DNA of 64,000 nt, taken from NCBI RefSeq assembly GCF_014645555.1, contig NZ_BMLY01000003.1, positions 1 through 64,000 on the forward strand. Direction: 5' to 3'. The notes under the pieces were generated by a model that had not been told where the DNA came from, ran no database searches, and was given only the letters and a program-made list of their open reading frames with translations. Below are positions 1 through 64,000 of the stretch, in pieces. Made by a program: the position numbers and the translations under genes. The DNA is from Silvimonas amylolytica. Lineage in GTDB: Bacteria; Pseudomonadota; Gammaproteobacteria; Burkholderiales; Chitinibacteraceae. The first letter of the stretch is position 1. Each line of letters starts with the position of its first letter.

Positions 1-1386
1 CAGCAGCGACAGGATCATCGCATTCACACCGACCGACTTGCCCGAACCCGTGGTACCCGCCACCAGCATGTGCGGTGCCTTGGCCAGATCGGTCACCACC
101 GGCTTGCCGGTGATGTCCTTGCCCAGGGCCATGGTCAGTCTGGAGCTTTGGGTATGGAAAGACTCGGAACTCAGGATCTCGGAGAGGCGGATCATTTGCC
201 GGGTTGGGTTGGGGAGTTCCAGCCCCATGCAGGTCTTGCCGGGGATGGTTTCCACCACACGAATCGACACCAGACCCAGCGCGCGGGCCAGATCTTTCAT
301 CAGGTTCACGATCTGTGAGCCTTTTACACCCGTTGCGGGGTCGATCTCGTAACGGGTGATGACCGGGCCGGGGTAAGCGGCGATGACTTTGACTTCGACG
401 TTGAAGTCCGCCAACTTGCGTTCAATCAACCGGCTCGTGAATTCCAGTGTTTCGTGGCTGATGGTTTCTTGTGCCGCAACGGGCGGCGTCAGCAGGTTGA
501 GCGCGGGCAGGGCGGCCTCGCCGGGCGGCAAGTCGGTGAATTCAAACAACGAAGGCTGCGCAGCCTTCTTCTGTTCCTGCACCGCTTTCTTTTCTTCCGC
601 CTTCACCACGGCCTTGGCAACCGGGATTTCCATCACCGGTTCAGAAATCACCAGCGGTGGTGCTTCGTCTTTCTTTTTCTTCTCGACACTCACGCGCTCT
701 TCACGCGCGACAGAAGCCTGTCGGCCAATGCGCCGGTCCTGTGCCGCTTGCCAGGTGTCGATAACCTTGAGGACGACCCACTCCACGATGGCGCCAATAC
801 GCTCCATCAGATCGAGCCAGGATAAGCCGGTAAACAAAGAAACGCCAACCGCCCACAGGGCAGCCAGGGCAACGGTGGCGCCGGTAAAGCCCAGTGCGTG
901 ATACAGCCAGCCGCCCAGCGCCAGCCCCAGAACGCCGCCGGGGGAAAGAGGCAGGCTGAAATGAATCGAGTGCAGCCGCAGCGCTTCCATGCTGCAACTG
1001 GACAAAATAATGGCCAGAAAACCAATGCAAGCCAGAAACACTACCGGGCGCGAGGATTCACTTACGCGATCCAGCCTGCGATAGCCCCACCAGATGGCCG
1101 CAAACAAAAACGCGACCCACCACCAGGCGGAAAAGCCGAACACAGAGAGCAGGATGTCAGAGAGATAGGCGCCAAAGAGACCGCCGCGGTTGTGCACATC
1201 GGCTCGAGTGGCACTGTGTGACCAGCCAGGGTCTGCCGCGTGCCAGGTTGCCAGGGCCAACACCAGGTAAAGGACTGCCGCGACCAGCAGTAACCACCAC
1301 GATTCACGCAACACGTTGGCCAGTTGCGGTGGCAACGCAGAACGCGACGAGGCGTTAGAGACATTTTTCTTGCGAAAGAAAGCCAT
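1..1386 (-). CDS. ftsK: DNA translocase FtsK, N-terminal part (3' end cut by window edge)
   Basis: FtsK pumps DNA through the closing septum and helps resolve chromosome dimers at XerCD sites. I read 462 codons from an ATG whose complement is at 1384-1386 with no stop before base 1, so the C-terminal part lies outside the window. The protein opens with a short basic stretch and several hydrophobic segments between about residues 20 and 190 (the membrane anchor). A charged Lys/Glu-rich linker follows, then the start of the motor domain. Walker A GTTGSGKS is at about 444-451. The rest of the ATPase and the gamma winged helix are missing. A perfect TATAAT lies on the minus strand at 1430-1425, about 39 bases before the start. 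The linker is short compared with E. coli FtsK, as in many betaproteobacteria. Confidence 0.95.
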
Positions 1387-1424
1387 GTGACCTGGAGCTG
1401 GGGCCGGAATAATGAGACTTGGGG

Positions 1425-1430
1425 ATTATA
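1425..1430 (-). promoter_or_regulatory. Probable -10 box of ftsK
   Basis: On the minus strand the hexamer is TATAAT, matching sigma-70 consensus, about 39 bases upstream of the ftsK ATG. I see no good -35 at 16-18 bp. The rest of the 165-bp gap between motC and ftsK (1387-1551) holds no other feature I can support, and in particular no motD-like gene. Confidence 0.5.
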
Positions 1431-1551
1431 ACGACAAGCGGGCTGTGACAGGCGTCACCAGCCGTAAATCGTTGATATTGGGGCGACTCACCGGTTAGGT
1501 GGCAGAAGGGTGTCGCACAGTTAAGACACCTGTCTGGCGATGGGGCTGGTG

Positions 1552-2289
1552 TTACAGGTATGCCGCCAGCTTGCTTTCCATCATGCGGGGGTTTTCACCA
1601 TTGGCGATGGTGATCAGGCCCTCGGTCAGCATTTCACGACGGCGAACTTCGGTGCCGATATGAAATTTGAGCTTGTTGGCGATCGGCAAGAAGATCAGGT
1701 TGGCCGAGCCCACGCCGTAAATGGTCGCCACAAAGGCCACTGCAATGCCCGCGCCCAGCCGGGAAGGGTCAGAGAGGTTTTCCATGACGTGGATCAAGCC
1801 CAGCACAGCGCCCAGAATGCCGATGGTGGGTGCGTAGCCGCCTGCGGCTTCCCAGATCTTGGCTGCAGCCTTTGCGTGAAGCTCCCACGCGTCGATATCC
1901 AGTTCCATGGCGTGACGGATGGTTTCCGGTTCTGCGCCATCAACCAGCATTTGCAGGCCACGTTTGACGAACGGGTCTTTCTCGCTCTGAACAAATTGCT
2001 CCAGCCCCAAGAGGCCGGCGCGGCGTGCTTGCTGGCTCCAGGTGGTCAAGGTATTGAGAATGCGGCGGAAATCGTGGGCGGGCGGGATAAAGACCCACTT
2101 GACCATGCGCATGCCGGCGACAAAATCCACGACACGGCTTTGCAGCATGACGGCACCGGCGGTGCCGCCAATCACAATCAGGAAAGCGGTGAATTGCAGC
2201 AGGGAGCCGATGTGGCCACCCTCCAGCCACTGGCCGAGAGTAATGGCGACGAGGCCCAGCAAGAGGCCGATGACACTGATTTTATCCAT
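1552..2289 (-). CDS. motC: MotA-type flagellar stator protein (MotC-like)
   Basis: This 245-residue protein belongs to the MotA/TolQ/ExbB proton-channel family. Hydrophobic segments sit near residues 3-22 and 31-50 and as a pair near 145-200. A cytoplasmic charged loop lies between them, and the family-typical ending ENPRMMESKLAAYL closes the protein. Stator proteins couple ion flow to flagellar rotation, normally as a complex with a MotB-type peptidoglycan-binding partner. Its location directly after fliA is the arrangement in which other proteobacteria carry motC-motD. Here no MotB/MotD gene follows, and the next gene is ftsK. A sigma-28-like promoter lies upstream at 2319-2345. The MotC assignment (rather than MotA) rests on the fliA linkage. 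Confidence 0.88.
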   Translation of the reverse strand: MDKISVIGLLLGLVAITLGQWLEGGHIGSLLQFTAFLIVIGGTAGAVMLQSRVVDFVAGMRMVKWVFIPPAHDFRRILNTLTTWSQQARRAGLLGLEQFVQSEKDPFVKRGLQMLVDGAEPETIRHAMELDIDAWELHAKAAAKIWEAAGGYAPTIGILGAVLGLIHVMENLSDPSRLGAGIAVAFVATIYGVGSANLIFLPIANKLKFHIGTEVRRREMLTEGLITIANGENPRMMESKLAAYL

Positions 2290-2318
2290 GCGCCGGGAGG
2301 GTCATTGTTGTTCAGGTT

Positions 2319-2345
2319 ATTTCGGCGGCAGCCGTGTTTTCTTTA
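2319..2345 (-). promoter_or_regulatory. Sigma-28 (FliA)-type promoter of motC
   Basis: Read on the minus strand, TAAAGAAA (2345-2338) is followed by exactly 11 bases and then GCCGAAAT (2326-2319). The FliA consensus is TAAAGTTT-N11-GCCGATAA, so the match is 6 of 8 in each half with ideal spacing. The predicted start of transcription is about 20-25 bases before the motC ATG. Flagellar control of motC is inferred from this site and from fliA being the upstream gene. Confidence 0.6.
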
Positions 2346-2420
2346 ATTGCGTACTTACTTTAAATCAATTTGCTTTGATCAATGACCAATACCGGTATCG
2401 CACTGACCAATAAGACACGA

Positions 2421-3167
2421 TCAGCGATGCAACCAGTCTTTAAGCTGCGTGCGCAGCCGGCCGATGGCCTGACTGTGCAACTGTGACACGCGTGATTCAG
2501 TGACGCCCAATACGGCGCCGATTTCTTTCAGGTTCAATTCTTCATCGTAGTACAGCGCCATGACGAGCTGTTCACGTTCAGGAAGTTTCTTGATGCCTTC
2601 AATCAACATGCTTCTGAAGCCGGCATCGGCAATCTGGTTGAAGGGGTTGGCAGTATGATCCGCCGCGACCTGATCCAGATAGTTGTTGTGCTCGTCTTCG
2701 TCTTCAAAATCTTCGTAGTACACCAACTGATGGCCACGTGCGTCGGCCAGCATGCGCTGGTATTCATCCAGCGGTAAGCCCATGGAGCGCGCGATTTCGC
2801 TCTCTGTCGGTGCGCGGCCTAACTGATGCTCCAGGGTAGCCAGTGCGTTTTCGATCTCCCGCATGTTGCGGCGGGTCTGGCGTGACGCCCAGTCTGCATT
2901 GCGCAGTTCATCAAGCATGGCACCACGAATACGTTGTGAGGCAAAGGTCTCAAACTGCACACCGGTCGATGGATCGAAATTGCGTGCTGCCTCCATCAAG
3001 CCCATCAGGCCCACCTGAATCAGGTCTTCAACATCCACGCTGGCTGGCAGACGCGACACCATGTGGTAAGCGATACGCTTGACCAGCGGCGCATGCCTGG
3101 TAACCCGATCGTCGTCACCGGCGTTCTGGGTTTGTTTGTAAAGGTGCAAAGCGCGTTGTGCGGGCAT
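2421..3167 (-). CDS. fliA: RNA polymerase sigma factor FliA (sigma-28)
   Basis: Sigma-28 directs transcription of late flagellar, chemotaxis and motor genes. The protein of about 248 residues has region 2 (VEDLIQVGLMGLMEAARNFD, about residues 45-65), a region 3 segment, and a region 4 helix-turn-helix (LKEIGAVLGVTESRVSQLH) near the C-terminus. There is no sigma-1.1 region, as expected for this subfamily. I use the ATG ending at 3167. A TTG two codons upstream (3173) is in frame, and neither has a clear ribosome-binding site. The gene lies between rsgA and motC. No flhF, flhG or other flagellar structural genes are visible, so this is an isolated regulatory-motor fragment of the flagellar regulon. 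Confidence 0.95.
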   Translation of the reverse strand: MPAQRALHLYKQTQNAGDDDRVTRHAPLVKRIAYHMVSRLPASVDVEDLIQVGLMGLMEAARNFDPSTGVQFETFASQRIRGAMLDELRNADWASRQTRRNMREIENALATLEHQLGRAPTESEIARSMGLPLDEYQRMLADARGHQLVYYEDFEDEDEHNNYLDQVAADHTANPFNQIADAGFRSMLIEGIKKLPEREQLVMALYYDEELNLKEIGAVLGVTESRVSQLHSQAIGRLRTQLKDWLHR

Positions 3168-3241
3168 TGGCAAGGCTGCGGATTACGGCAATATCAATAT
3201 AACAAATCGGGTGCGGCATGCTGCGCTTGTGCGCGATCAGG

Positions 3242-3255
3242 CCGCCCTTCGGGGC
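3242..3255. other. Short GC-rich hairpin with TTCG loop
   Basis: CGCCC and GGGCG enclose TTCG on the plus strand, in the 156-bp gap between rsgA and fliA. Neither side has a T-run, so this is a weak candidate for an end of the rsgA transcript or a processing site. Nothing else in the gap stands out. Confidence 0.3.
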
Positions 3256-3323
3256 GCTGTTGCTACTTGATTGTCATATCAATCACCCATGCTCGGCAAC
3301 CCGCTTGTAAGCTTTTGGGCCTT

Positions 3324-4202
3324 TTACCAGGCATTGCCTTGCGCCAACTCATCTTGCAGACGCTGTAGCAGGGCCAGTCGGGCAGGGGCAATTGCACCGT
3401 CAGTCACGGCCTGGCGCATGGCGCAGTCAGGCTCCTGGCGGTGGCGACAATTATGAAAGCGGCACTGTCCTACAAACGGGCTGAAATCCGGCATCAGCCC
3501 GGGCAGGGTTTCTTCCTTGATATGAGCAAGGCCAAACGACTGCACCCCGGGTGAGTCGATCAAGTCAGAGCGTTCATCCAGGTGATAGAGCGTGGCATGC
3601 GTGGTGGTGTGCTTGCCGCTATCGAGCGCGGTAGAGATATCGTTTACCCGCGCTCTGGCTTCCGGGATCAGGGCATTCAACAGTGTAGATTTGCCCATCC
3701 CTGACTGGCCCACCAGCACAGAGATATGACCCTCCAGCCGTTCACCCAGCGCGGAGACGTCTTCTTTGGCCGAGAGCGCCAGTAGCGGATAGCCCAGTTT
3801 CTCGTAATAAGACAACGCTTCACGCGCTGCAGCGGCTTCTGGCAGATCGCACTTGTTCAACAAGATCAGCGGCGTGATGTCCTGTGATTCTGCTGCAATC
3901 AGCGTGCGGCCGATCAGCTCATCCAGATAGCTGGGTACGGGCGCCACCACGATCACAATCTGCGTGACATTGGCGGCAATCAGCTTGGAGCGCCATTGAT
4001 CAGAGCGATATAGCAGCGATGTGCGCGGCTGCACTTTTTCGATCACTGCTTGTTCACCGTTCAGGATCTGGATATCAACCAGATCACCACAGGCAAAGTC
4101 AGATTTTTTGCCACGGGCACTGGCGGAAAGACGCTGGCCCCCGGTCGTTTCTACGATATAGACACGACCATGACTGGCGACGATGCGGGCGCTGTCTGTC
4201 AT
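3324..4202 (-). CDS. rsgA: Ribosome small-subunit-dependent GTPase RsgA
   Basis: RsgA (YjeQ) is a late 30S assembly factor that releases RbfA in a GTP-dependent way. The 292-residue protein shows the circularly permuted G-motif order diagnostic of the family: NKCD (G4, about 117-120), then GQSGMGKST (G1, about 164-172), then DSPGV (G3, about 215-219). An N-terminal OB-fold precedes these motifs. A C-terminal zinc-binding knuckle CRFHNCRHRQEPDC sits around 248-261. It begins 3 bases after the stop of the M48 peptidase gene, so the two are almost certainly one transcript. Confidence 0.96.
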   Translation of the reverse strand: MTDSARIVASHGRVYIVETTGGQRLSASARGKKSDFACGDLVDIQILNGEQAVIEKVQPRTSLLYRSDQWRSKLIAANVTQIVIVVAPVPSYLDELIGRTLIAAESQDITPLILLNKCDLPEAAAAREALSYYEKLGYPLLALSAKEDVSALGERLEGHISVLVGQSGMGKSTLLNALIPEARARVNDISTALDSGKHTTTHATLYHLDERSDLIDSPGVQSFGLAHIKEETLPGLMPDFSPFVGQCRFHNCRHRQEPDCAMRQAVTDGAIAPARLALLQRLQDELAQGNAW

Positions 4203-4205
4203 GTG

Positions 4206-5453
4206 TCAAGCCAGCCGTTTGAGGGCGGCGACACGCAGGCTGGCCGGCGGATGACTGTCGTAGTAAACACTGTGCAGCGGGTCAGGCGTGAGCGTCGAGG
4301 CGTTGTCGCGGTACAGCTTGACCAGCGCATTGATCAGATCCCCTGCGGACGCTTGTTCGGCGGCGTAGGCATCGGCTTCAAATTCGTGTTTGCGTGACAG
4401 CCAGGAGCCTAAAGGGGCAAACAGGAAAGTAAACACGGGCAGTACCATAAAGAACAGCATCAGCGCGGTCGCGGTAGTTTGGGTTTGTACTCCCAGACCG
4501 TTATAAAACCACGGCGTTTGCATCAGTTGGCCCAGCAGCCACAACAAGCCCAGCATCAGCACAAAAGTAAAACCGATACGCTTGATGATATGACGGCGTT
4601 TGAAATGACCCAGTTCATGCGCGAGCACGGCTTCAATCTCGTCGCCATCCAGTTGTTTGAGCAGCGTATCAAAGAACACGATGCGCTTGGATTTACCCAG
4701 ACCCGTGAAATAGGCGTTGCCATGGCTGGAACGTTTTGAGCCATCCATCATGAAAATGCCGCTGGCCACAAAGCCGCAGCGCGTGAGCAACGCTTCGATG
4801 CGCAAGCGCAAGCTTTCATCGGGTAGCGGCTCAAATTTGTTGAACAACGGCGCAATCCAGGTCGGGAACACCCACATTACAAACAGGCTGAACCCCATCC
4901 AGGTGAGCCAGACCCACAGCCACCAGTGCGCGCCCATTTGCTGCATCAGCCACAGCACAAAGGTCACCAGCGGCAGGCCAAGCACCGCTGCGATGCCAGC
5001 AGTCTTGAGCAGATCACCCCAGAAAATGGCCGGAGTACTCTGGTTAAAACCATATTTAGCCTCAATACCGAACGTGCTATGCCACGAAAACGGCAAGCTC
5101 AGTAGAGTCTGGATGATCGCCACGAGAGCAATCATGGCCACGCCAGCGGCAATGCCGGTACCAAACCAGTGTTGTGCCAGCTGAGTCAGCCATTCGATAC
5201 CTCCGCCCAGGGTGAAGGCGGCCAGCACCATGGCTTCGAACACGGTATGTACCATGCCAAAGCGTGTTTTTTCGACGGTATAGTCTGCGGCGCGCTGGTG
5301 CGAAGTCAGCACGATACTGCCGGCGAACGCATCTGGTACGGCATCGCGGTGTCGGCGGACATGGTTGATCTGACGTGCAGCCAGCCACAATTGCAGCAGT
5401 ACGCTGGCCACCAGGGCAAACACGAAAAGGGCAGAAAACTGGGTGGAGGTCAT
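4206..5453 (-). CDS. M48 family metallopeptidase (Ste24/CAAX protease 1-like)
   Basis: This is a polytopic membrane zinc endopeptidase of about 415 residues, in the Ste24 size class and longer than HtpX. The zinc motif HELGH is followed by a downstream Glu (HEFEADAYA) that would complete the site. Several hydrophobic helices flank it. Bacterial Ste24 homologues are thought to act in membrane-protein quality control, and the substrate is unknown here. I start at the ATG ending at 5453, since the longer frame would need TTG at 5462. It is cotranscribed with rsgA. In many betaproteobacteria the oligoribonuclease gene orn sits next to this pair. Here orn is about 4.4 kb away, beyond a sugar-dehydrogenase cluster. 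Confidence 0.9.
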   Translation of the reverse strand: MTSTQFSALFVFALVASVLLQLWLAARQINHVRRHRDAVPDAFAGSIVLTSHQRAADYTVEKTRFGMVHTVFEAMVLAAFTLGGGIEWLTQLAQHWFGTGIAAGVAMIALVAIIQTLLSLPFSWHSTFGIEAKYGFNQSTPAIFWGDLLKTAGIAAVLGLPLVTFVLWLMQQMGAHWWLWVWLTWMGFSLFVMWVFPTWIAPLFNKFEPLPDESLRLRIEALLTRCGFVASGIFMMDGSKRSSHGNAYFTGLGKSKRIVFFDTLLKQLDGDEIEAVLAHELGHFKRRHIIKRIGFTFVLMLGLLWLLGQLMQTPWFYNGLGVQTQTTATALMLFFMVLPVFTFLFAPLGSWLSRKHEFEADAYAAEQASAGDLINALVKLYRDNASTLTPDPLHSVYYDSHPPASLRVAALKRLA

Positions 5454-5550
5454 TCGGTCCAAAAATCACTGATGCGCCGGCTGGCGCGGGTTTGCAGGAC
5501 AAAAGAGTAGACAGCCAGTATGCCACATTTTGCCTTCATCCCGCGCAGCC

Positions 5551-7002
5551 TCACGGTGCTCTGGGGGTGGGTGATGGCCGTACCGCGCGGCGTAAATTGC
5601 GCTGGCGTACCGAGCGCCAGCTCCCCAGTATCAATAACAGCGCGAACACGACCAGCACTATCGGCAAGACGCGTGGCACCTTGGCCAGTAGTGGTGCTTC
5701 ACCGCCTTTTCGCGAGGTTGCGACGTCCTCCGTGGTCACATGCACGTTCTGATTGCCAAACTGTTTGAGTGCGTAGTTGGCCAGCGCAGCGATATCGGCG
5801 TCAGACAGCGGATTAACCATGCTGTCCGGACCAAATCCGGGCATGAATACGTGACGACCGTCCGGCAAAGGACGATCCACACCATTGAGAATCACGGCAA
5901 TGAGGTTGCTGGGGTTGGCGTGGCCTAACGCCGTATTGTTGGTCAGCGAGGGATAGGCATTGTCGGCTGTTCCCATACCGCTGGGCTGATGACAGGTGGC
6001 GCAATTGGCACTGAATAGTTCTGCCGGGCTGGTGGCGTGGCTGCTTTGCGTTACGCCCGATGTGCCACGCAAGGTTGCGTCATCATGGGCGGCCTCGCCC
6101 CAGGCGTAGGCGGGTTTGGTTTCTGCCGTGTTGCGGATGGGCGCAAGAGTTTTGATATACGTTGCCATGGCTTGTAGATCGGCGTCGGTCAGATGGCTAA
6201 GGCTGTCTGATACCGCTTCTGCCATAGGCCCCGCGGCGGCGGCTTTGCCCGGGACATGGCCGGTTTTCAGATACTGGACCAGTTCATCCTGCGACCAGCC
6301 ACCCACCCCGCTCACTGGATCAGAGGTGATGTTGGGCGCATACCAGGCACCTAACTGGCCACCCGCGAAGGGTGCATCGCTGCGCTCTGCCATCATCATG
6401 TTTCGCGGCGTGTGGCAGGCGCTGCAGTGTTCCAGCGCATCCACCAGATATCTGCCGCGATTGTATTGGTCACTCTTGCCTTGCTCAGGCTGGAAGACAC
6501 GCGGGTCCAGAAACAGGCTGTTCCAGACCGCCATGGAGAGCCGGATATTGAACGGGAACGGCAGCCGCGTGCGTTGGGGCTGGATATCAACGGGGGCTAC
6601 ACCATGCATGAGGTAGGCATAGAGGGCTTCGACGTCTTCCGGTTGCAGCCTGGCGTAGGCGGTGTACGGCATGGCCGGGTACAGATGGGCACCATCTTTG
6701 CGGATGCCTTTGCGTAGCGCGTTGTCGAAATCCTGCAGCGTGTAGCTGCCAATACCTGCTGTGGTTGACGGTGTGATGTTGGATGAATAAATAGTGCCCA
6801 GCGGCGAGGCAATACCGTAACCGCCCGCAAATGGCTTGCCGCCGTGCGGGACGGTGTGACAGGCGATGCAGTCAGCTGCACGGGCGAGATATTCACCACG
6901 CTTGATTTGTTCAGTACTGATCTCGGCGGCCTGCGCCAGCAGGGGTGCCAGCAGCAAGCTACACAAGGTGATCCGGGCAAGCGCAACAAGACGATGGGTC
7001 AT
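5551..7002 (-). CDS. Tri-haem cytochrome c subunit of membrane sugar/alcohol dehydrogenase
   Basis: This is the electron-transfer subunit of a gluconate-2-dehydrogenase-type complex. It takes electrons from the flavoprotein and passes them to ubiquinone or an oxidase at the periplasmic face. The 483-residue protein has a cleavable signal peptide (to about residue 25). Three CxxCH haem-binding motifs are visible, CIACH at 45-49, CSACH at 193-197 and CATCH at 334-338. A C-terminal transmembrane anchor spans about 442-462. Three haems plus an anchor is the family's usual design. It starts 12 bases after the flavoprotein stop, with a GAGG ribosome-binding site, so it is the last gene of a three-gene operon. 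The actual sugar substrate cannot be read from sequence. Confidence 0.93.
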   Translation of the reverse strand: MTHRLVALARITLCSLLLAPLLAQAAEISTEQIKRGEYLARAADCIACHTVPHGGKPFAGGYGIASPLGTIYSSNITPSTTAGIGSYTLQDFDNALRKGIRKDGAHLYPAMPYTAYARLQPEDVEALYAYLMHGVAPVDIQPQRTRLPFPFNIRLSMAVWNSLFLDPRVFQPEQGKSDQYNRGRYLVDALEHCSACHTPRNMMMAERSDAPFAGGQLGAWYAPNITSDPVSGVGGWSQDELVQYLKTGHVPGKAAAAGPMAEAVSDSLSHLTDADLQAMATYIKTLAPIRNTAETKPAYAWGEAAHDDATLRGTSGVTQSSHATSPAELFSANCATCHQPSGMGTADNAYPSLTNNTALGHANPSNLIAVILNGVDRPLPDGRHVFMPGFGPDSMVNPLSDADIAALANYALKQFGNQNVHVTTEDVATSRKGGEAPLLAKVPRVLPIVLVVFALLLILGSWRSVRQRNLRRAVRPSPTPRAP

Positions 7003-7014
7003 GGCGGCATGCCC

Positions 7015-8637
7015 TCAGGTGGTGACATGCCCAAGCTGGCGCTTGAGCGTGTCGGCAATACGCAGGGAAAGGGCGGCAATAGTCAGCGTGCAATTCACAC
7101 TGCCGGCTGAAGCCATCACCCCGCTGGTTGCCAGATACAGGTTGGCGTGATCGTGAGCACGACAATCGCCATCCACGACCGAGTCTTTGGGGTTGCTGCC
7201 CATGATGACTGAACCCATCAGGTGATTGTTGGGCGCGAATGCATCATCAAACGTGACCTCAGTGCCCCCAAACAGCTGCGCGATCTTTGCGTAGGACTCA
7301 TGCGTATGCTCGGCGCTGCGTTTGGTGTAATCGCCAATCTTGTAGGTGATTTCCATGCGTGGCAGGCCGAGCGCATCTTTCTGGTCTGACAACACAAGGC
7401 GGTTGTCGGGGTCAGGCAGGATGTCGTGGAAACTGTTGATGTTGACCGTGTGCGACGCCCGGTAGCGGATTTCCTCATCCAGCTTTTTACCAGCCAGCCC
7501 CATGGATAGCGCCTTGAGCGTGGCCTTGCGGGTTTGCGACTGGTTGTTGAGATGCAGTTTCTTGCTGGCCCACTCACGCCGGAAATCGCCATCCCGGTGA
7601 TCGACAATCGAGGTCAGTTCCATCGGCCCGCGCCCGGGCCACAAGGGTTCGTTGGCCAGAAATGTCACCCCCGTGCCCGGGTGGTCCATCAAATTGCGGC
7701 CGACCTGGTCTGAACTATTGGCCAGACCGTTAGCGAACTTGTCAGTGTTCGACATCAGCAGGATTTTGGCAGATTCCAGCGCATTGGCCGCCAGCACAAA
7801 GTACTTGCCGGTGACACGATGGCTGTTGCCCTCCGGGTCTTTGTACAGCGCGGCGATGATGTTGTCGTGCGCATCAACTTCAAGCCGGTAAACCACCGCA
7901 TTGGTCAGCAAACGTGTGCCCGCGCGCTCTGCCTTGAGGACGTGAACTATCCCGCTGTACATCGCCGCGATCGGGCAGATGGGCATGCAGTTGTTGTTGC
8001 CGCAGCAGGTCGGGCGCTCATCATATGGGCGGCTGTTCCGCGCCACGGGTTCCGACACCAGCCTGAAACCGTTGGCATTGAGGACATCCGAAAACCGCTG
8101 GTCGTTGTACGAAAGTGGCAGGTGATCCATGGGGTAGTTCTGCTTGCGCGGCGAGCCCAGGTCCGTGCCGTCGTTGGGGCCGGAGACACCCAGCTCCAGT
8201 TCGGCTTTGTAGTACCAGGGTTCCAGGTCGTCATAGCTGATCCCCCAGTCTCGCCCCACGCCATACACCTGTTTCATGTGAAAGTCGTTGGGCAGAAAGC
8301 GCCAACAGGATGCAGCCCAATGCCAGGTAGTCCCGCCGACCACGCGCAGATATTGCGAGGCATATGCCTTGGCGTCTGGCCCTTTCAGGATCAAATAATC
8401 GTTGTCCGGTTTGTATTCCGGATGCGGCGCATGTTTAGACGCAGGGTAGGGTTGCTGGTTGTCGTCTTTGTTGGCTCCGTTGCGGTAGTTCTCAACAATG
8501 CGCCAGCGCTCAAGGTGTGGGCCGGCTTCCAGCATCAATACAGAGATACCGGCGGCAGAGAGGTCGTGCGCGACCAGCGCGCCAGCCACGCCAGAGCCAA
8601 TAACGATGACATCTGCAGAATGATCATTTGCACGCAT
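7015..8637 (-). CDS. GMC oxidoreductase, FAD-containing dehydrogenase large subunit
   Basis: This is the catalytic flavoprotein of the dehydrogenase complex. The FAD-binding GSGVAGALVAHDLSAAG (GxGxxG) lies within the first 35 residues, and a GMC C-terminal domain ends with typical NCTLTIAALSLRIAD-type sequence. A Cys-rich patch CCGNNNCMPICP near residue 215 resembles the Fe-S-type cysteine cluster reported in related fructose/sorbitol and glucose dehydrogenases. About 540 residues. I choose the ATG ending at 8637, with GGAA upstream, since it lies just past the small-subunit stop at 8652. A longer frame to 8679 would overlap that gene. Gluconate, 2-ketogluconate, glucose, sorbitol or fructose are all possible substrates. 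Confidence 0.92.
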   Translation of the reverse strand: MRANDHSADVIVIGSGVAGALVAHDLSAAGISVLMLEAGPHLERWRIVENYRNGANKDDNQQPYPASKHAPHPEYKPDNDYLILKGPDAKAYASQYLRVVGGTTWHWAASCWRFLPNDFHMKQVYGVGRDWGISYDDLEPWYYKAELELGVSGPNDGTDLGSPRKQNYPMDHLPLSYNDQRFSDVLNANGFRLVSEPVARNSRPYDERPTCCGNNNCMPICPIAAMYSGIVHVLKAERAGTRLLTNAVVYRLEVDAHDNIIAALYKDPEGNSHRVTGKYFVLAANALESAKILLMSNTDKFANGLANSSDQVGRNLMDHPGTGVTFLANEPLWPGRGPMELTSIVDHRDGDFRREWASKKLHLNNQSQTRKATLKALSMGLAGKKLDEEIRYRASHTVNINSFHDILPDPDNRLVLSDQKDALGLPRMEITYKIGDYTKRSAEHTHESYAKIAQLFGGTEVTFDDAFAPNNHLMGSVIMGSNPKDSVVDGDCRAHDHANLYLATSGVMASAGSVNCTLTIAALSLRIADTLKRQLGHVTT

Positions 8638-8651
8638 GAATGGTTTCCGGA

Positions 8652-9185
8652 TCAGGCCAAAGGCGGTTTTGCCGACCAATACAAAGGCGCAGCCTGGCAG
8701 TAAGACGGGGGCATGGTGGCATCCTTGACGAGATCAAACATCAAGGCATTGGCGTAGGTAATGACCAGGGCATCCGGGCCATCACCCACCACGCCGGAAT
8801 ACCATGCGGCGACGATGGAGCGTGCGGTTTTAGCCAGTTCCGGCTTGTTGGCATCCAGCGCCGCGAGCAGTTCATCGGCGTTGGTCAGACTGTTGGTCTG
8901 CGCTTCACCGGCGATCTCTTGAATCTGGCTATCCAGCTGGCTGTTTTTTGTACCCAGCGCTGAGTAAAACCGGTGGGCGATGGTGGCATCCAGTTGCGGG
9001 CGGCCAGTCAATAACTGTGATAACTGCAAAAAGGCAGCATCCTGCGCCGGCGTATCGGCAAACACGGTTTGCACCAGTCGGCCTGATACCGCCAGCGTGC
9101 CAATCAACAGGCTGGTGGCCAGTAGCACGCGGCGGCGTGCCGGGCTGGCGGGCTGGTCGGGCGGGATTGCGTGTGGATCACTCAT
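8652..9185 (-). CDS. Gluconate 2-dehydrogenase subunit 3 family protein (small subunit)
   Basis: This 177-residue protein is the gamma/small subunit that accompanies GMC-type dehydrogenases. It is needed for export and maturation of the flavoprotein. The N-terminus has paired arginines followed by a hydrophobic stretch (PARRRVLLATSLLIG, about residues 15-29), which suggests a Tat signal peptide that could carry the folded FAD subunit across as a hitchhiker. This Tat reading is an inference, since the motif is not the full SRRxFLK consensus. First gene of the three-gene operon. No strong promoter was picked out in the 139 bp (9186-9324) separating it from doxX. Confidence 0.85.
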   Translation of the reverse strand: MSDPHAIPPDQPASPARRRVLLATSLLIGTLAVSGRLVQTVFADTPAQDAAFLQLSQLLTGRPQLDATIAHRFYSALGTKNSQLDSQIQEIAGEAQTNSLTNADELLAALDANKPELAKTARSIVAAWYSGVVGDGPDALVITYANALMFDLVKDATMPPSYCQAAPLYWSAKPPLA

Positions 9186-9324
9186 GGTGCGGGCGCTCCA
9201 GGCGGCGAGGGGTCGCTGAGATGCTCAGAACATTCTCTTGAGTTTCGGCAGGCAAACCGTCCTGAGCAAGGTTAACTCTGCGCCAAATGGTGCAGGAATC
9301 GTCTTACATGCACGCCGTTGCCAT

Positions 9325-9735
9325 TCAGTCCGGCCGGATCGCAAGACGCCCGCTGCCGGCACCAGCCAGCGCCAGGTAGCCGCCGGTAATGGCAATGTTC
9401 TTCCAGAAATGAATGAACTGGTTGCCATGCTGGGCGGCATCGGCCACATCCCAGAAGTTATGGAAAAACAGCGCCGTGGCCACGGTATAGATGGCAAAGA
9501 CCCATGCCAGCAGACGTGTCTGCCAGCCCAACACCAGCAAGATGGCAAGCGGCAGTTCGACAACGATGGCAATCACGATGCCAACCTGCGGTAAAGGCAA
9601 GTTGTGCGAGGCGGCATATTGCACCGCGCCGTCAAAGGCCATGACTTTGGAAAAACCACTTAAAAGATAAAGCAGCGCGAGCAGGATGCGCGCGGCCAGC
9701 AGACTGACATCACGATTCGGCAAAGGGGCAGGCAT
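9325..9735 (-). CDS. DoxX family membrane protein
   Basis: This 136-residue polytopic protein has about four hydrophobic segments and the DoxX-like N-terminus [19 protein letters not shown]. DoxX relatives occur in quinol oxidases and in small membrane complexes dealing with oxidative or thiol stress, and most, like this one, have no defined role. The start has a good ribosome-binding site (GGGAG, complement near 9740-9750). It is divergent from orn and upstream, on the same strand, of the dehydrogenase operon. The 139-bp gap makes cotranscription possible but not certain. Confidence 0.85.
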
Positions 9736-9852
9736 GTTGGGCTCCCGGTGAGGGCGGGCCTGGCCTGGGCAATATCGGGCTATCCCGCTATTTCTTTCTT
9801 GTTGAGCGCCATGCCAATGTCAAGGTGGCCGCGGCGCATGCGAGGGATGCGC

Positions 9853-9858
9853 TATAAT
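9853..9858 (+). promoter_or_regulatory. -10 box of orn promoter
   Basis: A perfect TATAAT lies 37 bases upstream of the orn ATG, followed by an AAGGAA ribosome-binding site (about 9883-9888). No convincing -35 at the standard distance. The site decides the inward start of orn, because the longer frame from 9748 would begin upstream of the promoter. Confidence 0.55.
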
Positions 9859-9894
9859 CGGCGCATTCTGAATCAGGCAAGCAAGGAACGCGCA

Positions 9895-10464
9895 ATGGCA
9901 CAAGACCAGAACAATCTGCTCTGGCTGGACATGGAAATGACCGGTCTGGACCCGGACAACGATCGCATCATCGAGCTTGCCATCGTCGTCACAGACAGCC
10001 ACCTCAATATCCTTGCCGAAAGCCCATCCTGGGCCGTACACCAGCCCGACAGCGTGCTGGATGCCATGGACGACTGGAACAAAGGCACGCATGGCCGCTC
10101 TGGCCTGATTGACCGCATCAAGGCATCGACCTTGAGCGTGGCCGATGTTGAACGCGAAGCACTGGCTTTTGTGCAGCAATACGTGCCGCAGCGTACCTCG
10201 CCCATGTGTGGCAACTCCATCTGCCAGGATCGCCGCTTTATGGCCCGTGGCATGCCGCAACTGGAAGAATGGTTTCACTACCGCAATCTGGATGTCTCCA
10301 CGCTCAAAGAACTGTGCAAACGCTGGCAGCCGGAAATCGCCCGCCAGTTCAAAAAACAAGGCAAGCACACAGCGCTGGCAGATATTCACGAGTCAATCGA
10401 AGAACTCAAGTTCTACCGTGAACACTTCCTGCGTGTACCTGCCGCACCGCTGATTGTGGATTGA
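9895..10464 (+). CDS. orn: Oligoribonuclease
   Basis: Orn is the DEDDh-family exoribonuclease that degrades 2-5-nt RNAs, including pGpG from cyclic-di-GMP breakdown. The 189-residue protein carries the acidic motif LDMEMTGLD at about 10-18 (Asp and Glu ligands). It also has ELAIVVTD and the C-terminal HTALADI block with the catalytic His and Asp. Length matches the family (about 180). The ATG at 9895 is preceded by AAGGAA, and the upstream extension is out of register with the family N-terminus. It is monocistronic, with its own -10 and a strong terminator at 10482-10508. Confidence 0.97.
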
Positions 10465-10481
10465 TGGTCTGACGCATGACT

Positions 10482-10508
10482 GGCCCGCTGTTGCGGGCCT
10501 GTGTTTTT
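10482..10508 (+). terminator. Rho-independent terminator after orn
   Basis: GGCCCGC and GCGGGCC pair perfectly around TGTT, followed by TGTGTTTTT, 18 bases after the orn stop. Confidence 0.85.
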
Positions 10509-10570
10509 GGCAGGGCGGTAACGCGGACTGACCATGGCTTTCGTCAGAAAACGGGGTTGTTCCGGCCCCA

Positions 10571-10600
10571 CTGGATTCCGGTTCAGGGCCGGAATGACGA
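10571..10600. repeat. REP-like palindromic element, with partial second copy at 10667-10680
   Basis: ATTCCGG (10575-10581) and CCGGAAT (10589-10595) form an inverted repeat in the context CTGGATTCCGG...CCGGAATGACGA. A fragment CTGGATTCCCGCGA recurs at 10667-10680. Elements of this GGATTCC...GGAATGACG type are dispersed in many betaproteobacterial genomes. Copy number in this genome cannot be judged from one window. Confidence 0.5.
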
Positions 10601-10732
10601 GTCAGCAGAGGGCGTGACAAGGCAGTGAAAAACAGCCAGCACTGCGGTCCTCATGCAGCAGCACAACTGGATTCCCGCGACCGCTTCATCCAGGCTACGA
10701 AGTAAACCGACTCACCTCCACATATTGAAAAT

Positions 10733-11236
10733 ATGCCGCAAGACGCCACTTACCCCACTTACGTGCTGGCCGAAGAACTCGGCCATTTGCTCATGGCTCA
10801 CGGTCAAACGGTCACCACTGCCGAATCATGTACGGGCGGGTTGATCGCTGGCGCGATTACCGACGTACCCGGTTCCAGTAGCTGGTTCGAGCGCGGTTTT
10901 GTCACCTACGCCAACAGCGCCAAGGTCGATATGCTGGCCGTGCCACCCTTGTTCCTGGAAACCGTGGGGGCCGTGAGCGAACCCGTTGTGGCGGCCATGG
11001 CGCAAGGCGCCGCCGATGCGGCGCGGGCGCAATGGGCTGTTGCCGTATCTGGTGTGGCTGGTCCGGGTGGTGGCTCGGCAGAAAAACCGGTCGGTACAGT
11101 CTGGTTTGCCTGGGCTACGCCCATGGGTATAGAAACAGAACGCAAGATTTTCAGCGGTGACCGTCACGCCGTGCGTGCAGCCACAGTGCAACACGCGCTG
11201 CGTAAACTCATCGCATTCATCAAGGATAATCAATGA
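10733..11236 (+). CDS. pncC: Nicotinamide-nucleotide amidohydrolase (CinA C-terminal domain)
   Basis: PncC deamidates nicotinamide mononucleotide to nicotinate mononucleotide, recycling NAD after DNA ligation. The 167-residue protein is a stand-alone CinA C-terminal domain. Family motifs are TTAESCTGGLIAGAIT near residue 27, YANSAK, and AVSGVAGPGGGS near 100-111. Length matches E. coli PncC (165). The stop overlaps the next start by 4 bases (ATGA at 11233-11236), so translation of the two genes is coupled. Confidence 0.93.
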   Translation: MPQDATYPTYVLAEELGHLLMAHGQTVTTAESCTGGLIAGAITDVPGSSSWFERGFVTYANSAKVDMLAVPPLFLETVGAVSEPVVAAMAQGAADAARAQWAVAVSGVAGPGGGSAEKPVGTVWFAWATPMGIETERKIFSGDRHAVRAATVQHALRKLIAFIKDNQ

Positions 11237-11808
11237 CCACGGTTGTGGTAGTCCGTAAAGGAAACCAGGTCGCCATTGCGGCGGATAGTCAATCCACCTT
11301 TGGCGAAACCCGTCTCGGTGCGGGGCTGGATGCACAATGGAACAAGATTTTTGAAGCACATGGCGGGTATTTTGCGATCTCCGGTAGCGCCGCGCATGAC
11401 CTTGTCTTGCAGGCCGTGCTCAAGAAGCCCAAAAAGCTGGACTTCAGCAGCCGTCCGGCCATTTTTGAGAGCTTTCGCAAACTGCACGTTAAACTGAAAG
11501 ACGATTTCTTCCTCAAAACCGAAGAGGAAGACAACGACCCCTATGAATCTAGCCAGATGACCGTGTTGCTGGCCAATCCGCATGGCATTTATGGCATTTT
11601 CAGCCTGCGTGAGGTCTACGAATACAGTCGGTTCTGGGCCATCGGCAGCGGCGCTGACTACGCGCTGGGTGCCATCCATGCACATTATGACAACCCGGAA
11701 ATGGATGCAGCGGAACTGGCGCGGATCGGCGTGGAAGCCGGTTGCGCGTTTGACGTGAATTCATCGCTGCCCATGACCAGCTATACCATTGACCTGGCAA
11801 AATCGTAA
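11233..11808 (+). CDS. HslV-like Ntn-hydrolase (candidate betaproteobacterial proteasome homologue)
   Basis: The protein of 191 residues starts MTTVVVVRKGNQVAIAADSQ, closely resembling the HslV start MTT-x-VxVRR. After Met removal Thr2 would be the N-terminal nucleophile. Asp18 matches the conserved Asp17 of proteasome beta-type subunits, and Lys38 is a plausible counterpart of Lys33. The C-terminal half has IGSGADYALGA, matching the HslV IGSGGxYA motif. So the fold and catalytic Thr are those of a self-compartmentalising threonine peptidase. It is clearly divergent from true HslV (about 175 residues), and no hslU ATPase gene is nearby. I recall a betaproteobacterial proteasome-homologue (BPH) family that fits. 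Assignment to it is inference. Coupled to pncC and 51 bases ahead of hslO. Confidence 0.75.
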   Translation: MTTVVVVRKGNQVAIAADSQSTFGETRLGAGLDAQWNKIFEAHGGYFAISGSAAHDLVLQAVLKKPKKLDFSSRPAIFESFRKLHVKLKDDFFLKTEEEDNDPYESSQMTVLLANPHGIYGIFSLREVYEYSRFWAIGSGADYALGAIHAHYDNPEMDAAELARIGVEAGCAFDVNSSLPMTSYTIDLAKS

Positions 11809-11859
11809 TTTGCCAGGTTGATCCCGGAATCAGCCAGCCAAGGCAATCAGGAATACATC

Positions 11860-12726
11860 ATGCAAGACATTCTGGAACGATTTGTATTTGAAGAAGCACC
11901 CGTGCGCGGTGAAGTCGTGCAACTGCACGATACCGTGCATGAAGTCATGAGCCGTCACAACTACCCGCCCGTGCTGCAAAAGCGCATTGGCGAACTGATG
12001 GCTGCGGCCGCGCTGTTGTCGGCCACGCTCAAGTTTGAAGGCACCATGATCATGCAACTGCACGGCTCCGGCCCGGTAAAGCTGATTGTGGTGGAATGCA
12101 CCAGCGATATGACGCTGCGTGCCACTGCACGTTGGGATGGCGATATTCCGGATGCAGAACTGGGTGATTTGCTGGGCAAAGGCCGTTTTATCATCACGCT
12201 GGACCCGGACGAAGGCGAAACCTATCAGGGCATCGTGGCCTATGAAGCGGGTCAGACGGTCGCGCAAATCATTGAACATTACATGCAGCATTCCGAACAA
12301 CTGGAAACCCGCATGTGGCTGACCAGCCAGAACGGTGGCGCAGCGGGTTTGCTGGTGCAAAAAATGCCGGCGGGAAAGGGCGACGCCGATGCCTGGGATC
12401 GCGTGCAGAAACTGGCTGAAACCATCACCGACGATGAACTGTTGGGGCTGGCCCCGCGTGATGTGTTGTACCGCCTGTTTCACCAGGAAATCGTCCGCGT
12501 ATTTGATCCGCAAACCCCGCGCTTTGCTTGCACCTGCTCACGTGAGCGCGTCGGCGGCATGCTCAAGATGGTGGGTCGCGAAGAAGTGGAAAGCGTGATT
12601 GAAGAGCGCAAGAAGGTCGACGTAACCTGCGAATTCTGTGGCAAGGAATATGAGTTTGACGCCGTCGATGTCGCGCAACTCTTCACGGGCGCAGCCCCGG
12701 TGCCTCCAGGTCCGCAAGTACATTGA
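11860..12726 (+). CDS. hslO: Redox-regulated chaperone Hsp33
   Basis: Hsp33 is a cytosolic holdase activated by oxidation plus heat. Zinc release from four cysteines unfolds its C-terminal switch and exposes the client-binding surface. The 288-residue protein has the expected switch, CTCSRE (CxC) followed by VTCEFCGKEYEFD (CxxC) near the C-terminus. The N-terminal domain begins at MQDILERFVFE. The start at 11860 is chosen because an AGGA ribosome-binding site precedes it. The frame upstream lacks family sequence. It follows the HslV-like gene closely, making a small proteostasis cluster. Confidence 0.96.
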   Translation: MQDILERFVFEEAPVRGEVVQLHDTVHEVMSRHNYPPVLQKRIGELMAAAALLSATLKFEGTMIMQLHGSGPVKLIVVECTSDMTLRATARWDGDIPDAELGDLLGKGRFIITLDPDEGETYQGIVAYEAGQTVAQIIEHYMQHSEQLETRMWLTSQNGGAAGLLVQKMPAGKGDADAWDRVQKLAETITDDELLGLAPRDVLYRLFHQEIVRVFDPQTPRFACTCSRERVGGMLKMVGREEVESVIEERKKVDVTCEFCGKEYEFDAVDVAQLFTGAAPVPPGPQVH

Positions 12727-12748
12727 TGACCCGTTGATCGGTCACCCG

Positions 12749-12776
12749 AAAAAAGGCGCCTGCAGGCGCCTTTTTT
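12749..12776. terminator. Terminator after hslO
   Basis: GGCGCCTGCAGGCGCC is a perfect palindrome (12755-12770) flanked by an A-run (12749-12754) and a T-run (12771-12776). It could work in both directions. The next 220 bp to 12996 hold only the AGGAG ribosome-binding site of the following gene. Confidence 0.85.
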
Positions 12777-12996
12777 GTTGCCCGCCGCGCCGTATATGCC
12801 ACAGCGGCGCTACAAGATTTCCCGCATCTTCTGCCAATTGCCGGCTGTTCAGCCACAATGACAACAGCTTATGCATTGGTGATATGGCCCGCTTCAAACC
12901 GGCAGTATCACGCAAGTTCATGAAATAAAGACGTTTTTGTGAGGCTGGTGCGGTTCCGGCCTTGGGCAAACCGGATTCTGATTTCAGGAGTAAAGC

Positions 12997-13965
12997 ATGC
13001 AGGCTCGCTGGTTTCTGGCAGGAATGGTGCTGGCTGCAACGGCCAGTCAGGCGTTCAGTGACGATGATGTCATCCGCCTTGGCAACCTCAAATTCGCCCA
13101 CTACGGCGCGATCTCTTATATGAAAGAACTGGCGCCCAAATGTGGCATCAAGATTGAAGAGCGCATGTTCGCCAAGGGGCTCGATATCATGCCGGCCATT
13201 GTGGCAGGGGATATCGATGTCGCGGCCAGTGCGGCCGATGCCGCCATTGCCGGGCGGGCCGGCGGTGCGCCGATCTACGCTGTGGCGGGTTTTGCCAAAG
13301 GTGGCGCGCGCATTGTGGTGGCAGCAGGTTCGCCCATCAAGAAGGTGGCCGACATGAAAGGGAAGAAGATCGGCGTGGCACGCGGTGGGGCGCAAGAACT
13401 CTTGTTGTTGGCCGAACTGGCCAAAGCGGGACTGACCTGGTCTGACCAACCCGGCAAAGACGTGCAGATTGTCTATCTGCCATTTGCTGATCTGAACCAG
13501 GCGCTGATGCAAAAGCAGATCGACGGTATGGCGCAATCCGAACCGCAAGCATCGCAAGCCATCAACAAGGGCTTTGGCACGGAACTGCTCAAGCCGTATG
13601 ACACGCCCATGGGGGAACCCATCCGTACCTTGGTGATGACGGAAAAGCTCTATAACAACAAGCCTTTGGCGGCCAAGTTCATGAAATGTTTTGTGCAGTC
13701 CACCCGCGCGTTTATGGATGATCCCAAACTGGCGCAGAACTATGTCGTCAGCAATATGTTCAAGGGCCAGATTACCGCCGACGACTACAAAGACGCCATC
13801 GAAAACTCGCCGTTTGCCTATGAACTGACGGTGGAGCATATCCAGACCACCACAGACTTCATGGTCAAGTACGGGGTAGGGCGCATGGCCAAACCGCCAG
13901 TCGCCAAAGACTGGGTGAAGCTTGATCTGCTGGATCAGGCCAAAAAGTCGCTCAATGTGAAGTGA
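12997..13965 (+). CDS. ABC transporter substrate-binding protein (NitT/TauT type)
   Basis: This periplasmic binding protein of 322 residues has a signal peptide (cleavage probably after AFS, about residue 21) and an NMT1/SsuA-like body. It matches the GDIDVAAS and KGKKIGVARGG segments typical of nitrate, sulfonate, taurine and pyrimidine-precursor binding proteins. A ribosome-binding site AGGAG precedes the ATG. It is the first gene of a three-gene importer, with permease and ATPase following within 6 bases or overlapping. No catabolic gene (such as a taurine dioxygenase or monooxygenase) is adjacent, so the ligand is not assignable. Confidence 0.88.
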   Translation: MQARWFLAGMVLAATASQAFSDDDVIRLGNLKFAHYGAISYMKELAPKCGIKIEERMFAKGLDIMPAIVAGDIDVAASAADAAIAGRAGGAPIYAVAGFAKGGARIVVAAGSPIKKVADMKGKKIGVARGGAQELLLLAELAKAGLTWSDQPGKDVQIVYLPFADLNQALMQKQIDGMAQSEPQASQAINKGFGTELLKPYDTPMGEPIRTLVMTEKLYNNKPLAAKFMKCFVQSTRAFMDDPKLAQNYVVSNMFKGQITADDYKDAIENSPFAYELTVEHIQTTTDFMVKYGVGRMAKPPVAKDWVKLDLLDQAKKSLNVK

Positions 13966-13971
13966 GGCAGT

Positions 13972-14802
13972 GTGGCTGAATCCCGTTATAAAGCCGCGCT
14001 GCGCGGCGTGTGGGTGCCACTGGTGCTGTTGATCTTGTGGCAGTTGGCGGCAACCCTCAAATGGATCAACCCGCAGGTCTTGCCATCGCCAGTTCAGGTG
14101 GTGGTGCGCTGGTGGGCCTATCTGACCCCGGCTGATCCCTACGATCCGGCCAGTGGCGGCAGGCTGGCCTGGTTGTTTTCGGGCGAGCTGATCCGTGACG
14201 CCATCGGTAGCCTGACCCGCGTGGTGTCCGGCTTTGTCATTGGCACTGTGCTGGCACTGCCGTTGGGGTTGGCGATGGGTGCGAGTACCCGCGTGAATGA
14301 CTGGTTCAACCCGCTTGTTCAACTCATCCGGCCTATCCCGCCCATCGCGTTTATCCCGCTGTCGATCTTGTGGTTTGGCCTTGGTAACCCCCCGGCCATC
14401 TTTCTGATTGCGTTAGGTGCGTTTTTTCCGGTGTTGATGAACACCATTGCCGGCGTACAGCATGTGGATGTCATTTACTTGCGTGCCGCGCGCAATCTGG
14501 GCGCAGACCGCTTTACGCTATTTACGCGGGTGATCATGCCGGCTGCCACGCCGTATATCTTGTCCGGCGCGCGCATCGGCATGGGTACGGCGTTTATTGT
14601 GGTGATCGTGGCGGAGATGATCGCCGTGAACAACGGCCTGGGTTTTAGAATCCTGGAAGCACGCGAGTACTTCTGGTCCGACAAGATTATCGCCGGCATG
14701 CTCAGCATTGGCCTGATTGGCCTTGCGATCGATCTGATCATGGCCCGTATTAACAACCATCTGCTGCGTTGGCACCGTGGCCTGGAGCGTGACCGTGGCT
14801 GA
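13972..14802 (+). CDS. ABC transporter permease (NitT/TauT type)
   Basis: This integral membrane subunit of 276 residues has about six hydrophobic helices. The family EAA-loop region is LRAARNLGADRFTLFTRVIMPAA-like (around 165-190), which contacts the ATPase. Translation starts at GTG, 6 bases after the binding-protein stop. Its 3' end overlaps the ATPase start by 8 bases, so expression is coupled. Role: the transmembrane channel of the importer for an unidentified small anion or organic compound. Confidence 0.9.
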   Translation: MAESRYKAALRGVWVPLVLLILWQLAATLKWINPQVLPSPVQVVVRWWAYLTPADPYDPASGGRLAWLFSGELIRDAIGSLTRVVSGFVIGTVLALPLGLAMGASTRVNDWFNPLVQLIRPIPPIAFIPLSILWFGLGNPPAIFLIALGAFFPVLMNTIAGVQHVDVIYLRAARNLGADRFTLFTRVIMPAATPYILSGARIGMGTAFIVVIVAEMIAVNNGLGFRILEAREYFWSDKIIAGMLSIGLIGLAIDLIMARINNHLLRWHRGLERDRG

Positions 14803-15592
14803 ACCGCAAATCCGCATTGCGCACGCCAGCAAAGTGTTCACCTCTGCCGGCGGTGATATTGAAGCCCTGCGCGACATCAGTATTGATATTCCGGCTGGGC
14901 AGTTTGTCTGCCTGCTAGGGCCCTCGGGCTGCGGTAAATCCACGTTATTGAACGCCGTGGCGGGGTTTTCTCTGGTTACCAGCGGGCAGATACTGGTCGA
15001 AGGCAAACCAGTGACCGATACCGGCCCGGATCGCGGCATGGTCTTCCAGGAATACGCGCTGTTTCCGTGGATGACTGTCGCGCAGAACATCGGCTTCGGC
15101 CTGCAAATCCGCAAAACACCCGTCGCGACCATCAAACAAACGGTAGATCGGCTACTGGAAACGCTGCGCCTCACTGAATTCAAAGATCGCTTTCCCAAGG
15201 ATTTATCTGGTGGCATGCGTCAGCGTGTGGCCATTGCGCGGATTCTGGCGCTCGATTCCCCCATCATGCTGATGGATGAACCCTTTGGCGCGCTGGATGC
15301 ACTTACCCGCCGCAGCCTGCAAGATGAACTCTTGAAGATTCAGGCGTCCCTGAGAAAAACAGTGCTGTTTGTCACGCACAGCATCGAAGAATCGATCTAC
15401 CTGGCCGACCGGATCATCGCGCTCTCATACCGGCCAGGCACGGTGAAGCTGGATATCGCAGTGGATTTACCGCGCCCGCGCGATGCCAGTTCGGCTGAGT
15501 TCAACGCGCTGAAACGGCAACTGGCAGAAGTGGTGATGCATGAACAGGAACGGCACCAGGAGGCGGAGGTGCGTGGGTTGACGGTGGATTAA
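14795..15592 (+). CDS. ABC transporter ATP-binding protein (NitT/TauT type)
   Basis: This cytoplasmic ATPase of 265 residues drives the importer. It has Walker A GPSGCGKST, the signature LSGGMRQR, Walker B IMLMDEPFGALDA and the switch His in FVTHSIEE. I choose the GTG at 14795 because GGAG sits 8 bases upstream and the family N-terminus starts there. An in-frame GTG at 14777 is possible. Its stop TAA shares bases with the stop of the convergent DUF924 gene, so the two genes are tail-to-tail with no room for a separate terminator. Confidence 0.93.
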   Translation: MAEPQIRIAHASKVFTSAGGDIEALRDISIDIPAGQFVCLLGPSGCGKSTLLNAVAGFSLVTSGQILVEGKPVTDTGPDRGMVFQEYALFPWMTVAQNIGFGLQIRKTPVATIKQTVDRLLETLRLTEFKDRFPKDLSGGMRQRVAIARILALDSPIMLMDEPFGALDALTRRSLQDELLKIQASLRKTVLFVTHSIEESIYLADRIIALSYRPGTVKLDIAVDLPRPRDASSAEFNALKRQLAEVVMHEQERHQEAEVRGLTVD

Positions 15593-16233
15593 AACCCGCT
15601 CCCTGGCTGCGCCAGGTGAGCCTCTTCCTCCGCCGTATTCTCCCGGCCCAAGACCGCATTGCGATGCGGAAACCGCCCAAACGCCTCAATCACAGCATGA
15701 TGCTTCACCGCAAACTCGTAATAGCTTTGCATCTCCGGATCGTCTTTGAACTGCGCCATCAGAAAAACACAGCGGTGCTGATGTACCAGGTCTTCTGAGT
15801 GCTCCAGCGGCAGATAGAAAAACACCCGCTGTACCGGCGCAACCTGCTTGTCCCAGCCGTTCTGGATGGCCACCTCAGCCCAATGCCGGGCATGTTCATC
15901 TTGCGCAAAGGCCTGGGCGGAGTCCCGGTACAGGTTGCGGCTGAACTGATCCAGCAGGATCACCAGCGCCAGCGCGCCTTGCGGGTCTTTGGCCCAGCCA
16001 TCAAGCTTGCCTTTGGCGGCATCATGCAATGCACTTTCAAAGTGGCGGCGGATGACGTGATCAAACGCGTCGTCTTTCTCAAACCACACTTTGCGTGGCT
16101 GGTTGAAGTCCGGGTCATCCGGGCAGCCAAACCAGAAGGCCAGCACGGTATCGGGCGTGACTTTGTGTGGCCGGCGGCCGGATTTAACCTTGCCTTCCGG
16201 GCTGGCGCGGTGAATGAGTGGCGTGTCAGACAT
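15589..16233 (-). CDS. DUF924 family protein
   Basis: A protein of 214 residues of the DUF924 family, recognised by AFWFG near the start, the LVILLDQFSRNLYRDSAQAFAQD block (around 85-105), and FFYLPLEHSED. It ends with the HHAVIEAFGRFPHRNAVLGR motif that relatives share. The fold is known as an all-helical TPR-like bundle, and the function is unknown. The start is taken at the ATG ending at 16233 (MSDTP). The upstream extension to 16383 has no family similarity and would run over the trpS leader side of the divergent region. It overlaps the ABC ATPase stop by 4 bases. Confidence 0.88.
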   Translation of the reverse strand: MSDTPLIHRASPEGKVKSGRRPHKVTPDTVLAFWFGCPDDPDFNQPRKVWFEKDDAFDHVIRRHFESALHDAAKGKLDGWAKDPQGALALVILLDQFSRNLYRDSAQAFAQDEHARHWAEVAIQNGWDKQVAPVQRVFFYLPLEHSEDLVHQHRCVFLMAQFKDDPEMQSYYEFAVKHHAVIEAFGRFPHRNAVLGRENTAEEEAHLAQPGSGF

Positions 16234-16354
16234 GGCAGCGTCGTTACAACGGGAATGTTTCAGGATAACGCGTTGGCATGAAGTGCGCCAAACCACGCCA
16301 CAGGCGGCCCGCCAGGCTTGACCGCGGGCGCGTTGCCAGTGCAGACTGCCCGCC

Positions 16355-16405
16355 ATGAATTTTTTAACGAAACCCGCTTTCACGCATTGGTGGCGCTTCT
16401 CATAA
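16355..16405 (+). CDS. Candidate trpS leader peptide with tandem Trp codons
   Basis: A 16-codon reading frame, MNFLTKPAFTHWWRFS followed by TAA, has consecutive TGG codons at 16388-16393. It lies 119 bases before trpS and directly upstream of a terminator-type hairpin. Two Trp codons in a row in so short an ORF, in front of a Trp gene, match the logic of trpL. No obvious ribosome-binding site precedes the ATG. A weak -35-like TTGACC at 16318 with a poor -10 near 16342 would put the transcript start about at the ATG, so leaderless translation is conceivable. The evidence is the sequence layout only. Confidence 0.65.
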   Translation: MNFLTKPAFTHWWRFS

Positions 16406-16469
16406 GAGCAGTGCGTGGTTTCGTCTGTAAAACCCGGATTCTGCTCACGTCGGCAAACCGGGTTTTTTT
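16368..16469 (+). promoter_or_regulatory. Transcription attenuator of trpS (mutually exclusive hairpins)
   Basis: Three competing helices can be drawn. 1:2 pairs CGAAAC (16368-16373) and CACGCA (16381-16386) with TGCGTG (16412-16417) and GTTTCG (16418-16423). 2:3 pairs GGTTT (16417-16421) with AAACC (16430-16434). 3:4 is a terminator, AAAACCCGG (16429-16437) with CCGGGTTTT (16458-16466), running into a seven-T tract (16463-16469). The Trp codons sit just after the inner left arm of 1:2. A ribosome stalled there for lack of charged tRNA-Trp would free arm 2 to form 2:3 and let trpS be read. With ample charged tRNA-Trp the terminator forms. Confidence 0.7.
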
Positions 16470-16523
16470 ATGCGCGGCGTGCCGGCAGGGCACTCGGCAA
16501 ACGATTTGAGGCTAGAGAACGTC

Positions 16524-17546
16524 ATGTCTACCAACACCGTCACTTCCAGCGACATCATCCTGACCGGCGACCGCACTACCGGCCCGTTGCACCTTGGCCA
16601 CTTTGTCGGCTCCTTGCGTAACCGCGTCGTACTGCAGGATGTCTGCAAGCAATACCTGCTGCTGGCCGATACCCAGGCGCTGACCGACAACATGGGTAAC
16701 TACACCAAGGTGAGTGAGAACGTGCTGCAAGTGGCACTGGATTACCTGGCGGTGGGGATTGATCCGGCCAAAAGCACCATTTTTATCCAGAGCCTGGTGC
16801 CAGAGTTGCCTGAACTCTTTTCGTACTATCTGAACCTCGTGACCGTCTCGCGGCTGGAACGCAACCCGACGATCAAGGACGAAATCAAGCTGCGCGGCTT
16901 TGAACGTGACATCCCGGCGGGTTTCATGACTTACCCGGTGGCTCAGGCTGCGGACATCAGCGCGTTCAAGGCGACGGTCGTGCCAGTCGGCGCTGACCAG
17001 ATCCCGATGATCGAGCAAACCAATGAGGTGGTGCGCAAGTTCAACGCCAGCGTGAACCAGGAAATTCTGGTCGAATGCCGTGCGCTGGTGCCGGAAAACG
17101 GCGCACGCCTGCCGGGTATTGATGGCAAGGCCAAGATGTCCAAGTCTTTGGGCAACTCGCTGACCCTGGGTGCGTCGGCTGACGATATCACCAAGGCCGT
17201 GAAGATGATGTACACCGACCCGAACCACCTGCGTGTGGCTGATCCGGGCCAGGTGGAAGGCAATGTGGTGTTTACGTATCTGGACGTGTTCGATACGGAT
17301 GTCGAGAAAGTGGCAGAACTCAAGGCGCACTACCAGCGTGGCGGCTTGGGTGACAGCGTGATCAAGCGTTATCTGGAAGAAAAACTGCAAGCCCTGCTGG
17401 CTCCGATCCGCGCGCGCCGTGAAGAACTGGCGGCGAATCCGGATCATGTGATGGCCATTCTGAAGGCGGGCACCGAGAAGGCCCGTGAGCAGACGGGCAA
17501 GACGCTGGATGAAGTGAAGCGTGCCATGGGGATTGTTTACTTCTGA
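16524..17546 (+). CDS. trpS: Tryptophanyl-tRNA synthetase
   Basis: This class I synthetase charges tRNA-Trp. The 340-residue protein carries the HIGH-equivalent PLHLGH (about 21-26) and KMSKS at 204-208, with the family QAADI block between. I start at ATG 16524 (MSTNT). The frame can be extended to 16470, but that extension begins right at the attenuator T-run and lacks family sequence. Upstream lies a candidate tryptophan leader peptide and terminator (16355-16469), suggesting expression rises when Trp-tRNA is scarce. A strong terminator follows. Confidence 0.97.
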
Positions 17547-17572
17547 TTGTGGCTCGTTGCGGCGAAGTGGTT

Positions 17573-17600
17573 AAAAAAGGCGGCTTTGGCCGCCTTTTTT
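17573..17600 (+). terminator. Terminator after trpS
   Basis: GGCGGC (17579-17584) and GCCGCC (17589-17594) close a TTTG loop, flanked by six A before and six T after. Confidence 0.88.
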
Positions 17601-17689
17601 ATTACTGAAAAACCAGGGCGGGTTTGCGTAGCAATCCATCAGCAGCTAAACCCGGTAAAATCGCGTTTTTCCAGACAGTGAATCAGCCC

Positions 17690-18856
17690 ATGCCGGTATG
17701 TGATGTTGTAATCGTAGGTGCCGGTGCGGCGGGGATGATGTGTGCCGCGACTGCGGGCCAGCGTGGCCGCAAGGTGGTGCTGATTGATCATTCCACCAAA
17801 CTGGCCGAGAAAATCCGTATTTCGGGTGGCGGCCGTTGCAACTTCACCAATCTGGATGCCCGGCCGGAGTGTTATCTCTCTGATAACCCGCACTATGTGA
17901 AATCTGCATTGGCGCGGTATACGCAGCACGATTTCATCAAGCTGGTGCAAAAACACGGCCTCGGGTTTCATGAAAAGACACTGGGTCAGTTGTTTTGCGA
18001 CGACGGCTCGCAAGCCATCATCGATATGCTCAAGGCCGAAGTGGATGACGGTGGCGCGACATGGCGCATGGGCACGGCCGTGCTGGCGGTCAGGCAAGTC
18101 GACGGCGGTTTTGAGGTCGAGACGGCAGCAGAAACCTGGCGATGTCAGTCACTGGTTGTGGCATCCGGCGGGTTGTCGATCCCGCAAATCGGCGCGACGG
18201 CGTGGGGTTATGAACTGGCAAAACAGTTTGGGCTGAACGTGTTGCCGACCTCCGCAGCACTGGTGCCACTGACGTTTCAGCCACAAGACTTGTGGACCGA
18301 ACTGGCGGGTGTGGCGATTGATGATGTTGAAGTACGCAGCGGCAAAGGCAAATTCCGTGAGGCTATTTTGCTGACGCACCGTGGTGTTTCCGGCCCCGCG
18401 ATTTTGCAGATATCGTCTTACTGGCTGCCCGGTCAGCCCATCATCATCAACCTGCTGCCGGATATGGATGTCGCAGAATGGCTGGCGTCAGCCAGTCGGG
18501 ATGCCCATTTGCTGACAATCCTCTCGGAAAAACTCCCGCGTAGTTTCGCTCAGGCGTTCATTACCCGTTGGGGACAGAACCTGCCACTCAAGCAGTACAG
18601 CCCCAAACAACTGGCCAGCCTTGGCCCCGCGTTGCAGCAGTGGCAAATGGTGCCGTCCGGCACGGTAGGCTACAAAAAGGCTGAGGTCACGCGGGGTGGG
18701 GTGGATACGCGCGGCCTGGACTCCAAAACCATGATGGCCAGGTCTGTACCTGGTTTGTACTTCATTGGCGAGGTCGTTGACGTGACCGGCTGGCTAGGCG
18801 GGTATAACTTCCAGTGGGCGTGGTCTTCAGGCTATGCGGCGGGGGCCGCTGCTTGA
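17690..18856 (+). CDS. NAD(P)/FAD-dependent oxidoreductase, BaiN/HI0933 family
   Basis: This flavoprotein of 388 residues belongs to the HI0933/YhiN family. The dinucleotide-binding VIVGAGAAGMMCA lies at about 7-19, the family hallmark ISGGGRCNFTN follows near 46-56, and near the C-terminus comes the conserved GEVVDVTGWLGGYNFQWAWSSG-type block that caps the FAD site. Members are annotated as aminoacetone-oxidase-like or BaiN-like, but the physiological substrate is unknown in most bacteria. Start at ATG 17690 places the Rossmann motif at its usual position. No clear ribosome-binding site was seen. It stands alone between two terminators. Confidence 0.88.
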   Translation: MPVCDVVIVGAGAAGMMCAATAGQRGRKVVLIDHSTKLAEKIRISGGGRCNFTNLDARPECYLSDNPHYVKSALARYTQHDFIKLVQKHGLGFHEKTLGQLFCDDGSQAIIDMLKAEVDDGGATWRMGTAVLAVRQVDGGFEVETAAETWRCQSLVVASGGLSIPQIGATAWGYELAKQFGLNVLPTSAALVPLTFQPQDLWTELAGVAIDDVEVRSGKGKFREAILLTHRGVSGPAILQISSYWLPGQPIIINLLPDMDVAEWLASASRDAHLLTILSEKLPRSFAQAFITRWGQNLPLKQYSPKQLASLGPALQQWQMVPSGTVGYKKAEVTRGGVDTRGLDSKTMMARSVPGLYFIGEVVDVTGWLGGYNFQWAWSSGYAAGAAA

Positions 18857-18872
18857 GGCAAGGCTTGGCAAT

Positions 18873-18907
18873 AAAAAAACGGCGTCATCAAGGCGCCGTT
18901 TTTTTAT
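18873..18907. terminator. Bidirectional terminator between flavoprotein gene and cytochrome b561 gene
   Basis: AAAAAAACGGCG pairs with CGCCGTTTTTTT around TCATCAAGG. The A- and T-runs on both flanks serve both convergent genes. Confidence 0.85.
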
Positions 18908-18923
18908 TGCGAAAAGGTCAGGG

Positions 18924-19451
18924 TCAACGCATCCGCATGCGGCTCATGATGCCGTCCTTGAGTACAAACTGGTGGAACAATGCGGCCAGAATATGAAGCC
19001 CTACGATGTAATACACGGCGTTGCCGACAAATTCATGGAAGTCTTTCACCGGCCCACGCAGATCAGGGTTGGCGGCAAAGAAATGCGGCAATGTGGTGCC
19101 AAAGAACGCGACGTCGCGGCCACCGGCCTGCACAAAGTAAATACCGGCCAGCGGCAGGGCAAACATCACCACATACATCAGAAGGTACAGCAGTCTGGCC
19201 GCACCGATTTGCCACAACGGGCCCGGCACGGGCCGCGGGGCAGGACGTGTAAAGCGGACTGCCACGCGCACACAGGCCAGAATCAGCACCAGCACGCCTG
19301 CCGTCATATGAATCATGGTAATAAACGGGCGGGACGGGTCGGTTTTGGGGACAAACCCACGATACTCAATCGCGGCCAGTGCAATCGCAAACAGTAAAAA
19401 CATCAACCAGTGCAGCAGCACCAGTGAAGGCGCATAGCGGTTGGTTTGCAT
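18924..19451 (-). CDS. Cytochrome b561 family protein
   Basis: This four-helix di-haem membrane cytochrome of about 175 residues is related to E. coli CybB/YodB. It has the N-terminal LHWLMF with a haem-ligand His, and further His residues in the helices MIHMTAGVLVLIL, FHEFVGNAVYYIVGLHILAALFHQF. It probably moves electrons between quinol and periplasmic acceptors, for example superoxide or a partner oxidase. I prefer the ATG ending at 19451, because GAGGGGG then sits about nine bases upstream. The ATG at 19460 would abut that site. Monocistronic. Confidence 0.88.
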   Translation of the reverse strand: MQTNRYAPSLVLLHWLMFLLFAIALAAIEYRGFVPKTDPSRPFITMIHMTAGVLVLILACVRVAVRFTRPAPRPVPGPLWQIGAARLLYLLMYVVMFALPLAGIYFVQAGGRDVAFFGTTLPHFFAANPDLRGPVKDFHEFVGNAVYYIVGLHILAALFHQFVLKDGIMSRMRMR

Positions 19452-19523
19452 GAGCCCCATCCCCCTCGTTTGTCATCTCAAAAGCCGCCATCATGTCAGG
19501 GCGGACTTAATCAGCACTTAACA

Positions 19524-19555
19524 CAAATCAAAAGCGCCCCGGTTTGACGGGGCGC
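19524..19555 (-). terminator. Terminator of bamE-dapB
   Basis: GCGCCCCG (19534-19541) pairs with CGGGGCGC (19548-19555). On the minus strand the stem is followed by TTTTGATTTG, giving a U-rich tail 36 bases past the dapB stop. Confidence 0.75.
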
Positions 19556-19590
19556 AATTGAGTTTGCTGCAAAACATGGGGCGAATGCGA

Positions 19591-20391
19591 TTAACGCAAG
19601 CCCAGCACGTCTTGCATATCAAACAAGCCACTCTTTTTATCTTGCAAGAAGCGTGCTGCACGCAGCGAGCCGGCCGAGTAGATCAGACGGCTGGATGCTT
19701 TGTGGCTGACTTCAACGCGCTCGCCCATGCCAGCGAAGATCACGGTGTGATCGCCCACGACATCGCCGCCACGCAAGGTGGCAAAACCGATGGTTGAAGG
19801 TGAGCGCTCACCGGTAATGCCTTCACGGTCATACACGGCGACGTCTTTCAGCTGACGGCCTTGCGCTTCGGCTACGACTTCACCCATGCGCAGGGCGGTG
19901 CCAGAGGGCGCATCCACCTTCATGCGGTGATGCATTTCCAGAATTTCGATGTCGTAACCGGTGGCCAGCGATTTGGCGGCGATTTCCAGCAGCTTGAACA
20001 CCAGGTTCACGCCGACGCTCATATTTTGCGCGTACACCACACCGATCTCGCCTGCGGCAGTCTGAATCGCGGCCTTGTCGGTCTCGCTCATCCCTGTGGT
20101 GCCAATGACGATATTCACGCCGTGCTGGCGACAGACTTCAAGGTGCGCGAGTGTGCCTTCCGGGCGGGTAAAGTCGATCAGCACGTCGGCGTTGGCCAGG
20201 GTACTGATGTCATCAGTAATGAGTACGCCGCTTTCTTTGCCGAGGAAGGCGGTCGCATCCAGCCCTAGTGCAGGGCTGCCAGCACGATCCAGCGCAACGG
20301 CGAGTTCGCAATCATTGGCCTCGGCAACGGCCTCGATCAGCATGCGGCCCATACGGCCGCTGCTGCCGGCAATGGCAATTTTTAAAGACAT
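19591..20391 (-). CDS. dapB: 4-hydroxy-tetrahydrodipicolinate reductase
   Basis: DapB makes tetrahydrodipicolinate for lysine and peptidoglycan meso-diaminopimelate. The protein of 266 residues has the Rossmann motif [13 protein letters not shown] (about 5-17) and IGTTGMSE. The catalytic region [21 protein letters not shown] (about 152-172) carries the family H-H-x-x-K-x-D-x-P-S-G-T-A signature. Start at the ATG ending at 20391 gives the usual N-terminus MSLKIAIAG. It lies 35 bases behind bamE and probably shares its transcript. Confidence 0.97.
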
Positions 20392-20426
20392 AGTCGATAT
20401 TCCATCAGTCAAACCGGCAAAGCGGA

Positions 20427-20876
20427 TTACCTGGTTGCTGGCGCAGAGGCAGCCGGCGTGGCGGATGCGGATGCAGCAGCGGTGACCGGGTCATCCAGCG
20501 AAGGCGCGCTGGCGCTGTTGTCAGCACCCAGCTTGATCAGCTTGTTGGCTGGCAAGACATCGCCACCCCAGCTCTTGAGTTTGTCGCTTTCAAACACCAC
20601 GTGGAATGTATGTTTTTCGCGCAACGAACCGCCCTTGGCGTCGGTGTAGATGTAATCCCAGCGGTCCGAATGGAACGGGTCGGTCAGGAGCGGCGTACCC
20701 AACACAAAGCGAACCTGGCTGCGGGTCATGCCTTCTTTCAGTTGCGTGACCTGATCCTGAGTGACTTCATTGCCTTGGGGAATGGCCAGTTTATAGGGGG
20801 TAAGAACGTTGGCGACATTGCAGCCGGCAAGGACGGAAGCGGCGGCAATGGCCAGAAAAAATGATTTGATATGCAT
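20427..20876 (-). CDS. bamE: Outer-membrane assembly lipoprotein BamE
   Basis: BamE (SmpA/OmlA) is a lipoprotein of the BAM complex that inserts beta-barrel proteins in the outer membrane. This 149-residue protein has a lipoprotein signal with lipobox LAGC (acylated Cys19). The core contains [22 protein letters not shown] and [19 protein letters not shown], family hallmarks. The C-terminus is an Ala/Ser/Pro-rich tail. I use the ATG ending at 20876, as upstream residues precede any signal peptide. Divergent from fur, the conserved neighbourhood in many betaproteobacteria. Confidence 0.95.
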
Positions 20877-20946
20877 GCGTCTGGGCTGTTTCACAACGTG
20901 GGTCGGTTGGAGCGTAGGGTGCAAACGCTATATCATAACCTGTTCT

Positions 20947-20960
20947 TGCGGCTTGCCGCA
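20947..20960. other. Perfect palindrome in bamE-fur intergenic region
   Basis: TGCGGC-TT-GCCGCA lies in the 160-bp divergent gap between bamE and fur. It is not AT-rich, so it is not a Fur box. It could be a small hairpin in the fur leader. No further support. Confidence 0.3.
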
Positions 20961-21036
20961 GCCACGTGGGTACAAGTTGTCGATACAGACTGTGAACCTG
21001 CGTGCAATACCATCTATAACCATGACGGGGTAAGCA

Positions 21037-21453
21037 ATGAGCTCTGCTGCTGATCTGAAAGAAATGGGCCTGAAGGCCACCGGTCCCCGCCTGCGCATTC
21101 TGAATCTGTTCGAAAACAGCGAACAGCGTCACATGACGGCTGAAGATGTCTACCGGCTCTTGCTGGCCGAGAACATTGATATCGGTCTGGCGACGGTTTA
21201 TCGCGTGCTCACCCAGTTTGAGCAGGCCGGCATTCTGGTTCGCCATCACTTTGAAACCGGCAAGGCCGTGTTCGAAATGAATCAGGGCGGTCACCATGAC
21301 CATCTGGTCTGCATGAAGTGTGGCAAGGTAGAAGAGTTTTGCGATCCGGAAATCGAAAAACGCCAGGATGCCATTGCTGACAAGCATGGTTTTGAAATCC
21401 AGGACCACGAAATGTATCTGTACGGTTTGTGTGCAAACTGCCGTATCAAGTAA
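21037..21453 (+). CDS. fur: Ferric uptake regulator Fur
   Basis: Fur is the Fe(II)-dependent repressor of iron uptake. The 138-residue protein has the N-terminal winged helix ([34 protein letters not shown] recognition helix). The metal-binding segment [16 protein letters not shown] and a second CANC at the C-terminus give the two CxxC structural zinc motifs. Length is somewhat under the E. coli protein (148). Ribosome-binding site GGGG is about 6 bases before the ATG. The fur and bamE-dapB transcripts are divergent. Confidence 0.97.
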
Positions 21454-21483
21454 CCGGTTATTGCCGCATGGCGGGAGACAGCG

Positions 21484-22185
21484 GTGATTGCATGGCTGGA
21501 TGACAGCAACCGGTTTCCACCTTTACAGCATGCCATGGTGGAACCCAACGGGTTATTGGCGGCAGGCGGTGATCTTTCTCCCCAGCGCTTGCTGGCTGCG
21601 TATTACCAGGGGATTTTTCCCTGGTATATGCCGGGTGAACCGATCCTCTGGTGGAGCCCCAACCCACGCATGGTGCTGATGCCTGAGAAACTGCACGTAC
21701 CCGGTTCTCTTGCCAAAACCCTGCGCAACAAACCGTACCGGGTCACCTTTGATCTGGTTTTCGACGAAGTGATCAACGGTTGTGCCTCGCCGCGGCGTGG
21801 GGAAAACCTGACCTGGATCAGCCAGGAAATTCGGGATGGCTACGGCGCGTTGTACCAGTTGGGTTATGCCCACAGCGCCGAATGCTGGATGGATAATGAA
21901 CTGGTTGGTGGTTTATATGGCGTGGCCATCGGCAACATGTTCTACGGCGAGTCGATGTTCGCACGGCGGCCAGATGCCTCCAAGCTGGCATTTGTGCATC
22001 TGGTCAGGTATTTGCGTGAACATGGGTTTGGCATGATCGATTGCCAGATGCATACTGAACACTTGGCACGGTTCGGTGCCCATGAAATTGATCGGGACCA
22101 GTTTGCCCGTAAACTGGGAGAACTCGTGACAGCACCCAGGGCGCCGGCACACTGGCAATACGATTTTCACAATCCGGGAAGCTGA
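21484..22185 (+). CDS. aat: Leucyl/phenylalanyl-tRNA-protein transferase
   Basis: Aat attaches Leu or Phe from charged tRNA to N-terminal Lys or Arg of proteins, making bacterial N-degrons for ClpS/ClpAP. The protein of 233 residues opens [12 protein letters not shown] and contains the family blocks [36 protein letters not shown] and [21 protein letters not shown] start (21484), 30 bases after fur. The next gene, bpt, begins one base after this stop, so the two N-degron transferases are translationally paired. Confidence 0.96.
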
Positions 22186-22186
22186 T

Positions 22187-22957
22187 ATGAACCCGCGTGG
22201 ACACACGCTGCAACTTCAGTTTTACGCGACGACGTCTTACCCCTGCAGTTATCTGCCCGAGCGCATGGCACGTTCGCAAGTCGCTGTGCCGTCTGAATTG
22301 ATCGATGCGCGTACCTACAGTCAATTGGTGCTGCACGGTTTTCGGCGTAGCGGGCAGTTTGTTTACCGCCCGCACTGCGATCACTGCCAGGCCTGTGTTC
22401 CGGTGCGTATTCCAGTGGCTGATTTCGTGGCCGACCGCTCCCAGCGGCGAGCACAGAAGCAGCACGGCAACTTGCGCACGCGCTTGCTGGGGCTGGAGTA
22501 CTCAGAAGCGCATTTCCAGCTTTACCAGCGTTATCAGTTGATCCGTCACGCTGGCGGCGGCATGGATCAGGATAACCGCGAGCAATACGAGAATTTCATC
22601 CTCAAGAGCAATGTGGCCAGTTTTCTGGCCGAATTCCGCGATGACACCGGTGTACGCATGGTCAGTCTCATTGATCAGCTTGATGATGGTTTATCGTCCG
22701 TTTATACCTTTTATGATCCGGACATCACGGGCGCCAGTTACGGTGTCTTCAACATTCTGTGGCAAGTAGGTCTGGCTAAACAGCTGGGGCTACCCTATCT
22801 GTATTTGGGTTACTGGATCGAAGACTGCCGCAAGATGGCCTATAAAACGCGCTACCAGCCCATGGAAGGGCTGGTGAATGGTGAATGGCAGCGCCTGCCA
22901 CCCGAGACGGCGCCAGCGCCAGAGACCAGCCGGGTTATTCCGCTGCACCAGAAATAA
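22187..22957 (+). CDS. bpt: Aspartate/glutamate leucyltransferase Bpt (ATE family)
   Basis: Bpt transfers Leu from tRNA to proteins with N-terminal Asp or Glu, a second entry route to the N-degron pathway. The 256-residue protein resembles eukaryotic arginyl-transferase. The N-terminal Cys-rich region CSYLPER and [15 protein letters not shown] (about 20-70) corresponds to the ATE Fe-S/zinc-binding cysteines. The C-terminal half has VYTFYDPD and [24 protein letters not shown], the catalytic GNAT-like core. Directly follows aat. Confidence 0.93.
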
Positions 22958-22975
22958 CGCAGGCCCATCAGCATG

Positions 22976-23005
22976 AAAAAAGCCGGATCATTGATCCGGC
23001 TTTTT
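22976..23005. terminator. Terminator between bpt and prlC
   Basis: AGCCGGATC (22981-22989) and GATCCGGCT (22993-23001) pair around ATT, with A- and T-runs outside. Serves both convergent genes. Confidence 0.88.
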
Positions 23006-23023
23006 GTTTGCCAGGCGACAAGG

Positions 23024-25051
23024 TCAGTTCGCCAGCCCGTTATGACGCAACAACGCATCCGTTTGTGGCGCACGGCCCCGGAACGCGATGAATGATTCCA
23101 GCGCTGGACGGCTGCCACCCCGGGCCAGGATTTCCTTGCGGAAACGTGCACCGGTTTGCGGGTTCAGTACTCCGCTTTCTTCGAACGCTGCATACGCATC
23201 AGCAGATAACACTTCCGCCCATTTGTAGCTGTAATACCCGGCCGCATAACCGCCCGCAAAGATGTGGCTGAAACTATTGGGGAACCGGTGATAATCCGGC
23301 ACGCGCGGGGCATCGAATTCTTCCAGCAACTGGAAGTAACGCTGCAGGGCGCGCGGGCCGGTTGCATCGACGTGCAGTTCCATATCGAAAACGCTGAACA
23401 CGATCTGGCGGATCATGGCTGAACCGGACATGAAATTGCGCGCGGCCAACATCTTGTCGAACAAAGCCCTGGGCAGTGGTTCGCCGGTTTGTACGTGGCT
23501 GGTCAATTGCGGCAGCAGTTGCCATTCCCAGCAGAAGTTTTCCATAAACTGGCTGGGCAGTTCGACGGCATCCCATTCCACACCGTTGATGCCTGATACA
23601 TCGCGCTCGTCCACTTCAGTCAGCAGGTGATGCAATGCGTGGCCGGTTTCGTGGAAGAGGGTAATGACGTCATCGTGCGGGAGCAGTGCAGGCTTGCCCT
23701 CTACGCCCTGAGCAAAATTGCAGATGATCAACGCAACCGGTGTTTGTACCGTGCCATCAGGCAGTTTGTGGCGGCTGCGGACTTCGTTCATCCATGCGCC
23801 CCCTTGCTTGCCTTCACGCGCGTACATATCCATGTACAGGCCACCAACGAGGCTGCCATCCTTGTTGCGCAGCTCAAAATAACGCACATCCGGATGCCAT
23901 ACCGGTGCATCAGCCGGTACAAATTGCAAACCGTACAAGGTCTCGACCAGATGGAAGAGCCCCTTGATCACGGTTGGCTCGGTGAAATACTGTTTCACGT
24001 CTTGCTCAGAAAATGCGTAGCGTGCTTCGCGCAGTTTTTCCGAGACAAAAGTCTGATCCCACGGCTGCAACGTCGAGATACCCAGTTCATCCTGGGCAAA
24101 GCGCAGCAATTCTGCACGATCTGCCTGCATGTACGGCTTGGCACGATGGCCCAGATCGCGCAAAAAGCCCAGTACTTCGGCCGGGGTATTGGCCATTTTG
24201 GTTTCCAGAGATTCCTGGCCGTAGCTGGCAAAGCCCAGCATCGCGGCGCCTTCCTGGCGCAGGGCGTGGATGCGATCAATCAGCGGCGAGTTATTCCAGT
24301 CGTTCTTGCCAAATTCTGCCGCGCGGGTGGCGTAGGCGTGGTACAGCTGCTCACGCAGCTTGCGGCTGGTGGCGTATTGCATGACCGGGAAATAACTCGG
24401 CATTTTCAGCGTGAGCTTGTAGCCGGTTTTGCCATCGGCCTGCGCCTGGGCACGGGCAGCCGCCAGATTGTCTTGTGGCAAGCCGTCCAGTTCGGCCACA
24501 TCTTCGATGTACAGCGCGAAGTCATCGGTGGCATCCAGCACATTTTGGGAGAACCGCGTCGTCAGCTCAGAGAGTACTTCGGCGATTTCCTTGAAGCGTT
24601 GCTTCTCTGCGGTGGGCAACTCGGCACCAGACAGTCGAAAACCGCGCAAGGCGTGATCAATTACCACACGGCGGGCGGGCTCGAACGTGGCATAGGCCGG
24701 GCTGGCCGCAATCGCTTTGTAGTGTGCGTAGAGGGCTTCATTCTGGCCCAGCTCGGTAAAGAAATTGGAAATCCGGGGGATATTGCTGTTGTAGGCCTCG
24801 CGCAGCTCAGGGGTGTTGACCACGCTTTCCAGGTGACCCACGGTGCCCCAGGCGCGGCCCAGTTCTTCCAGTACTTCATCCAGTGGCAAGACAAAGCTTT
24901 CCCAGGTCGGGTTTTGCAGCTTTTCGGCACGGGCAACAGCCGCAGTGGCCGCCTCAAGCAATTGGTCAAGCGCGGGGGAGACGTGTTCCGGGCGAATGTC
25001 GGCATAACGCGGCAGGCCGGAAAAATCGAGCAAAGGATTGGCTTGGGTCAT
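23024..25051 (-). CDS. prlC: Oligopeptidase A (M3 family)
   Basis: This cytoplasmic zinc metallopeptidase clips short peptides and signal-peptide fragments. The protein of 675 residues fits the family (about 680). The active-site motif is LFHETGHALHHLL (HExxH near 465-469), with the third ligand in the FAGGYAAGYYSYKWAE block region near the C-terminus. Start is the ATG ending at 25051 (MTQANPLLDF). A longer frame to 25141 has no family sequence. No strong ribosome-binding site. It is divergent from the gamma-carbonic-anhydrase-like gene, with 148 bp between. Confidence 0.95.
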   Translation of the reverse strand: MTQANPLLDFSGLPRYADIRPEHVSPALDQLLEAATAAVARAEKLQNPTWESFVLPLDEVLEELGRAWGTVGHLESVVNTPELREAYNSNIPRISNFFTELGQNEALYAHYKAIAASPAYATFEPARRVVIDHALRGFRLSGAELPTAEKQRFKEIAEVLSELTTRFSQNVLDATDDFALYIEDVAELDGLPQDNLAAARAQAQADGKTGYKLTLKMPSYFPVMQYATSRKLREQLYHAYATRAAEFGKNDWNNSPLIDRIHALRQEGAAMLGFASYGQESLETKMANTPAEVLGFLRDLGHRAKPYMQADRAELLRFAQDELGISTLQPWDQTFVSEKLREARYAFSEQDVKQYFTEPTVIKGLFHLVETLYGLQFVPADAPVWHPDVRYFELRNKDGSLVGGLYMDMYAREGKQGGAWMNEVRSRHKLPDGTVQTPVALIICNFAQGVEGKPALLPHDDVITLFHETGHALHHLLTEVDERDVSGINGVEWDAVELPSQFMENFCWEWQLLPQLTSHVQTGEPLPRALFDKMLAARNFMSGSAMIRQIVFSVFDMELHVDATGPRALQRYFQLLEEFDAPRVPDYHRFPNSFSHIFAGGYAAGYYSYKWAEVLSADAYAAFEESGVLNPQTGARFRKEILARGGSRPALESFIAFRGRAPQTDALLRHNGLAN

Positions 25052-25199
25052 ATAGGACTCGTTTAATATGAGTGCGGCAACCGGTCTGGCCGGTTCCACA
25101 GGGTTACGGGCCCGCGTCAGGCAAGCGCCCGGCGAAACCATCTATGGCCTTCATATGTCTAGATGTACGCGTCGTTCATAAATATCAAGCGAGAAATGC

Positions 25200-25763
25200 A
25201 TGGCTGTTGAAACTTTTGAAGACCATCGACCCGTTGTGCCATCCACTGCATGGATTCATACCTCCGCACAGGTGATCGGCGAGACGACCTTGGGTCAGGA
25301 TGTCTCCGTCTGGCCGGGCGCGGTCTTGCGTGGCGACGTGAATTTTATCCGGATTGGTGACGACACAAATATTCAGGATTGCAGCGTACTGCATACGACC
25401 CATCGACGTCCCGAAGACCCCAATGGCGCGCCGTTGATTATTGGCGAGCGCGTTACCGTGGGGCACGGTGTCATGCTCCATGGCTGCACCATTGGTAATG
25501 AATGCCTGATCGGCATGGGCAGCATTGTGCTGGATCGTGTGGTGATCGAGGACCATGTGATGCTAGGGGCCGGATCGCTGGTCCCGCCAGGCAAAGTGCT
25601 TAAATCGGGTTTTTTGTATGTTGGCCGACCAGCGCAGCAAGTACGCGCGCTAACACCGAAAGAGATCGCACACTTTGCCTATTCCGCCCAGCACTACGTG
25701 AAGCTGATGAAAAAGTATCGGGAGCGGGATGTTGCAGCGGCGCGTGATGCGGAACATGGTTGA
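25200..25763 (+). CDS. Gamma-carbonic-anhydrase-like hexapeptide-repeat protein
   Basis: A protein of 187 residues of the YrdA/CaiE-type left-handed beta-helix family. Hexapeptide repeats run from about residue 20 to 140 (IGETTLGQDVSVWPGAVLRGD, IGDDTNIQDCSVLH). The metal-binding His residues of gamma-carbonic anhydrases appear as the H in SVLHTT and as GHGVMLHGC. Some relatives bind zinc, but carbonic anhydrase activity is often weak or absent. The role here is unknown. Confidence 0.9.
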   Translation: MAVETFEDHRPVVPSTAWIHTSAQVIGETTLGQDVSVWPGAVLRGDVNFIRIGDDTNIQDCSVLHTTHRRPEDPNGAPLIIGERVTVGHGVMLHGCTIGNECLIGMGSIVLDRVVIEDHVMLGAGSLVPPGKVLKSGFLYVGRPAQQVRALTPKEIAHFAYSAQHYVKLMKKYRERDVAAARDAEHG

Positions 25764-25832
25764 TCATCGCGTAGATCACCGCTCGCGCTGGTGCGAGGCC
25801 TGAAAGTCCGGAAAACCCGTTCAGTCAGGTAA

Positions 25833-25859
25833 GAAAAAAGGGGCCTTGGGCCCCTTTTT
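25833..25859. terminator. Bidirectional terminator, gamma-CA gene / lipoprotein gene
   Basis: GGGGCC and GGCCCC pair around TTG (25840-25854), with AAAAAA before and TTTTT after. Confidence 0.85.
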
Positions 25860-25876
25860 CTGTGTGCCGAGTCAAC

Positions 25877-26725
25877 TCAGCTCTTTTGCAGTTGCAGCCA
25901 AAGGAAGTCGACGTGCGGAACGCTGGTGAGCACCTGCAGGGCGCGTGCATAGCTTGGTTTGGCACTGGTGCCAAGATTCAACAGATCGATCACGGCCAGA
26001 CCCGAGAACTGTGAGCCGATAGGCAAGGTGCACGTGTTGCCAACGCCTTGGGTTGCGGTAAACAGAACTTTGAACAAGTTCTTCTTGCTCGATGCGTCAA
26101 ACTGCAGAATCGTACCGCTGACATTGCAGTTACCTACCTGGAGTGTCATCCCGGTGAAGTTGCCGCTGCCATCTACCGTGATACGACTTGTGGCGGGACC
26201 CCACGTGCCTGCCAGGTCGGCCTGGGTCACTGCAAGCGCGTTGGCCAGGGAATAAGTATCAAAGGTCAGATCGCTGCTGGTCGGATCGGTAAACGAACTT
26301 TTGGGTACGAAAGTACCGTTATCGTTGAATGTGCCGTCCGTTGAGCCTATTGCGCGTTCACCCGCTGCCGCCCAGGTAGTCCCCGTGAAGTTCAGTGTTC
26401 CCTGGTTGTAAGTGCTGGTGGCATTTGAGAATGCGATCATTTCACCGTTTGGCGCAATGATTGCGAGGCTCTTGGCGCTGCTCGTCGGATTTGCGATAGA
26501 GGCACTGGTGGTCCAAAAACCTTCAACGCCATTGCCGACGTCTGCGGTCGAGCCTGCCTGCGGGTTTTGAACGGTAGGTACGGGCGTGGGTGCCGGCGTT
26601 GGAGCAGGCGTGGGGGTCGGCGTTGTGGCCGGGGCAGAGGTGGATGTGCTATCACCGCCGCCGCCACCACAAGCCGCCAGAACCAGAGACAAAGCAACTG
26701 CGCTTAATGCAAAAACCTGTTTCAT
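25877..26725 (-). CDS. Predicted lipoprotein with Pro/Thr-rich linker, function unknown
   Basis: A secreted protein of 282 residues that I do not recognise. The N-terminus is a lipoprotein signal with lipobox LAAC (acylated Cys19) directly followed by a glycine run, typical of surface or outer-membrane lipoproteins. Residues about 25-55 are a TPTPAP-type low-complexity linker. The remaining roughly 220 residues are Ser/Thr/Asn/Gly-rich, suggesting a beta-sandwich domain, with one pair of Cys (NCNVSGT; NTCTLP) that could form a disulphide. Start at the ATG ending at 26725, with an AGGGAA ribosome-binding site about 8 bases upstream. It ends against the terminator shared with the convergent gene. 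Confidence 0.75.
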   Translation of the reverse strand: MKQVFALSAVALSLVLAACGGGGGDSTSTSAPATTPTPTPAPTPAPTPVPTVQNPQAGSTADVGNGVEGFWTTSASIANPTSSAKSLAIIAPNGEMIAFSNATSTYNQGTLNFTGTTWAAAGERAIGSTDGTFNDNGTFVPKSSFTDPTSSDLTFDTYSLANALAVTQADLAGTWGPATSRITVDGSGNFTGMTLQVGNCNVSGTILQFDASSKKNLFKVLFTATQGVGNTCTLPIGSQFSGLAVIDLLNLGTSAKPSYARALQVLTSVPHVDFLWLQLQKS

Positions 26726-27300
26726 AAAGAAAATTCCCTGAGGATCGACTGAATATGCGTATTGTGTGGCGTCGAGTATAAGCAAGTTCTGATGTTTGAC
26801 CTCAAGGTTGAAGTAAGCAATTGTCCAACATGATGTGTAAGAAATAGGTGGCCGAATGATGACTTGGCGAGGCTGAGAATGATGTCAGTGGTATGAATGT
26901 ACGTGGGCAGTTGGTTCTGCGTGCCCTGGCGTGTTTTTGTTTTTAACTGATTGAATTTAATAAATAGAATTGCATTGTTGAAAACCAGCCTCTGGCTTTT
27001 TTCTTCATGTGGATTGCTCAGTGGTGTTATTCATCTTTCGTTATTCCAACGCGGCTATTGCATCAAACTGTGTCAGTTCACGGCATTTCTGTTGACGTAA
27101 GAAATAAAACAAACAAGCTTGTATGTATTTGAATTTAATGAATTTTTCATAAATGTCCCGTGGGCCGATGAACGGCAGGCTCATGTATTTTTATGTATCA
27201 AACGGGCAACACTCCAGATTGCCGGACTGACCCCGCAACGCACTTCTTTACGCAATTTTTATATCCCTCCTCCAAGGCTTTATCAGGCTTTTATCTCTTC
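26726..27300. other. AT-rich gene-free stretch upstream of kdp
   Basis: About 575 bp with no convincing gene and visibly lower GC than the rest of the window. An 11-base sequence TTGAATTTAAT occurs twice (26951-26961 and 27129-27139). A short CCAG-CCT-CTGG hairpin (26985-26995) with C and six T after it could be a weak terminator. A 94-codon frame at 27119-27403 has no recognisable features and runs into the structured leader, so I do not call it. The lipoprotein promoter and probably the kdp promoter or KdpE site lie here, but I cannot place them. Confidence 0.5.
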
Positions 27301-27310
27301 TTATCCACAA

Positions 27311-27567
27311 TTCACGGTGTCCCAAGGTGCCTCTGAACAGGTTCTCTTCGGCGCATACGAGCCTGCTTCAGGCGATCCGCTGTGTGGTGAACTCTCGCCG
27401 TAGCTGCGCTACGAGAGCGGTTTACCCCTTGGCGGGGACCTCCACCAAGCCATTTGTTCAGCTGTTGGCATTGATCGTGGGGTACGGCTTGCAGCTCATC
27501 CTGAATCAAGCCCGTATGCAGTCGGCAAGACCCGGTCAGTGGTTCCAGAGCCCGCATCGAGTCGGGC
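27311..27567 (+). promoter_or_regulatory. Highly structured leader of the kdp operon, candidate riboswitch
   Basis: A GC-rich block between the AT-rich stretch and the first kdp ORF folds by eye into several stems. TTCAC (27311-27315) pairs with GTGAA (27387-27391) around two hairpins, GTGCC/GGCGC (27327-27354) and GCCTG-CTT-CAGGC (27361-27373). As an alternative to the closing stem, GGTGAAC (27386-27392) pairs with GTTTACC (27420-27426) and extends through TCTCG/CGAGA and TAGC-TGC-GCTA. CTTGG/CCAAG (about 27429-27448) and GCCCG/CGGGC (27550-27567) follow. The density of pairing, the competition between the first two long pairings, and the position before a K+ transporter suggest a cis-regulatory RNA. 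No known class is assigned. Confidence 0.45.
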
Positions 27568-27589
27568 ATTCCATTTCAAGGAGAACGTC

Positions 27590-27682
27590 ATGGACGTCGT
27601 GTATCTGCTCTTGATCCTGGCTTGCTGCGCAGCCATTCAGGGGCTGGTGGTTTTCTGCAGGTTCCTGGAGGCACGCAAATGA
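27590..27682 (+). CDS. Small membrane protein preceding kdpF
   Basis: A 30-residue single-helix frame (MDVVYLLLILACCAAIQGLV then VFCRFLEARK) with an excellent ribosome-binding site, AAGGAG at 27578-27583, six bases before the ATG. Its stop overlaps the kdpF start (ATGA at 27679-27682), so kdpF translation is probably coupled to it. It has one hydrophobic segment (about 3-23) and a basic C-terminus. I do not recognise a named family. Small ORFs in this place exist in some other proteobacterial kdp operons as far as I recall. A role as an accessory subunit of KdpFABC or as a translation-coupling leader are both open. Confidence 0.7.
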   Translation: MDVVYLLLILACCAAIQGLVVFCRFLEARK

Positions 27683-27771
27683 ACTGGCTGTATGTGATGA
27701 CGGCAGTCGTGTTCGTGCTGCTGCTGGGGTATCTGGTGTACGCGCTGTTTAATGCGGAGGACGTCGCATGA
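27679..27771 (+). CDS. kdpF: K+-transporting ATPase subunit KdpF
   Basis: A 30-residue single-pass protein whose core LLLGYLVYALFNAE is nearly the same as E. coli KdpF (LLLGYLVYALINAE). KdpF stabilises the KdpFABC complex in the inner membrane. It overlaps the preceding small ORF by 4 bases and kdpA by 4 bases (ATGA at 27768-27771). Length matches the family (29). Confidence 0.9.
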   Translation: MNWLYVMTAVVFVLLLGYLVYALFNAEDVA

Positions 27772-29555
27772 GCTCGTCAATCGTGTTCCAGACCGCCATG
27801 TACCTGGTGGTGTTGTTTGCGCTGGCCTGGCCCTTGAGCCGCCTGCTGGCCACCGCACTGGATGGCTCGCTCTCAAGCCGATTTGCTTTTCTGGGCAAGT
27901 CCGAGCGGGCGCTGTGCAAGCTCATGGGTATCAACGCCGATGAAGACATGCCCTGGTGGCGCTACGCACTGGCGCTGCTGGTGTTTCATCTGATTGGTGC
28001 GGTGTTTGTCTATGCGCAACAGCGTCTGCAAGGCAGCTTGCCGTTCAACCCGGCGCATATGGGCGCGGTTAGCCCGGATTCGTCGTTCAATACCGCGATC
28101 TCGTTTCTGACCAATACCAACTGGCAAGGGTATGCCGGCGAATCGACCATGAGTTATTTCACGCAGATGTTGTCGCTGGCTGCGCATAACTTCATGTCGG
28201 CCGCTACCGGTCTGGCGGTGGCCGTTGCGCTGATTCGCGGGTTTGTGCGGCGGAAAGCGTCGGGTGTGGGGAACGCCTGGCTGGATCTCTACCGCGCGAC
28301 TGTTTACATCTTGCTGCCACTTTCGGTCGTGGTGGCCATGTTCCTGGTGGGGCAGGGGGTGATCCAGAACTTTGACGGTTACAAAGACGTCAAGCTGACC
28401 GAAACGGTGACTTATCAAGTGCCCAAAACGGGTGCAGATGGTCAGCCGGTCAAGGATGCCAAAGGCAACCCGGTGATGGTCGATACCAAAACCAGCACTC
28501 AGACCTTGCCGATGGGGCCGGTGGCCTCGCAAGAAGCCATCAAGATGCTGGGCACTAATGGCGGCGGTTTCTTCAACGCCAACTCGGCGCACCCGTATGA
28601 GAACCCCACGCCGCTATCCAACTTTGTGCAGATGCTGAGCATCTTTTTGATTCCGGCAGCTCTCGTGTTCATGTTTGGCCGCTGGGTGGGTGATGCTCGC
28701 CAGGGTCTGACCGTGCTGGGCGCCATGACGCTCTTGTTTGTGGCCATGGTGGGGGTTGAGTACTGGGCGGAAATCCACGCCAACCCGACCCTGACGCATC
28801 TGGGCATGTCCGGCTTGCCGGGCAATATGGAGGGCAAGGAAACCCGCTTCGGGATCGTGGCATCCAGCCTCTTTACCGTAATCACCACGGCGGCATCGTG
28901 CGGGGCGGTGAATACCATGCATGACTCGCTCATGCCGCTGGGCGGGCTGGTACCCATGTGGCTGATCAAGTTGGGCGAAGTGGTGTTTGGCGGCGTGGGT
29001 GCCGGGCTCTATGGCATGTTGATTTACGCCATTCTGGCCGTGTTCCTGTCTGGTCTGATGATTGGCCGCACGCCGGAATACCTGGGCAAAAAGATTGAAT
29101 CGTTTGAAATGAAGATGGTCGCCATTGCCATCCTGGTGACACCGTGTCTGATTCTGGGCGGCACTGCACTGGCCGTGATGCTGGATGTCGGCAAGGCAGG
29201 CATGGCTAATCCGGGTGCACACGGTTTTTCTGAGGTGCTGTACGCGTTTGCCTCATCGGCCAACAACAACGGTTCTGCTTTTGCCGGTTTGTCTGCCAAC
29301 ACCCCGTTTTACAACCTGATGCTGGGTATTGCCATGTGGTTTGGTCGCTTCACCGTGATCATTCCGGTGCTGGCCATTGCCGGCAAACTGGCGGCCAAAC
29401 CACGGCTGGCGCAGACCTCCGGTACCTTGCCAACGCACGGCCCGCTGTTTGTGATGTTGCTGGTCGGTACCGTGGTGATTGTGGGTGCGCTGACTTATAT
29501 CCCGGCGCTGGCGCTGGGCCCGGTGATCGAACACTTGCAGCTGTTTGGTCGTTAA
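27768..29555 (+). CDS. kdpA: K+-transporting ATPase subunit KdpA
   Basis: KdpA is the K+-selective channel-like subunit of the high-affinity KdpFABC pump, related to the Trk/Ktr superfamily. The 595-residue polytopic protein has selectivity-filter-type loops, including FNTAISFLTNTNWQGYAGES near residue 105, the TNGGGFFNANSAHPYENP loop near 265, and a fourth near SANNNGSAFAGL. E. coli KdpA is 557 residues. The extra length is partly a loop around residues 205-245 rich in Lys/Thr/Asp, between two helices. Start ATG overlaps the kdpF stop. Confidence 0.97.
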   Translation: MSSSIVFQTAMYLVVLFALAWPLSRLLATALDGSLSSRFAFLGKSERALCKLMGINADEDMPWWRYALALLVFHLIGAVFVYAQQRLQGSLPFNPAHMGAVSPDSSFNTAISFLTNTNWQGYAGESTMSYFTQMLSLAAHNFMSAATGLAVAVALIRGFVRRKASGVGNAWLDLYRATVYILLPLSVVVAMFLVGQGVIQNFDGYKDVKLTETVTYQVPKTGADGQPVKDAKGNPVMVDTKTSTQTLPMGPVASQEAIKMLGTNGGGFFNANSAHPYENPTPLSNFVQMLSIFLIPAALVFMFGRWVGDARQGLTVLGAMTLLFVAMVGVEYWAEIHANPTLTHLGMSGLPGNMEGKETRFGIVASSLFTVITTAASCGAVNTMHDSLMPLGGLVPMWLIKLGEVVFGGVGAGLYGMLIYAILAVFLSGLMIGRTPEYLGKKIESFEMKMVAIAILVTPCLILGGTALAVMLDVGKAGMANPGAHGFSEVLYAFASSANNNGSAFAGLSANTPFYNLMLGIAMWFGRFTVIIPVLAIAGKLAAKPRLAQTSGTLPTHGPLFVMLLVGTVVIVGALTYIPALALGPVIEHLQLFGR

Positions 29556-29573
29556 ACAGCGCGGAGAATCAAG

Positions 29574-31688
29574 ATGAGTAAAGCTGGATTGTCATTATTC
29601 GATAGCAAGCTCGCCATCCCGGCGATGGTCGAATCGTTCCGCAAGCTCTCGCCGGTAGTGCAATGGCGCAACCCGGTGATGTTTGTGGTGTGGGTGGGCA
29701 GCGTGGTGACCACGGTGCTCGGTGTGCATGCACTGGGCGGGCATGGCGAAGCGCCGGCGGCGTTTATCCTGGCCGTCGCGGCATGGCTGTGGTTTACCGT
29801 GCTGTTTGCCAACTTTGCCGAGGCGCTGGCCGAAGGTCGCGGCAAGGCGCAAGCCGATGCTTTGCGTGCCACGCGCAAGAACGGCGTGGCCAAGAAGCTG
29901 GCCAGTGCCTCACGCAATGCCAAAGTGCAGATTCTGGATTCCAGCTCGCTGCGCAAAGACGACTACGTGCTGATCGAGGCGGGCGATATTGTGCCGGCCG
30001 ACGGTGAAGTGCTGGAGGGCGTGGCGTCGGTCGATGAATCGGCCATTACCGGTGAATCTGCACCGGTGATCCGTGAGTCAGGCGGGGACTTTTCTGCCGT
30101 GACCGGCGGTACGCGTGTGTTGTCTGACTGGCTGGTGGTGCGCGTCACCGCTAATCCGGGCGAGGCGTTTCTGGATCGCATGATCGCCATGGTGGAAGGC
30201 GCCAAGCGCAAAAAGACGCCGAACGAAGTGGCGCTGACTATTTTGCTGGTTTCGCTCACGCTGACTTTCCTGGTGGTGTGCGCCTCACTCTTGCCGTTTT
30301 CCATTTACAGCGTGACTGCGGCGGGTGCAGGTTCACCCGTCAGCATCACCGTGCTGATCGCGCTACTGGTCTGCCTGATCCCCACCACTATCGGCGGTTT
30401 GCTCTCTGCCATTGGCGTGGCCGGTATGAGCCGCATGATGCAGGCGAACGTCATCGCCACCTCCGGTCGTGCTGTAGAGGCTGCTGGCGACGTCGATGTA
30501 CTGTTGCTGGACAAGACCGGCACCATCACGCTGGGCAACCGTCAGGCATCTGCGTTCATCCCCGCACCGGGCGTGGCCGAACAAGAACTGGCCGACGTCG
30601 CCCAACTGGCTTCACTGGCCGACGAAACACCGGAAGGGCGTTCCATCGTCGTGCTGGCGAAAGACCGCTTTAACCTGCGTGGCCGCGAGTTGCAAGATGC
30701 GCTGTTCATTCCGTTTACCGCACAAACGCGGATGTCTGGCGTCGATCTGGGGCTGCAGGCGTCGCTCAAGCCGCACGATGGTGATGTCGCAGTCGCTGCA
30801 CCGGCGGCCCGACAGATCCGCAAGGGCTCGGCCGATGCCATCCGCAAGCACATGCAGGCGATGGGGGGAGACTTCCCGCAAGCAGTGGTTGATGCCGTCG
30901 ATGACGTCGCTCGCCGCGGTGCCACACCGCTGGTGGTGGCGGATGGCAAAAAAGTGCTGGGCGTGGTCGAGCTGAAAGATATTGTCAAAGGCGGCATTAA
31001 AGAGCGGTTTGCCGAGTTGCGCCAGATGGGTATCAAGACCGTGATGATCACCGGCGATAACCGCCTGACCGCCGCTGCCATTGCCGCAGAAGCCGGGGTA
31101 GATGATTTTCTGGCTGAAGCCCGTCCGGAAGACAAACTTGCGCTGATTCGGGAGCATCAGGCTGCGGGCCGCCTGGTGGCCATGACGGGTGACGGCACCA
31201 ACGATGCGCCTGCGCTGGCCCAAGCCGATGTCGCCGTGGCGATGAATTCGGGCACGCAAGCCGCCAAAGAGGCCGGCAACATGGTCGACCTGGACAGCAA
31301 CCCGACCAAGTTGATCGAGATCGTCGAGATCGGCAAGCAGATGCTCATGACGCGTGGCTCGCTGACCACCTTCAGCGTGGCCAACGACGTGGCCAAGTAC
31401 TTCGCCATTATTCCGGCTGCGTTTGCCGTGACCTACCCGCAACTGAAAGCGCTGGATGTGATGCATCTGAACAGCCCGGCTTCCGCCATCATGTCGGCGG
31501 TGATTTTCAATGCACTGATCATCGTTGCGCTGATCCCGCTGGCGCTCAAAGGCGTGAAATATCGTGCGCTGGGGGCCGGCCCGCTGTTACGCCGCAATCT
31601 GCTGGTCTATGGTCTTGGCGGCATTCTGGTGCCGTTTGCGGGGATCAAGCTGATTGATCTGTTACTGGGCGCTGCCGGCTGGGTTTAA
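29574..31688 (+). CDS. kdpB: K+-transporting ATPase ATP-binding subunit KdpB
   Basis: KdpB is the P-type ATPase subunit powering KdpFABC. The 704-residue protein has the phosphorylation motif [12 protein letters not shown] with the catalytic Asp at 313. The actuator motif [15 protein letters not shown] lies near 148-162, where the TGES Ser that inhibits the pump when phosphorylated in E. coli is conserved. [31 protein letters not shown] and [17 protein letters not shown] close the P-domain. Ribosome-binding site GGAG upstream. Second-largest gene of the operon, 18 bases after kdpA. Confidence 0.98.
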
Positions 31689-31751
31689 CCCTTTTCAGAA
31701 TGGAATGCGCCAGCTGCACCGTATGTCTCTGGCGCATAAGGAGAAAACATC

Positions 31752-32342
31752 ATGAGTACCCCAAACACTGCCAGCCTGATTCGCCCGGCGTTTACGCTGT
31801 TTGTTTTGCTGACTATCGTGACTGGTCTGGCTTATCCGCTGGTTGTAACCGGCCTCGGCAAAGCGTTGTTCCCTCAAGCTGCGGCAGGTAGCTTGATTGA
31901 ACAGAATGGTCAGACTGTGGCCTCCAGCCTGATCGGCCAGAGTTTTAGCGGCCCGACGTATTTCTGGAGTCGCCCCTCTGCCACCGCCCCGCAGCCGGAT
32001 AATGGCCTGGCCTCTGGCGGCAGCAACCTGGGCCCGACCAACCCCGCGCTCAAAGACGCCGTGAAAGGGCGGATTGACCTGATCCGCGGGGCGCACCCGG
32101 ATCAAACCGGCCCCGTGCCGGCCGATCTGGTGACCACTTCGGCCAGCGGGTTGGACCCGCATATCTCGCCAGCGGCAGCGGCGTACCAGATTCATCGCAT
32201 TGCCAAAGCCCGTGGCTTGAGTGACGAACAGGTGCAACTGCTGGTGGCGGCCAATACGGATGGCCCGCAGTGGGGGCTGTTCGGTGAGCCAGTGGTGAAT
32301 GTGGTCAAACTCAATCTGGCGCTGGATGGATTGAAAAAGTGA
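31752..32342 (+). CDS. kdpC: K+-transporting ATPase subunit KdpC
   Basis: KdpC is the single-pass subunit whose periplasmic domain helps bind nucleotide and assemble KdpFABC. The 196-residue protein has an N-terminal helix ([20 protein letters not shown], about 14-33) and the family motifs [18 protein letters not shown]-like text, and [10 protein letters not shown]. The size equals E. coli KdpC (190). Ribosome-binding site AAGGAG at 31738-31743. A strong stem-loop follows its stop. Confidence 0.97.
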
Positions 32343-32355
32343 TTTGAAGCCTTGG

Positions 32356-32393
32356 CCCGCAAGGTGAATCGGGTTGCAAATCCACCTTGCGGG
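32356..32393 (+). other. Stem-loop between kdpC and kdpD
   Basis: CCCGCAAGGTG (32356-32366) and CACCTTGCGGG (32383-32393) form an 11-bp perfect stem with a 16-base loop, and no T-run follows. It lies in the 111-bp gap between structural and sensor genes. It may slow decay of the upstream kdpFABC message or reduce read-through into kdpDE. Confidence 0.55.
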
Positions 32394-32453
32394 GCAGAAC
32401 CAGGTCACCATTGCGATGACGACGTACTCACACCAAGGCGCTAACATAAGCCC

Positions 32454-35117
32454 ATGACCGACCCCTCTCGCCCTGATCCAGACCAGTTGCTGGCCGAATT
32501 GAAGGCCGATGAAGCCGACGCCCACCGCGGTCGGCTCAAGATTTTTTTCGGCGCCAACGCCGGTGTTGGCAAAACCTGGGCCATGCTGGCGCAAGCGCAT
32601 GCCCGGCAACGCGAAGGCGTTGATGTACTGGTCGGATTGGTCGAAACCCATTCGCGGGAGGAAACTGCGGCCATGCTCAATGGTCTGTCAGTGCTGCCAC
32701 GCAAGGAACTGGACCACCGCGACAGGCAACTGACCGAGTTTGATCTGGATGCGGCGCTGGCCCGCAAACCGCAACTGATTCTGGTCGACGAACTGGCGCA
32801 CAGCAACGTGGCCGGCAGCCGTCACCCCAAACGCTGGCAAGACATTGAAGAGTTGCTGGCAGTCGGGATCGACGTTTACACCACGGTCAACGTGCAGCAT
32901 CTGGAAAGTCTGAACGATGTGGTCGGTGGTATCACTGGCGTGCGCGTGAGAGAGACTGTCCCCGATCGTGTATTCGATTCGGCCGATGACATTACGCTGG
33001 TTGACCTGCCGCCCGACGAACTGCTCAAGCGCCTGCAAGAGGGCAAGGTCTACCTCGCTGGCAATATCGCGCGGGCCAAAGAGTCGTTTTTCCGCAAAGG
33101 CAATTTGATTGCATTGCGTGAACTGGCCATGCGCCGGGCCGCAGAGCGGGTTGATGCCGAGTTACGGCGCGATCAACCCGCTGGCAGCAAGCCAGGCGAA
33201 ACCCTGCTCGCTGCGATTGCCCCTGGGCCAGCCGGCGAAACACTGGTGCGCCACACGGCGCGGTTGGCCGGGCGGCTCAAGGTGGATTGGCGGGCGGTGA
33301 CTGTGGAAACGCCCGCGTTGTTGCGCAGCCGGAACAAACTGGCCAGTGCCCGCCGTAATCTGGAACTGGCAGAAAGCCTGGGGGCACGCACCGCCTTGCT
33401 ACCTGGCCCGCATGTCGCGCAGACGCTGGCCGATTACGCCGCTGATCATGATCTGGGCACAGTCATCATCGGTAAACCACCACGCCGCTTTAATCTGATG
33501 GAAAGCCAGGCCGCGCGCGTGGCGCGGATGGCACCGAGCCTGACCGTACAGATTGTGGGGGTCTGCGCCGCACCGGCAGAACGGCTGGACCCATGGGCCA
33601 TGATTGGGCAACGCTGGCAAGGTGCAGTCTGGGCGCTGATTGGTTGCGGCATGACCACCATTCTGGCCGCACGACTGACGCAGATTTTCGATCTGGCCAA
33701 CGTCATCATGCTGTACCTGTTGTCTGTGCTGCTGGTCTCGGTACGCTTTGGCCGGGTGGCCGGGGCGTTGTCCTCGCTGTTGTCCGTGGCGGCGTTCGAT
33801 TTCTTCTTTGTGCCACCGCGCATGTCATTTACGGTGGCTGACGCACAGTATTTGCTGACTTTCGGCATCATGCTGGCCGTGGCGCTGACGCTCAGCCAAC
33901 TCTCTGCCCGCTTGCGTTTTCAGGCGCAGATTGCCTCACGGCGAGAGCGGCGCACCGCGGCGTTGTACGAACTCTCTGAAGCGCTATCTGGCGCGCTGAT
34001 GAAAGAGCAGGTGGTCGAGATCGCGCTGGCCCATCTGGCGCCGCGTTTTAAAACCGACATCGGCCTGGCGCTGCCTGATCTGACTGAGCACCTGCATCAT
34101 GAGGGTGGCATGGCGCTAGACCTGGCCGTGGCCGACTGGGTGTACCGCCATGGCGAAGAAGCCGGGCAGGGTACCGGCACACTCGCCGCCGCCAATGCAT
34201 TTTATCTGCCCCTGACGGCACCCATGCGTGTGCGGGGCGTGCTGGCGCTGGTCCCCAAAGGCGACTGGCTGGCGGATCGCGAAGAAAAGCGTTTTTTGCA
34301 AACCTGCGCCGCCCAGATCGGTCTGGCGCTGGAGCGTGTTCACTTTGTAGAGGTCGCCCAGAACGCGTTGGTCTCGATGGAAGGCGAGCGGCTGCGTAAC
34401 CATTTGCTCTCGGCGATCTCGCACGATTTGCGCACGCCGATTACCGTGCTGCTGGGCCTTGCCAGCACGCTCTCGGAAAGCCCTTACGCGGCGCCCCCTG
34501 CACGAGAGATCGCACACCAGTTGGTCGGTGAGATACGTCGCATGAGTGATCTGGTGAATAACCTGCTGGATATGGCCCGCCTGCAAGCGGGCGAGGTACG
34601 TTTGCGGCGGGACTGGCAAGCGGTGGAGGAAGTCGTCGGCAGTGCGTTGCGCGCAGTGGAATTACGCCTTACCCGACACCCGGTGGACCTGGATATCCCG
34701 ATCGCGCTGCCGCTGGTGGAATTCGATGCCGTCTTGATGGAGCGCGTGCTGGTCAACCTGATCGATAACGCCATCAAATACACGCCAACCGGAACGCCAG
34801 TGATCATCGCTGCCCGAGCCCTGCCTCAAGCCTTGCAGATCACGGTGAGCGATACCGGCCCAGGTATCCCGAAGGGCCAGGAGGAAACCATCTTCAACAA
34901 GTTCACCCGCGGCCAGAATGAATCGGCCACGACCGGGGTCGGCTTGGGGCTGGCCTTGTGTCGCGCCATTGTCGCTGCGCATGGTGGTACGATCATCGCC
35001 GGCAACCGTCCCGAAGGCGGCGCCCTGTTTACCGTGACACTGCCACGGCGCGAACCACCCGCCATGCCGGACCCGGAACACCCCGACCTGTTTTTATCGC
35101 CAGATGCCGCACCATGA
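32454..35117 (+). CDS. kdpD: Sensor histidine kinase KdpD
   Basis: KdpD senses K+ limitation and turgor and phosphorylates KdpE. The 887-residue protein is full length (894 in E. coli). The N-terminal KdpD domain has Walker A GANAGVGKT (about 32-40) and the DELAHSNVAGSRHPKRWQDI block. A universal-stress-protein-like domain follows near 250-370. Four transmembrane segments lie around 385-490 and a GAF domain comes next. The dimerisation box AISHDLRTPI carries the phospho-acceptor His at about 657. The ATPase domain has NLIDNAIKYTP and DTGPGIP. Stop overlaps kdpE start. Confidence 0.97.
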   Translation: MTDPSRPDPDQLLAELKADEADAHRGRLKIFFGANAGVGKTWAMLAQAHARQREGVDVLVGLVETHSREETAAMLNGLSVLPRKELDHRDRQLTEFDLDAALARKPQLILVDELAHSNVAGSRHPKRWQDIEELLAVGIDVYTTVNVQHLESLNDVVGGITGVRVRETVPDRVFDSADDITLVDLPPDELLKRLQEGKVYLAGNIARAKESFFRKGNLIALRELAMRRAAERVDAELRRDQPAGSKPGETLLAAIAPGPAGETLVRHTARLAGRLKVDWRAVTVETPALLRSRNKLASARRNLELAESLGARTALLPGPHVAQTLADYAADHDLGTVIIGKPPRRFNLMESQAARVARMAPSLTVQIVGVCAAPAERLDPWAMIGQRWQGAVWALIGCGMTTILAARLTQIFDLANVIMLYLLSVLLVSVRFGRVAGALSSLLSVAAFDFFFVPPRMSFTVADAQYLLTFGIMLAVALTLSQLSARLRFQAQIASRRERRTAALYELSEALSGALMKEQVVEIALAHLAPRFKTDIGLALPDLTEHLHHEGGMALDLAVADWVYRHGEEAGQGTGTLAAANAFYLPLTAPMRVRGVLALVPKGDWLADREEKRFLQTCAAQIGLALERVHFVEVAQNALVSMEGERLRNHLLSAISHDLRTPITVLLGLASTLSESPYAAPPAREIAHQLVGEIRRMSDLVNNLLDMARLQAGEVRLRRDWQAVEEVVGSALRAVELRLTRHPVDLDIPIALPLVEFDAVLMERVLVNLIDNAIKYTPTGTPVIIAARALPQALQITVSDTGPGIPKGQEETIFNKFTRGQNESATTGVGLGLALCRAIVAAHGGTIIAGNRPEGGALFTVTLPRREPPAMPDPEHPDLFLSPDAAP

Positions 35118-35812
35118 GCACCCAGAAACCCGTCCTCGTCATCATTGAAGATGAACCACAAATTGCCCGTTTTGTAGCCATGACTGCTGAAACTGCAGGT
35201 ATGCAGACCTGGCACGCCAGTACGGCCCGGCAGGGTTTGGTAGAGGCAGGCACCCGCCAGCCAGACTTGTTGATCCTGGATCTGGGGTTGCCTGACGGCG
35301 ATGGGCTGGACCTGATCAGGGAAATCCGGGCGTTTAGCCAGGTTCCCATCCTGGTGTTGTCTGCCCGTAGCCAGGAAACGGATAAAGTGGCAGCGCTGGA
35401 TGCCGGTGCAGACGATTACCTGACCAAGCCATTTGGGGTAAACGAACTACTGGCGCGTTTGCGTGTGCTGCTGCGCCGTCACGCGAAGGATGCACCTGGC
35501 GAGGGGCGCATTACGTTAGGCGACGTCGAGATTGATCTGGTGGCCCGCACCGTCCGCAAAGCGGGTGACGCGGTGCATCTCACGCCGATCGAATACCGCC
35601 TGCTGGCCACCATGATCCGCCACGCCGGCAAAGTGATTACCCACCGGCAGCTATTGCTGGAGGTATGGGGGCCGGCCTATGTGGAACACAGCCATTATCT
35701 GCGGATTTATATGGGACATTTGCGGCAAAAGCTGGAGGATGAACCGGCGCAGCCCAGGCACCTGCTGACCGAATCCGGCGTGGGGTACCGCTTGTTATTG
35801 CAGAACAATTGA
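35114..35812 (+). CDS. kdpE: Response regulator KdpE
   Basis: KdpE is an OmpR-type transcription factor that activates kdpFABC when phosphorylated by KdpD. The protein of 232 residues has a receiver domain (IIEDE acidic pair near 11-12; phospho-acceptor Asp in LILDLGLPDGDG at about 56; conserved Lys in DYLTKPF) and a C-terminal winged helix with HLTPIEYRLLATMIRHAGKVITHRQLL. The ATG at 35114 overlaps the kdpD stop by 4 bases. A longer frame beginning inside kdpD is discounted. No clear terminator was seen in the 54 bp to the convergent deoR-type gene. Confidence 0.97.
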   Translation: MSTQKPVLVIIEDEPQIARFVAMTAETAGMQTWHASTARQGLVEAGTRQPDLLILDLGLPDGDGLDLIREIRAFSQVPILVLSARSQETDKVAALDAGADDYLTKPFGVNELLARLRVLLRRHAKDAPGEGRITLGDVEIDLVARTVRKAGDAVHLTPIEYRLLATMIRHAGKVITHRQLLLEVWGPAYVEHSHYLRIYMGHLRQKLEDEPAQPRHLLTESGVGYRLLLQNN

Positions 35813-35866
35813 ACGGCTGGCCAGCATTGGCGTGCAATCTGTCATTTGGCCTGCGAACCCCGGGGC

Positions 35867-36622
35867 TCATGCCAACACCAGATTCACCCCTGCGGCTCTC
35901 AATCCCGCCAATGCAGCACCATCGGCCTCTTTGTTCACGATGACCCCCGCCACGTCCCGCACTTTGGCAATCACGTAGGCGGATGCGGCGTTGAGCTTTT
36001 CTTCCGATGCCAGGACGTAGGTCTCTGCCGCCCGCGCCATCAGGGCACGTTTGACGTAGGTTTCTTCCAGATCCCCGGTAGATAGCCCCGCGTCGGCATG
36101 CACGCCTGTGACGCCCATAAAGAAGAGATCCGCCCGGATACGTGCCATGGCTTCTATGGCGCAAGCCCCGACATTGACCACAGAGTGCTTGAACAAACGG
36201 CCGCCTATCATCACCACCTCGACACCCGGATGATTGACCAGTTCTACCGCAACGCTGGGGCTATGCGTCACGACCGTGGCGCGCAGCCCTGGCGGCAGGT
36301 TGCGGGCGATCTGCACGGCGGTAGTGCCACCATCCAGCAACACGATCTGGCCTGGTTCGATCATGTGCGCGGCCATTTGGGCAATGGCGGCTTTGCCGGT
36401 CGTGGCCACATGCTGGCGCTGCGTGAAGTCGCCAATGGCAGCAGAGACCGGCAATGCGCCGCCATGCACGCGCTGGACTTTGCCTTCAGCGGCAAGTTCA
36501 CGCAGATCGCGGCGAATGGTGTCTTCGGACAAACCCAGTTCCTGGCTTACCGCCTTGGCCTGGATCTGGCCGGTGCGCTGCAGAATATCCAGCAGATATT
36601 GCTTGCGCTGACTGGTCAGCAT
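35867..36622 (-). CDS. DeoR family transcriptional regulator
   Basis: A protein of 251 residues with an N-terminal DeoR helix-turn-helix (about 18-55: QAKAVSQELGLSEDTIRRDLRELAAEGKVQRVHGGA). It also has the C-terminal sugar-phosphate-sensing DeoRC domain (LLDGGTT, VMIGGRLF, LFFMGVTGVHADAGLSTGDLEE). Family members usually repress sugar or nucleoside catabolism and respond to a phosphorylated intermediate. It is divergent from a Nudix hydrolase gene. Two CACGAAATT copies 20 bp apart lie just upstream (36645-36673), so autoregulation and control of the Nudix gene are likely. The inducer is unknown. Confidence 0.92.
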   Translation of the reverse strand: MLTSQRKQYLLDILQRTGQIQAKAVSQELGLSEDTIRRDLRELAAEGKVQRVHGGALPVSAAIGDFTQRQHVATTGKAAIAQMAAHMIEPGQIVLLDGGTTAVQIARNLPPGLRATVVTHSPSVAVELVNHPGVEVVMIGGRLFKHSVVNVGACAIEAMARIRADLFFMGVTGVHADAGLSTGDLEETYVKRALMARAAETYVLASEEKLNAASAYVIAKVRDVAGVIVNKEADGAALAGLRAAGVNLVLA

Positions 36623-36644
36623 GACTTTTTCCTTTGCGCGTTTG

Positions 36645-36673
36645 CACGAAATTTCTTGTTAATTCACGAAATT
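36645..36673. promoter_or_regulatory. Candidate DeoR-type operator, two direct repeats
   Basis: CACGAAATT occurs at 36645-36653 and 36665-36673, exactly 20 bp apart (two helical turns). Each is flanked by G/T-rich bases (GCACGAAATTT; TTCACGAAATTGC). Position: between the divergent starts of the DeoR-family gene and the Nudix gene. Confidence 0.55.
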
Positions 36674-36719
36674 GCATGATAGCGTGAAAAAGGACTCAAG
36701 CAAACCCCTGGAGACAAGC

Positions 36720-37313
36720 ATGGGCACTACGGCGGATCGCGTACGGATCGTGGATGTAAAGGTGTTGTCGGATGACTGGTACGTACTGAAAAAGACGACG
36801 TTCGACTTTCAGCGTGCCAATGGCGAGTGGCAGCGGCAAAGCCGTGAGACCTATGACCGGGGTAATGGTGCGACCATCCTGCTGTACAACCTGGAGAAAC
36901 GCACGGTGGTGTTGATCCGGCAGTTCCGCTTGCCGACATTTGTGAATGACTACCATGGCATGTTGATCGAGACGGCGGCAGGCCTCCTGGATAAGGCATC
37001 TCCAGAAGCGCGTATTCGTGAGGAAGTGGCGGAAGAAACCGGTTACCGCGTGCATGAGGTCAACAAAGTGTTCGAAGCCTTTATGAGCCCCGGCTCGGTG
37101 ACGGAAAGACTCTACTTCTTTGTGGCTCAGTATGATGACGCGCATCGCCTGGCCAGTGGCGGTGGCGTTGCAGAAGAGGGAGAGGACATCGAGGTGCTGG
37201 AACTGCCGTTTGATCGTGCCATGCGCATGATCCAGACCGGCGAGATTGTTGATGGCAAGACCATCATGTTGCTGCAATACGCGGCACTCAATCTGTTTCA
37301 CAACGCGCTGTAA
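36720..37313 (+). CDS. nudK: Nudix hydrolase, GDP-mannose pyrophosphatase NudK-like
   Basis: A Nudix enzyme of 197 residues. The Nudix box is clear: G-x5-E-x7-REUXEEXGU, read from AAGLLDK and the stretch [13 protein letters not shown]-like sequence around residues 90-112. The N-terminus [20 protein letters not shown] and the [17 protein letters not shown] segment are those of the NudK/ADP-ribose diphosphatase branch, which hydrolyses GDP-mannose or ADP-sugars. The symbol is by similarity, and the substrate could be another nucleotide sugar. Start at 36720 with GGAG upstream. Divergent from a DeoR regulator that may control it. Confidence 0.85.
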
Positions 37314-37316
37314 AAC

Positions 37317-37343
37317 AAAACGCCCGCGTATAGCGGGCGTTTT
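37317..37343. terminator. Bidirectional terminator between nudK and tpx
   Basis: AAAACGCCCGC and GCGGGCGTTTT pair around GTATA, immediately after the nudK stop and 17 bases beyond the tpx stop. Confidence 0.88.
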
Positions 37344-37359
37344 CGGGCCTGACCGGTGC

Positions 37360-37860
37360 TTACTTCAGCGCGGCCAGTGCGGCATCGTAATCTGGCTCGT
37401 TGGCGATTTCCGGTACGAGTTCGGTGTGGACGACCTTATCGTTGGCATCCAGCACGACCACTGCACGTGCGGCAACGCCAACCAGCGGGCCACCGGCAAT
37501 CTCTACGCCGTAGTCGTTCAGGAACTGACGGCCACGCATCAGCGACAAGGTCTGCACATTGTTCAGGCCTTCAGCGCCGCAGAAACGGTTTTGGGCAAAC
37601 GGCAGGTCAGCAGAGATGCACAACACCACGGTGTTATCGAGCTTGCTGGCTTGTTCATTGAACTTGCGCACGCTGGTGGCGCAAGTCGGGGTGTCGATGC
37701 TCGGGAAAATATTCAGTACTTTCTTCTTGCCGGCAAAGGCAGAGAGCGATACATCGGCCAGATCTTTACCCACCAGGGTAAAAGGCTTGGCTTGACTGCC
37801 AACGGCGGGCAGTGCGCCATTGACCGGAACCGGATTGCCGCCGAGGGTCACTTGGGACAT
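37360..37860 (-). CDS. tpx: Thiol peroxidase Tpx
   Basis: This atypical 2-Cys peroxiredoxin reduces hydrogen and lipid peroxides using thioredoxin. The 166-residue protein has the peroxidatic Cys60 in FPSIDTPTC and the resolving Cys94 in NRFCGAEG, both at the normal positions. The N-terminus [12 protein letters not shown] is typical. The ATG ending at 37860 has GGAGA upstream. The upstream region contains a 9-bp GC-rich palindrome and two TTTTGTAGATG repeats, of unknown meaning. Confidence 0.97.
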
Positions 37861-37892
37861 GAAAATCTCCAGGGAACATGCAGTGTGGGAGG

Positions 37893-37956
37893 CCCGGCCG
37901 GGGGAAACCGGCCGGGAGCACTTTTGTAGATGAAGCTGGTGTTTTTTTTGTAGATG
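37893..37956. promoter_or_regulatory. GC palindrome and repeats upstream of tpx
   Basis: CCCGGCCGG (37893-37901) and CCGGCCGGG (37908-37916) form a 9-bp stem 33-56 bases before the tpx start. Further out, TTTTGTAGATG occurs at 37922-37932 and 37946-37956, 24 bp apart. The second copy overlaps GGTGTTTTTTTTGTAG, which also ends the terminator at 42825-42840. The stem would lie in the tpx leader. Confidence 0.4.
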
Positions 37957-38040
37957 TCCTGCTGCAATGTGCAAGCGGACAGCTCAGCAAATGAGGTTAA
38001 CAGGCCGGCATTTCAAGAGGATGGCAGTGTCTGCCATGGA

Positions 38041-39384
38041 TCAGGGGTAGAACCAGTAAAGCGAATAGCCGCTGGCACCCAGACCGTGTGCATCCAGTTG
38101 CAGAAACACATGGAGTTCATCGTTCACCGTCAGGCCAGCCCGTTTTTTCTCATTGGCGACCAGATAATCACGTGCAGAGAATACCTTCTTGGCCACGACT
38201 TCTTCCTGCGCATTGGTGAGCGTCAGTTCCAGCGAAGGCAAAGCCTGGTCGTAGGGTGCGAGGTTGCGCAGCGAGGCCGAGAGCTGGATGAGCTCCGGGT
38301 GATCGGGTACGAAGATCAGTTCTGAATAGTCTGAACGGAGCAGGCCTGCGTTACGTGGCAATGGCAAATCGCAACCCGCCACCTGACACAACGAGGACAG
38401 CGGCGGCCGCAACCACGGGAAGTTGACGGCCAGTTCGTTCCGGTAACGGATCCCGATTTGTAGCAGCACGGCAAGGACCAGTAGCAAGGCCAGCGGGATA
38501 GCCGCAAGGTGCCATTTTGATTTTGCTTGTGGCAGTGCCAGCAGGGCTTCATCTTCTGCTGTGCGAATCGGGCGGTAGCCCTCACGCTCTTGTTCTTCGG
38601 CTGACCAGGTTTGCAGTGGCACGGTAAAAACCGGCTCTTCATGTTCTGGCGTGGTCAGCGGTTCAGTAGGGGCGACAGGTGCCGGTGCTTCGGCGGGGGG
38701 CTCTGCCGGCGTGAGTGCAGCGGGCGCCGGAGCTGGTTCCGGTGTCGCAACGTAATCATCGTAGTCGCGCGCTTCGGCTTCTGCGGCGACTGCGGCAATG
38801 GCCTGAACGTAATCGTTCTGCAGCCACTCACGCATGGTTTCGGCAGGCGGCGGAGCAGGAGTGGGCTCTGGAGCCGGCAACGAGGGCGCATGCATTGCCA
38901 CGGCAGGCGCGGGCTCAGGTGCTACCTCTGTCGTGGCGGGTGCAGGTTGTGGTGCTGGCCGGGGCGCGGCTACTGGCGGCGGCGGGACCACTGCGGGTGC
39001 TGGCTGTGGAACCGGTATAGCGACGGGCGTCGGCGCTGGGGCAGGTACGGGGCGCGGTACTTCTACGGGTGGCGTCGGTACGAACACCGGTGCAGGAGCC
39101 GGGTGCGCTGTTTCTGGTTTTGGAGCCGGCGCTGCAATGGGTGCCGGCGCGGGCTGGCTCGCCGGCGTAGCGGGTTTAACCTCTGCTGCCGGTTGCGGTG
39201 TTTCCGGGCGAGCTACTTCAGCCTCAGGCGTCGGTGCATCCGGCAAACGCTGCTCCAGGCTGTCACGCGCATTGAAGATGAATGCACATTTGCCGCAACG
39301 TACTTTGCCGCCGTGGGCAGCCAGTTGCGGTTCAGTTACCTTGAAGGCGGTGCGACAGTTGGGGCAGCGCGTGATATAGCTCAT
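38041..39384 (-). CDS. Zinc-ribbon and DUF3426 domain protein
   Basis: A protein of 447 residues, function unknown. N-terminus: an MJ0042-type zinc ribbon, CPNC at 7-10 and CGKC near 30-33. A very long Pro/Ala/Val/Glu-rich linker runs from about residue 50 to 260 (PAPAP repeats, TonB-like). A single transmembrane helix near 302-325 follows (LAAIPLALLLVLAVLLQIGI), then a C-terminal DUF3426 domain of about 110 residues with one Cys pair (LCQVAGCDL). DUF3426 proteins are commonly next to prmA and the accBC genes in betaproteobacteria. Here a 3.3-kb block separates them. Start at the ATG ending at 39384, which places the zinc ribbon at the N-terminus. Confidence 0.88.
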   Translation of the reverse strand: MSYITRCPNCRTAFKVTEPQLAAHGGKVRCGKCAFIFNARDSLEQRLPDAPTPEAEVARPETPQPAAEVKPATPASQPAPAPIAAPAPKPETAHPAPAPVFVPTPPVEVPRPVPAPAPTPVAIPVPQPAPAVVPPPPVAAPRPAPQPAPATTEVAPEPAPAVAMHAPSLPAPEPTPAPPPAETMREWLQNDYVQAIAAVAAEAEARDYDDYVATPEPAPAPAALTPAEPPAEAPAPVAPTEPLTTPEHEEPVFTVPLQTWSAEEQEREGYRPIRTAEDEALLALPQAKSKWHLAAIPLALLLVLAVLLQIGIRYRNELAVNFPWLRPPLSSLCQVAGCDLPLPRNAGLLRSDYSELIFVPDHPELIQLSASLRNLAPYDQALPSLELTLTNAQEEVVAKKVFSARDYLVANEKKRAGLTVNDELHVFLQLDAHGLGASGYSLYWFYP

Positions 39385-39523
39385 GGCCGCGATTCTAGCT
39401 GTTAACGTCAGACTGGTCACGACAGGCTCCGCAGGTTGTCACCCTGAATACGCAGCCAGGCGATGTAACCCGCGGAATATGCGATGATCGTGGGCCTTGA
39501 TCCCGTTCAGGAATTGTACCCAG

Positions 39524-40858
39524 ATGACCCCTTCGGCCAGCCCGGTGACTCACGCCCGCGTTTTGGGGCTAGCCATTCCCATTGCGCTGGCTAATCTCAC
39601 CCAGCCCTTGCTCGCTGCGGTGGATACCGCCATGGCCGGGCATATGACAGACACCTCCGCCATCGGTGGCGTTGCACTGGGCGGCGTGTTTTTCAGCTTC
39701 ATTTTCTGGGGATTTGGTTTCTTGCGCATGGGCACGACCGGTCTGGTTGCGCAGGCCTGGGGGGCGCGGGATTATCTCGCGTTGCGCGATAACCTGTGGC
39801 GGGCAATGTTGTTGGCATTCGCGATTGGGGCCTGCGTGTTAATGCTGCAAACGCCACTTATCGCGCTCACGATCCAGTTGCTGGGCGGGACGTCGGCGGT
39901 ACAAACAGATGCCATCACCTATGCCCATGCCCGTATCTGGTCAGCGCCCCTGGTCCTGGCCAATTTCGTGGTACTGGGATACCTGTTGGGCGTGCAGCGT
40001 GTGCGCCAGGCGCTGGCCCTGCAACTGTGGGTTAATCTGGTCAATGTGCTCGCCGTCTTTTTGTTTGTTCGCCACCTGCAGTGGGGTGTTGCAGGGATTG
40101 GTTATGCCACGGCCTGCGCGGATCTGGCGGGGTTTGGTGCAGGGCTGATGGTTATCCGCCGCCTGTTGCCACGAGGTCTGCCACGCGTGCGGCGCGCGGA
40201 CCTCATGCGCGCGGAACCACTCAAGCGCCTGGCGTTGATCAATCGCGATATTTTCCTGCGCACGCTATTGCTGCTGGGTAGCTTTGGCTGGTTTGCCCAT
40301 GCTGGTGCGCATCAGGGGGATGTAATTCTGGCGGCCAACGCTTTATTGATGAATTTCCAGACCTTCATGGCTTATGGGCTGGACGGACTGGCACATGCCG
40401 TAGAAGCACTGACTGGCGAGGCCATTGGCGCGCAACAGCGGGATCGACTGGTACGTGCCATTCGCATCAGCGCGCTGTGGTCTGGTCTGCTGGCGCTGAT
40501 CTTTACCGTGGTCTACGCCACCACAGGCAACAGCATTGTGGCGCTGCTGACCAACCAGAGTGCCATTCGCCTGGCTGCTGCGCAGTTCTTACCCTGGGCG
40601 GTATTGATGCCGGTGGTGTCGGTATGGGGGTTCTTGATGGATGGCGTTTACATTGGCGCAACCCGCACGCGTGATCTGATGCTATGCATGCTGGTTTGCA
40701 CGGCGTGTTTCCTGGCGTTTGCCCTGGGTTTGCAGCGAATCTGGGGTAATCACGGCCTGTGGTTGGCGATGACCCTGTTCATGGCCCTGCGTGGGGTGAC
40801 GCTGGCCTGGCGTTTGCCGAGGGTGCTGCGCGTGGTGCAACCGGCGCACGCCGTGTGA
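39524..40858 (+). CDS. MATE family exporter (DinF-like)
   Basis: A 444-residue polytopic protein with about twelve hydrophobic segments and MATE/DinF text: LAIPIALANLTQPLLAAVDTAMAGHM at about 14-39, and TTGLVAQAWGARDY near 77-90. It also has NFQTFMAYGLDGLAHAVEALTGEAIGAQ near 280-307, where the DG and E pattern is diagnostic of the DinF subgroup. MATE proteins export cationic drugs or metabolites using Na+ or H+. The substrate is unknown. I start at 39524 (MTPSASP). The longer start at 39497 is possible. Its last 80 bases overlap the 3' end of the convergent membrane-protein gene. Confidence 0.9.
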   Translation: MTPSASPVTHARVLGLAIPIALANLTQPLLAAVDTAMAGHMTDTSAIGGVALGGVFFSFIFWGFGFLRMGTTGLVAQAWGARDYLALRDNLWRAMLLAFAIGACVLMLQTPLIALTIQLLGGTSAVQTDAITYAHARIWSAPLVLANFVVLGYLLGVQRVRQALALQLWVNLVNVLAVFLFVRHLQWGVAGIGYATACADLAGFGAGLMVIRRLLPRGLPRVRRADLMRAEPLKRLALINRDIFLRTLLLLGSFGWFAHAGAHQGDVILAANALLMNFQTFMAYGLDGLAHAVEALTGEAIGAQQRDRLVRAIRISALWSGLLALIFTVVYATTGNSIVALLTNQSAIRLAAAQFLPWAVLMPVVSVWGFLMDGVYIGATRTRDLMLCMLVCTACFLAFALGLQRIWGNHGLWLAMTLFMALRGVTLAWRLPRVLRVVQPAHAV

Positions 40859-41894
40859 TGCTGGTCAGGATCAGGACCGCAAAGAACAGCAACGTCGCGA
40901 CATTGAGCATGCCGCCGGCCTGGCGCACTGCGGGCCAGTGTGCCAGGTCCCCGACAACCCGGAGCAGCAGTGTGATTTGCAGCAACGCGAGCGGCGCGTA
41001 AAACATCGGTCGGTAGCGCAAGCGGCAGCCCGTGAGTGCGGGGATGATAATCGGGGCGTGTCCAAATACCATGCCGACAACAAACCCGATAAACACCATA
41101 TGCAGCACGGCATCGTAATGTGGCATACCCGGAACGAATGGTTGCGCACCGTGCCAGGCGAGTAATGCGCCGGCGAGCGCCAGCCAGGCATAACCGCTCA
41201 GCAAACAAGCGGCGATATACCGTGTCAGGCCATGCTGGCGGAGATTGCGACGGGCTATATCTTCCCGCATCAACCAGAGAGCGACGTTTAACAGCCCCAA
41301 CCCCAATATCGTCGCGTACCAGAAAACGGCGAGTATTGCGCCTGTCACCAGCATCGACAGGGGGAGCCAGGCGCGGCGGGCAGCCTGTTGTGCCTTGGGC
41401 ATCAGACGAGTCAATTCCAGGCGCTCACCGGCGATGGTCAGCACGAGAAAGACCATCCAGCCAGGTACGGCTAGCCAAGGCGCATGGCTATACCAGAGGA
41501 CGAGATCTCCGGCCAGCAAACCCAATACTGCAATCACCAGAAAAGCGTTGAATGGCGCGGGTTGTATCCGGTAGACCTGAAGGCTGGCCAGGGTGAGCAG
41601 CCCCGCACCGGCGATCATCAATATCATGCCGGGCGTGGGCCAGAAGACGGCGGCCAGCGTGCCGATGGCGGTCAGCGCGGGTGCCAGCATGGCCCAACCA
41701 CTTCGTAATGCCATAGCGCGCTCCAGGGCAATCAAGCTGCCAAAGAAGCCGCAGACCATCAGGCTGCCGTGATCAATGATCAGTGCCCCGTTGCCCACTG
41801 GCAGAACAAAACCGAGCCGTGCCAGGCCACCGTACATGCCCGCCAGCAACGCGCTGATGGCCAGGAGCAGTAAAGGCAGCGCAGTACGCTTCAT
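40779..41894 (-). CDS. Polytopic membrane protein, possibly NnrS-like, in NsrR module
   Basis: A protein of 371 residues with about ten to twelve hydrophobic helices and several His residues inside or near membrane segments (IIDHGSLMVCGFFGSLIALERA; MPHYDAVLHMVFIGFVVGMVFGHAPIIIPALTG). The size and intramembrane His pattern remind me of NnrS, a haem/copper membrane protein linked to nitric-oxide tolerance. The resemblance is not strong enough to name it. It starts one base after the MIP18-type gene stop (ATG ending at 41894), so the two are coupled, and NsrR is divergently encoded. C-terminus is Pro/Ala-rich. Overlaps the MATE gene by 80 bp at the 3' end. Confidence 0.6.
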   Translation of the reverse strand: MKRTALPLLLLAISALLAGMYGGLARLGFVLPVGNGALIIDHGSLMVCGFFGSLIALERAMALRSGWAMLAPALTAIGTLAAVFWPTPGMILMIAGAGLLTLASLQVYRIQPAPFNAFLVIAVLGLLAGDLVLWYSHAPWLAVPGWMVFLVLTIAGERLELTRLMPKAQQAARRAWLPLSMLVTGAILAVFWYATILGLGLLNVALWLMREDIARRNLRQHGLTRYIAACLLSGYAWLALAGALLAWHGAQPFVPGMPHYDAVLHMVFIGFVVGMVFGHAPIIIPALTGCRLRYRPMFYAPLALLQITLLLRVVGDLAHWPAVRQAGGMLNVATLLFFAVLILTSITRRAPVAPRAAPSANARPASPHAGP

Positions 41895-41895
41895 G

Positions 41896-42207
41896 TTATT
41901 CGTCCCAACCAAAATGGGCGCGAGCGCGTTCGCTCATCAATGTGGGGGACCAGAGTGGGGCCCATACCAGTTCGATTTCAATGGCATGCGTTGTGCCGAA
42001 CAGTGGGGCTAGCGTATCGTGCACATCTTCTTGCAGCATGTTGCTCATGGGACAGGCGGGGGTGGTCATGGTCATGGCCACATGCAGCGTATCTGGCGTG
42101 ACATCAATGCGGTACACCAGACCCAGATCGACAATATTGATGCCGATTTCCGGATCGATCACGTTTTTGAGCGCTTCGCGCACGGCTTCGGCAGAGAGGC
42201 TGGACAT
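41896..42207 (-). CDS. MIP18/DUF59 family (PaaD/SufT-like) protein
   Basis: A 103-residue MIP18-type protein, with VREALKNVIDPEIGINIVDLGLVYRIDV (about 9-36) and the conserved Cys in MTMTTPACPMSNML (near residue 52). Relatives help insert or repair Fe-S clusters (SufT, yeast Cia2/MIP18) or serve ring-oxygenase maturation (PaaD). It is coupled to a polytopic membrane protein and divergent from nsrR, so a role in protecting or rebuilding Fe-S clusters damaged by nitric oxide is a reasonable inference. Confidence 0.85.
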   Translation of the reverse strand: MSSLSAEAVREALKNVIDPEIGINIVDLGLVYRIDVTPDTLHVAMTMTTPACPMSNMLQEDVHDTLAPLFGTTHAIEIELVWAPLWSPTLMSERARAHFGWDE

Positions 42208-42234
42208 GATCGATTAACCGTCGGGAAGATGGCT

Positions 42235-42282
42235 CTGACCTTAGCACCGCAAACAGCTATAATCAATATATAAAATACATAT
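42235..42282 (+). promoter_or_regulatory. nsrR promoter with overlapping palindromic operator
   Basis: CTGACC (42235-42240), a 17-bp spacer and perfect TATAAT (42258-42263) form a sigma-70 promoter for nsrR. An AT-rich inverted repeat, ATATATA-AAA-TACATAT (42266-42282, one mismatch), covers the predicted start point. It contains AAATACAT, equal to the half-site of known NsrR operators (ATGTATTT-AAATACAT type). Repressor binding here would silence nsrR and could reach the divergent MIP18 gene. Confidence 0.6.
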
Positions 42283-42294
42283 TAAGGAAGCGTC

Positions 42295-42762
42295 ATGCGC
42301 CTGAATGTCTTTACCGACTATTGCCTGCGCACGCTCTTGTACCTGGGCGTGAATAATGACGGATTGGCCACGCGCAGCGATATTGCCACTGCCTACGGCA
42401 TCTCTGATAACCACTTGATGAAGGTGGTGAACTGGCTGGCGCGGCAGGGGTATATCGAAACTGTACGTGGCAAGGGCGGTGGCATGCGGCTCGGGCGTAC
42501 GGCAGACCGTATCAATATCGGAGAACTGGTCCGCGCCAGTGAGTCGGATAGTCCGTTGGTAGAGTGTTTTGATCGCGAGCACTCAGCATGCCGGATCGAC
42601 TCTGTCTGTCGACTGAAGTTTGTGCTGGCCGAGGCGCTTGAAGCACTTTACAAAGTGCTGGATCAATATGTTTTGTCTGACCTGCTCACGGACCCCCGTC
42701 CGTTGGCAAAGATGCTGCATGTGGTGCCTGCCGAAATTCCGGTCAAACAATCAGCAGTATGA
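42295..42762 (+). CDS. nsrR: Nitric-oxide-sensing repressor NsrR (Rrf2 family)
   Basis: NsrR carries a [4Fe-4S] cluster that reacts with NO and releases target promoters. The protein of 155 residues opens [17 protein letters not shown]. It has the winged helix with [34 protein letters not shown], close to the E. coli NsrR text. Three cluster cysteines are visible, Cys91, Cys99 and Cys105, and Asp8 matches the Asp ligand of well-studied NsrR proteins. An IscR-type regulator has a different Cys spacing, so I favour NsrR. Divergent from the MIP18 gene, with a palindromic site over its own promoter. Confidence 0.88.
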
Positions 42763-42799
42763 GCAAACGGGGCAGTGGGTTGCCTGATCTCAAAACAAC

Positions 42800-42840
42800 C
42801 TACAAAAAAAACACCGCATAAAGCGGTGTTTTTTTTGTAG
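42800..42840. terminator. Bidirectional terminator between nsrR and prmA
   Basis: A perfect 18-bp inverted repeat: CTACAAAAAAAACACCGC (42800-42817) and its complement (42823-42840) around ATAAA, with GC core CACCGC/GCGGTG and A- and T-runs on the flanks. Confidence 0.9.
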
Positions 42841-42856
42841 CGAGGGTGAATGCGCC

Positions 42857-43753
42857 TTATACGTCTGCCTTGCGCGTGCCCGACAGACAAACCCAACCGT
42901 CTTCCTGGCTAGCAGGCAGGAAATTGAACCACACACCGTAGATCGCCACGATTTCATCGGTCTGCTCCTGCAAAATGCCGGAGAGCGCAATATGGCCACC
43001 TGCACGCACACGACCAGCCAGCAACGGCGCCAGGGTCTTGAGCGGGTTGGTCAGAATATTGGCGACAACCACATCGTACTGCCGTTGTGGCGCGGCATCT
43101 GGCAGGAAGAATTCGATCTGCACGTTATTCTGTTCAGCATTTTGGCGTGATGCCACCATGGCTTGCGCATCAATGTCGACACCATGTGTTTCGCCCGAAC
43201 CCAATTTCTGGGCGGCAATGGCCAGAATGCCGGAGCCACAACCGTAATCAAGAACCGTCTCACCTTGCTGGATATTGTTATCCAGCCAGCGCAGGCACAA
43301 GCGGGTGGTCGGGTGGCTACCGGTGCCAAAAGCCAAGCCTGGGTCGAGTACGATGTTGATGGCGCGCGGATCAGGCGATTCGTGCCAGGTAGGGGTGATC
43401 CACAGACGATCGGAGATATGGATCGGGTCAAACTGGGATTGTGTCAGACGTACCCAGTCCTGTTCTTCCACAATCTGCACGACATACAGCGGATTCGGGA
43501 TACCCACTGCGTTGGCGGCCGCGGCGACCAGGAATTCCGGTGCTGCGCCGTCTTCCAGCAAGGCGACAACAATGCTCTTTTCCCACAATTGTTCGAGCGG
43601 TTCGCCTGGCTCGCCAAAAATGGGTTTTTCTTCAGCGGTGCCGGCGGTTGCGTCCTCGATCGATACGGAGAGCGCACCGAGATCAAACAGGGCGTCAGAA
43701 AGCGCCTCGGCATGCCGGGAGTCGGTTTCGATACGAAGTTCTTGCCAGGACAT
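42857..43753 (-). CDS. prmA: Ribosomal protein L11 methyltransferase
   Basis: PrmA trimethylates ribosomal protein L11 using S-adenosylmethionine. The 298-residue protein (293 in E. coli) begins MSWQELRI and has FGTGSHPTTRLCLRWLD near 142-160. The SAM-binding motif VLDYGCGSGILAIAAQKLG is at about 170-188. NILTNPLKTLAPLLAGRV includes the target-binding N-I-L-x-x-P-L. It sits downstream of accC, in the order aroQ-accB-accC-prmA usual in betaproteobacteria. Confidence 0.97.
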   Translation of the reverse strand: MSWQELRIETDSRHAEALSDALFDLGALSVSIEDATAGTAEEKPIFGEPGEPLEQLWEKSIVVALLEDGAAPEFLVAAAANAVGIPNPLYVVQIVEEQDWVRLTQSQFDPIHISDRLWITPTWHESPDPRAINIVLDPGLAFGTGSHPTTRLCLRWLDNNIQQGETVLDYGCGSGILAIAAQKLGSGETHGVDIDAQAMVASRQNAEQNNVQIEFFLPDAAPQRQYDVVVANILTNPLKTLAPLLAGRVRAGGHIALSGILQEQTDEIVAIYGVWFNFLPASQEDGWVCLSGTRKADV

Positions 43754-43847
43754 GATGCTGCCTTAGGACCAAATGACTATTTTCTCACTGCAGCACGCTG
43801 ATCCGCAACGCTATTTCAGCTTTTGCTTGTTGAGTGTGGTATCGCAC

Positions 43848-43885
43848 AAAACAAAAAACGGAGCCAGAGCTCCGTTTTTTGTTTT
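43848..43885 (-). terminator. Terminator after accC
   Basis: A 17-bp perfect inverted repeat: AAAACAAAAAACGGAGC and its complement around CAGA. On the minus strand the GC core is followed by a long U-rich run, 14 bases past the accC stop. Confidence 0.88.
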
Positions 43886-43898
43886 GCCCTGAAGGCAA

Positions 43899-45269
43899 TC
43901 AAACGACCTGGTTTTCCAGCAAGGCGCGGATTTCCGGCATCTTGTGTTCCAGGTAGTGAATGCTGGTGCCGCCCTTGGCAAAGTTGGCGTCTACCAACAA
44001 TTGCTGGTGCAGCGGAATGTTGGTGTTGATGCCTTGCACCACCATTTCCGACAGGGCAATGCGCATGCGGGCCATGGCCTGCTCACGCGTGTCGCCGTAA
44101 GTGATGATCTTGCCGATCATTGAGTCGTAGTTGGGCGGCACAAAATAGCCCTGGTACACGTGCGAATCAACCCGTACGCCGGGGCCGCCCGGCGTGTGCC
44201 AGGTGGTGATACGACCGGGGCTCGGTACAAACTTGAGCGGGTCTTCGGCGTTGATACGGCACTCAATGGCATGGCCCTTGAGCTTGATGTCTTTTTGCGT
44301 GTAATTGAGCTTGAGGCCCGCAGCAACGCGGATCTGTTCCTGCACTATGTCCACGCCAGTGATCATTTCGGTCACCGGGTGTTCCACCTGCACGCGGGTG
44401 TTCATTTCAATGAAATAGAACTCGCCGTTTTCAAACAGGAACTCAAACGTACCTGCGCCACGGTAACCGATCTTGCGGCAAGCATCGGCACATGCTTCAC
44501 CGATCTTCTTGCGCTGGGCTTCGGTAATGAATGGTGCCGGCGCTTCTTCAATCACTTTCTGGTGGCGGCGCTGCATGGAGCAATCGCGCTCGCCCAGATA
44601 AATGGCATTGCCATGGCTGTCGGCCAGAATCTGGATTTCCACGTGACGCGGGTTTTCCAGAAACTTTTCCATGTACACGGTCGGGTTGCCGAAGGCCGCG
44701 CCTGCTTCAGACTTGGTCATTTCAACCGAGCGCAGCAACTCGTTCTCTTCATGCACCACACGCATGCCACGGCCACCACCACCGCCAGCGGCCTTGATGA
44801 TCACCGGATAGCCGATCTTGCGGGCAATCTTCAGTACTTCGGTATTGTCATCAGGCAGTGCGCCGTCGGAGCCTGGTACGCACGGTACCTTGGCCGCCTT
44901 CATGGCGTTCTTGGCGGACACCTTGTCACCCATCATGCGGATGGATTCAGGCTTGGGGCCAATGAATACAAAGCCGGATTCTTCTACACGCTGGGCAAAA
45001 TCGGCATTTTCAGACAAAAAGCCGTAACCCGGATGGATGGCCTGGGCTTCCGTCACCTCGGCTGCCGCGATTAGCGACGGCACGTTCAGGTAACTGAGGG
45101 CGGACGGGTTCGGGCCGATACATACCGATTCATCGGCCAGCTTTACGTATTTGGCTTCGCGGTCAATCTCGGAATGGACGACCACGGTTTTGATGCCCAT
45201 TTCGCGGCAAGCGCGCAAGATACGCAGCGCAATTTCGCCGCGATTGGCGATCAGGATCTTGTCAAACAT
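43899..45269 (-). CDS. accC: Acetyl-CoA carboxylase, biotin carboxylase subunit
   Basis: AccC carboxylates the biotin of AccB with bicarbonate and ATP, the first step of fatty-acid synthesis. The 456-residue protein has the N-terminal [23 protein letters not shown], the ATP-grasp glycine loop [14 protein letters not shown] at about 159-172, and [21 protein letters not shown] near 235-255. [19 protein letters not shown] carries the catalytic Glu/Arg. Full length. 79 bp from accB, probably the same transcript, ended by the terminator at 43848. Confidence 0.98.
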
Positions 45270-45348
45270 GGCTCAACTCCGTGAGAAGTGAGAGATTTTG
45301 GCTGCAAACCGGCTCGTGGCCAGGTGAGCGAGCGCACACCTCACAGAA

Positions 45349-45810
45349 TTATCCAATGATGAACAGCGGTTCGCCGAATTCAACCGGCTGGCCGTTTTCA
45401 ACCAGCACAGCCTTCACGGTGCCGCTGACTTCAGCTTCGATTTCGTTCAGAAGCTTCATGGCTTCAATGATACACAGCGTGTCGCCAGCGTTCACTTGCT
45501 GACCGACTTCGATGAAGTTCTTGGCGCCCGGGCTCGGTGCGCGGTAGAACGTGCCGACCATGGGCGACTTGACCGGGGTGCCTTCTTGTACAGCAGCAGC
45601 CGGGGCGGCTTCGCCAGCGGCGGCAACCGGGGCAGCAACCGCACCAGCAGCCGGCAGCTGAATTTGCGGCGCTTGTGCCAGGTATGTCGGCGCAACGTTC
45701 TGGTTGACGCGGGTGATGCGAACTTTTTCTTCGCCCTCGGTCACTTCAAGTTCGGCAATGCCGGATTCCTCGACGAGATCGATCAGCTTTTTGAGTTTGC
45801 GCAAGTCCAT
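45349..45810 (-). CDS. accB: Acetyl-CoA carboxylase, biotin carboxyl carrier protein
   Basis: AccB carries the biotin that shuttles carboxyl groups between AccC and AccAD. The protein of 153 residues has an N-terminal helix ([20 protein letters not shown]), an Ala/Pro-rich hinge near 55-75, and a C-terminal lipoyl-type domain. The biotinylated Lys119 lies in the [12 protein letters not shown] motif. I start at the ATG ending at 45810 (MDLRKLKK), which equals the E. coli N-terminus. A TTG three codons upstream is not needed. Confidence 0.97.
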
Positions 45811-45861
45811 TGATGGCAACCCTTTTTGAAATTAAGTGGTGTCTGGAACGAAGACGTCGTG

Positions 45862-46317
45862 CTACGACGTCTTGACGGTATGGGAGAGCGCGAACGACAA
45901 GGCATATTCATAACCCTTGGCGCCGAGCCCGCAGATCACGCCAACGGCGAGATCGGAAAAGTACGAGTGATGGCGGAACGATTCACGGGCGTGAACGTTG
46001 GACAGATGCACTTCCACAAACGGCTTCTTGACGCCAGAAATGGCATCTCGCAGCGCTACGCTGGTATGCGTAAACGCGGCAGGATTGATGACGATGAAGT
46101 CAGTGCCGTCGTCCAGTGTGGCGTGAATGCGTTCGATCAACTCGAACTCTCGATTGGACTGGAATGTCTCGACCGTAGCACCGGCAAGGGTGCCTTGTTC
46201 AACCAAACGGGCATTGATGGCGGCCAGTGTGTCGGCGCCATAATGTTGCGGTTCGCGCACCCCGAGCAGATTGAGGTTGGGACCGTGCAGAACCAGAATT
46301 TTTCGGCCTTGCGTCAT
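45862..46317 (-). CDS. aroQ: 3-dehydroquinate dehydratase, type II
   Basis: AroQ is the third shikimate-pathway enzyme, dehydrating 3-dehydroquinate. The 151-residue protein has [19 protein letters not shown] at about 8-26 (catalytic Tyr after this), [13 protein letters not shown] near 50-62, and [20 protein letters not shown] plus [18 protein letters not shown] with the catalytic His. Start at the ATG ending at 46317 gives the usual [15 protein letters not shown] longer frame to 46347 has no support. Upstream of accB, divergent from queA. Confidence 0.97.
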
Positions 46318-46478
46318 GGTCGCCCCGGATCGAGTGTTCCCTGTCATCGGCGGGAGTTTGCCGAGCTACATGGGTGTTGTCCAGCAAATTCGACGAAATT
46401 CGCCGCATTTTTGCGGTAAAACAGTCGTTTGAAAGCGCGTTTCACCGAAGCGCGGCGCGGCTTGCACGGGGTTGATGC

Positions 46479-46487
46479 TGATATAAT
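46479..46487 (+). promoter_or_regulatory. Extended -10 promoter of queA
   Basis: TG-A-TATAAT is a full extended -10 (TGnTATAAT) 37 bases before the queA ATG, in the 206-bp gap divergent from aroQ. Extended -10 promoters can work with a poor -35, and none is obvious here. It likely starts the queA-tgt transcript. Confidence 0.6.
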
Positions 46488-46523
46488 CCCGTAACTTTAT
46501 TACAGTGATGAACGAGCGTTTTC

Positions 46524-48811
<2,288 letters not shown>

Positions 48812-48904
48812 ACGTAACCTTGTCCGAAGTCGCTGCCGGATACAATCAATCTGGCAGCATTCCCGCCTGGGCGGCCCGTTGTGGATTTCATCAAACACGC
48901 GGGC

Positions 48905-48910
48905 TAAAAT
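48905..48910 (+). promoter_or_regulatory. Possible -10 of yajC-secDF
   Basis: TAAAAT lies 46 bases before the yajC start in the 144-bp gap after tgt. A -35 is not convincing. The region has no other feature. Confidence 0.3.
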
Positions 48911-48955
48911 GGGCGGCTTTATCACGCTTAACACTAAAACGGAAAATCAACCGTC

Positions 48956-49297
48956 ATGCTGCAACTGATTCCTTCTGCCTATGCCGCCGATGCTGGCGCC
49001 GCCGCAGCGAGCCCGGCCGCCGGCCTGCTCCAATTTGCGCCGATGGTCGTTATCTTTGTGCTGTTCTATTTCTTGCTGATCCGTCCGCAGCAAAAGCGCG
49101 CCAAGGAACAGCAAGCCATGCTGCAAGCCGTCGCCAAGGGTGACGAGATCATCACCACTGGCGGTATCCTGGGCCGTGTGACCAAGACTGCAGACAACTA
49201 CCTGACCATTGAAGTGGCAGACGGTGTTGAAGTGCAAATCCAGCGTTCTGCCGTCGCGCAGCGCCTGGAAAAAGGCACCATCAAAAACAACAAGTAA
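48956..49297 (+). CDS. yajC: Preprotein translocase accessory subunit YajC
   Basis: YajC is a single-pass inner-membrane partner of the SecDF accessory complex. The 113-residue protein has the helix FAPMVVIFVLFYFLLIRPQQKR (about 24-45, the family hallmark RPQQKR). A cytoplasmic domain with KGDEIITTGGILGRV follows. It lies between tgt and secD in the conserved order. Confidence 0.97.
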   Translation: MLQLIPSAYAADAGAAAASPAAGLLQFAPMVVIFVLFYFLLIRPQQKRAKEQQAMLQAVAKGDEIITTGGILGRVTKTADNYLTIEVADGVEVQIQRSAVAQRLEKGTIKNNK

Positions 49298-49355
49298 AAC
49301 GTAACCCGAGAAGCGGCAGCATATTGGCTGCCGCTTGTCATTACCGGCTCTGAAC

Positions 49356-51182
49356 ATGAACCGTTATCCGTTGTGGAAGTACCTGCTGATCATCGTCACT
49401 GTTGTGGCGGCGGTCCTTTACACCTTGCCCAACCTGTTTGGTGAAAGCCCGGCCGTCCAGATTTCCAGCGCCCGTTCCACCGTCAAGGTGGATGCCGCGT
49501 TGCAGGATCGTGTGGCTGATATCGCGACCAAAGCCGGTTTTACTCCAGACGCTGTGTTGGCTGATGAGAACTCGGTCAAGCTGCGCTTCAAGGACACCGA
49601 TACGCAACTGAAGGTCAAGGATGCAATCCAGACCGCGCTGGGCGATGACTACTCTGTTGCCCTGAATCTGGTTCCGCAAACGCCAGCATGGCTGGTGCGT
49701 CTGGGCGGCAAGCCCATGGCGCTGGGCCTGGATCTGCGTGGTGGTGTGCATTTCTTGCTGGAAGTCGACATGGATGCCGCTGTATCCAAGTCACTCGACA
49801 AGACGGCCGGTGAGGTTCGTCGCCAGTTGCGTGACAAGTCGATCCGCTACGGCAAGATCGATCGCCAGCGGGACAGCGTGGTGGTGCAGTTGCGTGATGC
49901 GCAAACGGTGGATGATGCCGCCAATGCGCTGCGCAAGGGCTTCCCCAACCTGGCGGTGACGCCGAGCAAGGATGCGAACAACTACAGTGTTGCGCTGACG
50001 TTTACGCCACAGTCGCTGGTGCAACTGAAGTCTGACGCGGTCAAGCAGAACATCACCACGCTGCATAATCGTGTGAATGAACTGGGTGTGGCTGAACCGG
50101 TGATCCAGCAGCAAGGTGAAGGCCGCATCGTGGTTGAACTGCCGGGTGTGCAGGATACCGCCAAGGCCAAGGATATTCTGGGCCGTACCGCCACGCTGGA
50201 AGTGCGCATGGTGGACGAAGACCAGTCGCACCTGCAGGCTGCACAGGGTGGCAATGTGCCTGATGGTACGGAGCTGATGGATGAGCCTTCCCGCCGTGGT
50301 ACGCCTGGCCAGATCCTGGTCAAAAAAGATGTTGAACTGACTGGTGACAACATCAATGACGCCCAGCCGGCATTTGACGAACAAGGGCAGCCGGCCGTAT
50401 CGGTCAGCCTGGACTCGGCCGGTTCCAGTATTTTCCGCCAGCTCACGCACGACAACGTCGGCAAGCGTATGGCGATGATCCTGGTTGAAAAGGGCAAGGG
50501 TGAAGTCGTCACCGCTCCGGTGATTCGTGGCGAGATCGGTGGTGGCCGCGTACAGATTTCCGGCGCCATGACCTCGGATGAAGCCCGTGATACCGCGTTG
50601 CTGCTGCGTGCTGGTTCGCTGGCTGCACCGATGAACATCGTGGAAGAACGGACCGTTGGCCCGAGCCTGGGTAAGGAAAATATCGAACGTGGTTTTGAAT
50701 CGACCATGTACGGTTTCCTCGCCATTGCCGTGTTCATGATGATTTATTACCGCGTGTTTGGCGTCTCGTCCGCCATTGCGCTTATCGCCAACCTCGTGTT
50801 CCTGCTGGCATTGTTGTCCATGTTGGGTGTGACGCTGACGCTGCCGGGCATCGCCGCGATCGCGCTGACGCTGGGCATGGCCATTGACTCCAACGTACTG
50901 ATCAACGAGCGCGTGCGTGAAGAACTGCGCAACGGCATGAGCCCGCACATGTCTATCCAGAATGGTTACGCTCACGCGTTTGCCACGATTCTGGATTCCA
51001 ACGTGACCACGCTGATTGCCGGTCTGGCTCTGCTGATCTTTGGTTCGGGCGCCGTACGCGGCTTTGCCTGGGTGCACTGCATCGGCATCATGACCTCCAT
51101 GTACAGTGCCGTGTTCGTCTCACGCGGGCTGATCAACTTGTTCTACGGCTATCGTCGCCGCTTGTCTTCGCTGGCTGTGTAA
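49356..51182 (+). CDS. secD: Protein translocase subunit SecD
   Basis: SecD and SecF use the proton gradient to finish protein export through SecYEG from the periplasmic side. The protein of 608 residues (615 in E. coli) begins with a transmembrane helix and has LGLDLRGGVHFLLEV at about 125-139. A large periplasmic domain follows, then the membrane half with MTSDEARDTALLLRAGSLAAPMNIVEERTVGPSLG and ALTLGMAIDSNVLINERVREE. The second block is the family D-x-N/RVRE motif. Start at ATG 49356, which gives the usual MNRYPLWKY. Confidence 0.98.
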   Translation: MNRYPLWKYLLIIVTVVAAVLYTLPNLFGESPAVQISSARSTVKVDAALQDRVADIATKAGFTPDAVLADENSVKLRFKDTDTQLKVKDAIQTALGDDYSVALNLVPQTPAWLVRLGGKPMALGLDLRGGVHFLLEVDMDAAVSKSLDKTAGEVRRQLRDKSIRYGKIDRQRDSVVVQLRDAQTVDDAANALRKGFPNLAVTPSKDANNYSVALTFTPQSLVQLKSDAVKQNITTLHNRVNELGVAEPVIQQQGEGRIVVELPGVQDTAKAKDILGRTATLEVRMVDEDQSHLQAAQGGNVPDGTELMDEPSRRGTPGQILVKKDVELTGDNINDAQPAFDEQGQPAVSVSLDSAGSSIFRQLTHDNVGKRMAMILVEKGKGEVVTAPVIRGEIGGGRVQISGAMTSDEARDTALLLRAGSLAAPMNIVEERTVGPSLGKENIERGFESTMYGFLAIAVFMMIYYRVFGVSSAIALIANLVFLLALLSMLGVTLTLPGIAAIALTLGMAIDSNVLINERVREELRNGMSPHMSIQNGYAHAFATILDSNVTTLIAGLALLIFGSGAVRGFAWVHCIGIMTSMYSAVFVSRGLINLFYGYRRRLSSLAV

Positions 51183-51200
51183 GGCGGGGGAGTTAGGAAA

Positions 51201-52139
51201 ATGATTGAATTTTTTCATGTAAAGCGCGACATCCCGTTCATGAGCTACGGGAAGATCACCACCGCGATCTCGCTGGTGACCTTCTTGCTGGCCGTGTTTT
51301 TCCTGGTGCACAAAGGTTTGAACTTCAGCGTTGAGTTCACCGGCGGTACTTCGATTGAGCTGCAATACAGCCAGACCGCAGATCTGAACCAGATCCGCCA
51401 GAAGGTGGATGCACTCAAATATGGCGAAGCCCAGGTGCAAGCACTGGGTAACACGCGCGATGTGCTGGTCCGCATCCCCAACATCAAGGGCAAGTCCTCG
51501 GCGCAGCTCTCCAATGAAGTGCTCAACGTCCTTAAGCAGGATCGTCAGGACGTTCAGATCCGCAAGGTGGACTTCGTCGGCCCGTCGGTGGGTGATGAAC
51601 TGGTCTCGCATGGCCTGACTGCGATTACCCTGGTGTGTCTGGGCATTATTGCGTACCTGGCTATCCGGTTTGAATGGCGTTTTGCTATCTCGGCCGTGAT
51701 CGCTAACATGCATGACGTGATCATCATTCTGGGTTTCTTTGCGTTCTTCCAGTGGGAGTTCTCGCTGACCGTGCTGGCAGCTGTTCTGGCCGTACTGGGT
51801 TACTCTGTGAACGAGTCTGTCGTGGTGTTTGACCGGATTCGCGAAAACTTCCGCAAGCCGAACATGCGTGGCCGTGACGTACCGCAGATCATCGACAACG
51901 CCATTACGTCCACCATGAGCCGGACCATCATTACCCACGGTTCGACCGAAGTCATGGTGTTATCCATGCTGATCTTTGGTGGCCCGGCACTGCATGGTTT
52001 TGCAACTGCCCTTACCATTGGCATCTTGTTTGGTATTTATTCTTCCGTGCTGGTGGCTTCGCCGCTGCTGCTGATGTTTGGTGTCACACGTGAGAACATG
52101 ATCAAGCCAGTGAAAGTAAAGCAAGAGGCGGTTGTCTAA
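51201..52139 (+). CDS. secF: Protein translocase subunit SecF
   Basis: SecF forms the second half of the SecDF proton-driven export pump. The 312-residue protein has a first helix near residue 20-35 and NFSVEFTGGTSIELQY near 44-59. The membrane helices end with VLGYSVNESVVVFDRIRENFRK (about 194-215) and the family RTIITHGSTEVMVLSMLIFGG. Starts 18 bases after secD, ribosome-binding site GGAA. Ended by the terminator at 52199. Confidence 0.98.
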   Translation: MIEFFHVKRDIPFMSYGKITTAISLVTFLLAVFFLVHKGLNFSVEFTGGTSIELQYSQTADLNQIRQKVDALKYGEAQVQALGNTRDVLVRIPNIKGKSSAQLSNEVLNVLKQDRQDVQIRKVDFVGPSVGDELVSHGLTAITLVCLGIIAYLAIRFEWRFAISAVIANMHDVIIILGFFAFFQWEFSLTVLAAVLAVLGYSVNESVVVFDRIRENFRKPNMRGRDVPQIIDNAITSTMSRTIITHGSTEVMVLSMLIFGGPALHGFATALTIGILFGIYSSVLVASPLLLMFGVTRENMIKPVKVKQEAVV

Positions 52140-52155
52140 GTATTCATAAAGGTTT

Positions 52156-52184
52156 TATCGGTACGATTCATGCTTGTACCGGTA
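52156..52184 (+). other. Stem-loop just after secF
   Basis: ATCGGTAC (52157-52164) pairs with GTACCGGT (52176-52183) with one G-T pair, around an 11-base loop. No T-run follows, so termination more likely happens at the next hairpin. Confidence 0.35.
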
Positions 52185-52198
52185 TGCCGCCTCACACC

Positions 52199-52233
52199 AA
52201 CGCCGGCGTGCAGCGCCGGCGTTGTCATTTTTT
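52199..52233 (+). terminator. Terminator of the yajC-secD-secF transcript
   Basis: AACGCCGGCG (52199-52208) and CGCCGGCGTT (52214-52223) form a 10-bp perfect stem, with six T at 52228-52233. Confidence 0.82.
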
Positions 52234-52326
52234 ATCGCAAAAATATTGAACAACTCCCGGGTTATTCCGTACCATCCGTGCGGATAGCGCTGCGTCCTTC
52301 CCAACCAGACAAGGGTTCCTTGCCTC

Positions 52327-52962
52327 ATGGACTTCAATCCGATCCAGATTTTCTTGCACCTGGATGTATATCTGCAGCAACTGGCGCAAAGTTATGGCAC
52401 TGGCATTTATGCCTTGTTGTTTGCGGTTGTGTTCTGCGAAACCGGCCTTGTGGTTTTCCCGTTTTTGCCCGGTGATTCGCTGTTGTTTGTGGGTGGCACC
52501 GTGGCAGCCCTGGGCAATATGGACCCATACGTCCTTGCAATCACGCTGATGGCTGCAGCCGTCCTGGGCGACAGTACCAATTACCTGATTGGACGTACGG
52601 TTGGGGAGAAACTGTTCAGTAATCCGGATTCAAAAATCTTCCGCCGCGACTACTTGCTGCGCACCCACGCGTTTTACGATCGGCATGGCGGCAAAACGGT
52701 GACGCTGGCGCGCTTCGTGCCCATCGTCCGGACCTTTGCCCCGTTTGTAGCCGGTGTCGGCAAGATGCCTTACTTGCGCTTCTTGGCGTTCAGCGTTGCG
52801 GGTACGCTGGTCTGGGTGGGCGGGTTGGTGGCGCTGGGTTATTTCTTTGGCAATATCCCATTTATCAAGAAAAATCTGTCTGTCATGGTCATTGGCATCG
52901 TGTTTCTCTCGGTCGCCCCGGTCATGATCAGTGCATTGAAAGCGAGACTGAGCAAGGCATGA
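52327..52962 (+). CDS. DedA family membrane protein
   Basis: A 211-residue polytopic protein of the DedA/SNARE-associated superfamily. The family's conserved parts are visible: FCETGLVVFPFLPGDSLLFVGG (Glu and the P-G-D motif, about 36-57), VLGDSTNYLIGRTVGEKLF, FYDRHGGKTVTLARFVPIVRTFAPFVAGVGKM (conserved Arg). DedA proteins help flip polyprenyl-phosphate lipids or maintain the proton gradient. Close E. coli relatives are YqjA and YghB. ATGA overlap with bioC (52959). Confidence 0.9.
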   Translation: MDFNPIQIFLHLDVYLQQLAQSYGTGIYALLFAVVFCETGLVVFPFLPGDSLLFVGGTVAALGNMDPYVLAITLMAAAVLGDSTNYLIGRTVGEKLFSNPDSKIFRRDYLLRTHAFYDRHGGKTVTLARFVPIVRTFAPFVAGVGKMPYLRFLAFSVAGTLVWVGGLVALGYFFGNIPFIKKNLSVMVIGIVFLSVAPVMISALKARLSKA

Positions 52963-53846
52963 GCGAAGCGTTTTACACGGACAAGGCAGCAGTGCGTGCT
53001 GCCTTTGACAAGGCAGCCAGCACCTACGATGCAGCAGCGGTGTTGCAGCGAGAGGTGGTCCAGCGTATGGCAGAACGGCTGGAGTTCATCCGCATCAAGC
53101 CTGAGCGGGTCCTGGATGCAGGCAGCGGTACGGGTTTTGCCTGTCCGGTATTGCGTGAGCGTTATCCTGAGAGCCGGCTGATTGAGCTTGATCTGGCACC
53201 CTCCATGCTGCGTGTCGCGCGAGATGGTCGAGCCGGCGGTATCCGGGCCTTATTTGACCGTCGCAAGCCGGTGCAGGTGTGCGGTGATCTGGAGGCGCTG
53301 CCGCTGGCCAGCAATTCGGTTGATCTGATCTGGTCCAGCCTGGCACTGCAATGGTGCAATGAGCCAGATACCGCATTTGGCGAAATGCTTCGGGTGCTCA
53401 AGCCCGGTGGTCTTTTGATGTTCGCCACGCTGGGCCCCGATACCCTGCGTGAGTTGCGCGCAGCGTTTGCCGGCGTAGATGGCCACACCCATGTGAATCA
53501 GTTCATCGACATGCACGATCTTGGCGATGCGCTGGTCAATAGTGGTTTTGCCACGCCGGTCATGGATATGGAACACATCACCTTGACCTATCCGGAACTG
53601 AAACCCATTCTGGCTGATCTCAAGGCCATTGGCGCGCAAAACGCTACGCGCGGTAGACGGGATGGCATGATGGGCAAGACGGCATGGCAACGCATTACGG
53701 CGGCCTATGAGGCGTTCCGCCGCGACGGCGAACTGCCCGCGACCTACGAAGTGGTTTATGGTCATGCCTGGAAGCCAGATACCGCACCAGGCAAAAAGCT
53801 GGCCGATGGCAGTCAGGTTATTGAATTCCGCCCACGGGTGCGCTAA
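52959..53846 (+). CDS. bioC: Malonyl-[ACP] O-methyltransferase BioC
   Basis: BioC methylates malonyl-ACP to start pimelate synthesis for biotin. The protein of 295 residues has the N-terminal DKAAVRAAFDKAASTYDAAAVLQREV and the SAM-binding motif VLDAGSGTGFACP near 50-62. LPLASNSVDLIWSSLALQWCNEPDTAF near 110-136 and MFATLGPDTLRELRAAF follow, all typical of BioC. Coupled on both sides: ATGA overlap with the DedA gene and one-base overlap of its TAA with the bioD ATG. Confidence 0.93.
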   Translation: MSEAFYTDKAAVRAAFDKAASTYDAAAVLQREVVQRMAERLEFIRIKPERVLDAGSGTGFACPVLRERYPESRLIELDLAPSMLRVARDGRAGGIRALFDRRKPVQVCGDLEALPLASNSVDLIWSSLALQWCNEPDTAFGEMLRVLKPGGLLMFATLGPDTLRELRAAFAGVDGHTHVNQFIDMHDLGDALVNSGFATPVMDMEHITLTYPELKPILADLKAIGAQNATRGRRDGMMGKTAWQRITAAYEAFRRDGELPATYEVVYGHAWKPDTAPGKKLADGSQVIEFRPRVR

Positions 53847-54538
53847 TGCAGGGAACAGGATTTTTTGTGACCGGCACGGATACCGAAGTGGGTAAAACCG
53901 TTGCCACTTGCCAACTTTTGCGGGCATTCACTGCGGGTGGCCTTTCCAGTGTCGGCATGAAGCCGGTCGCGTCAGGTTGTGAGCTAATAGTCGGGCCCCA
54001 TGACGAGCCATATATGTGGAATGCTGACGTCGCCGGGCATGCAAGTGCCTCTTCGGTGAAGGCTGATCCGCAGTTGGTTAATCCCTACCGGTTCATGCCG
54101 CCTGTTGCGCCGCATCTGGCCGCTCGCGAAGCAGGGATCGAGATTTCGCTGACGCATATTGAGGATTGCTGCCGGCAATTGCAACAGCAGGCAAATGTCG
54201 TGCTGGTCGAAGGTGCGGGTGGTTGGCTGGCCCCGCTGGATGATCACGCTTTTATGGCTGATCTGGCCATCGCACTGGGTTTTCCGGTGATTCTGGTGGT
54301 AGGCATGCGTCTTGGTTGTATTAACCATGCCCTGCTAACGGCCCAGGCGATCCGTGCTAGCGGGCTTGTGCTGGCGGGCTGGGTTGCCAACCGGGTTGAT
54401 CCGCAGATGGCGCGCTATGAAGAAAATCTGGCTACTTTGCAAAACACCCTCAATGCCCCCTTGATTGGGCAGATTGCCCATCATCCTGAGGCGGAAAAAG
54501 GCAGCTTGCCAGCCGAAGCTGTTGCTTTTCTAGTCTGA
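53846..54538 (+). CDS. bioD: Dethiobiotin synthetase
   Basis: BioD closes the ureido ring of dethiobiotin using CO2 and ATP. The 230-residue protein has the Walker-type loop FVTGTDTEVGKTVATC (about 6-21), MKPVASGCE and the VEGAGGWLAPLDD block (about 114-126). It is directly after bioC, so the two biotin steps are expressed together. No bioA, bioB or bioF gene is in the window. No terminator is obvious in the 60 bp to the next gene. Confidence 0.95.
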   Translation: MQGTGFFVTGTDTEVGKTVATCQLLRAFTAGGLSSVGMKPVASGCELIVGPHDEPYMWNADVAGHASASSVKADPQLVNPYRFMPPVAPHLAAREAGIEISLTHIEDCCRQLQQQANVVLVEGAGGWLAPLDDHAFMADLAIALGFPVILVVGMRLGCINHALLTAQAIRASGLVLAGWVANRVDPQMARYEENLATLQNTLNAPLIGQIAHHPEAEKGSLPAEAVAFLV

Positions 54539-54598
54539 ACACTTGTGTCAGGGTTGCGGCTGGCGCACACTGGCGAACGAAACTGACCGGACCAATCC

Positions 54599-55186
54599 AT
54601 GAACCTGTATGTGAAACCGCTGCAACGATTGCTATGCCTGGTTTTGCTGGCCGTACTGTGCACTGGATGTTCTAAAGTGGCATTTGAAGGTACCGATATA
54701 ACGGGTGCCAACTTTGGTGGTGATTTCACGCTGGTCGACCATCATGGCAAAGCACGACGCCTGGCGGATTTTCAGGGCAAAGTCGTTGCATTGTTTTTTG
54801 GCTACACACATTGTCCGGATGTCTGTCCTTTGACCATGGCAGAATACGCGGCTGTCATGAAAAATCTGGGTAACAAAGCCGCAGACGTACAAGTTTTGTT
54901 CGTTTCGCTTGATCCGGAGCGCGACACGCCCACTTTGCTGGCACAATACGTGCCCGCTTTTAACCCAACGTTTGTTGGCTTGACGGGTACGCCGCAGCAG
55001 GTCGCTGCAGTGGCTGGTCAATATAAAGTGATTTACCAGAAGCAGGGCGCTGGAGCCAACTATACGCTGGACCACAGTGCGGGCAGCTTTCTGCTGGATA
55101 AAAAAGGGCGCCTGCGGGTGCTGGAAAATTATGGTGCTTCGCCGGCCGTGCTGACGAAAGACATCACTACGCTGATTGAGGAATAA
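54599..55186 (+). CDS. SCO1/SenC/PrrC family protein
   Basis: This protein of 195 residues resembles SCO copper chaperones that load the CuA site of cytochrome oxidase or act as thiol-disulfide reductases. The copper ligands are all present: CPDVC (Cys72, Cys76) and His159 in LDHSAGSFLL. The N-terminus is hydrophobic with a lipobox-like CTGC (Cys24), so it is probably a membrane-anchored periplasmic protein. No cox genes are adjacent. The gene stands 60 bp after bioD and six bases before ycgR. Confidence 0.92.
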   Translation: MNLYVKPLQRLLCLVLLAVLCTGCSKVAFEGTDITGANFGGDFTLVDHHGKARRLADFQGKVVALFFGYTHCPDVCPLTMAEYAAVMKNLGNKAADVQVLFVSLDPERDTPTLLAQYVPAFNPTFVGLTGTPQQVAAVAGQYKVIYQKQGAGANYTLDHSAGSFLLDKKGRLRVLENYGASPAVLTKDITTLIEE

Positions 55187-55192
55187 GCTTGC

Positions 55193-55963
55193 ATGAGCGA
55201 GCCTGAGAACAACCAGGAACGGCAGATGCCGATCGCAGAGGGCGAGGACGTCTCTCCGTTTCTGTTGAGCAACCCGCTGGAAATTGGTGCCGTGATGCGC
55301 CAGTTGGTACAGCGCGGTGACTTTGTGACCGTGTATTTTTCGCACGGCCAGAAGCTGATGCTGTCCCGAATTCTTACGGTTGATGTGCCCAACCGTGAAA
55401 TTGTGCTGGATGTCGGTGGTCATGAGCCCACCAATGAAGCGCTGGCCCAGTCTGACCGCAATATTGTGGTGGCTTTGCCTGACGGCGTGAAAATCCAGTT
55501 TGTGATCGGTCGCCCGAAGCTGATCAAGTACGAAGGCTCGCCCGCTTTTTCTGTACCGTTCCCGAAAGATCTGATCAAACTGCAGCGCCGCGAGTTTTTC
55601 CGTATTGAAACCCCGCTGGTACGCCCCTGGCTGTGTGACACGGTGCTCGCTGACCGCCAGCGCGCGATGCTGGAAATCCACGATATTTCGCTGGGTGGGG
55701 TTGGTCTGTGGGCCACGCCCGCGCAAGCCGCGCAGTTACAAGCGGGTGAACAACTGTCCAAGGCTGAACTGGAATTGGGGCAGTGGGGTGCCATGTCCGT
55801 GGCTCTTGAGGTCCGCTCGCGGCGTGTCATGACCAATCGCACAGGTCAGGAAGTTCATCACATTGGCTGCCGGTTTTTGAATCTGAACCGTCAAGCAGAA
55901 GCCACGTTGCAAAAACTGCTGGCCCAACTGGAGCGTGAACGCAAGGCGCTCGTTGGCCGTTGA
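55193..55963 (+). CDS. ycgR: Flagellar brake protein YcgR (PilZ domain)
   Basis: YcgR binds cyclic-di-GMP and slows the flagellar motor. The 256-residue protein has an N-terminal YcgR (PilZN) domain and a C-terminal PilZ domain. The ligand motif is complete: RREFFR (Arg residues, about 128-133) and DISLGGVGL (D-x-S-x-x-G, near 162-170). It fits functionally with the stator gene and fliA at the other end of the window. It follows the SCO gene by 6 bases, so the transcript may be shared. A bidirectional terminator closes it. Confidence 0.9.
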   Translation: MSEPENNQERQMPIAEGEDVSPFLLSNPLEIGAVMRQLVQRGDFVTVYFSHGQKLMLSRILTVDVPNREIVLDVGGHEPTNEALAQSDRNIVVALPDGVKIQFVIGRPKLIKYEGSPAFSVPFPKDLIKLQRREFFRIETPLVRPWLCDTVLADRQRAMLEIHDISLGGVGLWATPAQAAQLQAGEQLSKAELELGQWGAMSVALEVRSRRVMTNRTGQEVHHIGCRFLNLNRQAEATLQKLLAQLERERKALVGR

Positions 55964-55981
55964 TGCTGATTCTGGTTGTCG

Positions 55982-56023
55982 ACCCAATAAAAAAGCCCCT
56001 TTACCGGGGCTTTTTTATTGGGT
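55982..56023. terminator. Bidirectional terminator between ycgR and adhP
   Basis: A perfect 18-bp inverted repeat: ACCCAATAAAAAAGCCCC (55982-55999) and its complement (56006-56023) around TTTACC. Confidence 0.9.
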
Positions 56024-56040
56024 CGGAAGGCTGGTGCTTG

Positions 56041-57063
56041 TTAGAGTGCGAGTACTACACGCCCAAGCAGTTCACCCGCCAGCATCTTGTCGAAGATGCT
56101 ATTGATGTCGTCCAGCTTTGCCTTGCTGTAGTGCACTTTGATCTTGCCATCTGCTGCAAATTGCAATGCTTCACGCAGGTCCTCACGCGTCCCGACAATT
56201 GACCCGCGCACGGTGATGCGTTTGAGTACAACATCAAAGATCGGCGTTTCAAAAGTGCCCGGTGGCAAGCCGACCAGAGAAATGGTGCCACCACGGCGCA
56301 AGAGGTCAATGCCTTGCTTGAAGGCCGCAGGCGAAACCGCAGTAACCAACGCACCGTGCACGCCGCCAGTGTCTTTCTGTACCTTGGCGACCATATCCTT
56401 GTCGGCATAGTCATAAGCCAGATCTGCGCCCAGTTCTTTCGCGAGCGCCAGTTTTTCGGCGCCGTGATCAACAGCAACCACCTTGTAGCCCATGGCTTTG
56501 GCGTATTGCACAGCGACATGACCCAACCCGCCAATACCAGAGATTGCCACCCAGTCGCCCGGCTTGGCATCAGTCTCTTTCAGGCCTTTGTAGGTGGTCA
56601 CGCCAGCGCACAGAATGGGCGCGACATCATACGGATCAAGGCCCTGCGGAATCTCAGCCACGTAGTCGGCCGGGGCAAGCATGTATTCGGCGAAGCCACC
56701 GTTAACTGAATAACCGGTGTTGGTCTGGGTCTCGCACAAGGTTTCCCAGCCGGTGACGCAATAAGTGCAGCAGCCGCAGGCTTCATGCAGCCACGGCGAG
56801 CCGACGATATCGCCTTTTTTGATACGCGTTACGCCTGGGCCAACTTCTACGACTTCGCCTACACCTTCATGGCCAGGAATGAATGGTGGCGTGGGTTTGA
56901 CTGGCCAGTCGCCGTGAGCGGCATGCAAGTCGGTATGGCAAACCCCGCAGGCGATCACGCGGATCAACACCTGACCAGGGCCGGGGGAAGGGATTTCTAC
57001 CTGGGTAATTTGAAGTGGTTTCTGGAATTCACGAACCACTGCTGCACGTGCGGACACAGACAT
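56041..57063 (-). CDS. adhP: Zinc-dependent alcohol dehydrogenase AdhP
   Basis: This medium-chain dehydrogenase of 340 residues oxidises short alcohols or reduces aldehydes with NAD. Catalytic zinc ligands are Cys and His in [17 protein letters not shown] (about 38-54) and GHEGVGEV. The structural zinc site is [18 protein letters not shown] (near 92-109). The NAD-binding loop is [17 protein letters not shown] (near 172-188). Closest to AdhP. Start at the ATG ending at 57063, with AGGAG upstream. The 148-bp gap to the next gene includes a 7-bp hairpin ACCTGAA/TTCAGGT (57164-57186). Confidence 0.95.
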
Positions 57064-57163
57064 TTTCAACTCCTTGCCTGGATGGTGGAAGGAAGATAGC
57101 GGGCGCCGGTTGGGCGCTAGCTGTATGTGAGCAGGTTAAGACGGGCCTCGAGAGGGTTCGTTG

Positions 57164-57186
57164 ACCTGAAGCAAATTTTTTCAGGT
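57164..57186. other. Short hairpin between NAD-binding-protein gene and adhP
   Basis: ACCTGAA (57164-57170) and TTCAGGT (57180-57186) pair around nine mostly A/T bases. It lies downstream of the NAD-binding-protein gene on the minus strand and upstream of adhP. There is no T-run after the stem on either strand. Confidence 0.3.
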
Positions 57187-57211
57187 TGCGTGGGGTTTTA
57201 GTAAATTTGAA

Positions 57212-58117
57212 TCAAAAAAGGGAAGCGAAAAAGCTGCTTGTAGTGGGCCAGCGCAGGTGAACCCGCAACTCTTGTTTGAGCCTCAGATTCCGTAGGCGCC
57301 GGGATTCGCCCAGGTAAGACAGGATTGCGGGAGAAAGTTGCAGTTGAGCCTCTTCACGCGTGATTCGGGCCGGGCGTGGCAGTTTGCTGGCATCGGCGAC
57401 TTCGTCAAACCAGTCGCCCATACGTGATGGGGCATCATCAACCACGTTATAGGTACGCAGCGGGCGGCCCCGAAAGAGCGCAAGACACACCGCGTGCGCG
57501 AGATCGTCAGCATGGATATGGTTGGACCAGCTATCTTCTTCACGTCGGATGACCGGCTCTCCACGCTCGATACGCGCGGTCGGCAAGCGGCCTTCAGCGT
57601 AAATGCCAGGTGCACGCAAAATGGCCAGGGGGCGGCCGGTACGGCGCGCCCATGAACGCAACTGCTGCTCTGCATCGGCGCGACGGCGTGCCCGTGCGCT
57701 GTCCGGCCGTGCGCCGCGAGATTCGTCCAGCCAGTGCCCGTCGGCGTTGCCGTAAACGCCCGTGGTGCTGATATAGACGGCGGGGCGAGGTGGCTGTGCT
57801 AAAATCGTCGACTTGCTGTTTCGAGGCGCTGGTTTTTGTATTGCGCTCAGCAACTTGCGCGTGCGCAGATCGGTCTCACCATGAGTCGCAGGCGGCACGC
57901 TGTGGATCAGCGTCGCGCGCAGGCCCGCCAGGCGCGAGAGCGTTGCTGGCTGATCAAGGTCTGCCAGGATTGGAACGACACCCATGGCTCGCAAATGATC
58001 GGCTTGATCGGCTCGACGGCACAGCACATATACCCTGAAACGTTGTAACAACCACGGCAAGGCGCGGGAAACGACGTCACCGCAGCCGGCAATCAGTAGC
58101 CGTGGTTTGGCGCGCAT
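57212..58117 (-). CDS. NAD(P)-binding epimerase/YeeZ-like protein
   Basis: A protein of 301 residues with a Rossmann fold. The nucleotide loop is LLIAGCGDVVSRALPWLL (about 6-23, like E. coli YeeZ). The SDR/epimerase-style YISTTGVYGNADGHWLDE block lies near 120-137, and RPLAILRAPGIYAEGRLP with HADDLAHAVCLAL follows. Extended-SDR catalytic residues appear as T-x3-Y(G). The function is unknown, but nucleotide-sugar or oxidoreductase roles are usual. Start is the ATG ending at 58117. The long upstream frame would overlap the divergent reductase gene. C-terminus Arg-rich. Confidence 0.82.
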   Translation of the reverse strand: MRAKPRLLIAGCGDVVSRALPWLLQRFRVYVLCRRADQADHLRAMGVVPILADLDQPATLSRLAGLRATLIHSVPPATHGETDLRTRKLLSAIQKPAPRNSKSTILAQPPRPAVYISTTGVYGNADGHWLDESRGARPDSARARRRADAEQQLRSWARRTGRPLAILRAPGIYAEGRLPTARIERGEPVIRREEDSWSNHIHADDLAHAVCLALFRGRPLRTYNVVDDAPSRMGDWFDEVADASKLPRPARITREEAQLQLSPAILSYLGESRRLRNLRLKQELRVHLRWPTTSSFFASLF

Positions 58118-58172
58118 GCGCGAACGATTCTTGTTAACTGGCAACACTTGATTGATCTGGAATGATTTGACG

Positions 58173-59207
58173 ATGTCCAAGCAACTTACCATCCTGCCAT
58201 CTGGCCAGCAAATTGCCCTGCAAGAAGGGCAGACTATCCTTGATGCCGCCATTGGTGCGGGCTTTAGCATGCCGTACGGCTGCAAGAACGGCGCTTGTGG
58301 TGCGTGCAAGGGCCAGGTAGTGCAAGGGCAGGTTGACTATCCGGATGGCTATGCAGAGTCTGCGCTCACGCATATGGAGCGTGAACGCGGCTTGGCACTG
58401 TACTGCTGTGCCGTGCCGACCACTGATATTACGGTCGAATGCCGTGAGGTCTCTGCGACCAAGGATATCCAGATCAAAACGCTGCCGTGCCGTGTACAGA
58501 AGATCGAAAAGGTTTCTCACGATGTTGCGGTATTGTCATTCAAGCTGCCGACCACAGAGCGTTTGCAGTTCCTGGCTGGCCAGTACATTGATTTGCATAC
58601 CAAGGGTGGCAAGAAGCGTAGTTTCTCGATCGCCAACGCACCGCATGATGACGAATATCTGCAATTGCATATTCGCTGCATGCCCGGTGGTGAGTTTGCC
58701 GCCTATGTCTGGAACGAGATGAAAGAGCGCGAAATCATGCGCTTTACGGGCCCCCTGGGGTCGTTCTTTCTGCGGGAAGACAGTGACAAACCCATCATTT
58801 TTGTTGCGACGGGCACCGGTTTTGCGCCGATCAAAGGTATTCTGGAACATGCCTTCAACAAGGGCATCGATCGCCAGATGATTCTGTACTGGGGCGCGCG
58901 TAGCCAGCGTGACTTGTACATGCCGGAACTGCCGGAACAGTGGGCCAAAGATCACCCCAACTTCAAGTACATTCCGGTGTTATCTGAACCAGCGCCGGAA
59001 GACAACTGGACGGGCCGCACTGGTTTCGTTCATGAGTCTGTGCTGGACGATTTCGGCAGCATGGCTGCCTGGCAGGTTTATGCTTGTGGCGCACCAGTGA
59101 TGGTTGAGGCCGCGTACAAGAATTTTGTGGCGCGTGGATTGCCGGAGAATGAGTTTTTCTCCGATGCATTCTTTACCTCCAAAGACATGTCTAAACCGGC
59201 TGCTTGA
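58173..59207 (+). CDS. NAD(P)H-ferredoxin-type reductase (AscD/RfbI-like)
   Basis: A 344-residue electron-transfer protein. N-terminal plant-type [2Fe-2S] ferredoxin domain with cysteines 37, 42, 45 and 78 or 79 (CKNGACGAC, then LYCC). C-terminal ferredoxin-NADP reductase-like domain with FAD motif RSFSIANAP, NAD loop GTGFAPIKGILEH and C-terminal CGAPVMVEAA. Relatives are annotated as CDP-6-deoxy-glucoseen reductase or as oxygenase reductases. A sugar role is unproven since no sugar genes are near. Alone, with a strong terminator. Divergent from the NAD-binding protein, 55 bp between starts. Confidence 0.87.
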   Translation: MSKQLTILPSGQQIALQEGQTILDAAIGAGFSMPYGCKNGACGACKGQVVQGQVDYPDGYAESALTHMERERGLALYCCAVPTTDITVECREVSATKDIQIKTLPCRVQKIEKVSHDVAVLSFKLPTTERLQFLAGQYIDLHTKGGKKRSFSIANAPHDDEYLQLHIRCMPGGEFAAYVWNEMKEREIMRFTGPLGSFFLREDSDKPIIFVATGTGFAPIKGILEHAFNKGIDRQMILYWGARSQRDLYMPELPEQWAKDHPNFKYIPVLSEPAPEDNWTGRTGFVHESVLDDFGSMAAWQVYACGAPVMVEAAYKNFVARGLPENEFFSDAFFTSKDMSKPAA

Positions 59208-59234
59208 TTTGCCGGTCATGCCATGCCGGGAACG

Positions 59235-59261
59235 AAAAGCCACCGCACGCGGTGGCTTTTT
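59235..59261 (+). terminator. Terminator after the ferredoxin-reductase gene
   Basis: GCCACCGC (59239-59246) and GCGGTGGC (59249-59256) with a two-base centre, A-run before and TTTTT after. Confidence 0.85.
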
Positions 59262-59279
59262 CATTCAGATGGCGCTGCG

Positions 59280-59307
59280 AAAAAAAGCCCCGCAACAAGG
59301 CGGGGCT
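59280..59307 (-). terminator. Terminator of the PhyH gene
   Basis: AGCCCCGC (59286-59293) and GCGGGGCT (59300-59307) around AACAAG. On the minus strand the stem runs into TTTTTT. It lies 35 bases past the PhyH stop. Confidence 0.82.
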
Positions 59308-59341
59308 GAAGGGCAATCTGGCTTGGTGGTTCAAAGTGCCA

Positions 59342-60340
59342 TCAAGCGGTGAGGCTGTCCGGGTCAAGGGCGCGCTCCGCGTCGGCCCAACGGCGTAACC
59401 CAAGGACTTTCTCTCCAAGTTCGGTCAGATCAGCACGCGGATAACGGGTTTGTTCCCAGTTACGGGGGTCGCCCGGGAAGGCATAACCGCGGGCGGGTTC
59501 GCGGCGATACCAGCTGCCAATGCGCCAGTCACGTAGTTCGGCATTGGCTTCATCTGCCGGCGTGAACGAGATGTACTGCGCCAGTCGCACCTTGTTGGTC
59601 GATGTGTTGGGGCGAATGCCATGCGCCAGCAAGCTATTGAAGATCAGCAGATCGCCCGCTTGCATGGGAATGAAGCGAACCGGCCAGGGTACCCCGGTCA
59701 GATCTGGCTGCCATGGATTGCGATCTGCCGGTGCAATTTTGCGCCATTCGGCGAAGTGTTCAAACAGTTCAGGAATGCACTGAAAGCCGCCACCTTCTTC
59801 GGTGGTGTCCGAGAGGGCAAGCACGCCTTGCACGTTGACGGGCATCGGGTCCAGTGTCGTATCGGCATCCCAGTGAATGAAGCCGCCAAATTTGCGTGCA
59901 CCTTGATTGGGCGGATTCAGATTGGCCCGGTCAATCGTGACCCACAGGTCTTCGCGATCCCAGATATCAACAAACGCATCGTAGATACGCTGGTTCTGGC
60001 GGTTATCCCACATGGTCTGGTTCTGATAAGCCTCAACCATGCCGGAGCCATTGAGTTCTTTCATTTCATGATCGCGTAGCTGTGGCTTGATCCAGTTGGC
60101 TGGGTCCTGTGGGGTCAACTCCTGGAATTCCCACAAGAAATCAGTCGTGCGCTGGACGGCCTCAGGCGATACCGCATTCTTCACGATGACGTACCCATAA
60201 CGTTGCCAGTGAGCAAAATCGGCTTCAGACAGCACGCGCAGTGGCATTGCCTTCTTCAAATCACGCAGTTGTACTTGATCGAGATAAGCAACGGAGGGGT
60301 TGCCTGGGCGGTTGTCGCCGTATTGATAGCGGTCGTTCAT
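59342..60340 (-). CDS. Phytanoyl-CoA dioxygenase family protein
   Basis: A non-haem Fe(II)/2-oxoglutarate oxygenase of 332 residues. The iron triad is visible: His156 and Asp158 in FIHWDAD and the distal His240 in SLLAHGIRPN, with the 2-oxoglutarate-binding Arg in NTSTNKVRLAQY. PhyH enzymes hydroxylate lipids, amino acids, or small secondary metabolites, so the substrate is unknown. Divergent from an AraC-family regulator, with 114 bp containing repeated TTGTG motifs, so they probably form a regulator-enzyme pair. Confidence 0.88.
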   Translation of the reverse strand: MNDRYQYGDNRPGNPSVAYLDQVQLRDLKKAMPLRVLSEADFAHWQRYGYVIVKNAVSPEAVQRTTDFLWEFQELTPQDPANWIKPQLRDHEMKELNGSGMVEAYQNQTMWDNRQNQRIYDAFVDIWDREDLWVTIDRANLNPPNQGARKFGGFIHWDADTTLDPMPVNVQGVLALSDTTEEGGGFQCIPELFEHFAEWRKIAPADRNPWQPDLTGVPWPVRFIPMQAGDLLIFNSLLAHGIRPNTSTNKVRLAQYISFTPADEANAELRDWRIGSWYRREPARGYAFPGDPRNWEQTRYPRADLTELGEKVLGLRRWADAERALDPDSLTA

Positions 60341-60406
60341 GTTGGTCTCCGGGGTGGATGCGCAGATTCTGCACCGCCGTCTGGCGACCGTTTATGCTTG
60401 ATGTGG

Positions 60407-60439
60407 CACAAATTGATACTATTGTGACGTTTTATTGTG
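60407..60439. promoter_or_regulatory. Repeated TTGTG motifs between PhyH and AraC genes
   Basis: CACAA (60407-60411) pairs as an inverted repeat with TTGTG (60422-60426), and ATTGTG occurs again as a direct repeat (60421-60426 and 60434-60439). AraC-type proteins often bind such half-sites. It sits in the divergent promoter region. Confidence 0.4.
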
Positions 60440-60454
60440 CACTGCAGGTGAGTT

Positions 60455-61312
60455 GTGAAGCCGCAACGTGAACACGTGACCGTACCAGATGGCGCATCCT
60501 GGGCTTTGCTCTGGCGTGAGCTACCCAATCTGCCTTTTGAATGGCACTACCACCCGGAGTTTGAACTGACGCTGACCGTGAATGCGACGGGTCAACGCTA
60601 CATTGGCGACCATTTGGGTGACTTTGTGGACGGCGACCTGGTGCTCGTCGGGCCGAATTTGCCACACACCTGGTCGGCACAAGGCGCGCTGGATGAAACC
60701 CGACCTGTACTCGCTGTTGTCGTCTGGTTTAGCCGGGAATGGGTTGAGCAGCTGGTGAAAGGCTTGCCGGAGTTGGCGCCCATCCGCAAATTGGCTGAAC
60801 AAGCCAGTCGGGCACTGAGTTTTTCGCCTGCGGTGATCAATGGCGTGCGCCCCCGTTTGATGGCGCTGGAAAACCTGGACACGGCGCGGCGTTTACCGGT
60901 GTTGCTGGATGTCTTGCTGGAACTCGCCAGAGATGCGCAGGCACAACCGCTCTCATCAGGTATGTCTTTGCTGGACACAACAGGCAGCAAGCACCGATTG
61001 GGCAAGGTGCTGGATGTGATGCACCAGCGCTTTGCGGAGCCCTTGATGGTCGAAGAACTGGCTGAGCGTGTGGCGCTTTCTGTGGGTGCGTTTCATCGCT
61101 TCTTCAAACGCCATACCGGCAAGACGGTAACGGCCTATCTGACCCAGCTGCGTGTTGGGCATGCCTGTCAGTTGCTGATTCAGAGTGATAAACCCATCGG
61201 GATGGTCGCCGAAGCTGCGGGGTATCGGAATCTGGCACACTTCAATCGCCAGTTCATGGCAACCAAGGGCATCACGCCGCGGCAGTTCCGGCAGCAATAC
61301 CGCGCGCCTTGA
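60455..61312 (+). CDS. AraC family transcriptional regulator
   Basis: A protein of 285 residues with an N-terminal cupin ligand domain (WHYHPEFELTLTVNATG near 29-45, VGPNLPHTW) and the C-terminal double helix-turn-helix typical of AraC/XylS. The HTH blocks are VEELAERVALSVGAFHRFFKRHTGKT and IGMVAEAAGYRNLAHFNRQFMATKGITPRQFRQ. It is divergent from the PhyH dioxygenase gene, likely its target. The start codon is GTG, and other starts are possible. A strong bidirectional terminator follows. Confidence 0.92.
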   Translation: MKPQREHVTVPDGASWALLWRELPNLPFEWHYHPEFELTLTVNATGQRYIGDHLGDFVDGDLVLVGPNLPHTWSAQGALDETRPVLAVVVWFSREWVEQLVKGLPELAPIRKLAEQASRALSFSPAVINGVRPRLMALENLDTARRLPVLLDVLLELARDAQAQPLSSGMSLLDTTGSKHRLGKVLDVMHQRFAEPLMVEELAERVALSVGAFHRFFKRHTGKTVTAYLTQLRVGHACQLLIQSDKPIGMVAEAAGYRNLAHFNRQFMATKGITPRQFRQQYRAP

Positions 61313-61315
61313 ACG

Positions 61316-61346
61316 AAAAAGCCGGACCCGAAGGTCCGGCTTTTTT
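61316..61346. terminator. Bidirectional terminator between araC-type gene and porin gene
   Basis: GCCGGACC (61321-61328) and GGTCCGGC (61333-61340) around CGAA, with A-run and T-run on the flanks. Confidence 0.88.
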
Positions 61347-61397
61347 ACACTCGGCCAGAGAGAGGCTGGCCTGACTGTAATACCTGAATCTGATTGA

Positions 61398-62456
61398 TTA
61401 GAACCAGGTCTTCAGGCCAGTCATCACACGGTAGCTGTTTTGACCGGCTGCAGCGGCATCGTCGTTACCGTAGTACATCACGTCGTCAGCAGCGCTGTAC
61501 GAAGCGTTGTCGCCGTTCTTCACGTAGCGGGCGTCAACGTAGGCCAGGCTGTGCTTGGACAGGCTGTAGTTGTAGCGAGCATCAACAGCTTGAGCGCCGC
61601 TGTCGTCCTGGGTGGAGCCGTTCAGCTTGGCATCACGCAGGTTGATGTAGCTCAGGTACACGCCGTGCTTGCCTTGCTCGTAGGAACCTTGGGCAATCCA
61701 CATGTCTTGCTTCAGATCATCACCCGCGTTGCTGGCTTCTGCGCGCTTGAAACCGCCCTTCACGCCAAAGCCATTGTCGAACTTGTAGTTCGCGCCGGCA
61801 TACCAGTTCTTGCTGTCCGTGCCATCGGCAAATACCGGCTGGCCAGACACGTCTTCACTGGTGATGTTGTTACGATGCTGGTAGGTACCATCGATACCCA
61901 GACCTTGCCACTTGTAGTTGGCGGTCAGGTCGTAGCCCTTGCTGCCCTGGCGGCTTTGGTCTTCCAGGAAGTACGCTGCGGAAGCATTGAAACCGTACAG
62001 GCTTGGCATGTCATAGCGAACAACGTTCTTGGCGTAGTTGCTTTGATCGAAGCCGTAGTCACGGACCAGCCATTCAGCACCGGTATCACCGTACAGGCGA
62101 TCCAGCGCGTCGTAGGTCGGGCTCAGCATGTTACCGGCACGGAATGTACCGTAATCACCAGTCAGACCGATGTAGGCTTGACGATTGCCCCAGTTAGCGG
62201 TGCCACCTTGAGTGCGGTTGCCCGGCTGGTTCTGGATTTCTTGTTCGACACGCCAGATCACCTTGCCGCCAGCATCGAGCTTGTCGCTGCCGGAAACGCC
62301 AATGATCGCGTCGTAGGAAACACCGCCGGACTTGGTATTGCCGGCCTTCAAGTAATCAACACCGCCAGTGATGCTACCGTCGATGGTCACATCGGCCATG
62401 GCTGCACCGGTACCCAGGGCCAGTGCTACGGCGAGCGTTGTATATTTGATTTTCAT
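61398..62456 (-). CDS. Gram-negative porin
   Basis: An outer-membrane general porin of 352 residues, probably trimeric. A signal peptide ends at AMA (about residue 21). The mature part begins DVTIDGSITGGVDY, and the alternating aromatic/polar strand pattern and loop text match porins of the betaproteobacterial Porin_4 family. The chain ends in Phe (LKTWF), required for recognition by the BAM complex. Ribosome-binding site GGAG before the start. A long codon-biased reading frame lies on the opposite strand and is an artefact. Role: passive uptake of small hydrophilic solutes. Confidence 0.95.
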   Translation of the reverse strand: MKIKYTTLAVALALGTGAAMADVTIDGSITGGVDYLKAGNTKSGGVSYDAIIGVSGSDKLDAGGKVIWRVEQEIQNQPGNRTQGGTANWGNRQAYIGLTGDYGTFRAGNMLSPTYDALDRLYGDTGAEWLVRDYGFDQSNYAKNVVRYDMPSLYGFNASAAYFLEDQSRQGSKGYDLTANYKWQGLGIDGTYQHRNNITSEDVSGQPVFADGTDSKNWYAGANYKFDNGFGVKGGFKRAEASNAGDDLKQDMWIAQGSYEQGKHGVYLSYINLRDAKLNGSTQDDSGAQAVDARYNYSLSKHSLAYVDARYVKNGDNASYSAADDVMYYGNDDAAAAGQNSYRVMTGLKTWF

Positions 62457-62664
62457 TTGTATTCTCCTTTGTCTGAATCCACGTCTTGTTTGGCTTGACG
62501 GCAGTGCCGCAAACTTGGATGCAGTTTAAGGAGCGGGCTTTTCATACACCCGTAACTATTTCCAACAGCATATTGTGAATTTTTACGGAATTTTTTTGAT
62601 CAAAGTCGCTACATATGCGCGTGCTATATTGACCTGGCGCATAAACGCTAAACGGGATTTACGC

Positions 62665-63435
62665 ATGGTCCGACGAGTCGTGTTCAACCAGAAGGGCGGT
62701 GTGGGCAAGTCGACCATCACCGTTAACCTGGCCGCTGCGGCGGCGCTGGCCGGTCGGTCAGTTCTTGTCGTGGACCTGGATCACCAAGGCAACGCCAGCC
62801 GCTACCTGTTGGGTGAAACGGCCAGTGAAACGACACCGACACTCACCCAGTTCTTTGAGCAAACGCTCAATTTCAGCCTCTATTCCAATACCATTGAAGA
62901 CTTTGTCCACGCCACGCAATGCCCGGGGCTTTACGTTCTGCCTGCAGGAGCCGGGCTGGCCGAGCAACAAGCCAAACTGGAGTCTCGGTACAAGATCTTC
63001 AAATTACGTGAATCCTTGCAAGAATTGGGCGCCCGATTTGATGAAATCTGGTTAGATACGCCGCCGGCGCTCAACTTCTTTACATTATCCGCGCTGATTG
63101 CTGCAGATCGCTGCCTGATTCCGTTTGATTGCGACGCCTTTTCACGCGATGCGCTCGTTGGGTTATTGGACCGCGTAGCCGAAATACGCGCTGATCATAA
63201 TCCTGCGCTCAGTGTGGAAGGGATTGTCGTCAACCAGTTCCAGCCACGTGCCACGCTGCCAACACGCATGGTCGATGAACTCAAATCACGGGGGTTGCCT
63301 GTGCTGGAGCCATTTCTGAATAGTTCTGTGAAGGTGCGCGAATCTCACGAGCGTGCCGTGCCGCTGGTACAGCTGGAGCCACGCCACAAACTCGCTCAGG
63401 CATTTAGCGCCCTCTATCAATCACTGGCAAAATGA
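62665..63435 (+). CDS. ParA-family ATPase (MinD/ParA type), orphan
   Basis: A 256-residue deviant Walker-A ATPase. The loop VFNQKGGVGKSTITVNLA (about 5-22) has the extra Lys of the ParA/MinD family. Walker B-like VVDLDHQGNASRYL follows, and WLDTPPALNFFTLSALIAADRCLIPF completes the switch region. ParA proteins position plasmids, chromosomes, or large complexes such as chemoreceptor arrays. No ParB lies nearby, and the next gene is a response regulator, so cargo positioning is a guess. Start at ATG 62665. The longer frame to 62575 has no family sequence. Confidence 0.88.
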   Translation: MVRRVVFNQKGGVGKSTITVNLAAAAALAGRSVLVVDLDHQGNASRYLLGETASETTPTLTQFFEQTLNFSLYSNTIEDFVHATQCPGLYVLPAGAGLAEQQAKLESRYKIFKLRESLQELGARFDEIWLDTPPALNFFTLSALIAADRCLIPFDCDAFSRDALVGLLDRVAEIRADHNPALSVEGIVVNQFQPRATLPTRMVDELKSRGLPVLEPFLNSSVKVRESHERAVPLVQLEPRHKLAQAFSALYQSLAK

Positions 63436-63481
63436 ATCCTTTGGGCGCAACCTGGCCCGCGCGCCAGGAGAAAACATACAC

Positions 63482-64000
63482 ATGAGTGCAGGCATTCTGG
63501 ATAAAAAACCGCGTTTGCTGATCGTCGACGACGAACCCTTCAACCTGGAAATCCTCACCGAGCATTTGCAGGATGCAGACTACGACGTGGTCACCGCAGA
63601 CGATGGCGAGGCCGCGTGGGACCTGTTGTCCCGTGACCGTGCGTTTGATGCCATTTTGCTGGATCGTATGATGCCGCGCATGGATGGCATGGCCTTGCTG
63701 GCCCGCCTGAAACAGCAGCCAGAACTGATGCAAGTGCCCGTGATCATGCAAACCGCGGTCGGCGCTGCTGAAAACGTACGTGAAGGGCTGACTGCGGGTG
63801 CTTATTACTATCTGATCAAGCCGTTTCAGCGCGACATGCTGCTGGCCATTGTCAGTGCGGCCGTCGAGTTCTACCGCGAGAAGCGGCAGCTTGAACAACA
63901 ACTAGTCGCCCAGGCCGGGAATTATGGGCAGCTGATGAGCGCAGAATTTGAGTTCAGTTCGATGGAAGAAGCGCGCCAACTAACCCTGGTGTTGTCGCAT
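63482..64000 (+). CDS. Response regulator, 3' end cut by window edge
   Basis: 173 codons read without a stop. The N-terminal receiver has the acidic pair in LIVDDEPFNLEI, the phospho-acceptor Asp61 in ILLDRMMPRMDG and the Lys in YYYLIKPF, all present, so it should be phosphorylated. After about residue 135 a charged helix follows (REKRQLEQQL), then the start of another domain beginning near EFEFSSMEEARQL, of unknown type. Ribosome-binding site AGGAG about 13 bases upstream. It lies 46 bases after the ParA-type gene, so the two probably share a transcript. Output domain not determinable. Confidence 0.85.
   Translation, partial: MSAGILDKKPRLLIVDDEPFNLEILTEHLQDADYDVVTADDGEAAWDLLSRDRAFDAILLDRMMPRMDGMALLARLKQQPELMQVPVIMQTAVGAAENVREGLTAGAYYYLIKPFQRDMLLAIVSAAVEFYREKRQLEQQLVAQAGNYGQLMSAEFEFSSMEEARQLTLVLSH

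Follow-up and report, generated by a model that had tools for sequence, protein, structure and literature searches.

Anatomy of a putative tryptophan attenuator upstream of trpS

In the analysed stretch of Silvimonas amylolytica DNA (64,000 nt, in the following called the window), a trpS gene is preceded by what is, with a probability of roughly 90%, a ribosome-mediated transcription attenuator, which would sense charged tRNA-Trp and control a tryptophanyl-tRNA synthetase (TrpRS) of the TrpRS-II type. In this study, we established the anatomy of the element, its recurrence in relatives, the spacing between promoter and leader ATG, the position of the leader stop codon and the covariation of the terminator. 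The coordinates of all features are compiled in Table 1.

Table 1. Features of the trpS leader region in the window and a related gene elsewhere in the genome (last line).
Feature	Coordinates	Strand	Details and basis
Predicted sigma-70 promoter	16318..16347	+	-35 TTGACC 16318-16323, 18-nt spacer, -10 CAGACT 16342-16347
Leader ORF MNFLTKPAFTHWWRFS, 16 codons	16355..16405	+	ATG 16355, stop codon TAA 16403-16405; sequence and relatives
Adjacent Trp codons (UGG UGG), presumed stall site	16388..16393	+	sequence and relatives
Predicted helix 1:2	16367..16424	+	outer 16367-16374/16417-16424, inner 16393-16397/16410-16414, tip 16399-16401/16406-16408; folds
Predicted antiterminator 2:3	16406..16446	+	16406-16411/16441-16446, 16414-16415/16435-16436, 16417-16421/16430-16434; co-transcriptional fold
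Predicted intrinsic terminator 3:4	16429..16469	+	stem 16429-16437/16458-16466, T-run 16463-16469; folds, covariation in relatives
trpS, 340 aa, TrpRS-II type	16524..17546	+	TIGR00233, nearest solved structures
Degenerate TrpRS-like gene	G000:C5:225829-226713 (L133:130-1023)	minus	alignment to TrpRS

As an earlier sequence-only reading had claimed, a leader of 16 residues with adjacent Trp codons is present in front of trpS, and predicted folds agreed with its three mutually exclusive helices ending in a rho-independent terminator. The inner and tip arms of helix 1:2 (16393-16401/16406-16414) start right after the Trp codons. The antiterminator stem, formerly put at only 5 bp, turned out to be longer, consisting of 6 bp (GAGCAG/CTGCTC), 2 bp and 5 bp (GGUUU/AAACC), with a predicted energy of -15.9 kcal/mol as long as the 3' arm of the terminator is still unmade. 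Folding of the 141 nt from 16340 to 16480 resulted in -48.7 kcal/mol versus -40.0 kcal/mol (sd 3.7) for shuffled sequences (z = -2.36), and 4 of 200 shuffles folded as well as the real sequence. The promoter was the best one by matrix scoring, with 7 nt separating its -10 box from the leader ATG. A scan of the window with strict promoter and terminator patterns picked up neither of the two leader signals, in the case of the terminator because the rule permits loops of 3–8 nt and the loop here comprises 20. On the 3' side of trpS, a GC-rich hairpin followed by a T-run was noticed by eye (17573-17600), so that the trpS transcript is probably a single-gene one.

Based on this anatomy, the switch could operate as follows. 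RNA polymerase would start at or about 1 nt from the leader AUG, to judge from the promoter, and a ribosome would load on the leaderless message. With ample Trp-tRNA, it would reach the stop codon at 16403 and thereby occupy the beginning of strand 2 (16406 onwards); with this part masked, 2:3 could not form, 3:4 would form instead, and transcription would presumably end near 16469. With uncharged tRNA-Trp, the ribosome would be expected to stall at the UGG pair and mask strand 1 to about 16402-16405, a leading edge that follows from the footprint of a ribosome. Strand 2 would then be free, 2:3 would form, and polymerase would continue into trpS. The natural signal would presumably be a shortage of Trp or an inhibition of TrpRS.

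The enzyme and recurrence of its leader

The trpS product matched TIGR00233 with 228.6 bits (cut-off 176.75), and the nearest solved structures were those of Deinococcus radiodurans TrpRS II (1yi8/2a4m) with 386 bits, followed by a next best of 213.5, which by sequence places the enzyme in the TrpRS-II subfamily (Deinococcus type). D. radiodurans TrpRS II is described as a partner of nitric oxide synthase in the part of the paper cited (PMC9437257). Apart from the window gene on C3, the genome harbors a gene for a TrpRS of about 400 aa on C1 (405-aa frame), whose upstream region revealed no leader with adjacent Trp codons (in the following WW leader), and a degenerate third copy on C5. The earlier description of the window trpS as the tryptophanyl-tRNA synthetase of this organism therefore needs a correction: it is not the sole one.

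For a comparison with relatives, the best 80 of 582 matches to the TrpRS protein, chosen by similarity, were taken as named loci. A leader was identified in 71 of them, its ATG located 147–275 nt upstream of the trpS match, with 59 displaying Trp-Trp or Trp-Trp-Trp and 12 a single Trp, the latter in Duganella, Rugamonas, Pseudoduganella and Crenobacter. Nine named loci were without a leader (L024, L054, L061-L063, L067, L072, L074 and L077); among these, the ORF of L072 was read as upstream coding sequence and those of L024 and L074 were judged not leader-like, while for L030 the leader was taken from a separate ORF listing, the choice made by the scan being wrong. Because this list was selected by similarity, genomes of the order were also drawn evenly. 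Of 399 genomes, 57 contained such a trpS at a threshold of E <= 1e-90, adding up to 58 genes. This resulted in 37 genes with a WW leader, one with a single-Trp leader and 20 with none (38/58 with a leader). The raw script count had been 38/2/18, and L171 and L172 were shifted to the last class, their ORFs being read as upstream CDS; the automatic WW rule also yields 37/58, including the false L171 and overlooking L173. Leader-free relatives had been named beforehand as evidence that would speak against an attenuator. They do exist, as these 20 genes demonstrate, but where examined the whole leader was absent and none was kept in a broken form. In a draw from the phylum, the genomes of which are partly shared with the order draw, 25 of 398 genomes had such a trpS, and the 25 loci comprised 19 with a WW leader, one with a single Trp and five with none (20/25 with a leader).

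Among the loci of a plasmid collection, a WW leader was found in 17 of 22, namely in records named Rhizobium, Agrobacterium, Roseibium, Methylocystis, Bosea, Vibrio, Photobacterium, Aeromonas, Proteus, Klebsiella, E. coli, Salmonella, Variovorax, Deinococcus, Nonomuraea, Rhodococcus and Embleya, with a GTG start in Proteus and Rhodococcus. Outside the Pseudomonadota, these were thus one Deinococcus and three actinomycete loci. Those from E. faecium, A. baumannii, L. crispatus, B. finegoldii and S. epidermidis had no leader. The former statement that E. coli and most relatives lack such a switch has to be restricted, as an extra trpS in one record each of E. coli, Klebsiella and Salmonella does carry it; the own trpS of E. 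coli is presumably of another TrpRS type.

A tree of 95 chosen proteins, in which many forks are weak, required at least eight changes in the presence of the leader. Leader-free Methylophilaceae, Collimonas, Herminiimonas and genome G006 nest inside leader-bearing groups, and this nesting suggests that the leader was lost repeatedly. The actinomycete proteins (L244-L246) form a separate long-branched clade, and the leader-free proteins of E. faecium, L. crispatus, S. epidermidis and B. finegoldii branch near the Deinococcus protein, so that the tree does not demonstrate one shared origin of the leader for these phyla.

Several observations were made in passing. The TrpRS-II gene of G006 (L119) has no leader ORF; a TTGACC located some 75 nt upstream of its start gives the impression of a lost attenuator. 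TrpRS-II-type trpS genes were matched in 24 Staphylococcus plasmid records (about 55–57% identity among the matches listed), and in one of these plasmids (L247), where trpS lacks a WW leader, its neighbour is a predicted MFS efflux gene. For several Klebsiella plasmids, the match was confined to residues 85-337. The idea of a mobile drug-resistance determinant was dropped, since two matches of the plasmid collection have chromosome-like neighbours (sucCD, carB), and plasmid location was given little weight.

With regard to other TrpRS genes, 34 of the 38 genes with a leader in the order draw belong to genomes with a second TrpRS match, so that the switch sits mostly, though not solely, on an extra enzyme; the remaining four (in G350, G556, G584 and G663) are the only match of their genome. 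For the leader-free genes this applies to 10 of 20; the genomes compared here are related to each other. The preponderance of extra enzymes would also suit a view in which the switch mainly serves to induce a drug-tolerant TrpRS against a natural inhibitor such as indolmycin, Trp shortage being incidental. Streptomyces TrpRS1 is described as indolmycin-resistant in the part of the paper cited (PMC9437257), and its gene is attenuated according to the title of Vecchione and Sello 2010. The four genomes just mentioned, in which the leader-bearing gene is the only TrpRS match, speak against it. We regard this view as a serious contender with the odds somewhat against it. Whether the uncharged tRNA arises from starvation or from an inhibitor, an attenuator sensing tRNA-Trp would predict that TrpRS inhibition or Trp starvation induces the second enzyme in many Gram-negative species.

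Start of the leader peptide

For 62 of 72 leaders (the 71 named ones and that of the window), the best sigma-70 promoter ended 6–8 nt upstream of the leader ATG, the distance being 6 or 7 nt in 60 cases, while 4.9% of shuffles had it at 5–8 nt. For 25 leaders of other groups, 15 revealed a distance of 6–8 nt, with 5.0% of shuffles at 5–8 nt. The typical pattern in Oxalobacteraceae is TTGACA-17-AACCAT-6/7-ATG, and that in Burkholderia is TATACT-6/7-ATG with a poor -35 box. In addition, the 19 nt upstream of the leader ATG paired with the anti-Shine-Dalgarno (anti-SD) sequence worse than their own shuffles (mean +0.28 vs. -1.25 kcal/mol), with a mean of -3.05 kcal/mol at the trpS starts; a match of -4.4 kcal/mol or better was found for 4/72 leaders versus 28/72 trpS starts. 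Thus, the predicted promoters indicate that the leader peptide is probably read from a leaderless mRNA starting with AUG. The absence of a clear ribosome-binding site, which had been counted as a weak point of the attenuator, would be no weakness, because the mRNA probably starts at the leader ATG and no such site would then be expected. In the parts of the papers cited, S. lividans trpL2 is likewise listed as leaderless (PMC8079986), and S. meliloti rnTrpL begins with the trpL ATG (PMC7298713).

Alternatively, the attenuator could be real and its leader be translated from a short UTR by ordinary or SD-less initiation, with transcription starting further upstream. Such a start would fit the poor -10 box found in the window (CAGACT) and the 10/72 leaders, along with 10/25 of the other groups, whose best promoter does not stand at the leaderless distance; the majority at that distance in both sets and the poor anti-SD pairing make it improbable. 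A leaderless leader would suit an attenuator, because the first ribosome could load once the 5' end emerges, and its recurrence would make it a natural test case for leaderless initiation among bacteria thought to use this mode rarely.

Conservation of the helices and controls

A simple rule found a terminator in 94 of 105 sequences and missed it in 11. In 87 of these 94, the leader stop codon lies 9 or 12 nt past the start of the last Trp codon, and in the 90 sequences with a strand-2 motif the median distance from the start of the last Trp codon to the beginning of the motif was 17 nt. Judged from these sequences, the spacing of last Trp codon and strand 2 is what an attenuator needs. The tip hairpin of 1:2, located between Trp codons and strand 2, had a mean of -7.7 kcal/mol in 31 sequences versus -4.0 kcal/mol after shuffling.

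Covariation, by which the pairing was to be checked in relatives, was found for the terminator and not for the antiterminator. In 31 relatives, 92.8% of cells of the terminator helix were paired, with 33 two-sided changes compared to 8.3 in shuffles, none of 500 reaching as many. The core of 2:3 (GGCGGC/GCCGCC) was paired in 94.1% of cells and is nearly invariant, without any two-sided change. When partners were swapped between sequences, the cognate ones won a fraction of 0.90 of the 3:4 trials and 0.48 of the 2:3 trials, the missing signal of the latter being due to its nearly invariant core. The letters of 2:3 in the Silvimonas group differ from the common core and are paired in 91.7% with one two-sided change, and 263 of 500 shuffles do equally well, while its 1:2 stem is paired in 82.3% without covariation; these values come from four sequences, too few to be given weight. 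The antiterminator is thus compatible with the sequences of relatives, though not proven by covariation. A covariance model built from the 31 sequences (R1) recovered the known loci and was rejected for counting, as a site at G000:C12:11078 scored 37.7 bits yet has no leader and the window element reached only 19.2 bits.

WW leaders appeared by chance in 5 of 2900 order-1 Markov shuffles of the 58 upstream regions, compared to 37/58 real ones. In front of other TrpRS types, none was found in 27 upstream regions (15 of the 400-aa type and 12 of a further type); one of the latter 12 has a single-Trp ORF, and the control regions L210, L211 and L213 belong to genes already counted among the 12. 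Altogether, the comparison of upstream regions backs the attenuator as originally read, since four of its features, namely leader, stop-codon position, hairpin 1:2 and terminator, were found repeatedly in Pseudomonadota. That a T-box, TRAP or another tRNA- or protein-sensing leader acts here in place of one read by a ribosome is very improbable: T-boxes regulate most aminoacyl-tRNA synthetase (aaRS) genes in Firmicutes according to the part of the paper cited (PMC1262725), but no Rfam family, T-box included, was matched in the window at gathering scores, and it is the WW ORF, along with where its stop codon lies, that recurs. A fortuitous WW ORF in front of an ordinary terminator of an upstream transcript, for which one could cite the hairpin and T-run seen by eye before trpS in the leader-free Collimonas loci (L061-L063), has a practically negligible chance in view of the shuffles, the recurrence in relatives and the long upstream ORF (15589-16383), which runs on the minus strand.

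Other genes behind similar leaders

Aligned to TrpRS, the product of the degenerate copy (L133) displays three gaps (10, 21 and 7 columns), of which the third removes KMSKS, and LGLGH replaces LHLGH. Among four genomes of the same genus, dN/dS of this gene was 0.08–0.19, and 0.21–0.35 versus G006, with a high dS in several of the pairs compared; the low values argue that the gene is maintained as a protein under purifying selection. In the tree, the protein clusters with the TrpRS-II proteins of two genomes from the same family, G010 and G019. All five copies (L133, L201, L202, L135 and L200) possess a similar WW leader (MNTQ...FYWWYR), with a -10-like box just upstream of the leader ATG and a terminator-like hairpin, both identified by eye. 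The gene adjoins a reading frame that by eye resembles moeB/thiF.

Four more distant degenerate copies (L205, L257, L260 and L261) have single-Trp leaders with FWYRSY, which to judge from this motif might sense Trp and Tyr together. In G009 and G018, TrpRS-II genes (L123, L124) located behind a moeB-like frame were seen by eye to have single-Trp leaders (SWCYR and SWYYR). Furthermore, G018 harbors a WW leader MNTKQINSFAGWWRF with a hairpin (L256, G018:C11:382936-383002, minus strand) before a putative transporter, which we take to be an NSS-family symporter; at the matching place of G009 (L258), no WW leader remains.

A wider scenario, put forward tentatively and with rather poor odds, is that the attenuator is a leaderless module of a Trp-starvation regulon spread by descent or transfer across Pseudomonadota, Deinococcota and Actinomycetota. 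In the family of the window, it would have been copied, together with trpS, onto a non-catalytic TrpRS-like protein that under a shortage of Trp-tRNA acts as sensor, tRNA holder or partner in a dimer. The WW leader before a predicted Trp transporter in one relative would belong to the same picture.

Comparison with known systems

Vecchione and Sello (2010) reportedly described, as their title has it, ribosome-mediated attenuation of an auxiliary, antibiotic-resistant TrpRS gene. Streptomyces coelicolor trpRS1 and S. lividans trpL2-trpS, as far as the sources cited describe them, share with the window an auxiliary TrpRS gene. For S. lividans, a list of attenuators from RNA-seq includes the short trpL2 leader MMTRTCTQLWRAA, transcribed leaderless as is predicted for that of the window, with two hairpins before the gene; in contrast to the window, it contains a single Trp and a U-rich tract was not detected, according to the part of the paper cited (PMC8079986). 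A further difference is the separate long-branched clade of the actinomycete proteins. We infer that trpL2 stands before the S. lividans ortholog of trpRS1.

For S. avermitilis trpS2, a classical attenuator before trpS was predicted as well (Seliverstov 2005, PMC1262725), though in Actinobacteria, and no proteobacterial trpS is named in the part of this paper cited. The same part describes gamma-proteobacterial pheST as aaRS genes under classical attenuation, there for Phe and a different enzyme. The trpL leaders of S. meliloti and E. coli show Trp codons and the same three-helix logic, but govern genes for Trp biosynthesis and not a synthetase. In the alphaproteobacterium Caulobacter, ribosome profiling pointed to a small CDS, putatively a leader, on the mRNA of trpS (PMC4117421); the likeness is that of a small leader CDS alone, as peptide, TrpRS type and mechanism lie outside the description in the part cited. 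Titles among the literature matches listed, in which subscription journals are thinly covered, named no trpS attenuator in Pseudomonadota. Altogether, attenuation of an auxiliary trpS is already published for Streptomyces, and what would be new is its wide spread in Proteobacteria, by which the Streptomyces case would become a near-rule, with TrpRS-II-type trpS genes of Proteobacteria commonly standing behind a Trp attenuator.
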